Positions 1 through 32,734 of a stretch of 32,734 nt of DNA are shown here, one piece after another. Within the stretch, counting starts at the first letter, position 1, and each line of letters starts with the position of its first letter. The notes beneath the pieces are model-generated. The model saw nothing but the letters and a program-made list of their open reading frames with translations. It had not been told where the DNA came from and made no database searches. Location: positions 1 through 32,734 of the forward strand of contig JANQGV010000299.1 in NCBI GenBank assembly GCA_028282925.1. Reading direction: 5' to 3'. The stretch is from Thermodesulfobacteriota bacterium (GTDB lineage Bacteria > Desulfobacterota > WTBG01 > CAIYCZ01 > CAIRTM01). The position numbers were made by a program, and so were the translations under genes.

Positions 1-37
1 CCAGGGCCGTAAACAGTATATACGATTGTATTTTCAT
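1..37 (-). CDS. 5' end of an exported protein (partial)
   Basis: Only the first 12 codons are in the window; the gene continues beyond base 1 on the minus strand. The ATG (bases 37-35) is preceded by a strong ribosome binding site (AAGGAG, about 6 nt away), which decides the start. The visible residues MKIQSYILFTAL look like the start of a signal peptide: one Lys followed by a hydrophobic run. It lies about 100 bp downstream of the metallophosphoesterase gene on the same strand and may be co-transcribed with it. Nothing can be said about function. Confidence 0.5.
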   Translation of the reverse strand, partial: MKIQSYILFTAL

Positions 38-135
38 GTCGTCTCCTTCGCCGATTTACTGTTATTTGTCTGCTTATACATAGCAGATTTCGCGGGGGCG
101 TACAATGTATTTGAGCCGGGATGTTGTTTTCATTA

Positions 136-1131
136 TCAGGGGGAATCTACCGTATAGGAAAAAACATCATTCCCTGTGATATAGACACCCGGAAGGCTAC
201 GGTGTTTCCAGGTAATTGTGGCCTGTTTTCCGGTAACCTCAACAATTACGTAGCCGTAACGGTTGAATTCGTGATACACATCAACCGGATTAAAGGGGGC
301 ATTGCTTCCGTTGTATTCAAAATCCTCATAAAATGACGCCCCTGCAGTAGCAACGATAAACTGATGCACATCGTTGTCCGGGTTGTTGTCGTTGTCGTCG
401 ATCCGGGCATGGGCGTAAAAGTGGTCATGGGCGCAAAAGTAGGTCCGCCCGCCGGCCTCGGCGATACTGTTCCAGAAGGTATTGCGGGCTGAGGTGTTGT
501 TGTCCAGGCAGTCTTCATGCTTTGCTTTGAAGGCCGGTTCGTGTCCGACAACAAAAACGTGAGGCTGATCATTGGCAGCCAATTGTTTATCCAGCCATTC
601 CTGGTTGACCCGGTGGGTTGCTTCGCCTTCAAAATACTGATCAAGAACCGCGACAAACACGTTGTCGAATGCAAATGAATATGTAAGGCCTTTCTCTCCC
701 TGGGGGCCGTTCTCCGGCAGGGCATAGTCTCCGCTGAAAACCGCATTCCAGGCCGCACCGTCCGGGGTGTCCTGTGCAAGCTCGTGGTTGCCGCGGCATG
801 GATATACATTGATACCGGCATCGTAGGCCGGCTGCATGGCTGTGAGCCATACCTGAAGTTGCTCTTCCAGAGTGCCCATGCTGGGATACCCCCACACCAG
901 GTCGCCGCTGAAAAGTATGAAGTCGACTTCTTCGGCAACGGCGGCCTGGGCAATTTCAGTGAGTATCCCACTGTTGACTGCGGTTCCGCCATACGACCCG
1001 CGGCTGTCTCCGGTTACCATAAAGCGGACGGTGTCTTCCTGTGTGCTGCAGGCGGCAGAGAAAAGCGCAATGCTCAACAAAAATGCAATGATACTCAACG
1101 ACTTCATCTGGATAGACGGACGGCTATTCAT
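136..1131 (-). CDS. Calcineurin-like metallophosphoesterase lipoprotein
   Basis: A 331-residue protein with a lipoprotein signal peptide (lipobox SAAC, Cys28), so it is probably membrane-anchored in the cell envelope. The metallophosphoesterase metal-binding blocks appear in order: GDSRG near residue 41 (the usual DxH is replaced by D-S-R), SGDLVWG, RGNHE, GHEP, and AHDH near residue 235. Together these are the ligands of a dinuclear metal centre that hydrolyses phosphoesters. The substrate cannot be told from sequence. The start at 1131 is chosen because AAGGAG sits 6 nt upstream; a second ATG lies eight codons in. The family call is firm; the physiological role is unknown. Confidence 0.9.
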   Translation of the reverse strand: MNSRPSIQMKSLSIIAFLLSIALFSAACSTQEDTVRFMVTGDSRGSYGGTAVNSGILTEIAQAAVAEEVDFILFSGDLVWGYPSMGTLEEQLQVWLTAMQPAYDAGINVYPCRGNHELAQDTPDGAAWNAVFSGDYALPENGPQGEKGLTYSFAFDNVFVAVLDQYFEGEATHRVNQEWLDKQLAANDQPHVFVVGHEPAFKAKHEDCLDNNTSARNTFWNSIAEAGGRTYFCAHDHFYAHARIDDNDNNPDNDVHQFIVATAGASFYEDFEYNGSNAPFNPVDVYHEFNRYGYVIVEVTGKQATITWKHRSLPGVYITGNDVFSYTVDSP

Positions 1132-1253
1132 GGGGTGCTCCTTTTTGAAATGTATGGTTTTGGATTTTTACTCTATGGAGGGTGCTACCTATACTACACG
1201 AAACAAAACATCCGGCAAGTCTTTTTTAAAGGTGGACAACAGTCGTAAGCTGT

Positions 1254-1625
1254 TTAGTAGAATTTCCCGATAACATATATGAGAAGCAGGCCGGCAACGA
1301 TTGCATTGACTGCCACGAATCCCTTGATCAGTAATTTTGCCCGGGGGCTGAGCAGGGGCTTTGTGAGATTTGCGCCCGGGGCAACCGGTGCTTCGTTGAC
1401 GACTGCCCGGGCTTCTGCGGCCCGGTCTTCCGGAACCAGCAGGGCATAGGTGGTGCCCTCTCTCATATCCGGATGCTTCGGCAATTCCGACGGCCAGCCG
1501 TCGGCGGTTGTCTGCTCCTTATACAGGGGTATTCCTTTTTCCTGGAGGCTGCGTGCCACTAGACTATGATCGGCAAGTTGATAGGTCCTGAACACGCAGA
1601 CATATGTTATATCGTTTATTTTCAT
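1254..1625 (-). CDS. DUF2007-type signal-transducing protein with C-terminal membrane anchor
   Basis: A 123-residue protein beginning MKINDITYVCVFRTY. The N-terminal half matches the DUF2007 (PF09413) pattern of a small ACT-like fold: a hydrophobic strand, then LADHSLVARSLQEKGIPLY. Residues about 92-120 form one transmembrane helix (FVAVNAIVAGLLLIYVIG). The frame is open much further upstream, but those extra codons run through a short inverted-repeat element and look non-coding. The ATG at 1625 matches the family start. No strong Shine-Dalgarno sequence is seen (AAGAACG only). The family is called putative signal transduction on thin evidence. Confidence 0.75.
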   Translation of the reverse strand: MKINDITYVCVFRTYQLADHSLVARSLQEKGIPLYKEQTTADGWPSELPKHPDMREGTTYALLVPEDRAAEARAVVNEAPVAPGANLTKPLLSPRAKLLIKGFVAVNAIVAGLLLIYVIGKFY

Positions 1626-1644
1626 AATTTCGTTCTTTTGTGTG

Positions 1645-1769
1645 CAGACTGTCGGCGAACGCTCATCTCCTGCGTTGCGTTCACCCGTTGTCATTGCGGC
1701 GTACAAACACGTACGCCTCATTCCAACGGCTTTCGTGCGCCTTGTGTATGAACATTCTCCGCCAGTCTG
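1645..1769. repeat. 125-bp MITE-like inverted-repeat element
   Basis: The ends are imperfect 20-bp inverted repeats (16 of 20 match): 1645-1664 (CAGACTGTCGGCGAACGCTC) and the complement of 1750-1769. Inside is a perfect hairpin (GGCGTAC/GTACGCC on the minus strand, around 1694-1713). A related stretch of about 40 bp occurs at 17197-17237. The element ends 20 bp from the start codon of the DUF2007 gene. No clear target-site duplication is visible. It carries no gene of its own. It could be a MITE, a REP-type element or another dispersed intergenic repeat. Confidence 0.5.
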
Positions 1770-1843
1770 CGGGTATGAGTATATACGCCGAGCCAGGGTT
1801 TTGGTTTCAAAAAACCTATTCAATTTAGTTGATTTTTTCAACC

Positions 1844-2213
1844 CACGGCCTCTGGCCGTGCGACCCGAATAGCTTTTAGCGATTCGGGAAGAAAAAAGCA
1901 AAATAGGCTCTGCCTCGGGGAAATCCCCGCAGAGGGAAAGGAGGTAGAACCTATGCATGATTGAAAAAGTTTACCGCATGTCCGCTGGGAATGCAAATAC
2001 CATATAATAATAAACCCGAAATACCGACAGAAGGTACTGTATGGAAGTGTGCGAAAAAAAGTTGGAGAAATATTGAGAACATTATGCCGACATCGAGGGA
2101 TCGAATTATTGGAAGGGCATGCAATGCCCGACCATGTACACATGTGTTTGAGCATTCCGCCCAAATACAGTGTTGCCAATGCGATGGGATACCTGAAAGG
2201 AAAAAGTGCGGTA
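1844..2213 (+). mobile_element. IS200/IS605-family insertion sequence remnant, left end
   Basis: The left part of an IS200-like element. It has the stacked hairpins typical of such left ends: a perfect stem CACGGCC-TCT-GGCCGTG at 1844-1860, CCCGAAT/ATTCGGG at 1864-1888, and CTCTG...CGGGG-AAAT-CCCCG-CAGAG at 1908-1934 just before the Shine-Dalgarno AAAGGAGG. In known IS200 copies the last hairpin limits tnpA expression. Similarity to TnpA stops near 2213 (after GKSAV), so the catalytic-Tyr half and the right end are missing. AT-rich sequence with a different gene follows directly, marking an old rearrangement junction. Confidence 0.8.
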
Positions 2214-2249
2214 AAGAAGGTCTTTGTGTGTTTTTATCGGTTCATATAG
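1953..2249 (+). pseudogene. tnpA: IS200-type transposase TnpA, broken
   Basis: Reading from the ATG at 1953, behind a strong AAAGGAGGT site, gives M-H-D-stop, then SLPHVRWECKYHI, NPKYRQKVLYG, GHAMPDHVHMCLSIPPKY and GYLKGKSAV. These are hallmark blocks of the Y1 (HUH) transposase of IS200, including the HVH metal-binding pair. Two defects are visible: an in-frame TGA at 1962-1964, and loss of all family similarity after about 2213, where about 12 unrelated codons run to a stop at 2249. The region holding the nucleophilic tyrosine is gone, so the protein cannot be active. A restart inside the gene could still make a short fragment. Confidence 0.88.
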
Positions 2250-2338
2250 TATTTCGGCTTAGGAGTTTTGTGTCCTTGCAGCGTATTATTGAGCAGTCGC
2301 TTTCATGTTGTATTTTTGGTTTTTTAGAAAACCTGTGT

Positions 2339-2367
2339 TTGACATGCTGGGTTAAATTTTCTATATA
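2339..2367 (+). promoter_or_regulatory. Sigma-70 promoter for the membrane protein gene
   Basis: TTGACA (2339-2344), a 17-bp spacer and TATATA (2362-2367) make a near-consensus promoter. It would start transcription around 2375, about 60 nt before the ATG at 2433. It lies just past the IS200 junction. Confidence 0.6.
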
Positions 2368-2432
2368 TTTGTGCAGTTATGGAATAGTTCTATCACTTTT
2401 ATAATAAATTGAACAGCGACAGCAAAGTATTC

Positions 2433-3698
2433 ATGCGCTATAAAAAAACCCAACTCATTTTAATCATAACAATACCAATCCTCTTTTTTTTAGCGGTTTT
2501 TGGTAACTGTGCACTGTTTGAAAATGAGTTTATGGTTTTTATGAGGCCCTATAGTCTCTCTATGGTTGGTGAAGCTTTCAATGGACCGTGGATACAGGAA
2601 GGCATTAAGGACAATATACGGCACTATTACCGGCCATTTGCAATCGTATTCTACGCAACGCTGTATGCATGTTTTGGAACAGACACAGAAATGATTTATC
2701 AAGCGCGATTGCTTTTTTCATGTCTGAAGATTTTTCTGGTTGTATGCATACTATTCTATATGACCGGCAGGTCGCCGTATCTTGCTCTGTTTGCCGGCCT
2801 GATTTACAGCATCTCTTTTAAACTATTTGACGAAACAATTGTATTTTCCTGCTTTCCTGATTTGGTAGTGACAACGATCATGTATGCTTCAGTGCTTTTG
2901 TATATATTGTTAAGCCAAAATCACCATACTGCGATACAGCGTTTTTTTCTGGGTTCCGGGGTTGTTCTTCTTTATATTATCGGGCTGGGATTCAAGGAAA
3001 ATGCACTATTACTGTTCCCGACATTAGTACTCTACAATGTAGTGTTTATCGTGCCGGAGGCACTAAAGGCCGGGGCAAAGGATTTAAGAACAGTTTTTTG
3101 CTTTCAAGACCGTATGCTGTTTTGCAGTATGGCTGTTGTCTTGCTGGTGTATTTGCTGGCACGATATAATGCTCTTGGTTTTGATTATCTTTTCACCAAC
3201 TCCTATGACAAGGATAATAACCCCGCCTGGATTGTCTTTATAAATACTATAAATAATTTTTCGCTTGTGCCTTCGTTGTATATCCAGCAGCATAGTTTTT
3301 CTTTTCAATGGTCGGTTCTTTTCAAAACAGGCATTAATGTGTTTTTTGCGGTGGCAGCGTTGTTGCTGACATTTAATAAAAATACTGAACGTAACGATAA
3401 AAAAGCAATTTTGTTTGCCGTATTCCTTATACTTATCAATACCTTTATCTATTCCGAACATATTCGTGTTAGATTCAACTCGGTGGGCTCTCTCGGTTTC
3501 GTGATTGCTTTGGTTTTTGTTGTTAAAATCGGCATGGGGTATGTTAAAAAAACAAAGGGGACGGTCTTTTTAAAAATAGTATTCGCCGTGTTGGGCATAT
3601 GGTTGTTCAGTGTATATGCCAGTACAAATATCAATAATATCCTGTGTCGGGACAGTGGAGTTTCTGTTCATTCAGAAAACAGAGCAGGCTTGAGATGA
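2433..3698 (+). CDS. Polytopic membrane protein, GT-C glycosyltransferase-like
   Basis: A protein of about 421 residues with some ten hydrophobic segments, starting MRYKKTQLILIITIPILFF. The overall look resembles GT-C membrane glycosyltransferases or polyprenol-sugar mannosyltransferase-like proteins: an N-terminal transmembrane helix, a loop with YYRPF near residue 70, then repeated helices and YEHIRVRF-type loops late in the protein. No catalytic Asp pair can be assigned with confidence. An alternative TTG start lies at 2409. Neither start has a Shine-Dalgarno sequence, but a good promoter sits at 2339-2367. The gene is clearly more AT-rich than its left neighbours and follows an IS remnant, suggesting horizontal acquisition. 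The function is a guess from topology. Confidence 0.65.
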   Translation: MRYKKTQLILIITIPILFFLAVFGNCALFENEFMVFMRPYSLSMVGEAFNGPWIQEGIKDNIRHYYRPFAIVFYATLYACFGTDTEMIYQARLLFSCLKIFLVVCILFYMTGRSPYLALFAGLIYSISFKLFDETIVFSCFPDLVVTTIMYASVLLYILLSQNHHTAIQRFFLGSGVVLLYIIGLGFKENALLLFPTLVLYNVVFIVPEALKAGAKDLRTVFCFQDRMLFCSMAVVLLVYLLARYNALGFDYLFTNSYDKDNNPAWIVFINTINNFSLVPSLYIQQHSFSFQWSVLFKTGINVFFAVAALLLTFNKNTERNDKKAILFAVFLILINTFIYSEHIRVRFNSVGSLGFVIALVFVVKIGMGYVKKTKGTVFLKIVFAVLGIWLFSVYASTNINNILCRDSGVSVHSENRAGLR

Positions 3699-4085
3699 TC
3701 TCCCTTGTATTGTAAAATATTGTAAAAGCGCCAATGCAAGCAGGTGCATTTCTTTCTTTTTTGCAATAACTCCCCTGTTCAACATAACCGTTCTCTTTGC
3801 AGCTCTTTCCGGACTACCCTGCAAACCAAAAACAGTTCCTGGTTTTATATCACACCTTATCAAATCGATTTGAGTATCGGTGAAGACAAAATACCTATGA
3901 AAATGATTACTACTAGGCATTTGCAACCTGCATGAAAATGTCTAAGCAATAAATTATGAACACATATAATCCGCCGGATAATATAAAAGCGAAATTTTTT
4001 TGCAATGCTTCTTTGCCGTGTTTTAAAAGCGCAAAGAATATGCATTGCGATATAAGGATTAAGTTTTTACATAAGGAGAACTATT
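3699..4085. other. Intergenic region with a leader hairpin
   Basis: No convincing gene is seen in these 387 bp. The reading frames here lack ribosome sites and recognisable protein. A TATAAT box occurs at 3965-3970 without a clear -35. A long imperfect stem-loop spans 4000-4050: TTGCAATGC and TTCTTTGC (4000-4016) pair with GCAAAGAA and GCATTGCGA (4031-4050) with a 3-nt bulge. It lies 35 bp upstream of the broken thioesterase gene and has no T-run, so it is more likely a leader structure than a terminator. Confidence 0.4.
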
Positions 4086-4557
4086 ATGATGAATGTGCCC
4101 CATACCATACTCGATGATTTTCTGGCGCTGTATGATTTCGGCTCACATTACTTAAAGGCGGCGTCGGAGGATTTTCCCGCGCTGGAGGGGAGTTTTTCCA
4201 TAAATCAATCAACGTATTTACAGGAAAATATATTTTCAGGGCACCTGAATATGGTAGATCTGTTGATTTGCTACAACCAGTTAATGTATGTCGGCCTGGG
4301 CAACGGATTGCAGCATGCAAAGATAGCCAAGCTGAAGCATATTTCTTACGATTTTTTTTTAGAAGTAATCAGTTAAACGGACTGATTTATGCGCTGGATG
4401 ATATCACCTTCAGGTCCCCGGTTGATTTCAGGGATTTTGCCGGGGTTGCCACCATCGAGAGTACCAAGAGGCTCCATAACACGTACTTCCTGAAAACCTC
4501 TTCGATTTTGAGCACAAGGTGGTCGGCGTAATGAGACTCGCGATGAAGATTGAGTAA
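4086..4557 (+). pseudogene. FcoT-like acyl-CoA thioesterase, two frameshifts
   Basis: Three consecutive reading frames together spell one FcoT-like (hotdog-fold fatty acyl-CoA thioesterase) protein. Frame one, from the ATG at 4086 behind AAGGAG, gives FSINQSTYLQ, SGHLNMVDLLICYNQLMYV and KLKHISYDF. At the T8 run near 4352-4359 the reading must shift by one base to continue LNGLIYALDDITFRSPVDF, FAGVATIEST and NTYFLKT. Near 4500 a second shift of the same sign gives FDFEHKVVGVMRLAMKIE, ending at TAA 4557. The GHxNxVxxxICYNQxxY block and the final GxxxLA strand fit the family, whose usual length is about 150-180 residues. Each shift equals one missing base. It is probably a decayed gene, though homopolymer sequencing errors could mimic this. 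Confidence 0.75.
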
Positions 4558-4723
4558 GAATTCAGCCCGTCTTTTAAAAACACCTGTCCGGCAGTCATTT
4601 TTTAGGGCCGTCATCATGCATGAAGCCCGATGGTGTCTGCGTATTCCCCGTTGCACCAGCTTTCATTGCCAGAAAAATATGCTACATTAGAACATTATGT
4701 ACCAGCATATAAAAGGTAATCCG

Positions 4724-5413
4724 ATGATAGTACGATTATTCCTTGCCGTAACACTGCTGTTTTTCAACGCAGCCCCCGGCGCATTTGTCCAGACCGGTGA
4801 CGCAGTTGAAGGCGAGCAACTGTATGTCCAGCAATGTGCTTCGTGTCATGGTGGGCAAGGGCAGGGGGCAAGCGCACCCGCCCTTGTGGGGTGCAGCCGG
4901 TGTGATTCACTTGATGATCTGACTCAGAAGATCGAAAACGATATGCCCAGGGGTAATCCCGGGAATTGCATTGATGCATGCGCACAGGATACGGCAGCCT
5001 ATATCTTTGAAGTGCTGAACGGTAATACCCAGACAACAACTGTTCCGGAAACGTCAACAACATCATCCGTTCCGCCGGAACCCTCCACGACAACCACTAC
5101 GGCTGTATCTTCAACCACAACATCAAGTGTTGCAGCATCCACAACGACCACCTCGGTTAATGAGCCGCCATGCGCTTTTGAATTGCTGTACGGCAAAGAT
5201 GCATATGAAACGGTGCTGTTGCGCTCATTCAGGGATACGGTGCTGGCCGAAACCACGGCAGGGCAGTCGCTGGTGTATCTTTTCAACCGAATCAATCCGG
5301 CACTCACTGCCGTACTCTTGAACAGTGAGTCCGACAAAGTCAGGATAAAAGGGGGTGTTGATGCCGTGCTGCCCCTGGTGGAGGTGTTGCTGGAGGAGTG
5401 CTTAATCGATTAA
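4724..5413 (+). CDS. Exported monohaem cytochrome c with Thr/Ser linker and CFI-box-like C-terminus
   Basis: A 229-residue protein. The start at 4724 has AAGG 7 nt upstream, unlike the ATG at 4697. Residues 1-20 are a signal peptide. Residues 25-100 form a class I cytochrome c domain with the haem-attachment motif CASCH (38-42) and a likely axial Met at 74 (NDMPRG), plus an extra C-rich stretch (GCSRCD; NCIDAC). Residues about 102-147 are almost only Thr, Ser, Val and Pro, a mucin-like spacer. Residues 150-229 form a globular domain beginning with a Cys and containing RSFRD. It aligns without gaps to the C-terminus of the cysteine-rich protein at 21194-22798 and resembles the CFI-box C-terminal domain. 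It is probably a periplasmic or surface electron carrier; the partner is unknown. Confidence 0.85.
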   Translation: MIVRLFLAVTLLFFNAAPGAFVQTGDAVEGEQLYVQQCASCHGGQGQGASAPALVGCSRCDSLDDLTQKIENDMPRGNPGNCIDACAQDTAAYIFEVLNGNTQTTTVPETSTTSSVPPEPSTTTTTAVSSTTTSSVAASTTTTSVNEPPCAFELLYGKDAYETVLLRSFRDTVLAETTAGQSLVYLFNRINPALTAVLLNSESDKVRIKGGVDAVLPLVEVLLEECLID

Positions 5414-5449
5414 ACTGCCTGCCGTGTGTTACAGGTGGCTGGTGAAGTT

Positions 5450-6058
5450 TTACAAGAACGTTAAATCACCTGTTGCAACAATACATTCTTCATCTGCAAC
5501 GGCGCTGTCATAGTCAATGTATATATCCGTCGGATATCCGTAGGTCTCATCATACGTGACTGAAATCTGATGGGCCTTTTCGTAAAAAGCATCCTCAACC
5601 ATGCCGAAGAGGTCGTCCACTGTCTGGTAAAATCCCTGCGGGCTTTCAGGTACTGTTTCTCCAGAATCTGCATACGTAATTCCTGATATTTCGTTGCCGG
5701 ATACCGTGATAACGACTTTCCGGGTGGAGTCCGGCAGGCATTCACACGAGCGCCGGTAGGTATATGAATATGCATTTATGTTGTGGGCGTTCCATGTGTC
5801 ACGACTTTGATACAGTTTCTCCAGGGATTGATTATCGGATGTCAGTCCTTTAACGCATATGCCGAAGCAGTCTGCGTCACCCTGCTGCGGGTCGCAATCG
5901 TCGGTGGGGTCGTCGATGCATACCATGTTGTCCGGGCACGGCAGCCCTGCAATGCCGCCGCAATTTTCAGCTGTGTTACATCCCGGCAGGCCGCACGCTG
6001 CAAGGAGGAAAAAAGGAAGACAGATAAAGAGTATGTACTGTGTTCTGGTTGAGCGCAT
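5450..6058 (-). CDS. DUF6174-domain lipoprotein with cysteine-rich N-terminus
   Basis: A 202-residue lipoprotein (lipobox LAAC, Cys22). Residues 32-70 carry a Cys-rich block of the CGGIAGLPCPDN...C...C type, often seen in secreted proteins of environmental bacteria. Residues 80-200 match DUF6174: AYSYTYRRSC, an ISGITYADSGE strand turn, VDDLFGMVEDA, and a C-terminal ISVTYD..YGYPTDIYIDYD strand pair. DUF6174 has no known function; it is an envelope protein. The start ATG has AAGGGA 9 nt upstream. It is convergent with the cytochrome gene, with 36 bp between stops and no obvious terminator. Confidence 0.8.
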   Translation of the reverse strand: MRSTRTQYILFICLPFFLLAACGLPGCNTAENCGGIAGLPCPDNMVCIDDPTDDCDPQQGDADCFGICVKGLTSDNQSLEKLYQSRDTWNAHNINAYSYTYRRSCECLPDSTRKVVITVSGNEISGITYADSGETVPESPQGFYQTVDDLFGMVEDAFYEKAHQISVTYDETYGYPTDIYIDYDSAVADEECIVATGDLTFL

Positions 6059-6107
6059 AGTATACGTCCCTTGTTATACATTTATAAGCTCATCATGCCG
6101 GATGCTG

Positions 6108-6755
6108 TTAGTCAAACTGCTTTTTGAAATCGGCAAACGCCTGTTTCAACTCTTCCACCTCATGCCGAAGGGAGGTAACGGTTTCTTCAAGATCGGCTAT
6201 TCTGTCGCCGCCGTGAGAACGGACCGGAACCGTGTCGGGTGTGACGGCTTCAGCATCCTCCTGTTCAGGGGCTTTGCCTGCCAGAAGGTGCGCATAACGG
6301 CATTCCTTGCGTCCAGGCTGCCGGGGAAGCCTGACTACATAGCCCAGTGATTCAAGATCACCCAGCACCTCGTTTACTCCTTCAAGGCCCTCAAACCGGT
6401 GCATGCGCTCGGTCCGCGAGCGCAGCTCGCCGGGAGTCTGGGGGCCCCGCAGCATCAGTTCGGCCAGCACCGAGGCTTCCCGGTTGACAAAGGAGCAGGC
6501 CTTTAAAAACAATTCCTCGTACTTTGCAACGCGGCCGACGTTACTCTGGTGTACGAGTTGTTTCTGTTTGAGGCTGTACAGGGCTTCATGCACGGTGTCT
6601 TCATCAAAGGCGCTTACAGGATCGCGATTTGATTTCTGGGAACAGGCATTTGCCAGGGAGTTCAGCGACAGGGGGTAATAGTCGGGCGTTGAAAGCTCTT
6701 TTTCGATCAGGCAGCCGAGAACCCGGATTTCGATGTCGGTTAACCGGTAGTCCAT
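6108..6755 (-). CDS. YceH family protein (UPF0502/DUF480)
   Basis: A 215-residue cytoplasmic protein with the two winged-helix-like halves of the DUF480/YceH family. Residues 5-75 hold the signature LTDIEIRVLGCLIEKELSTPDYYPLSLNSL in overlapping pieces, followed by CSQKSNRDP. The second half has LAELMLRGPQTPGELRSRTERM and a PGRKE.RYAHLL strand. The C-terminal 35 residues form a coiled coil (IADLEETVTSLRHEVEELK), as is usual in the family. The start at 6755 is preferred over an upstream GTG at 6782 because GGGAG lies 8 nt before it. The molecular role of YceH proteins is unproven; DNA binding is only inferred from fold. Confidence 0.9.
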   Translation of the reverse strand: MDYRLTDIEIRVLGCLIEKELSTPDYYPLSLNSLANACSQKSNRDPVSAFDEDTVHEALYSLKQKQLVHQSNVGRVAKYEELFLKACSFVNREASVLAELMLRGPQTPGELRSRTERMHRFEGLEGVNEVLGDLESLGYVVRLPRQPGRKECRYAHLLAGKAPEQEDAEAVTPDTVPVRSHGGDRIADLEETVTSLRHEVEELKQAFADFKKQFD

Positions 6756-7306
6756 AGCGTGGTCTCCCAAAGAGTGGTGCACTGTTTTGGATGCAGAGAA
6801 TACTTTTTGTCTATGTACAAGATATATATGGTGGCGGATGCGGGGTCAAGAACAAATCGCCTGGAGAATAACGCGATTTTTTGCATTGAAATTAAAAGTA
6901 ACTATACTTATAAGGTATCGGGGAGAACTGGTGAGTATCGGTTTTTGTCGGCAAACCGCACTCTTCGATCCGTTCGGGATACCGGATCTTCCGTATCGGT
7001 ATGGTCAAATTCCACAATACTATAGCCACGGGGAATGATAGCACAGGCTGATGCGGTTAGATTGCCTGCGGCTATGTGCTCGCAGGAAAAGGGAGATACA
7101 AGAGAGAAACCACCGCTCGCACCCCCGCGGCTGCTCTCAACGCATCAGCCTATGCTATCATGTAAGGGCTACGGAAAAAAGAAAGATGCTCTAACCATGA
7201 CACTCTGTGGCGCGCGGGTGGAAATGTTTATCCTGCTCCGGCTTGAAAAGTGCCCGGGGGTGTGTAATAATCAAGCCGGTACATAACAGAAAAAAGGAAC
7301 GTCACT
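6756..7306. other. Long intergenic region between divergent genes
   Basis: These 551 bp hold no convincing gene; the small open frames lack ribosome sites or family resemblance. A candidate sigma-70 promoter on the plus strand has TTGAAA (6886-6891), a 17-bp spacer and TATAAG (6909-6914). It would give a leader of about 385 nt for the tocopherol-cyclase-like gene at 7307, containing the inverted-repeat element at 7036-7160. Confidence 0.4.
7036..7160. repeat. 125-bp inverted-repeat element or structured RNA
   Basis: TGATAGCACAGGCTGATGCG (7036-7055) is matched by the reverse complement of 7141-7160 at 19 of 20 positions, so the element's ends can pair as a 20-bp stem. Inside is a second perfect stem, CCTGCG (7065-7070) with CGCAGG (7081-7086). 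The short open frame that crosses it is not protein-like. The length equals that of the other element at 1645-1769, but the ends differ in sequence. It could be a MITE or a folded RNA leader. Confidence 0.5.
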
Positions 7307-8353
7307 ATGATCAAAAAGATTGTCGTAACGGTTATACTTTTCTGGTGCGTTAATGCCTATGGCGTACCGTTAGACCAGAATGCCTACCACTGGCAGGGGC
7401 AGTCCCAGTTTTTTGAAGGCTGGTATTTCAAAGTTTCCGACCCCGAGAGCGGACGCTCGTTTCTTTTTATCTATGCAGTTCAAAATCCGGATGGCATGTC
7501 ACCCTACAGCCAGAGTTTCATTATGGCCGGCAACAACTCTCCCGGGGTCAGCGAAATGGTGCTGCAACAGTTCGACGTGAACGATTTCAGCTCCCGCAAC
7601 GACCTGTTCGACGCGCGTATCGGCACGGAGAACCGTATATCCGGTGATCTGGAACAACTGCATTGCAGCGGCAACATAACCAACGGGACCGACAATTGTT
7701 CGTGGGAAATCGATTTCAGTGTTACCGAGCGGTGGGACCGGACCATGGGGTGGATGCAGTACCTGCCGAACCTGCAAACCTACTGGCATGTGGGGGCCAT
7801 GCAGGCTGTTGCATCCGGCCGCATAACCTGGAACGGTGAGGTGTTTACCTTCGACGATTTAATCGGGTACCAGGAAAAGAACTGGGGCCGCGAGTTTCCC
7901 GAAAACTGGTACTGGCTGCAGGCCAACCATTTCGACGACCCGCAGGTGTGCTGTCTTTCCATCGGGGGCGGCACCATGCCCCTGGGCACAACGGTTTTCG
8001 ATGCCTGCGGTATCGGGCTCAAGTATGCAGGCCGTCTGTATACCTTCAGTTTTCCCCAGAACCTCGTGCTTATCAATTACGAGATTGAGCCGGGCCAGTG
8101 GCAGATAGAAGCGCGAAAGGGTCGCTACAAAATCGTCATAGAGGCCTCCTGTGACCTTGACGAGTTGATCAACCTGATGAACCCCACTGTAGACGGAGGG
8201 CTGAAACCTTACACCTGGGAAACGGTCACCGGAGATGTAACCATCAGCCTGTATGAAAAGCGGGGTTTGCAGTGGGCGGAGATTGTCACGGCCACATCGG
8301 ATCTGGCCGGTCTTGAATTCGGTGGGGAACAGTGGCTGGGCTGGAACCAGTGA
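7307..8353 (+). CDS. Tocopherol cyclase-like / CrtC-like lipocalin-fold exported protein
   Basis: A 348-residue protein with a signal peptide (residues 1-19, cleaved after VNAYG). Family marks of the tocopherol cyclase-like group (VTE1-type, PF14249, related to carotenoid hydratase CrtC) are visible: HWQGQSQFFEGWYFKV at 27-42, SFIMAG, GRITWNGE.F.FDDLIGYQEKNWG near 165-190, and WYWLQANHF after it. True tocopherol synthesis is not expected here; bacterial members probably bind or modify hydrophobic ligands outside the cytoplasm. AAGGA lies 8 nt before the ATG. The lipocalin gene follows after 26 bp on the same strand, and the two probably form an operon ended by the terminator at 8934-8963. Confidence 0.82.
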   Translation: MIKKIVVTVILFWCVNAYGVPLDQNAYHWQGQSQFFEGWYFKVSDPESGRSFLFIYAVQNPDGMSPYSQSFIMAGNNSPGVSEMVLQQFDVNDFSSRNDLFDARIGTENRISGDLEQLHCSGNITNGTDNCSWEIDFSVTERWDRTMGWMQYLPNLQTYWHVGAMQAVASGRITWNGEVFTFDDLIGYQEKNWGREFPENWYWLQANHFDDPQVCCLSIGGGTMPLGTTVFDACGIGLKYAGRLYTFSFPQNLVLINYEIEPGQWQIEARKGRYKIVIEASCDLDELINLMNPTVDGGLKPYTWETVTGDVTISLYEKRGLQWAEIVTATSDLAGLEFGGEQWLGWNQ

Positions 8354-8379
8354 TATCCGACTGGATGAGAAAGGCACGG

Positions 8380-8907
8380 ATGAAAAAAAGCATTTTACTT
8401 TTTTTGTTTATCCTCACTGCATGCGCGGGAAAAGGAACCGGCATAAAAGAGCCCCTGGAGGTGGTTAGCCGGGTCGACATCACGCGGTATGCGGGAACGT
8501 GGTATGAGATTGCGCGCTACCCCAACAGCTTTCAGAAGGGCTGTACAGCCACAACGGCCACCTACACCCTGCGCGACGATGGAAAAATCAGCGTGGTCAA
8601 TCGTTGCCGGGTCGACTCGCCGGGCGGCCGAGAGAAAAAGGCCGAGGGCCGGGCCTGGGTGGTAGACCCGGCAACAAATGCAAAACTGCAGGTCAGTTTT
8701 TTCTGGCCTTTCCGGGGCAACTACTGGATTATTCAGCTCGACCCCGACTACCGGTATGCGGTGGTCGGGTCTCCCAGTCGAAAATATTTATGGATTCTTT
8801 CAAGAACCCCCAAGCTGGATCACGCTTTGTATCAGGGTATTTTAGAGAAACTGCCCGAGCAGGGCTATGATCCGGCGCGGCTGCTTACCACACCTCATTC
8901 CGGATAA
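8380..8907 (+). CDS. Blc-type outer-membrane lipocalin (lipoprotein)
   Basis: A 175-residue lipoprotein with lipobox LTAC (Cys17). The lipocalin signatures are present: GTWYEIARYPNSFQKGC (GxW block, about 38-54), an ATYTLRDDGKISVVNRC strand pair, and late NYWIIQLDPDYRYAVVGSP followed by YLWILSRTP, the usual bacterial lipocalin (Blc/ApoD-like) layout. Such proteins bind fatty acids or lysophospholipids and take part in envelope lipid care. The start MKKSILLFL is preceded by AAAGG; an upstream ATG in the same frame overlaps the preceding gene and would spoil the signal peptide. Length is normal for the family. Confidence 0.92.
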   Translation: MKKSILLFLFILTACAGKGTGIKEPLEVVSRVDITRYAGTWYEIARYPNSFQKGCTATTATYTLRDDGKISVVNRCRVDSPGGREKKAEGRAWVVDPATNAKLQVSFFWPFRGNYWIIQLDPDYRYAVVGSPSRKYLWILSRTPKLDHALYQGILEKLPEQGYDPARLLTTPHSG

Positions 8908-8933
8908 GCAGATACCTAATGAGAATCGCATGC

Positions 8934-8963
8934 GCGGACGGCCATAAGCCGCCCGCTTTTTTT
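8934..8963 (+). terminator. Rho-independent terminator
   Basis: Stem GCGGACGGC / GCCGCCCGC with one mismatch, loop CATAA, then seven T. It ends the cyclase-lipocalin operon. Confidence 0.85.
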
Positions 8964-9127
8964 ATTGTGATCGCTTCAACCGTTGATGGCCGCCCCTTTT
9001 TGCTTCAAAACCCCTTTTTAAAAGGATAGTGCGTTATGGCAGCGACGCTTCCTGCCCGGGTCAGGATTAACGCAGGCTCAAACAGTTATTCGGAAGGTGC
9101 CGCACGTGCACGGGCACAACGCGCATG

Positions 9128-9829
9128 TCAGTCGTCAAGGAGATCGCAAAGGCTTTGCGCCCACGTCTGTATCATCGACGGATTGAACCAGGCCTGGTCC
9201 GAGTATTTAGAAAGGGTCATCGAAAAGACTTCAACCGGGTAGAGGTCCCGCAAGGTGAATTCACCCCCGAATATACCGATTTCACCAACATAGGTAATGG
9301 AGGGGTGCTTTGCAAGCTCTTTATCAACGAAGAAGGACTTTGTTTCTTCCTTCACCAGTCCTGTTTCTTCATCGACATGGGTGGACAATGCAAAAAAAGC
9401 GACCGGCATTTGCGCCAGGGTTGTTTCGTGTTTTTTGAGAAACTGTTTTATCCCGGGCAGGAATGTGGCCCAGTAGATGGGGCTGCCGGCAACAACTGCG
9501 TCATATCCTGAAATATCGTCAACATAACGCGCATAGCTCATATCAACCTGAAAGCCGCACCCGCACAGTTCCTCGGATATGAGCCGCGCGGCTTTTTGAG
9601 TCGAACCGTGCTTGCTGTCGAAGGCAACAAGGATCTTTTTTCCGTTTGTATTGGTATCTCCGCAAGACCACTCCAGACCGTTAACGGACTTGTGGGGAAG
9701 CGCCCAGCCCGCTGCAGGAATACACAGCAGTGTCAGTATACATGCACAGAGCACGCCTGCCATACAACCCGGCGCAGCATAGCTAAACAGAAACGGTGTT
9801 TTTTCAATAGTCTTTTTTTTCATGCTCAT
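9128..9829 (-). CDS. Exported flavodoxin-domain protein
   Basis: A 233-residue protein with a hydrophobic signal or anchor at about 20-45 (VLCACILTLLCIPAAGWA). From residue 64 it is a flavodoxin fold: KILVAFDSKHGSTQKAA is the FMN phosphate-binding loop, YDAVVAGSPIYWATFLPGIKQFL the isoalloxazine-contacting loop, and FFALSTHVDE a later loop. It resembles the HemG/flavodoxin-5 group. Export is unusual, since most flavodoxins act in the cytoplasm, so FMN loading would need Tat export or insertion outside; no clear twin-arginine is seen. GGGAG lies 4 nt before the first ATG. A near-consensus promoter lies at 9863-9891. The redox partner is unknown. Confidence 0.85.
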   Translation of the reverse strand: MSMKKKTIEKTPFLFSYAAPGCMAGVLCACILTLLCIPAAGWALPHKSVNGLEWSCGDTNTNGKKILVAFDSKHGSTQKAARLISEELCGCGFQVDMSYARYVDDISGYDAVVAGSPIYWATFLPGIKQFLKKHETTLAQMPVAFFALSTHVDEETGLVKEETKSFFVDKELAKHPSITYVGEIGIFGGEFTLRDLYPVEVFSMTLSKYSDQAWFNPSMIQTWAQSLCDLLDD

Positions 9830-9862
9830 AGGACTCCCAATGATATTCTCTGATTACCTATT

Positions 9863-9891
9863 TATATACCTACCCCGGTAGAAAGAGTCAA
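9863..9891 (-). promoter_or_regulatory. Sigma-70 promoter of the flavodoxin gene
   Basis: On the minus strand TTGACT (9891-9886), a 17-bp spacer and TATATA (9868-9863). It stands about 35 bp upstream of the start codon. Confidence 0.65.
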
Positions 9892-9983
9892 GAACACATT
9901 TGGTATGTGCTGTAAGCGTTTCAGGAGGGGGGAAAGCGGATATGCCCGCAATGGACAGGGTCGTGAAAAATTTGCATGAGGAG

Positions 9984-10006
9984 TGCAGGCACTGTTTGTG
10001 CCTGCA
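9984..10006. other. Perfect 9-bp stem-loop
   Basis: TGCAGGCAC (9984-9992) pairs with GTGCCTGCA (9998-10006) across a 5-nt loop. It lies between the two divergent promoters, with no T-run on either side. It could be a protein-binding palindrome or a short structured element; the role is unknown. Confidence 0.4.
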
Positions 10007-10026
10007 AAACCCGGCGGCGGCGAATG

Positions 10027-10054
10027 TTGACTTTTGAACATGTTTTGCTATAGA
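10027..10054 (+). promoter_or_regulatory. Sigma-70 promoter of the NHL-repeat gene
   Basis: TTGACT (10027-10032), a 16-bp spacer and TATAGA (10049-10054). The start codon at 10117 lies about 55 nt after the expected transcription start. Confidence 0.5.
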
Positions 10055-10116
10055 GTAGGTTTTAGAGCCTGGAACACCCACTACTACAATAATTATATTT
10101 AACGAGGGTATGTGCA

Positions 10117-11400
10117 ATGAAGAGTACTAGCAAGAGAGTATACACAGTATTGGTATGTGTCGTGCTGATTGCAGGAGCCTGCGCAGCACTATGGCATTTT
10201 GAGTTTATGCAGTGGCGGGACGATGACGCCGCCGACGGCGAAATCATAATGGAGCCGGCAGATATTGTCGTGGGTCCTTCCGGAAGCGTCTACGTAGCCG
10301 ATATCTGGCAGTCCTATATCATGAAATTCGATGCCGAAGGCGACTTCATTACCAAATGGCGCTACCCGGTGGATACAGACAACACCGACGTTTTCTGTCC
10401 CACAGGCCTGGGCGTTGATGCGTCTGAACATATCTATATGACGGATTACAAAAACCACCGCATCCAGAAGTTCGACTCGGAAGGAACCTATATAACAGCC
10501 TGGGGTTCCCGGGGCAGTGGAAACGGTGAGTTCGATTATCCCTCGGGCATAACCGTGAGTCCCACCGGGCATATCTATGTGGCCGATTCGTACAACAACC
10601 GCATCCAGAAGTTTGATACGGACGGTACATACATCACATCGTGGGGAACCGAGGGGTCGGGCAACGGGGAATTCTCCGGGCCGTTCGGCGTTGCAGCCGA
10701 CGTGTGGGGCAATGTCTATGTGGCCGATACCTATAACCATCGCATCCAGAAATTCGATTCGCAGGGCGGGTTCATCTCCGCCTGGGGGATGAAGGGGGGC
10801 GCCGAAGGGGAGTTTTATGGACCCGGGGGCGTCTCCGTTGACGGGCAGGGCTATGTGTATGTGTCCGACACCCAGAACAACCGTATGCAGCAGTACGATT
10901 CCCACGGGAATTTTATCACCATATTCGGTTCTCTTGGCGAGGAGGACGGCAAAATGTTCGGGCCGTGCGCCGCAGCCGTGGATGCCGAAGGCAATGTCTA
11001 TGTAGCCGAGGCTAAAAACTACCGGGTACAGAAGTTCAAGCGCGTATGGGGGCCGGAAGGTGACGGCGGTGAGGGTGAGGATCTGTGCGAGGTATGGCTG
11101 GGAACCTGGGATGTGGAATACGGCGACGGCACGGCAGCTGTCTGGGTGATCGACGGGTCTGAAATACGCGACAGCAACTTTTTTCCCTGTGGTGCTTCCG
11201 GTGTTGCCACATCGGAAGAAGGTGAAGACGTGCCTTTTAAAATATATTCATTCCAGGGGACCAAATTCATGTATACCGAAGAGGTGGGCGAACTGGATCA
11301 GCAGATGCCCTATACCTTTATCAATCTTGCCGGGGGTGAGTTTACCGCCGAAGAGGGCGGCGCGTACGATATTGTATCGGGAAAAAGCAGAAGTCAGTAG
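10117..11400 (+). CDS. Exported six-repeat NHL beta-propeller protein
   Basis: A 427-residue protein with an N-terminal signal peptide or anchor (residues 8-27). Residues about 44-312 contain six NHL repeats of the form P-G-hydrophobic-DxxGxxYVAD-xxNxRIQKFDxxGxxIxxWGxxGxxxGEF, nearly uniform and about 47 residues long, which should close into a six-bladed propeller. Residues about 325-427 form a separate small beta-rich domain starting with a Cys (CEVWLGTWDVEYGDG) that is not recognised. NHL propellers usually act as binding platforms. The ATG has GAGGG 8-9 nt upstream. The gene is monocistronic, with its own promoter and a strong terminator at 11440-11472. Confidence 0.9.
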   Translation: MKSTSKRVYTVLVCVVLIAGACAALWHFEFMQWRDDDAADGEIIMEPADIVVGPSGSVYVADIWQSYIMKFDAEGDFITKWRYPVDTDNTDVFCPTGLGVDASEHIYMTDYKNHRIQKFDSEGTYITAWGSRGSGNGEFDYPSGITVSPTGHIYVADSYNNRIQKFDTDGTYITSWGTEGSGNGEFSGPFGVAADVWGNVYVADTYNHRIQKFDSQGGFISAWGMKGGAEGEFYGPGGVSVDGQGYVYVSDTQNNRMQQYDSHGNFITIFGSLGEEDGKMFGPCAAAVDAEGNVYVAEAKNYRVQKFKRVWGPEGDGGEGEDLCEVWLGTWDVEYGDGTAAVWVIDGSEIRDSNFFPCGASGVATSEEGEDVPFKIYSFQGTKFMYTEEVGELDQQMPYTFINLAGGEFTAEEGGAYDIVSGKSRSQ

Positions 11401-11439
11401 CGTTTCCACTGCTCCGGCATCCCGATTCTTTCAGGTGTA

Positions 11440-11472
11440 AAAGCAGGTGGCTGAGAACCACCTGCTTTTTTT
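11440..11472 (+). terminator. Rho-independent terminator
   Basis: Perfect 9-bp stem AGCAGGTGG / CCACCTGCT with a 7-nt loop and a run of T. A-rich bases on the other side could let it also stop the convergent FrhB transcript. Confidence 0.88.
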
Positions 11473-11545
11473 AGTTCTATAGTGCCGTTTTAACACCTGG
11501 GGGGCGGGCCACCACCTCCATTGCGCGGCAATTCGTTCCGAAGAT

Positions 11546-12859
11546 TTAAAACTGCTCCGGATTTTCATAGCCCAGTTCCCGGCGTTTGTTTATGCAAAAC
11601 CCGTACTGCGGATACTTCTTCAAAAGCTCCATCAGCATGTTCTCCGGCAGCCCCCGCAGGCGGCGGTTTTCCTGGTTGCCGAACATTTGCTGCATGGAAT
11701 CGTCGATTTTAAACTCGCCGTTTTTCAGGTAGTGCTCATACCCGTAGAGATCGTAGTCGGTAAAGCCTTCGAGCATTGAAACCATGCCTTCCAGAAAATC
11801 GCGGCCCTCGTCGGGCAGTTCCCGTGTCTGCAGCCGGTTTTCGGCCAGGCAGGCGTCGAAAATTTCAGCCGCTTTGGTGTTGCGCAGCATGACGGTGTTG
11901 AACTGCTGAAACTCGGAGCGGTCCACGGTCAGGTCCGAGGCATAGCCGTTGAAATCGTTGCACAGAAAGCAGAAGGGCTGCGGGTATTTAATCACGGCAT
12001 ACTGGGGAATCCTGATCTCTTTGCCGCTATGCAGGGTAAATACGAAGTCGGCCGTAATACGCTCCTCCACATGCCGGGCCACTTCGGCTTCGCCGCTTGC
12101 GCCGTACTCCTGCAGCAGTGTATCGATTTTGCCCCGGCCGAAACGTCCGATGTCGCCGATGCCGACCACCAGTTTAATGGTACGGGTCAGCTTGTCCGCC
12201 GCTCCGGCAAGGGCGGGGAACAGTTCCCGGTAGGCGTGGGCCGCATACTGAAGTTTTCGGAGGGCCTGCACGTGGCAGGCAAGCCCTGCAAAGGCAACTT
12301 TTTCGAAGTCTGCGGCTTCCCCGAGCACAGTCAGCAGGGGATTGGGGTCGTATTTTTTATCCATACATTCCAGCAGGCTTTTTGGATCTGTTACGATCCG
12401 TGGTTTGGGATGATAACAGTAGCCGTCCGGGTGCTGTTTGCCGGTGGTGATGACGGCATCCATGGCGCCGCTTTCAAGCAGGTAGGTGAAAAGTGTGGTC
12501 ACCACCCCGCCGTCGGGGGCTTCGGCCAGAATCTCTTCGCTGGTGGAACCGGCGCATTCGGCCCTGATGTGATTTCCCAGCGGGGGAATGTCTTTGGTGT
12601 TGAACAGCCACTGCTGGATGGGCGTTACCGGCAGAAAGGTCCGGGGACAGGCCAGGTAGCATATGCCGCACTTGTTGCAGTCGCCGCTGAGTTGCGGGGT
12701 GTCCTCGCCCAGGCTAATGCACTGTTTCGGGCAGATCGCAATGCATGAACCGCAGTAGCAGCAGGCTTTCTGTTCAATGACCTTGTGTTGCAGGGCTTCG
12801 AATCCGGCTTTTGCAATTTCACCGTGTTTTTCCAGAATTGTTTTTTCCTGTGCTTCCAT
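11546..12859 (-). CDS. FrhB-family iron-sulfur flavoprotein with two [4Fe-4S] motifs
   Basis: A 437-residue cytoplasmic protein. Residues 33-75 hold a two-cluster ferredoxin domain: CCYCGSCIAICP and CNKCGICYLACP. The rest matches the N- and C-terminal domains of the coenzyme F420 hydrogenase/dehydrogenase beta subunit: GGVVTTLFTYLLESGAMDAVI near 115, AFAGLACHVQALRK near 190, a VGIGDIGRFGRGK stretch near 235, and Cys in PFCFLCNDFNGYASDL near 300. Family members are FAD enzymes that pass electrons between deazaflavin or other hydride carriers and iron-sulfur proteins. A sulfate-reducer-like host need not use F420, so the true carrier is open. AGGAG lies 7 nt before the ATG. It is 22 bp downstream of a TetR gene on the same strand, probably one operon. 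Confidence 0.88.
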   Translation of the reverse strand: MEAQEKTILEKHGEIAKAGFEALQHKVIEQKACCYCGSCIAICPKQCISLGEDTPQLSGDCNKCGICYLACPRTFLPVTPIQQWLFNTKDIPPLGNHIRAECAGSTSEEILAEAPDGGVVTTLFTYLLESGAMDAVITTGKQHPDGYCYHPKPRIVTDPKSLLECMDKKYDPNPLLTVLGEAADFEKVAFAGLACHVQALRKLQYAAHAYRELFPALAGAADKLTRTIKLVVGIGDIGRFGRGKIDTLLQEYGASGEAEVARHVEERITADFVFTLHSGKEIRIPQYAVIKYPQPFCFLCNDFNGYASDLTVDRSEFQQFNTVMLRNTKAAEIFDACLAENRLQTRELPDEGRDFLEGMVSMLEGFTDYDLYGYEHYLKNGEFKIDDSMQQMFGNQENRRLRGLPENMLMELLKKYPQYGFCINKRRELGYENPEQF

Positions 12860-12881
12860 TTTTTTACTCCTGTTTTGGGGA

Positions 12882-13442
12882 TTATTCTTGTGTCAGTGCT
12901 CCCTCGATGATTTGGCTTCCCACCTCATGCAAGGTGGCGATCACGTTGTCGTCGCCGGTGTCCTCCACCAGCCCGGTACACATCAGAGTTGCAAACCCGA
13001 AGGTGAACATCCATAACCGATTTAAAAGGCGTTGGCGGTTCCGGTTGTCCATGCGGGCAAAGCGTTCAATGGTTTCCATTTGTCCAACATGGTACTGGTT
13101 GAATTCCTTGAAGATTCCTTTGAATTCACGGTCCTGCAAAAAAATCGACCGGAAGAGCCGGGAATAATCCCGGGCAAACAGCACAAGGCCTATGGCCATA
13201 TTCAAGGGTCGACTGTCGGTGTACATCCTGTTGGCATGATCAGTAAGAATTTTCTTTGTTTCACTGATGACCTTTTGCTCCATCTCGAACTTGGTGTCGA
13301 AACAACTGTATACCGGCTGCAGGGACGAGCCCAGCCGCTGGGCGACTTTTCGCATGGTCAGCCCGTCAAGCCCTTCTTCCTGTACGATTTCCATTGCGGC
13401 CCGGACGGCATCCTGTTTGGTGAATTTGATTTTGGGGGGCAT
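12882..13442 (-). CDS. TetR-family transcriptional regulator
   Basis: A 186-residue regulator starting MPPKIKFTKQDAVRAA. Residues 8-50 are the TetR helix-turn-helix: A..IV.EEGLDGLTMRKVAQRLGSSLQPVYSCF. The remaining helices form the ligand and dimer domain. The frame is open upstream to 13481, but the ATG at 13442 gives the normal TetR N-terminus. The gene is directly followed by the FrhB-family gene, so it probably controls that operon and itself. A palindrome overlaps its predicted -10. Confidence 0.9.
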   Translation of the reverse strand: MPPKIKFTKQDAVRAAMEIVQEEGLDGLTMRKVAQRLGSSLQPVYSCFDTKFEMEQKVISETKKILTDHANRMYTDSRPLNMAIGLVLFARDYSRLFRSIFLQDREFKGIFKEFNQYHVGQMETIERFARMDNRNRQRLLNRLWMFTFGFATLMCTGLVEDTGDDNVIATLHEVGSQIIEGALTQE

Positions 13443-13472
13443 TGCATATCCCGATATTATATAACTTATGAT

Positions 13473-13509
13473 ATATATCAATTGTTATATTATTTTTGGT
13501 GTTTGTCAA
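13473..13509 (-). promoter_or_regulatory. Promoter and candidate TetR operator
   Basis: On the minus strand TTGACA (13509-13504) is followed after 17 bp by AACAAT (13486-13481). This -10 lies inside the near-palindrome ATATAACAATTGATATAT (complement of 13473-13490; 16 of 18 positions symmetric). A repressor bound there would block the promoter, the usual TetR autoregulation layout. Which protein binds is inferred. Confidence 0.45.
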
Positions 13510-13649
13510 GATGGAAGGTGTTTTCGGCCGCCCGTAACTGCTGAATAACTTATTTAAACCACATTGTTTTGTTGTAAGAAAGCGGGGCATTATATCGTCA
13601 TAGTCAGCAGGGAAACACCTTTGAAAAAAATCCATGAGGGGCGGCAGAT

Positions 13650-14003
13650 ATGATCAAACAAGCACTATTCATTGGCTTAACGGTTGTTTTTACAACCGCG
13701 GCGTGGGCTGGGGATACCTTCTGGGGCAACATCCGGCACGGGGGCAGCACCGAAATGGGGTCTTATACCTATTACCGCGACGGGACCAGTGCCGTCCGGA
13801 TCGGCGACTATACTTATTACTCGGACGGTACGTATGAAGTAACCATCAGCGCCACTACCTTTCGGTCGGATGGTCACATATCACGTACGGTCGGTGATTA
13901 CACGTATCGAAGCGACGGCAACAACGGATACACCATCGGTAACACTCACTACTACAACGGCGGCAGCATTACGGAAATGGGAGAATACCGGCACATCAAC
14001 TGA
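13650..14003 (+). CDS. Small exported repeat protein, Y-x-Y-x-x-DG type
   Basis: A 117-residue protein with a signal peptide (cleavage after TTAAWA, about residue 20). The mature part is a run of short strands with a repeating pattern such as GSYTYYRDGT, GDYTYYSDGT, ATTFRSDGH, GDYTYRSDGN and GNTHYYNGG, with periods of about 14-15 residues. It is rich in Tyr, Gly and Thr and has no Cys. This suggests a small beta-solenoid or beta-sheet exported protein. GAGGGG lies about 8 nt before the ATG. The gene stands alone. The function is unknown. Confidence 0.75.
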   Translation: MIKQALFIGLTVVFTTAAWAGDTFWGNIRHGGSTEMGSYTYYRDGTSAVRIGDYTYYSDGTYEVTISATTFRSDGHISRTVGDYTYRSDGNNGYTIGNTHYYNGGSITEMGEYRHIN

Positions 14004-14067
14004 GTAAGACAGTCGAAGAACACCTTACTCCCAGGGTTTTGCAGGATTTGTATTTATGAAAGGGGAA

Positions 14068-14898
14068 TTAAGAGGTGCTGTTTTCACGTTGGGTGCTTTG
14101 ATGAAAGGCGGTCAGCATAACAACGCCTGTCAGAATGGTGACAATGCCGACAACCTGCATGGACACAAGGGTTTCTCTCAGGACCAGCCTTCCGGCCAGG
14201 GTGGCGATAATGATGCTGGCCGATGTAAAGCAGGGCACAACCTGGTTTGCCTGGGCCTTGGTAAAGGCAAACTGGGTTATTGCCAGGGTGGCGGTGCCGA
14301 ACATCAGTGCCAGCGGCGAAAAAACCAGAGTGAGGTCCTCGATAAACGACAACCGCTTGGTCAGGGTCTGCAGCGCCATCATACTGCCGGCACTGAAACC
14401 AATTGAGAATCCGGCATATTTATATCCGTTGGCTTTCGACATGGAAACCGGTATGATTCCGATAACAACAAGGGGGCCGCACACGCCGAGAAACGCCGTC
14501 ATGCTGAAGTGGGTTGTTGCAATCCCGGCGGTATTGGTGTTGAAAAGGCTGGCAAGGGCCGTGCCTCCGATAATCAATACCACCCCCATGATTTCCACAC
14601 GCGATATGGATTCCTCCAGGACATAGTGAGAAAACACCATGAGCGTTACCAGCCCCGTGCCTTCAAGGGGGGCAATCAGATTGACGGGGGCGAACTTCAG
14701 GGCGGCCCAGTGAACAAACATAAATGCAAACGCTAGGGCGGTTCCCAGCACCCAGATGGCCGAATGTTTGTTTTTGAGACTCTTTTTTGTTTTTACGCCC
14801 TCAATGGCATATTTCTGGAGCCCTTTGCCGATGTACAGGGTAACAAAGGATAAGACGCCGATGGCAAGGCCTATAAATACGGGTTTGTCCAGGCTCAT
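14068..14898 (-). CDS. DMT-superfamily membrane transporter, NIPA/EamA-like
   Basis: A 276-residue protein with about nine or ten transmembrane helices. The first half (FIGLAIGVLSFVTLYIGKGLQKYA; VHWAALKFAPVNLIAPLEGTGLV) and the second (GFSAGSMMALQTLTKRL; FTKAQANQVVPCFTSASIIIA) show the internal repeat of drug/metabolite transporters. GKGLQK near residue 25 and the KFAPVNLIAPLEG turn resemble NIPA-type magnesium-transporter-like proteins. The substrate is not predictable. No good Shine-Dalgarno sequence precedes the ATG. Confidence 0.78.
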   Translation of the reverse strand: MSLDKPVFIGLAIGVLSFVTLYIGKGLQKYAIEGVKTKKSLKNKHSAIWVLGTALAFAFMFVHWAALKFAPVNLIAPLEGTGLVTLMVFSHYVLEESISRVEIMGVVLIIGGTALASLFNTNTAGIATTHFSMTAFLGVCGPLVVIGIIPVSMSKANGYKYAGFSIGFSAGSMMALQTLTKRLSFIEDLTLVFSPLALMFGTATLAITQFAFTKAQANQVVPCFTSASIIIATLAGRLVLRETLVSMQVVGIVTILTGVVMLTAFHQSTQRENSTS

Positions 14899-14955
14899 AG
14901 GCAGACTGGAACGCTTAAGGGAACCCGGCCGGTATCGGAAAGATAAGCAAACCGA

Positions 14956-15483
14956 CTACACGCCGACATGGTGCAACCGGTTTGTAGAACGAATGTTTTC
15001 AAGAAAGTCATACAGAACGTTTTTCGTAACACGTTCAACACGTGCAGTGCTGTGGCTGAACGGCGCTAGACGGTGTTTACTTTTGGCCCAGGCCAGGTAC
15101 ATGCCCGGGTCGCCGCTCTCAGCGGGTCGGTAGAGCTTAAAAGAGGCGGTCACCAGACTTCTCTGTAAGGGGGCAACCCGTTTTTCATGGAGTTCCACAA
15201 CCAGGGTGCCGCTGCAGCGGTATAGTGATGCAGCCCGGGTAAACTGTGGAACAACATGCAAGCCGCGGGCGTGCAGTCGGCGTGTAATGCCCTCGGTTGT
15301 CTCTTTGTGTATACGGCTGCTTTCGGGAAGTGTATCGTCAACATTCACAATCAGGCAAAGATCCTGTATGCCTGAGAGCTGAATCCCAATGGCAAGTGAT
15401 TGGACGCCGAAGGGATCGGATTTCCAGCAGAGGTACAGGATGGTGCAGGTGCCGATGATGAGAAAAAAAAATTCCGGGCTCAT
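14956..15483 (-). CDS. Hypothetical membrane-anchored protein
   Basis: A 175-residue protein that I do not recognise. Residues 4-20 (EFFFLIIGTCTILYLCW) form one N-terminal transmembrane helix, leaving a mixed alpha/beta soluble domain. That domain includes LCLIVNVDDTLPES, LHARGLHVVPQF, GTLVVELHE and a helical C-terminus (RVTKNVLYDFLENI). It is followed by the transporter gene 57 bp downstream on the same strand. The start lacks a Shine-Dalgarno sequence. Codon use looks like that of the neighbours, which supports it being real. Confidence 0.6.
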   Translation of the reverse strand: MSPEFFFLIIGTCTILYLCWKSDPFGVQSLAIGIQLSGIQDLCLIVNVDDTLPESSRIHKETTEGITRRLHARGLHVVPQFTRAASLYRCSGTLVVELHEKRVAPLQRSLVTASFKLYRPAESGDPGMYLAWAKSKHRLAPFSHSTARVERVTKNVLYDFLENIRSTNRLHHVGV

Positions 15484-15715
15484 AATAAAGACAGTGCTGT
15501 TTGTTTTTTTATTGTTTTATTAAAGGGTAACACGGAATGGTTAACGTTGATTTAGCAAAGCGTTAATTATGCGTTAAGGAGAGGGCTTGTCTGAAAATAT
15601 GAAGTTTTTCAGCTGATATAGCAGGTGTGGTGGAGCGTTTTATATGATACTGCACCGGCGGTTTTTCAGCAGCCGGATGAGATTCCGTAGATGGTAACCG
15701 CTTTTTTGCACGCCA

Positions 15716-16294
15716 TTAATCAAGCGGACGCTTTAGGGTAAAGGCACCCCGGATATCACCTTTTTTAAAACCGGTGGCGCGATCGCCGGGGTAGTTGGTT
15801 TTCAGGGCCGCAGCAATATCCGGCGCAATGGTTGTGCCGTGACACACCAGGCAGATTTCACCCGTGGGAATGGCTTTCATATAGCGAAACCGCCTGCGGC
15901 CGTCCGGACCGGTAACTATTTCGTGGAGTTCCAGTGTTGCCGGGCTTTCTCCTGCCCGGCTGCGCCGGGTAAATGCTTCCAGGGTTTTTTGCTCCCAGGG
16001 GTCGGGGCTGTTTTTCGGGTTGCGGATTTTGAGGGCTGTGCGCCCCACGGTAAACCCGCTTTCGCGGGAAAGGCGCTCGGCAATGGCGGGCGCGCTCAGA
16101 CGGCAGACGCCGATGGCCTCAACCGGCCCGCCTCCCTGGAGAGCTTTTTGCAGCCGGACTTTCAGTTCCCGGCCCAGTTGCGCAACGGCTGTCCGGGACT
16201 CGTCCACACGCCTGTCGGGTTTTGTCTCCTGAGCCGATCCGGGAGGCGCGAACATCACAAGTCCGATCACAAGTGCCGGTACAAAAGATTTCAT
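15716..16294 (-). CDS. Periplasmic DUF3365 (Tll0287-like) haem-binding protein
   Basis: A 192-residue protein with a signal peptide (cleavage near GSAQ, residue 21). It has the DUF3365 layout: a long helix (VAQLGRELKVRLQKAL), EAIGVCRLSAPAIAERLS with its conserved Cys, GRTALKIRNPKNSPDPWE, then FRYMKAIPTGEICLVCHG, a CxxCH c-type haem site, and a late GDIRGAFTLK strand. Such domains act as periplasmic haem redox or sensor modules. Here the domain stands alone, without kinase or cyclase. The upstream open frame to 16420 overlaps another gene and is rejected; AAGGGA lies before the ATG at 16294. Confidence 0.9.
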   Translation of the reverse strand: MKSFVPALVIGLVMFAPPGSAQETKPDRRVDESRTAVAQLGRELKVRLQKALQGGGPVEAIGVCRLSAPAIAERLSRESGFTVGRTALKIRNPKNSPDPWEQKTLEAFTRRSRAGESPATLELHEIVTGPDGRRRFRYMKAIPTGEICLVCHGTTIAPDIAAALKTNYPGDRATGFKKGDIRGAFTLKRPLD

Positions 16295-16346
16295 CTGCTT
16301 CCCTTGCGTGTATGTAACGTTTGATATTGTACGACAGTCTGAAACA

Positions 16347-16775
16347 TCAGCCGGATGTTTTTTTCCCACCCCCTCCGGGAGAACCCGTGGCTTTTGAATG
16401 CAGGTTCTTTGCCTGGGCATAGAGTTTTTTGCGGTCTTTGGGCGGCAGGGCCGAGTAGTATTTGATCAGATCGCCTATCATTGCAAAGTCGTCGTTTTCA
16501 AGATTTTCCGGGTATACGGTGGATGCCGGAGCGGTTTTAGGCCGGGGTCCGGCATGGGGGTCGCCTTCCCCGGTTTTGATCCACTGTTCGGTGGAATCGC
16601 ACATGTGGGTTATCAGCTTGACAAGGGTATCGGATACGTTGGCTTTGTCGTTTTCGATTTCCGATAAGGAATTGGGCTTTTTCCCCAGGAGATCGCCGAA
16701 TTCCTGCAGTGTGAGGCCCTTTTCTTTGCGCAAATAGCGAATTCGTTTGCCGAGGGAGGATATTTTCTTCATCAT
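16347..16775 (-). CDS. XRE/CI-like helix-turn-helix repressor
   Basis: A 142-residue protein. Residues 5-58 form an XRE helix-turn-helix: GKRIRYLRKEKGLTLQEFGDLLG followed by the recognition helix KPNSLSEIEND. The C-terminal half is a short linker rich in Pro and Thr, then a helix (DDFAMIGDLIKYYSALPPKDRKKLYAQAKNL). It lacks a peptidase domain, so it is not a LexA-type self-cleaving repressor. It is divergent from the gene at 16918, and two matching 11-bp sites lie between them. Two ATGs occur in tandem at 16775 and 16772. This is a typical phage-style or island switch regulator. Confidence 0.85.
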   Translation of the reverse strand: MMKKISSLGKRIRYLRKEKGLTLQEFGDLLGKKPNSLSEIENDKANVSDTLVKLITHMCDSTEQWIKTGEGDPHAGPRPKTAPASTVYPENLENDDFAMIGDLIKYYSALPPKDRKKLYAQAKNLHSKATGSPGGGGKKTSG

Positions 16776-16781
16776 TAATAT

Positions 16782-16830
16782 TCGTTGAGCGATAAAAATA
16801 CTTGACAATATGTCGATTAGCGACTAACAT
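16782..16830 (+). promoter_or_regulatory. Divergent control region: promoter and two repeated operator-like sites
   Basis: A plus-strand promoter has TTGACA (16802-16807), a 17-bp spacer and TAACAT (16825-16830). Two 11-bp sites share the pattern TCGnTnAGCGA: TCGTTGAGCGA at 16782-16792 and TCGATTAGCGA at 16813-16823. Their centres are 31 bp apart, about three helical turns. The second lies inside the promoter spacer; the first lies just upstream of the repressor start. This is the expected layout for repression by the XRE protein at 16347-16775. Confidence 0.6.
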
Positions 16831-16917
16831 GATCCGTAGCCTTACACAATTAACCTTAATTAATTATGCAGGATAAACAACCAAATATCACCTTAACGTA
16901 TTAAGGTCAATAGTAAT

Positions 16918-17241
16918 ATGGATGCAGATCCCGAGAAGGTCAAGGCCATTGTTACAGCCATGCTGGAGCTACCGCGCGAAGCCCGGGTGCGGAAGATTCT
17001 TGATTTTATCGATGTGAAAAACAAGGATATCGAGGCCATATGCAAGGTAAGCAATGCCATGGTGTCCAACGTGATCAAGGCCCACGAGCACTACAAAAGC
17101 AAAAACGTTGAAGAAGCAACCCTGTTGGCGACAAACAACAGGCTCAACGACCTGTGTCCCGGCTTTTCCCTGACCCCGGAGCAGCTTTTCAAACGGGATT
17201 GCCGCAACGCAGGAGATGGACGCTCTCCGACCGCCTCATAG
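16918..17241 (+). CDS. Small helical DNA-binding-like protein, C-terminus in a dispersed repeat
   Basis: A 107-residue cytoplasmic protein, Lys- and Glu-rich and mainly helical. Residues about 37-58 (DIEAICKVSNAMVSNVIKAHEHY) look like a helix-turn-helix. It lies opposite the XRE repressor, as a Cro-like or activator gene would. The last 13 residues (CRNAGDGRSPTAS) come from DNA resembling the short element at 1645-1769, whose minus strand reads RNAGDERSPTV, so the original C-terminus seems replaced. Only a weak AAGG 12 nt upstream supports the start. It is followed after 27 bp by the zinc-ribbon gene. Confidence 0.62.
   Translation: MDADPEKVKAIVTAMLELPREARVRKILDFIDVKNKDIEAICKVSNAMVSNVIKAHEHYKSKNVEEATLLATNNRLNDLCPGFSLTPEQLFKRDCRNAGDGRSPTAS
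17197..17237. repeat. Partial copy of the 1645-1769 dispersed element
   Basis: CGCAACGCAGGAGATG followed by a two-base difference and CG-Y-TC-K-CCGAC matches the minus strand of about 1660-1690. The similarity reaches back to an AACGGG shared by both. Only one end of the element is recognisable here. It lies inside the 3' end of a coding frame. Confidence 0.55.
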
Positions 17242-17268
17242 GGTATATTACAAGGAAGGGCAATAGAG

Positions 17269-17493
17269 ATGCCGGCAACAGTACCACGCACCCATGAACT
17301 GGTTATCCAGGGATTTATTCCCGCTCCTCCAAACCAGCTTATCGCCGAGCTCGACCGCCTGATCGCGGAAAATGAGGTGTGTCCCAAATGTCAATCCAGC
17401 ATGAGATACGAACCCTGGACCCGCTATGGTGTTACCATACAGTATCGCGCATTTGCAGGCTGTAGAACATGCGATTACCGGGTTGAGATATAA
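17269..17493 (+). CDS. Small zinc-ribbon protein
   Basis: A 74-residue protein with a helical N-terminal half and a C-terminal four-Cys zinc ribbon: CPKC at about residues 38-41 and CRTC at about 65-68. GGAAGGG lies about 10 nt before the ATG. It follows the HTH-like gene closely and probably shares its repressor-controlled promoter. A hairpin and then a strong terminator follow. The function is unknown; small ribbons like this are common in phage-derived operons. Confidence 0.7.
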   Translation: MPATVPRTHELVIQGFIPAPPNQLIAELDRLIAENEVCPKCQSSMRYEPWTRYGVTIQYRAFAGCRTCDYRVEI

Positions 17494-17566
17494 AAAAAGA
17501 AGATCGGGCCGCAGCCCCGAGTGTACGGCAACTGTAGGAGTGGGGCAGGTTGCTGTGCACACTACA

Positions 17567-17604
17567 AAAAGCAGAAGCTTATAGCCGGGCTTCTGCTTTT
17601 TTTT
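17567..17604 (+). terminator. Rho-independent terminator
   Basis: Stem AAAGCAGAAGC / GCTTCTGCTTT with a 10-nt loop, then a run of eight T. It ends the small operon that starts at 16918. The A-run on the far side could allow use from the other strand too. Confidence 0.88.
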
Positions 17605-17667
17605 CATTGGACACCCCTTTCCTTTCAGTTGTATACTTTTTAAAAACATCTTATTTTCAGGGGCCTC

Positions 17668-17967
17668 ATGTCTCGCAAACGAACAACATTAAAAACATTT
17701 TTCTATGGTTGTCTGTTCGGCTTTGCAGCCTCGGCTGTGTATGTTATCGCGGGTGGCGACCTCTGGCTGGCAATCCCTGCCTGGGCCTGGGCTCTTTTCT
17801 GGCCGGGGTTTATCATAGGGGAGGCCGCCTATCTTTTTCTCGCCGACTATGGTCTTCAGGATATGTCTTTAATCATCGGTTTTGTATCAGTTGCCGCGTA
17901 TTACGGTCTTCTTGCACTGCTTATGCATGTCGTTTCGTCCGCCCGGGGTAAAGAAGCTTGCACCTGA
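17668..17967 (+). CDS. Small three-helix membrane protein
   Basis: A 99-residue protein with three predicted transmembrane helices, at about 10-28 (FFYGCLFGFAASAVYVIAG), 30-58 and 68-90 (IIGFVSVAAYYGLLALLMHVV). AGGGG lies 5-6 nt before the ATG. No family is recognised. It stands 46 bp before the cupin gene on the same strand. Confidence 0.65.
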   Translation: MSRKRTTLKTFFYGCLFGFAASAVYVIAGGDLWLAIPAWAWALFWPGFIIGEAAYLFLADYGLQDMSLIIGFVSVAAYYGLLALLMHVVSSARGKEACT

Positions 17968-18012
17968 ACCCAGGCTGCAGCTTTCTTTCCGGAAAACCAC
18001 AGAGAGGTACCC

Positions 18013-18396
18013 ATGGAAATCTTTAACAGGCATACTTCAAAAAATACCGGCAATCTTGATATTCTTACCTCATGGATGTTGATCGGCCCGCAGAATTCAT
18101 CAGCAAAAAATGTGTCTATTCAAATCTCAGAAAATCCCGCTGGATCAGGACAGCCGGTCCATCGGCACGGGCCGGAACAGTGCTATTACATCATTCAAGG
18201 CACGGGCCTTATGACAATAGAGAATGAAACAGAAGAGGTTTCCGTGGGCGATGCCGTGCATATCCCCTCGAATGCACAACACGGCATGAAGAACATCGGC
18301 AGCGGTGTGCTGGAGTACCTTACGGTCAATTCACCGGTATTCAGCGAGCAATACAAAAACAACCAGTGGCCTTCCTCTCCTTCAACAAAAACTTGA
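18013..18396 (+). CDS. Cupin-domain protein
   Basis: A 127-residue single-domain cupin. Motif 1 is HRHGPEQCYYIIQGTG (GxxxxHxHxxxE form, residues about 51-66) and motif 2 is GDAVHIPSNAQHGMKN (about 77-92), giving the three His and one Glu metal site. Such small cupins bind a metal ion and a small ligand or act as isomerases or oxygenases; no specific reaction can be named. GAGAGG lies 6 nt before the ATG. The small exported protein gene follows after 46 bp. Confidence 0.88.
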   Translation: MEIFNRHTSKNTGNLDILTSWMLIGPQNSSAKNVSIQISENPAGSGQPVHRHGPEQCYYIIQGTGLMTIENETEEVSVGDAVHIPSNAQHGMKNIGSGVLEYLTVNSPVFSEQYKNNQWPSSPSTKT

Positions 18397-18442
18397 TGTG
18401 GAACCCGGTATGAGGTGCAGGCGTGGCCCCGATAACCCGATT

Positions 18443-18904
18443 ATGTTGCAAAAATCACTACTGATAGTTTATATGCTCCTCTTTGCATTGTATCCGGCTC
18501 GTGCGGTTTACGCTTCAAATGAAGTATTTGTCGGGACCTGGAAGGGGGAGGGTACCATTATCGTCACATGGTGCGCACAAAAACAGATGCCCTTCGAGTT
18601 GAATATTGATGAGCATGGTACTGTGTCGGGTACAATCGGGGATGCGACTATTCAATACGGTACAATGGAGCTCAACAATATACTCTATCGATGGCTGGGA
18701 AATCGGGAGTATATTATCGACGCAGAGTTGTCGGGATATCTGATTGAAAAAGAAAACATAAAACGGGATTCAATCCGTATCTTCCTCGATTTTGAAAAAC
18801 CCTTTCTTAGCGGAGGCTTTCATTCATCAGGCAGCACATTCGGTGGTAAAGAGGAAATGGTCCTTTCCGGCAGTTCTGTCAAACTGGTAAAAGTAACCGA
18901 GTAA
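18443..18904 (+). CDS. Small exported beta-rich protein, unknown
   Basis: A 153-residue protein with a signal peptide (LLIVYMLLFALYPARAVYA, residues 5-23). The mature domain begins FVGTWKGEGTI and ends VLSGSSVKLVKV. It alternates strands with GTWxGxG and GTVSGTIGDATI turns, resembling lipocalin-like or calycin barrels. A single Cys occurs at WCAQ. The frame is open upstream into the cupin gene, but the signal peptide fixes the start at 18443; no strong ribosome site is seen. The function is unknown. Confidence 0.65.
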   Translation: MLQKSLLIVYMLLFALYPARAVYASNEVFVGTWKGEGTIIVTWCAQKQMPFELNIDEHGTVSGTIGDATIQYGTMELNNILYRWLGNREYIIDAELSGYLIEKENIKRDSIRIFLDFEKPFLSGGFHSSGSTFGGKEEMVLSGSSVKLVKVTE

Positions 18905-19305
18905 AGCCAGCCCTCATCTTCACTCTTCACCCATCAAAATAAAATTTTCTTAAACACATAGGTAGTTCTGCTTATTTACATTTTTTATTCACTTGTGGTA
19001 TTGAGTGAGCACAACTACACAGGAATGAGTTGGTTATACCCGCCGAACCTGATTTCAACATCCAGGAATTCGAATCTGACAGTAACGTGAGAAGCACGAT
19101 GAAGCGCAACACGGTCTTTTGTAATAGTTGTTGTTTTTATGGGGCATAGCAACTTTCCCCGCTCTACCAACATCAAACAGAAAAGTAACAAAAGTGTTTT
19201 CCTCACCATCCCTTTGGCAGAACAAACCATACAAAAGGCTGTTGCTTGGGTAATGAGTCAGATAGTTCAGGGTCAACACCAAAAACTTATTTACAGGGGA
19301 ATACT
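18905..19305. other. Regulatory leader upstream of the EEP gene
   Basis: No real gene is seen in these 401 bp; minus-strand open frames are short and unlike any family. It contains a response-regulator-like box at 18960-18980 with a possible extended -10 near 18996-19003 (TGTGGTATTG). This implies a 5' leader of roughly 300 nt before the ATG at 19306. No known riboswitch could be recognised in it. Confidence 0.4.
18960..18980 (+). promoter_or_regulatory. FixJ/NarL-like box, copy A
   Basis: AGGTAGTTCTGCTTATTTAC is one of three related sites (also 23057 and 23703). An extended -10-like CTTGTGGTAT lies about 32 bp further on. The core resembles binding sites of FixJ-type response regulators (TAnGTAGTTnnnCTTA). 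The assignment is by resemblance only. Confidence 0.5.
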
Positions 19306-20145
19306 ATGAAATTTTCATTTTTGTCATGGAATGTACGGATGTATAAAGGCAGTTCGAGCCGTTTGGCAGAGGCCGATAAACTTATAACAGGTCTTAATCC
19401 TGATGTGTTCGGTCTTATCGAGTTCAGGGCTAAAAAGCAGATGCGCACACTGATGCTGAAGCATTTCAAAGAATATGATTTTGCAGTCACAGACAGCAAG
19501 GGTGGCCTTGAGATGATCGTTGGCTGGCGTCGTGGAAAATTCCAGCAGGTTATCTGGACCCAGAAACGCGGCTTCCTTAATAAGAATCTCGGATTGCGAC
19601 CCGGTGGTCTCGTGTCGGTGGTGTACGGTGGTGAGGTTTATAATCTATTATATCTCCACACCGATTCCGGTACCGACAAAAAAGCATATGAAAACCGCAA
19701 AGCAATGTTCAAGAAAATCTGGAAACTGCAAACCGCACTGAAAAAGAACAGCTCAAACAACCGGGCCAACCTGATTGCAATGGGCGATCTTAACACCATG
19801 GGAAAAGGCAGAACCATTTCAGGCCAGGCCGAGATAAATAAACTGAAACGTGACGCTGAAAAAAACGGCATGCGCATGCTGTACAAGGATAAAGAGTACA
19901 CTTGGCATCAATGGGGCACCGGCCCGCGCGGAAGAAGAAAAAAATTGAAGGTAAGCGAACTGGCTGACGCAAAGAAGTCGGACCTGGATCATGTTATTGC
20001 AAGCAAGGAGCTTTCTTTCTACGATCTTGACGGTAACAACAATGAAATACTCGTGCGGGGATGGAATCAGCTTGACGGAATGGACAGGATTAATTTCCTG
20101 TGGGATCTATCCGATCATTCGGCCCTGTATGGAGAGCTGGCATAA
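19306..20145 (+). CDS. Endonuclease/exonuclease/phosphatase (EEP) family protein
   Basis: A 279-residue protein with no signal peptide, starting MKFSFLSWNVRMYKG. EEP fold marks appear in order: SWNVRM (the Asn), DVFGLIEFRA (the metal-binding Glu), MGDLNTMGKG (the D-x-N pair) and LSDHSALYGEL (catalytic Asp-His near the end). This family cuts phosphodiester bonds, as in DNase I, exonuclease III or sphingomyelinase. The absence of a signal peptide and the high Lys content favour a nucleic acid substrate, but this is open. AGGGGA lies 6-7 nt before the ATG. An orphan AAGGAG right after the stop (20149) suggests another gene once followed. Confidence 0.85.
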   Translation: MKFSFLSWNVRMYKGSSSRLAEADKLITGLNPDVFGLIEFRAKKQMRTLMLKHFKEYDFAVTDSKGGLEMIVGWRRGKFQQVIWTQKRGFLNKNLGLRPGGLVSVVYGGEVYNLLYLHTDSGTDKKAYENRKAMFKKIWKLQTALKKNSSNNRANLIAMGDLNTMGKGRTISGQAEINKLKRDAEKNGMRMLYKDKEYTWHQWGTGPRGRRKKLKVSELADAKKSDLDHVIASKELSFYDLDGNNNEILVRGWNQLDGMDRINFLWDLSDHSALYGELA

Positions 20146-20193
20146 TTAAGGAGTGTACGTAATAGGTGTCACATCTTGATTAGTGATTAATGG

Positions 20194-20222
20194 TTGACAC
20201 GAACCAAGGGAATTGATACTAA
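20194..20222 (+). promoter_or_regulatory. RAYT promoter, probably leaderless transcript
   Basis: TTGACA (20194-20199), a 17-bp spacer and TACTAA (20217-20222). Transcription would begin about 7 nt on, at or next to the ATG at 20229, so the mRNA may be leaderless. The GGGAG just before the ATG is too close for normal use. The -35 lies in the element's own palindromic end. Confidence 0.5.
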
Positions 20223-20228
20223 GGGAGT

Positions 20229-21197
20229 ATGACACGACAATGGCGGATTGAGTATGAGAATGCGCTGTATCATGTGATGTCTCGCGGCAATGAGCAACGG
20301 GATATTGTACGTGATGATCATGACCGGACGCGATTTCTGGAAATATTGGGCAACATGAGTCGGCGCCATGGTGTAGAGGTTCACGCTTATGTTTTGATGA
20401 ATAACCATTACCATTTGCTCTTAAGAACACCCCGGGCAAATCTTTCACGGAGTATGCAGTGGTTTTCCATCACTTACACACGATATTTTAATACAAGGCA
20501 TCAGCGTAGCGGACACCTATTCCAAGGGCGTTTCAAGAGTTTCTTGGTTGAAAATGACGCCTACCTGATGCAGTTATCCTGTTACATTCATCGGAATCCC
20601 ATCCGGACAAACATGGCAAATCGTCTTATTGACTATCCCTGGAGCAGCTATAAAGCATATGCCTACGACAAGAATAAACCGGAATGGTTGGAAACATCCC
20701 TGATTCTGTCACAGGTTCCAAGGCGAGGAAAACATACTGCGTATCGCAATTACGTGCAAGAGTATGCCCGTGAAGATAAGCGCATATGGGAGGATGTTAA
20801 ATACGGACTTTTGCTTGGTGGAGAAGATTTTGCAGAGGATATCAAAGATAGATTTCTGAATGGGGGCAATCCAGGAGCAGAATTTCCCCAGCAAAAAAAG
20901 ATATTAAAAGCGGAAAATCCAGAGGCAAAATTGAAAGAGGCATCCGCCATGCTTGGCCTTGATGTAGAAGAGATGGTCGGGCGGAGGCGGGTCAGACAAA
21001 AAGATAAAGAGAACCGTGATTTGCTTTTGTATGCCTTGTGGGAAGCCGGTCGATATACCAATTACGAAATAGGGGAGATGTTTGGATTGAGTTATTCAGC
21101 CGTAAGTCGAAGGGTGCACATGATGCGTAAGGATATTTCTATTGATCGAAAGTTGCAGAAAACATATAAACAAATTAAATCACTAATCAAGATGTGA
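20229..21197 (+). CDS. REP-associated tyrosine transposase (Y1/HUH, IS200-like)
   Basis: A 322-residue protein. It opens with MTRQWRIEYENALYHVMSRGN and has the HUH pair in MNNHYHLLLRTP (about 57-68) and the RAYT-typical SGHLFQGRFKSFLVENDAYLMQLSCYIHRNP (about 98-128; the nucleophilic Tyr is probably in this helix). The C-terminal third carries a DnaA-like or HTH domain (YTNYEIGEMFGLSYSAVSRRVHMM) found in the longer members of this group. No frameshift or internal stop is seen, so it may be active. The stop overlaps the next open frame's GTG (GTGA). Confidence 0.93.
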   Translation: MTRQWRIEYENALYHVMSRGNEQRDIVRDDHDRTRFLEILGNMSRRHGVEVHAYVLMNNHYHLLLRTPRANLSRSMQWFSITYTRYFNTRHQRSGHLFQGRFKSFLVENDAYLMQLSCYIHRNPIRTNMANRLIDYPWSSYKAYAYDKNKPEWLETSLILSQVPRRGKHTAYRNYVQEYAREDKRIWEDVKYGLLLGGEDFAEDIKDRFLNGGNPGAEFPQQKKILKAENPEAKLKEASAMLGLDVEEMVGRRRVRQKDKENRDLLLYALWEAGRYTNYEIGEMFGLSYSAVSRRVHMMRKDISIDRKLQKTYKQIKSLIKM

Positions 21198-22798
21198 CAC
21201 CTTGGCCCCTCTGGTCAGGTAGTAGTGCTACTATAAAAGTTCCTTCTAGTCCAGGGAATTATTATGTTTGGGTAAGATGTGTGCCGACTACCAGCAACTC
21301 AGCAGCAATCCAAGCATTTAAGAATGAAACTCCTGCAAGCTCTGGTGAAGAACGCAATAATAAATGGGGCACAAAAATAACTGTTCAGGAGAAATCTCCT
21401 GATTGTGATAGTCATGACCATACTGGATGCTACCAGGGAGATTCTTATTGGTATGACTCATGTAATAATAGAGAGGAAAAAAACGAAGAGTGCGGTGAAA
21501 GTGAGTATGTTGGCTCTAATTATTGTTTGGATGGTGATGTTTATAGAAATCATGAAAATGTCGGATGTGATGCAGGTTCTTGCTATTTAAATACCAATCA
21601 AGTAAGGCAAGAAGTTTGTTCCAATGGTTGTTCAAATGGAGCATGCTTACCTGATGGCTCTGGTTCTGGCGGAAGCTCTCATGCTTCATACAGATGTTCT
21701 GAGGGTAATATTTATTGGTTTGATTCTGAAGGCAACAGAGAAGAATTAAAAGAGAGTTGTGGTATAAGCGGTTATACAGGAGAGGCCTATTGTGGCGATG
21801 ATGATAACTTATATCGTGACTATGTAACAAAAGATTGTTCAGATAGTGCGTGTTATGAAGTGATAGAAAAGAAAAAAATATATGATTGCAGGTATGAATG
21901 TAAGGATGGGGAATGTGACGATACCCCTCCTCCTGAAGAAACCTATAAGTGTTATGACAACGATGTCTACTGGTTTGATGCTAATGGCAATAAAGGAAAC
22001 AAAAAAGAAGAGTGCGGGGATGATGGTTATGTAGGCAATGCGTATTGTGAGGGAGATAAGCTTTATCAGGATTATGAAAAAAATATCTGTTCAGATGATA
22101 CTTGTATTTCACAGGTTGAAAAGAAGTCTATAGACTGTGTGTATGGGTGTGAAGATGATAAATGTAAAAACAAACCTGATTCCCATGACTATTACGAATG
22201 CTATAGTGGAGATGTTTACTGGTATAATTCTGCCGGCAATAGGGAAGAGAAAAAAGAAGAGTGTGGTGAAAGTGGTTATTCTGGAGATGCCTATTGCGAC
22301 AACAATGATGTGTATAGGGATTATGAAAAAAATATTTGTTCAGACGATTCCTGTGATTCAGATATTCAAAAGATGTTAATTTTAAATTGTGAGTATGAGT
22401 GTATTGATGGTGCGTGTACGCATGATTCTTACAAGTGTTATAACGATGATGTCTATTGGTATAACTCTAATGGTGAGAGAGAAGGAGTAAAAGAGTATTG
22501 TGAAGATGAATGTGTAAATGGCAAGTGTGTTAGCACTTCAAATGATTGTGTAATTTCATATCTTGCAGAAACCAACCCTTATCAACTAGAAACTTTTAGA
22601 AAGTTTCGTGATGAAGTTCTTTTAAAAAATAGTTTTGGTCGAGAAATTGTTAAGTTTAACTATCAACATTCAGATGAAATTGTTTCTTTGCTTGAAGAAT
22701 ATCCAATTCTAAAAAACACTGCAAAGAAAATGATGCCTGTTGTTATTCCTATGATTAAATCTTTGCTTGATTCTCCTGCTTTTCATAAAGGAGAGTGA
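21194..22798 (+). CDS. Cysteine-rich repeat protein with CFI-box-like C-terminus, 5'-truncated
   Basis: 534 codons are open from GTG 21194. No signal peptide is present: the first residues come from the RAYT repeat, then SATIKVPSSPGNYYVWVRC resembles the end of a CARDB/Ig-like strand domain, so the original N-terminus is probably lost. From about residue 75 there are four full Cys modules of about 70-75 residues and a partial fifth. Each has C-x-x-x-D-x-YW[FY], an NxEE or NREE turn, [ES]CG, YCxxxxLYRDY, CSDxxC and a closing C-x-x-xC-x-x-G-x-C. Residues 452-534 match, without gaps over 49 residues, the end of the cytochrome c at 4724-5413. It looks like an extracellular adhesin or surface protein. 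Whether the truncated gene is expressed is uncertain. Confidence 0.72.
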   Translation: MTPWPLWSGSSATIKVPSSPGNYYVWVRCVPTTSNSAAIQAFKNETPASSGEERNNKWGTKITVQEKSPDCDSHDHTGCYQGDSYWYDSCNNREEKNEECGESEYVGSNYCLDGDVYRNHENVGCDAGSCYLNTNQVRQEVCSNGCSNGACLPDGSGSGGSSHASYRCSEGNIYWFDSEGNREELKESCGISGYTGEAYCGDDDNLYRDYVTKDCSDSACYEVIEKKKIYDCRYECKDGECDDTPPPEETYKCYDNDVYWFDANGNKGNKKEECGDDGYVGNAYCEGDKLYQDYEKNICSDDTCISQVEKKSIDCVYGCEDDKCKNKPDSHDYYECYSGDVYWYNSAGNREEKKEECGESGYSGDAYCDNNDVYRDYEKNICSDDSCDSDIQKMLILNCEYECIDGACTHDSYKCYNDDVYWYNSNGEREGVKEYCEDECVNGKCVSTSNDCVISYLAETNPYQLETFRKFRDEVLLKNSFGREIVKFNYQHSDEIVSLLEEYPILKNTAKKMMPVVIPMIKSLLDSPAFHKGE

Positions 22799-22799
22799 T

Positions 22800-23042
22800 A
22801 TGGTAGACAGAGTAACCTCTGAGCTTGTGTATATCATTAACCGTGCAGAAGATGGAGGTTGTAGAAGTGATGCTGTAAAGACTCTTCTTAATATGCTGCC
22901 TGCGCTTGATGAGGAATCAATTGATAGGGTTATAGCTGATATGACTTGGTTTATTTGTAATAGTCATGATGAAAGCAGAAGAAAAGCAGCTCAGGATGTT
23001 CTTGTTATTTTAAAGAATGTCAAGTCTATAGAGGTTAGCTGA
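22800..23042 (+). CDS. Small helical protein, HEAT-like
   Basis: An 80-residue protein starting at ATG 22800, one base after the preceding stop, with GGAGAG 6-7 nt upstream, so translationally coupled. It has about four helices with two halves of similar pattern (LVYIINRAEDGGCRSDAVKTLL and FICNSHDESRRKAAQDVLVIL). This suggests a pair of HEAT-like hairpins. It has no signal peptide and only two Cys, unlike its exported neighbour. No function is recognised. The shared operon suggests a link with the cysteine-rich protein. Confidence 0.68.
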   Translation: MVDRVTSELVYIINRAEDGGCRSDAVKTLLNMLPALDEESIDRVIADMTWFICNSHDESRRKAAQDVLVILKNVKSIEVS

Positions 23043-23056
23043 TTAAAGCTAGGCAT

Positions 23057-23100
23057 AGGTAGTTATGCTTATTTATTCCTGTAATGATTTGTGATAAAAT
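23057..23100 (+). promoter_or_regulatory. FixJ/NarL-like box, copy B, with extended -10
   Basis: AGGTAGTTATGCTTATTTA (23057-23075) differs from copy A at one position over this length. TTTGTGATAAAAT follows, giving an extended -10 (TGTGATAAAAT) ending near 23100, about 33 bp upstream of the lipoprotein start. Confidence 0.55.
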
Positions 23101-23132
23101 TTTATTCAGGTTTTTTTGAGTAACAGCCATTC

Positions 23133-23543
23133 ATGAATAGAGGGGCAGTTGTGCGAAGGTTTTATTTTAATTTTCCTGTTTTAATATTATTTGTTTTTGT
23201 TGGTTGTGCCTATAACAAACCAGATAGTGTTCTTGGTTATTGGCTCAGAGTCGATAACCCGTATTATACTGTTCAGTTTGATGAATCAAATTATACTCTT
23301 AGAAAAAAGGCAGATTCTTCTAAGGGTGACACTGGTAAAGATATTATTAAAAAGGGTTTGTATTTTCAGCAAGGAGAGAAAGCATTTATTCTGGAAGCAA
23401 AGGATAAGCAAGGATTGCCATTGAAGATTAATATGCAATTAAGGGGCACTGGTTTGTATATTGGAGAAAAACGATTTGAAAAAATTAAATCGCTTGGAGA
23501 TCAACAGAGATATATAAAACACTATAATCATAAAAACCTTTAA
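23133..23543 (+). CDS. Small lipoprotein of unknown function
   Basis: A 136-residue lipoprotein with lipobox FVGC (Cys25). The mature part holds short strands (GYWLRVDNPYYTVQFDESNYTL; GLYFQQGEKAFILEA; GTGLYIGEKRFEKI), a beta-rich small domain similar in style to other small envelope lipoproteins. The Shine-Dalgarno sequence is weak (GAG at about 12 nt). A clear regulator box and extended -10 lie directly upstream and a strong hairpin terminator downstream, so it is a monocistronic unit. No family is recognised. Confidence 0.72.
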   Translation: MNRGAVVRRFYFNFPVLILFVFVGCAYNKPDSVLGYWLRVDNPYYTVQFDESNYTLRKKADSSKGDTGKDIIKKGLYFQQGEKAFILEAKDKQGLPLKINMQLRGTGLYIGEKRFEKIKSLGDQQRYIKHYNHKNL

Positions 23544-23604
23544 TTATGATACAGCAAAGCAGATAACCCTTTGTTTTTTTGTAAGCATCTGCCTTGGCAT
23601 TATA

Positions 23605-23681
23605 AATTAAAAAAAGCGGAGTTTTTCCTTCCTCCCTGCCTGCCAACTGCCCCTCGGCAGGTAGGGCCGCTTTTTTTAATT
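23605..23681. terminator. Large bidirectional terminator hairpin
   Basis: AATTAAAAAAAGCGG (23605-23619) is perfectly complementary to CCGCTTTTTTTAATT (23667-23681). An inner stem CTGCC/GGCAG adds to it. A-run and T-run flanks allow termination in both directions. It separates the lipoprotein gene from the giant gene's control region. Confidence 0.75.
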
Positions 23682-23702
23682 CAGCAAGCTGGCCTTTGTG
23701 GT

Positions 23703-23752
23703 AAGTAGTTCTACTCATTTACATCTTCCCGTTAATACATCTCTTGTACTAT
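23703..23752 (+). promoter_or_regulatory. FixJ/NarL-like box, copy C
   Basis: AAGTAGTTCTACTCATTTAC (23703-23722) shares the AGTAGTT-C/A-T-R-CT-Y-ATTTA core with copies A and B. A -10-like CTTGTACTAT follows at 23743-23752, about 9 bp further away than in A and B. It would give a leader of about 450 nt for the gene at 24213. Confidence 0.48.
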
Positions 23753-24212
23753 TTCTTTGCAAATGTAATCTGTTAGTGCTAGTCTTAAAACATAATATCT
23801 CTTGGGGCAACAACATTTCGCAATATTAATTAATACCCAAAGAAACATTAATCAATACCTAAAAAATACAGACTAATTAATCATTATATAGTATTTAGCA
23901 ATGTGCTGGGAAAACCTTGTTGTGAATTTTATTGATCCACTCGTTTAACTTTTTATTCGACAACAGCAGTTCGTAAAAAAATTAGAGGGGCACCACTATC
24001 AAAAAGAATATCAGCACGAATCTATCTTTAAGAGTTGAGCCTACTACTGCGCTTCTTTCCACAAACCTATTCTCTATATCCTCTCTTTTTCACTCTGTTC
24101 TGGTAATTTTTTCTGCAAATAAATTACAAAGAAAGGATCCACAACTGTTAATGTTGCATTTTATCGGGGATAATATAAGAACCTAATAATTTTCAAAGGG
24201 AGGTACAGGATA
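23753..24212. other. Long AT-rich leader with paired iteron-like repeats
   Basis: No gene is seen in this 460-bp stretch. Two 17-bp direct repeats, ATTAATTAATACCCAAA (23825-23841) and ATTAATCAATACCTAAA (23847-23863), match at 15 of 17 positions and stand 22 bp apart, two helical turns, like protein-binding iterons. A GGATAATATAAG stretch near 24170 could be a second, nearer -10. GGGAGG lies about 9 nt before the ATG at 24213. Confidence 0.4.
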
Positions 24213-27200
24213 ATGTGTACAGAAAAAAGAATAGGGGCAATAGGAGTAATATTTTTTATATTTAGTTTTTCATTGTCATTACTGGCATTTGAAAACGCTA
24301 ATGCCACGGAAGCAAAAATTTCAGGAAATGACCATTGCATGGCTATAAAGCCTAATGGAACGTTATGGGGTTGGAGAGACAACTATTATGGTCAAATTGG
24401 TGACGGTACAAATAGTGACAAGAACACACCTACTCAAATTGGAAGTACTGCAGCTTGGAAAGACCTGTCAGCCGGAGGGATTCACAGTCTGGCTGTAAAG
24501 GACAACGGAACTTTGTGGTCTTGGGGATACAATTCTTATGGACAGTTGGGTGATGGTACAAACAATGACAGGAACACACCAGCACAAGTCGGTTCATCTA
24601 CGAGTTGGTCTGCTGTTTCTGGAGGTTACTATCACAGCCTGGCAATTCAAGACGACGGTACCTTGTGGTCGTGGGGGTATAATTATCGTGGACAGTTGGG
24701 TGATGGTACAAACAATGACAGGAACACACCAGCACAAGTTGGCTCAGCCACTAATTGGACTGCTGTGGCTGGAGGAAGTTACCACAGCATGGCATTAAAA
24801 AACGATGGAACCTTGTGGTCGTGGGGGGGTAATTGGGTTGGTCAACTCGGTGATGGGACAAACAACAACAGAAACACCCCAGCACAGGTCGGTTCAGCCA
24901 CTAACTGGGCCGTTGTAAGCACCGGCTCTTTTCATAACCTTGCGCTCAAAACAAACGGTACGCTGTGGTCATGGGGAAATAATGACTATGGTCAACTCGG
25001 CGATGGGACACACGAGAATAATAAGTTTTCTCCAACACAGGTCGGTTCAGCCACTAACTGGAAGGCTGTGTCTGCCGGGCACTATCACAGTCTTGCATTG
25101 AAAAACGATGGAACCCTATGGTCATGGGGTGCTAATGAGTATGGTCAGCTTGGTGATGGAAACCATGGATCGGGAGAGGGGCATCAATACGACAGGCATT
25201 CACCAGCCAGGGTGGGTACCGGCAATGACTGGGTTGCAGTTAGCGCAGGAGAGAAACTCAGTTTAGCGCTGAAAGAAGATGGCACGCTGTGGGGGTGGGG
25301 AAGTGAGGTCGGTGATGGGACAAGCTATATTCGCCCGTTACCGGTTCAAATAATGTATGTTGCTGGAATCAGTGTTACCGACCCTGGTGATAGCAAATCG
25401 CTTATTGTGAAAGTGCGCAAATATAAAACAGATGGTGCCTATTCCTATAAGGTCTATCGACGTAAGCATGGTGAGCCGTATGATTTTGACAACGAGAGCA
25501 AATCAGTTGTTGCAGAGGGAGAGTACGGTCCAAATATGGAGGATACTTCTGACGAATTTATTATTGTTGATGACAAAAATATTGAGCCTGGAGATTTATA
25601 TTATTATACAGTCACGTTTAAAACAATGCCGCCAGTTGGTCAAGAAACACTTCCTCAGACAGAAGAAGCATCAAAAGAGAAAAGTAAACCGGTAGTGCTT
25701 TTGATACGTGGCCATGGCGCTGATGGGCAATATTATTGGAAAGGAGATTCTGATAATAGCAGCGATTTTTTTGGAAATTTAAAAAATGATTTTGAAGTTT
25801 GGGACGCAACAAATACTGACAACTATACTTCCCAGTATGGTTGGTGCGGGGAATATGAAACGTATGGCGAATATTGTAATGGAGAAGCTAGTAAATGGTA
25901 TATTCCTTTCTGTCGAGAAGAGTATTGTAGACAACTTGGAGACCCAAACTGTGCTAATACCATGGGCGCTGTCGGCAAGTGTATGCCCGAAGACGTTGCC
26001 GTTGGCCTTGAAAAATGGGTCGTTAATAAACTGGATATTTTAAAAAAAGAGGGTAACCCTTGGCCATCGACCTTTAATATTATCGGCCACAGCTATGGTG
26101 GTTTGACTTCTCGTAAGTTCATCCAGCACTGGAACGAAGAGGTATTGCCAAATAATCCAGACTATCCTAAAATTGACCGTATTATTATGCTGTCTCCCGC
26201 TAATACCGGCGCAATGATAATGGAGTTTATCATGCGATTTCCAGCACCTTGGGTTATTGTTCTTGGATCAAAACATATTACTTACTGGCCTACAACTCAG
26301 AACCTGATTCCCTACCGAGCTTGGCTGAATATTATTAATAATATGGAAATACAAAACGATCATGAGTATTTTATAATAGCTGGTATTGATTGGAGATTGC
26401 GAGATATTCCAGACAGTGACACACGTCAACTACCCTTTCATTTTATGGGCAATCATGTTAAGTGGTTTACTAAATCAGTATCTTATCCTCAAGGTGAAAT
26501 AAAAAACGACTGTATGGTTGGTGCACATAGTAGTCATGGTGAAATTGCAGATGGAGTCTGGGAACGGCAAAAAATTAGATCATTACTTGATCCAGTAAAG
26601 GATAGTAACGACAAACCCATAATCCTGAGCAATAATCGAGATGATTACGAATTCCATCCCAAACACAAAACAGTGTGGGAAGCGGCCTATAATCATATTG
26701 AAATTACTCGAGACGATGATATTTTTAATTATTACGTAAAAGATATATTAAACGACAACGAAGGCGCAATTCAGGAACCACCAGTAAACAACTTCAAAGC
26801 TCCCTATTTAAGCCAACAGGGAAGTACTTCATGGACGACACCTCAGGCACTACCTTCTGTTTCAGATTCTATTCAAACAGGAGTTACTAAAACCACAGAG
26901 TATTTTATCGATCCGTCAGACAACATGACAATTACTCTCTTCTGGGAAGAGGGAAGCCTTGACTTAACCCTTACTGATACTGACAATAACACTATTAACC
27001 CTGCTGTAGCCGCCAGTAACTCTGATATTACCTTCAAAGACAATGAGACAGCCGATACAAAATTCAACAGTTATAATATATCAAGCCCAACAACCGGCAT
27101 ATGGATGGCTCATGTGTACGGTTTCTCAGTATCAGCTGGTGGCGAGGATTTTAACCTGTTTGCCATGGTTGATAATGATCTATCTTTGGAATTGTACACT

Positions 27201-29060
27201 CCAAATATTGCATTTTTGAATGGTTCTGATCCGGTCGTTTTCCAGGCCATAGCCCAAGAAGGACAGTCAGTTATAACCAATGTCCAGATTAATGCTATAA
27301 TTACTGCCCCTGATAATTCCACTGATAACCTGACTCTGTATGATGACGGCTTGCATTATGACAATGCAACCGACGATGGTATATTCGGCAACAGCTATTC
27401 TGGATTGTCTGATAACGGAACCTACATTGTAGATGTTACAGCTTTGGGGATTGACAGTGATAATGAGACCTTTGAACGTTCTTCTCGGTCATATTTTCAG
27501 GCATATAATCGTACTGGGCAGATAACCGGAGGAGTTTCTGATAGTGGCACTGACCAAGATGAAAATGGAAAATACAAAACCTTGAGTGTTGAAATAGGTT
27601 TTTCCATGACTCAGGACAGCCGGATAAGCCTGTCAGGCTCATTAAAGGATTCTTCCGGGAACAGAATTACTACAGCAAGTACTGTCCTTGACGCATCAAG
27701 CGGTACCGGGAGTGCAATGCTTGAATTCAGCGGTAATGAAATCTGGAACCATGGTGTAAACGGACCTTATTATGTTGAAAATGTTCTGCTAAGCACAGAG
27801 GACGAATCACCTTCGGCGCCTATGGATGCCATGGATACGTCATATACAACTGCTTCATACAGTTATAATGATTTTGCCTATTTCGATAGGGATAGTGATA
27901 ATCTGAGTGACCGGCAGGAAAATGAGATATTTAACACTCAGGATTTCAACCCTGACAGCGACAATGACGGGCTGAGTGATTTTGAGGAGATAGCATACGG
28001 CGGCGATAACAGCACTTACACAGTTGGAGTAGACACAGACCCTCTGAACGAAGATACGGATGGCGACGGTTTTTCAGATGGTATTGAAGTAAAAAGTTTT
28101 GACACAGACCCTCTTGACCCATCTGACACACCAGGTGACCAGGACAGTGACGGACTCCCCGACGACTGGGATAATTGTCCAACTACTGCTAACCCTCAGC
28201 AGCTTGATAATGATACTGATACTATAGGAACGGCCTGTGATAATTGTCCATTAATTAGCAATACATCTCAGACAGACTCTGACAATGATACAGTTGGTGA
28301 CCCATGCGATAACTGTCCTAATGATGCAAATCCCGACCAACTTGATACAGACAATGATACATATGGGGATATCTGCGATACGGATATTGATGGAGACGGT
28401 TTGGCAAATGATAATGATACTTGCCCTTCTGTTCCCAATAGCTCTGCTTTAGGAAGTTGTTTTGATTTTTATACCGAGACTGTTTGGGGAACATGTACGC
28501 AACACTCCGATTGCAAGGATAATGAGACAGAGTGGTGGAAATGGTGCGAAAACGCTTCATATGATATAGACAATGATACGATAGATAACCCTTGCGATAA
28601 TTGCCCGACAGCCGTAAATGCAGACCAGCAAAACAGTGATAATGATACAAGGGGAGATGCTTGTGACAACTGTCCTAATATTACGAATGCAGACCAGGCA
28701 GATACAGACAGTGACGAGATAGGAGATGTCTGTGACAACTGCCCTAATGATTCCAACACTAATCAGCTTAATTCAGACAATGATACCAAGGGAGATGCCT
28801 GTGACAACTGTCCTACAGTCAACAACGCAGCCGGGGCAGGCACTTGTTTTAATTATTTAACTAAGGAGGCATGGGGAAGCTGCACGTCACATCCGGAATG
28901 CCAGGATGGAGAAAATCAATGGTACCGTTGGTGTGACATTATTCAGAATGACCAGGATGGGGACGGCATAGGTGATGTCTGCGATAATTGTCCTCATGAC
29001 TCAAACCCAGGCCAAGAAGACAGTGACCAGGACGGCTTGGGTGATGCTTGCGATCCTTGA
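24213..29060 (+). CDS. Giant exported RCC1 - lipase - thrombospondin type 3 protein
   Basis: A 1615-residue protein with a signal peptide (about 1-31). Residues 35-380 hold RCC1 repeats (six full plus a partial seventh, about 50 residues each; DGTLWSWG and YGQLGDGT motifs), a seven-bladed propeller. At the DNA level, 24540-24589 and 24690-24739 are identical, showing recent repeat copying. Residues 385-480 are a fibronectin-like linker. Residues 488-835 form an alpha/beta-hydrolase with RGHG near 498 and the nucleophile GHSYGG (Ser627). Residues 880-1225 have pre-peptidase or choice-of-anchor-X-like beta domains. Residues 1226-1615 are Asp-rich thrombospondin type 3 Ca-binding repeats (DNCP; DxDxDGxGD) with two W/C-rich inserts. 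It probably acts outside the cell as a calcium-stabilised esterase or lipase; the substrate is unknown. No sorting tag is seen at the C-terminus. Confidence 0.9.
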   Translation: MCTEKRIGAIGVIFFIFSFSLSLLAFENANATEAKISGNDHCMAIKPNGTLWGWRDNYYGQIGDGTNSDKNTPTQIGSTAAWKDLSAGGIHSLAVKDNGTLWSWGYNSYGQLGDGTNNDRNTPAQVGSSTSWSAVSGGYYHSLAIQDDGTLWSWGYNYRGQLGDGTNNDRNTPAQVGSATNWTAVAGGSYHSMALKNDGTLWSWGGNWVGQLGDGTNNNRNTPAQVGSATNWAVVSTGSFHNLALKTNGTLWSWGNNDYGQLGDGTHENNKFSPTQVGSATNWKAVSAGHYHSLALKNDGTLWSWGANEYGQLGDGNHGSGEGHQYDRHSPARVGTGNDWVAVSAGEKLSLALKEDGTLWGWGSEVGDGTSYIRPLPVQIMYVAGISVTDPGDSKSLIVKVRKYKTDGAYSYKVYRRKHGEPYDFDNESKSVVAEGEYGPNMEDTSDEFIIVDDKNIEPGDLYYYTVTFKTMPPVGQETLPQTEEASKEKSKPVVLLIRGHGADGQYYWKGDSDNSSDFFGNLKNDFEVWDATNTDNYTSQYGWCGEYETYGEYCNGEASKWYIPFCREEYCRQLGDPNCANTMGAVGKCMPEDVAVGLEKWVVNKLDILKKEGNPWPSTFNIIGHSYGGLTSRKFIQHWNEEVLPNNPDYPKIDRIIMLSPANTGAMIMEFIMRFPAPWVIVLGSKHITYWPTTQNLIPYRAWLNIINNMEIQNDHEYFIIAGIDWRLRDIPDSDTRQLPFHFMGNHVKWFTKSVSYPQGEIKNDCMVGAHSSHGEIADGVWERQKIRSLLDPVKDSNDKPIILSNNRDDYEFHPKHKTVWEAAYNHIEITRDDDIFNYYVKDILNDNEGAIQEPPVNNFKAPYLSQQGSTSWTTPQALPSVSDSIQTGVTKTTEYFIDPSDNMTITLFWEEGSLDLTLTDTDNNTINPAVAASNSDITFKDNETADTKFNSYNISSPTTGIWMAHVYGFSVSAGGEDFNLFAMVDNDLSLELYTPNIAFLNGSDPVVFQAIAQEGQSVITNVQINAIITAPDNSTDNLTLYDDGLHYDNATDDGIFGNSYSGLSDNGTYIVDVTALGIDSDNETFERSSRSYFQAYNRTGQITGGVSDSGTDQDENGKYKTLSVEIGFSMTQDSRISLSGSLKDSSGNRITTASTVLDASSGTGSAMLEFSGNEIWNHGVNGPYYVENVLLSTEDESPSAPMDAMDTSYTTASYSYNDFAYFDRDSDNLSDRQENEIFNTQDFNPDSDNDGLSDFEEIAYGGDNSTYTVGVDTDPLNEDTDGDGFSDGIEVKSFDTDPLDPSDTPGDQDSDGLPDDWDNCPTTANPQQLDNDTDTIGTACDNCPLISNTSQTDSDNDTVGDPCDNCPNDANPDQLDTDNDTYGDICDTDIDGDGLANDNDTCPSVPNSSALGSCFDFYTETVWGTCTQHSDCKDNETEWWKWCENASYDIDNDTIDNPCDNCPTAVNADQQNSDNDTRGDACDNCPNITNADQADTDSDEIGDVCDNCPNDSNTNQLNSDNDTKGDACDNCPTVNNAAGAGTCFNYLTKEAWGSCTSHPECQDGENQWYRWCDIIQNDQDGDGIGDVCDNCPHDSNPGQEDSDQDGLGDACDP

Positions 29061-29100
29061 TAAAGTAACATTTGCAATAATTCAGGTTTTACATGTAACA

Positions 29101-29192
29101 GGTGGTTACAGCGGATGAATACAAAAATATTGATACATATTTTTTAAACAATAGTTTATAGTCGTATCGATAAATTCAAAGCTGTAACCACC
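29101..29192. repeat. Short AT-rich element with 12-bp perfect inverted repeats
   Basis: GGTGGTTACAGC (29101-29112) and GCTGTAACCACC (29181-29192) are perfect reverse complements flanking 68 AT-rich bases. The element fills most of the gap between the giant gene and the PQQ-like genes. It could be a small mobile element, a terminator-like fold or a regulator site; there is no T-run. Confidence 0.4.
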
Positions 29193-29251
29193 AGCTGTTG
29201 GGAAGAAAAAAACCACGCAAGTATTCTATTTAACACCTAAAGAATAGGTTT

Positions 29252-30418
29252 ATGCAATCACGATACAAAAAATACTTAGTCTGCCTAATCCTACTCCTCA
29301 CGTGTTTTTTAAGTTGTGATGATCAGGAATTTGAACCGGGGGAGTTGGTGTGGAGATATAAAATGTTGTTTAACGGGCGATCAAACCCGACGATATCTGA
29401 GGGGTATATCTATGTTGCCGATAACTGGTCAAACCTTACGGGGGATTTAACGTTTGGTAATATGTACTGTATCGATGCAAAAACCGGACTAAAGGTGTGG
29501 CGATTTAATACGGGCAATGTAGTTTTATCTTCCCCAGCTATTGTCAATGGAAAAGTCTTTTTTGTCAGCGCTTATGATAAAAGTAGTGGGCGTGTCTACT
29601 GCTTAGGAGCAAAGCTCGGTATTAAATTTTGGGAGTTTGAAACAAGTGTCGGGATAAGTTCATCCCCGGCAGTGGTTGATGGCTTTGTTTATGTGGGGAG
29701 TACTAGCAGCAGCAATAGTGGGTTTGTATACTGTCTTAATGCGCAGACTGGTAAAAAAATATGGGAATTTTCTACCGTCGGAGGAGTTAGTACGGTGCCA
29801 GCTGTTGCAAATGACAATGTATATGTAAATGGATCACATGGAAATGTTTATTGCCTTAATGCTGCTACAGGTGACGAAATCTGGAGTTTGAAAATAACTG
29901 ACTATATAATTTCATCTCCAGCTGTTGCTGGGGGATATGTGTACATCCATGCCTCTGGAGAAGATAAAGGTTTGTATTGTCTCGATGCAGTAACAGGAGA
30001 TTTGATTTGGACCTTTTCAACTGATGGATGGTCATCCTCTCCCGCTATAATCAATAACAAATTGTATGTCGGTAGCGGTAATGGGATTGTATACTGTCTT
30101 AATGCCAAAAATGGAGAAAAGGTCTGGGAGTATCAAGTAGAGAAAGATTACTCTATAAGCGGTTCGCCAACAGTTACTGGCAATTATGTTTATATTGAAT
30201 CTGGAGATCATGAATTGTTATGCCTGTCTGCTTCAACAGGTGAATTGGCATGGCAAACTGATTTTGACGATAGTCCAAATTCAGCAGTTGTGGAAAATGG
30301 CTTCGTGTATGTATCAACTTATTATGGTCGAGTTTACTGCATTAAAGCAGCCGAGGGCGATGATGGTGCTTGGCCGATGTTCCGAGGCAATCCCGCCAGA
30401 ACTGGAACATATCCTTAA
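29252..30418 (+). CDS. PQQ-like beta-propeller lipoprotein, copy 1
   Basis: A 388-residue lipoprotein (lipobox FLSC, Cys24). About eight PQQ-like blades follow, each ending in the family form YCLxAxTGxxxW (for example YCIDAKTGLKVW, YCLNAQTGKKIW, YCLDAVTGDLIW). The end is WPMFRGNPARTGTYP, typical of exported PQQ-like or BamB-like propellers. It does not contain the catalytic residues of PQQ dehydrogenases, so a binding or scaffold role is more likely. Almost every blade carries a Cys next to Tyr (YC), giving an unusual ring of cysteines. The start has only a weak AGG. It is the first of three tandem paralogues. Confidence 0.9.
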   Translation: MQSRYKKYLVCLILLLTCFLSCDDQEFEPGELVWRYKMLFNGRSNPTISEGYIYVADNWSNLTGDLTFGNMYCIDAKTGLKVWRFNTGNVVLSSPAIVNGKVFFVSAYDKSSGRVYCLGAKLGIKFWEFETSVGISSSPAVVDGFVYVGSTSSSNSGFVYCLNAQTGKKIWEFSTVGGVSTVPAVANDNVYVNGSHGNVYCLNAATGDEIWSLKITDYIISSPAVAGGYVYIHASGEDKGLYCLDAVTGDLIWTFSTDGWSSSPAIINNKLYVGSGNGIVYCLNAKNGEKVWEYQVEKDYSISGSPTVTGNYVYIESGDHELLCLSASTGELAWQTDFDDSPNSAVVENGFVYVSTYYGRVYCIKAAEGDDGAWPMFRGNPARTGTYP

Positions 30419-30426
30419 GAATATCC

Positions 30427-31587
30427 ATGCAACCACACTGCAAAAAACACTTAATTATCTGCTCAATCCTTTTCTTTGCAGGCTGTGACCAGAAATATGA
30501 ACCCGGGGAGTTGGTTTGGGTGTCAACATTGCTGTTTTACAGCCACTCGTCTCCAGCAATAGCCGGCAGTTATATTTATATTGGTGACTACTGGGAAGCC
30601 CCTGGAGCCACTAGAACATTCGGCAACATGTACTGTATTAATGCCCGAACCGGGCTAAAGGCCTGGCGTTTTAATGCAGGGGGTGCTGTTTTTTCATCTC
30701 CGGCTGTTGTTGATGGAAAGGTCTATTTCAGCAGCAGGTATGAGGAAAACAATGGACGGGTATACTGTCTGGGAGCAAAAACGGGCATTAAATTTTGGGA
30801 GTTTAAAACAAGTGTCGGGATAAGCTCTTCCCCGGCAGTGGTTGATGGGTATGTCTATGTTGGGAGCAGTAACGGTGTTGTTTATTGTCTAAATGCGCAG
30901 TCCGGTGAGAAGGTTTGGGAGCATCAAACAGAAAACAATATAATTACAGCACCTGCTGTTGCACACGGGAAAGTGTATCTAACATCTTACTATCAACCTT
31001 ACCATAATAAAGCATATTGCCTTGATGCCGTTACTGGTGAATTGGTGTGGGTATTTGAAAAGAAGGATGCATTTTATGATTCACCGGCTGTTTCAGGGGG
31101 ATTTGTTTATATCAATGCAGCCCGAGACGATAAAGGTTTGTACTGCCTTGATGCTGATACAGGGGAGCAGGTGTGGGTATTTGATGATGAAGCTATTACA
31201 TCAGCACCCTCTGTTTCAGCCGGTAAGGTATATGTAGGCGGTCTTAAAGGAGTTATTTATTGTTTTAATGCAGAGACCGGTGAAAAAGTTTGGGAGCATC
31301 AAGCAGAGAAAGATGATGTTTCAATAGATGGTTCCCCGGCGATTTCTGATAAATATGTGTATATAGAATCGGGATATCATAAAATGCTGTGTCTTGATAA
31401 AAACACCGGTGAACTCATATGGTCTTATGATGCTGGAGAGCAGCTATATTCAGCAGCTGTTGATGATGGCTTTGTGTATGTTTCCGATGATGATGGTAGG
31501 CTATATTGTCTCAAGGCCGCCGAGGGTGATGATGGTGCCTGGCCTATGTTCAGAGGCAATCCCGCCAGGACAGGCACATATCCTTGA
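30427..31587 (+). CDS. PQQ-like beta-propeller lipoprotein, copy 2
   Basis: A 386-residue lipoprotein starting MQPHCKKHLIICSILFFAGC (lipobox FAGC). It is closely similar to its neighbours along its whole length, including the RVYCLGAKTGIKFWEFKT block and the same ending WPMFRGNPARTGTYP. The start 8 nt after the previous stop, with the same TTRAGAAxATCCATG junction as the next gene, points to translational coupling and duplication as a unit. A longer reading frame begins at 30370 inside copy 1, but the lipoprotein signal fixes the start at 30427. Confidence 0.9.
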   Translation: MQPHCKKHLIICSILFFAGCDQKYEPGELVWVSTLLFYSHSSPAIAGSYIYIGDYWEAPGATRTFGNMYCINARTGLKAWRFNAGGAVFSSPAVVDGKVYFSSRYEENNGRVYCLGAKTGIKFWEFKTSVGISSSPAVVDGYVYVGSSNGVVYCLNAQSGEKVWEHQTENNIITAPAVAHGKVYLTSYYQPYHNKAYCLDAVTGELVWVFEKKDAFYDSPAVSGGFVYINAARDDKGLYCLDADTGEQVWVFDDEAITSAPSVSAGKVYVGGLKGVIYCFNAETGEKVWEHQAEKDDVSIDGSPAISDKYVYIESGYHKMLCLDKNTGELIWSYDAGEQLYSAAVDDGFVYVSDDDGRLYCLKAAEGDDGAWPMFRGNPARTGTYP

Positions 31588-31595
31588 GAAAATCC

Positions 31596-32734
31596 ATGCC
31601 AACAAGATGTAAGAAACATCTCATTGCCTGTGCAATTATTCTTCTTACGTGTTTTGCAAGCTGTGATTTTTTGTATAAACCCGGTGATCCGGTTTGGATG
31701 AATAGTCTAAAGTTCCTTTGCGCTTCGTCCCCAGCTATCAAAAATGGAAATCTCTATATCGGTGACAATTGGTCAAATCTTACGGGTGATGTGGCATTCG
31801 GCAATATGTACTGCATTAACGCAAGAACAGGTTTTGTTGCTTGGCGATTTAATACAGGCGGTGGGGTCGGCTGGTCATCTCCTGTAATTGTTAACAACAA
31901 AGTTTATTTTGGAAGTGGGTATGACCGCAACAGCGGACGGGTCTATTGTTTGGGGGCAAAAACAGGTATTAAATTTTGGGAGTTTGAAACGAACGAGGGA
32001 ACAGGGTCATCCCCAGCAGTGGTTGATGGATATGTCTATATCGGAAGCGGAAGCGGGATTGTCTATTGTCTTGATGCTCAAAGCGGTCAAAAGGTTTGGG
32101 AATATCCAACTGGGAGCAATGTGGTTACAGCACCGGCTGTTGCAAACGGTAAGGTGTATGTGACACATTTTTACAACCCTTACCACAATAAATTATATTG
32201 TCTTGATGCTAAAACTGGAGAGTCGATTTGGGGGTTTGAAAAGGGTGATTCGGCGTATGGCTCACCGGCGGTTGTTGATGGTTATGTCTATCTTAATGTA
32301 ACCCGCGACGATAAGGGATTGTACTGTCTTGATGCAGAAACAGGGGAGCAGATTTGGGTGTTTTCTGATGAAGCTATTACCTCACCCCCCTCAATTTCAG
32401 ACGGTAAGGTATATGTTGGTAGTCTTAAAGGAATTATTTATTGTTTTGAGGCGATGACAGGCGTTAAGGTTTGGGAGTATCAAACAGAGAGTGATTCTTC
32501 CATATATAGTTCTCCAGCAATTACTGACAAGAATGTGTATATAGCTTCGGCGGGGGATCATAGAATGCTCTGCCTTGACAAGGATACTGGGTCTCTTGTG
32601 TGGTCTTATGAAATTGGAGAATATCTTTATTCACTAACTGTAGCAGACGGCTTTGTGTACGTCGCTGACTACTATGGCAGGGTGTATTGCATTAAAGCCG
32701 CCGAGGGCGATGACGGTATGTGGCCTGTGTTCCG
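31596..32734 (+). CDS. PQQ-like beta-propeller lipoprotein, copy 3 (3' end beyond window)
   Basis: Open without a stop from the ATG at 31596 to the window end, 379 codons. It begins MPTRCKKHLIACAIILLTCF and has lipobox FASC, then the same PQQ-like blades (YCLGAKTGIKFWEF; YCLDAETGEQIW) up to EGDDGMWPVF. By comparison with copies 1 and 2, only about ten codons are missing. The start stands 8 nt after the stop of copy 2. A fourth copy beyond the edge cannot be excluded. Confidence 0.88.
   Translation, partial: MPTRCKKHLIACAIILLTCFASCDFLYKPGDPVWMNSLKFLCASSPAIKNGNLYIGDNWSNLTGDVAFGNMYCINARTGFVAWRFNTGGGVGWSSPVIVNNKVYFGSGYDRNSGRVYCLGAKTGIKFWEFETNEGTGSSPAVVDGYVYIGSGSGIVYCLDAQSGQKVWEYPTGSNVVTAPAVANGKVYVTHFYNPYHNKLYCLDAKTGESIWGFEKGDSAYGSPAVVDGYVYLNVTRDDKGLYCLDAETGEQIWVFSDEAITSPPSISDGKVYVGSLKGIIYCFEAMTGVKVWEYQTESDSSIYSSPAITDKNVYIASAGDHRMLCLDKDTGSLVWSYEIGEYLYSLTVADGFVYVADYYGRVYCIKAAEGDDGMWPVF

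Follow-up and report, generated by a model that had tools for sequence, protein, structure and literature searches.

A putative operator and a candidate NarL-type response regulator linking secreted-protein and defence genes in a Thermodesulfobacteriota genome

Regulators of the NarL/NarP type bind heptamer sites of the form TACYYMT, and LuxR-type class-II promoters carry a lux box centred at about -42.5. The inverted-repeat box described here, a putative operator, bears a likeness to both. Its half-site TRCTTAT/ATARGTA fits the NarL/NarP heptamer, and the candidate regulator combines a receiver with a GerE domain as these proteins do. However, the half-sites are arranged as AKRRGTA-N4-TRCYYAT, with GTA-N4-TAC on the inside, and not in the classic 7-2-7 order TACYYMT-NN-AKRRGTA. 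Similar to a lux box, it is a palindrome with an inner GTA...TAC that lies over the -35 and precedes a -10 element, whereas its 16-bp length, 4-bp centre, extended -10, tandem copies in relatives and presumed phospho-relay instead of an autoinducer set it apart. In Desulfovibrio vulgaris, response-regulator sites have been mapped, only five of the regulators being of the LytR or NarL type. Phage and antagonism defence is under Gac/Rsm control in Pseudomonas (PMC11888443), and in Marinomonas CRISPR-Cas is controlled by PpoS/PpoR, a pair resembling BarA/UvrY (PMC8523701). As is proposed here, both cases place defence and other functions under joint two-component control; however, they represent cascades of the Gac/Rsm (BarA/UvrY-Csr) type with post-transcriptional steps, whereas here the putative operator is located directly in the promoters of a retron and a Gabija system. 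The peptide locus reported below resembles geopeptide radical-SAM RiPP loci (TIGR04280) in its maturase scoring above the cut-off, its short CC-containing precursor and its adjoining TonB receptor, but differs in being joined to a two-component cluster and in its upstream box arrays, which are confined to this genome and the related genome G003. Literature searches on geopeptide, and on two-component systems, retrons and Gabija combined, retrieved nothing, and no report of the box, searched in six forms, was found in the open-access literature.

The window, that is, the whole stretch of 32,734 nucleotides analysed, corresponds to contig C318 in a draft genome of 5.62 Mb, which named relatives of its regulator place in a Desulfobacterota lineage; gene calls are mechanical. 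Scanning the window located all three copies of the box (TARGTA-nTTn-TRCTYAT) on the + strand, starting at 18959, 23056 and 23702. The core GTAGTTMTRCTYATTTA has exact matches at 18962, 23059 and 23705, and five matches with up to three mismatches were found against 0.45 expected. The inverted repeat reads TAGGTA-GTTC-TGCTTA in copy 1, TAGGTA-GTTA-TGCTTA in copy 2 and TAAGTA-GTTC-TACTCA in copy 3, each followed by a T. The original prediction had described a shared string beginning AGTAGTT; the three copies and their common core are indeed present, but the leading A occurs in copy 3 only, copies 1 and 2 reading GGTAGTT, and the unit itself reaches farther 5' to form the inverted repeat. Box 1 (TAGGTAGTTCTGCTTAT, 18959..18975, + strand) is followed by an extended -10-like element (TGGTATTGA, 18996..19004, +) one base beyond the distance standard for the regulon. 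Box 2 (TAGGTAGTTATGCTTAT, 23056..23072, +) fits the pattern of box, spacing and -10 exactly, its extended -10 (TGATAAAAT, 23092..23100, +) lying at the standard distance. For box 3 (TAAGTAGTTCTACTCAT, 23702..23718, +), no extended -10 was seen at the regulon-wide position or 1 bp to either side of it, and a TACTAT is found at 23747-23752, about 6 bp beyond the standard distance. The TTGTR motif begins 17, 16 and 25 bases past the box in copies 1, 2 and 3, as had been anticipated. The extended -10-like sequence expected after each copy was correctly called for copies 1 and 2 and stands at a non-standard distance in copy 3. A -35-like TTTACA is present at boxes 1 and 3. No Rfam match for an RNA element was found in the window.

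The genes downstream of the three boxes are all encoded on the + strand. The putative target of box 1 codes for a protein of the endonuclease/exonuclease/phosphatase (EEP) family (19306..20145), with its ATG 347 bp downstream of the box; a signal-peptide test found no signal peptide in this cytoplasmic nuclease-family protein. Box 2 precedes a small lipoprotein (23151..23543, with an alternative ATG at 23133), the paralogue of which at C108:4026 has a box promoter of its own. The putative target of box 3, which starts 495 bp after the box, encodes a 1615-aa secreted protein with RCC1 and thrombospondin-3 repeats (24213..29060). These assignments of an EEP-family protein, a small lipoprotein and a giant RCC1 protein agree with the earlier ones except for the label 'lipase', as neither Pfam nor NCBIfam gave a lipase domain in the 1615-aa protein. 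Between boxes 1 and 2, a tyrosine transposase of the REP-associated type occupies 20167-21200, with inverted GGTGTCACATCTTGATTAGTG at its ends, and right after it lies an ORF for a Cys-rich repeat protein (21194-22798) without an obvious signal start.

Across the genome, exact cores occur 28 times against 2 for the reversed pattern, which served as the control, and 23 box matches with at most two mismatches compare with 2 for the control, about 2 of the 23 being expected by chance. At three mismatches nothing stands out (40 in the genome versus 34 in the control). The pattern TANGTANTTNTRCTTAT with at most one mismatch is found at 27 places, 24 of them non-coding, that is, outside ORFs of at least 100 aa. 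In a 1.05-Mb background sample, 87% of all positions and 47% of AT-rich positions lie inside such ORFs, giving P ~1e-4 for the non-coding location even against AT-rich positions. Matches no more frequent upstream of genes than inside them would have spoken against the original prediction; instead, 24/27 are non-coding in a genome that is 13% non-coding. Sequence likeness stops at the box, a 3' T-run and the -10, the flanks being unrelated. The three boxes of the window thus belong to about two dozen promoters (20-28) scattered over the genome, and the idea of one regulon is supported by the many genes elsewhere whose box keeps a constant distance from a -10.

This spacing was assessed at the 27 sites, which had been chosen without looking downstream. 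A TGNTA lies exactly 19 bases past the box in 7 of them, against 0.16 expected per offset. The spacing peak is absent when the palindrome is read on its other strand, which gives the box a direction. Allowing one mismatch at most, box+N19+TGnTA occurs 14 times in this genome and never in the reversed control, and over 17 genomes of the class 23 times against 1. Taking the -10 hexamer at its usual -12 to -7, the box would be centred at about -43 to -43.5, and its last base together with the next five (TTTnCn) falls at -35, 17-18 bp from the -10. The operator would thus overlap the -35 at a fixed distance from the -10, which matches class-II activator promoters in geometry, as positioned from the sequence only. 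At 7 of 18 sites, an AGGGGC/GAGGGG element was also noticed 51-85 bases past the box (for example at 23140-23147 in the window), and at the RCC1 gene of the window it lies 266 bases past; the element is weakly enriched over background and was chosen post hoc.

Strong sites elsewhere in the genome precede genes for small lipoproteins (C56 and C108, besides that of the window) and secreted proteins (C118, C52 and C306, besides the RCC1/thrombospondin-3 protein), a hybrid kinase (C168) and a STAS-like protein (C298), among other genes. By a crude test, 10 of 16 targets carry a signal peptide compared with 75 of 318 background genes (24%; P 0.0015), and 8 remain after removal of two membrane proteins (P 0.02). 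The predicted enrichment of signal-peptide genes is therefore moderate (8-10 of 16), and the description 'exported or repeat-rich' suits part of the regulon and fails for the cytoplasmic EEP target. A Gabija system on C262 (L157:1932-5731), in which GajA (1011 bits) and GajB (845 bits) are adjacent, lies behind a box that has one mismatch and stands at the exact distance from its -10. A complete type II-A retron on C308 (L158:2340-4415), assigned by its NDT_II-A effector (171 bits) and RT_II-A reverse transcriptase (303 bits), has an exact box and extended -10 promoter directly before its ncRNA. Since Rfam returned chance-level matches only for this ncRNA, it was identified by its a1/a2 repeats and hairpin: a1 (GCATTAAACCTA) lies at L158:2410 and a2 (TAGGTTTTATGC) ends just past the NDT start, with 11 of 12 positions pairing, and the 27-bp msd hairpin has a z-score of -10. 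The predicted transcription start lies about 18 nt before a1. On C37, a geopeptide RiPP locus (L031:5980-7816) has four boxes upstream of a short CC-containing precursor (MKPEEKKEIIVLDQGIDQMNMGPEALCCGIIFMPN, ending ...ALCCGIIFMPN) and its maturase, which scores 513 bits to TIGR04280 against a cut-off of 400; a TonB receptor is next door. G003 carries the same locus (L340), also joined to the two-component cluster, and the other geopeptide loci examined have no box. The putative regulon thus appears wider than exported genes, taking in two anti-phage systems and a peptide-making locus besides surface proteins. Two further exact boxes were noticed. One on C266 (L163:3453), with a -10, points into a gap of 336 bp that contains no obvious gene and may drive a small RNA; the target of the other, on C224 (L153:1898-3940), is a protein of at least 680 aa for which Pfam and PADLOC gave no match.

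Of the roughly 22 genes for GerE-domain proteins in this genome, only the one on C37 has a nearby box with a -10, within 130 bp downstream and with a perfect -10. Its product has a receiver followed by a GerE domain (Response_reg 94.5 bits, GerE 71.5 bits, both above cut-off) and is thus a NarL/FixJ (LuxR-type) response regulator. The phospho-acceptor Asp56, together with D11 and Lys106 (K106), is invariant in 9 orthologues. The best PDB relatives are VraR (5hev) and NarL (1a04); no curated NCBIfam equivalog cut-off is reached, the score for MctR (NF052445) being 181 bits against 300. On C37, an ABC_sub_bind solute-binding protein and a HisKA_3 kinase carrying a Cache domain are encoded ahead of the regulator.

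Orthologues of this regulator share 47-61% identity, and boxes lie in or near the regulator cluster on C37 itself, in the genomes G001, G002, G003, G010 and G036, and in three named MAGs (L194, L198 and L203). The box is found upstream of the kinase-regulator in G002, as a multi-copy array upstream of the kinase in G001, at both ends of the cluster in G003 and as tandems at the cluster in G010 and L194. G003, which has the closest orthologue (61%), contains two exact cores, neither beside the regulator, and its cluster boxes have one mismatch. In both G010 and G036, the sole exact box of the whole genome is at the regulator cluster. Weaker relatives in L210 and L216 have boxes in their clusters too. 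At the loci of close orthologues, 9 boxes compare with 2 in the control; at those of distant paralogues, the counts are 6 and 8. No adjacent box was found for the two orthologues in G022. The sister genus (G001 and G007) has a purer box, TGAGTA-TTTG-TACTCA, often in tandems 23-24 bp apart of which the gene-proximal copy keeps the -10 distance of this genome while the flanks differ; its targets include secreted repeat proteins of 1812 aa and of more than 1300 aa and BspA-like leucine-rich repeat proteins. The boxes apparently answer to the NarL-type response regulator on C37, in line with the original prediction of a response regulator encoded elsewhere, as its orthologues repeatedly adjoin the box.

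Therefore, we propose that the boxes are operators of a NarL/LuxR-family response regulator, with the C37 protein as the best candidate, acting by class-II activation, a reading to which we give a probability of about 0.78. Bound as a phosphorylated dimer to TRRGTA-nTTn-TRCYYA, with the centre near -43, the regulator would touch the poor -35 (TTTnCn) before the extended -10 (TGnTAnnnT) and stimulate transcription from there. It would control some 20-28 promoters, among them those of lipoproteins and large secreted proteins, two of which lie in the window, and of other sensor and STAS-like genes, as well as the geopeptide locus of its own cluster, the type II-A retron and Gabija. Physical binding, activation rather than repression, and the identity of the kinase signal are what we infer.

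It is unlikely that the box instead serves another DNA-binding protein, a NarL-type paralogue or an XRE-like one, with the C37-type cluster merely a target. One of the GerE paralogues could share the specificity, several families use short palindromes, and G007, an 85% complete MAG, has strong boxes while no close orthologue of the regulator was found in it; however, the box tracks the C37 subfamily across families and even phyla, including the genomes with a sole exact box, and no other GerE gene of the genome has a nearby box and -10. Improbable, too, is that the boxes are repressor sites from which the regulator keeps RNA polymerase off the -35 region. The box does adjoin the -35, so that a bound protein could equally obstruct it, and the TTTACA found at boxes 1 and 3 is not wholly unsuited as a -35, but the exact -10 spacing, fixed orientation, weak -35 with extended -10 and tandem upstream copies are of the activator type. 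That AT-rich composition or chance produced three functionless look-alikes is hardly credible, for although short AT-rich motifs recur often and the three-mismatch count barely exceeds its control, the high-stringency counts are at least 10-fold over controls and go along with sites outside genes at a constant distance from the -10. Scarcely tenable, too, is that the boxes are fragments of a mobile or dispersed repeat, as copies in accessory regions and the transposable element between boxes 1 and 2 might suggest, since the flanks are unrelated and the sister genus keeps box and spacing with different ones.

The regulator cluster could also form a peptide-signalling circuit, in which the modified peptide is exported and sensed via the TonB receptor or the binding protein. 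We regard this as quite doubtful. If true, one box would switch on surface proteins, retron and Gabija together, as a population- or danger-dependent programme.

Little is understood of how retrons and Gabija are regulated, and for most dispersed secreted or defence genes in uncultured bacteria no control is known. In this genome, one well-defined putative operator with a named candidate regulator would link secreted and defence genes, and TRRGTATTTnTRCYYAT-N19-TGnTA offers a short sequence that may predict which genes belong together.
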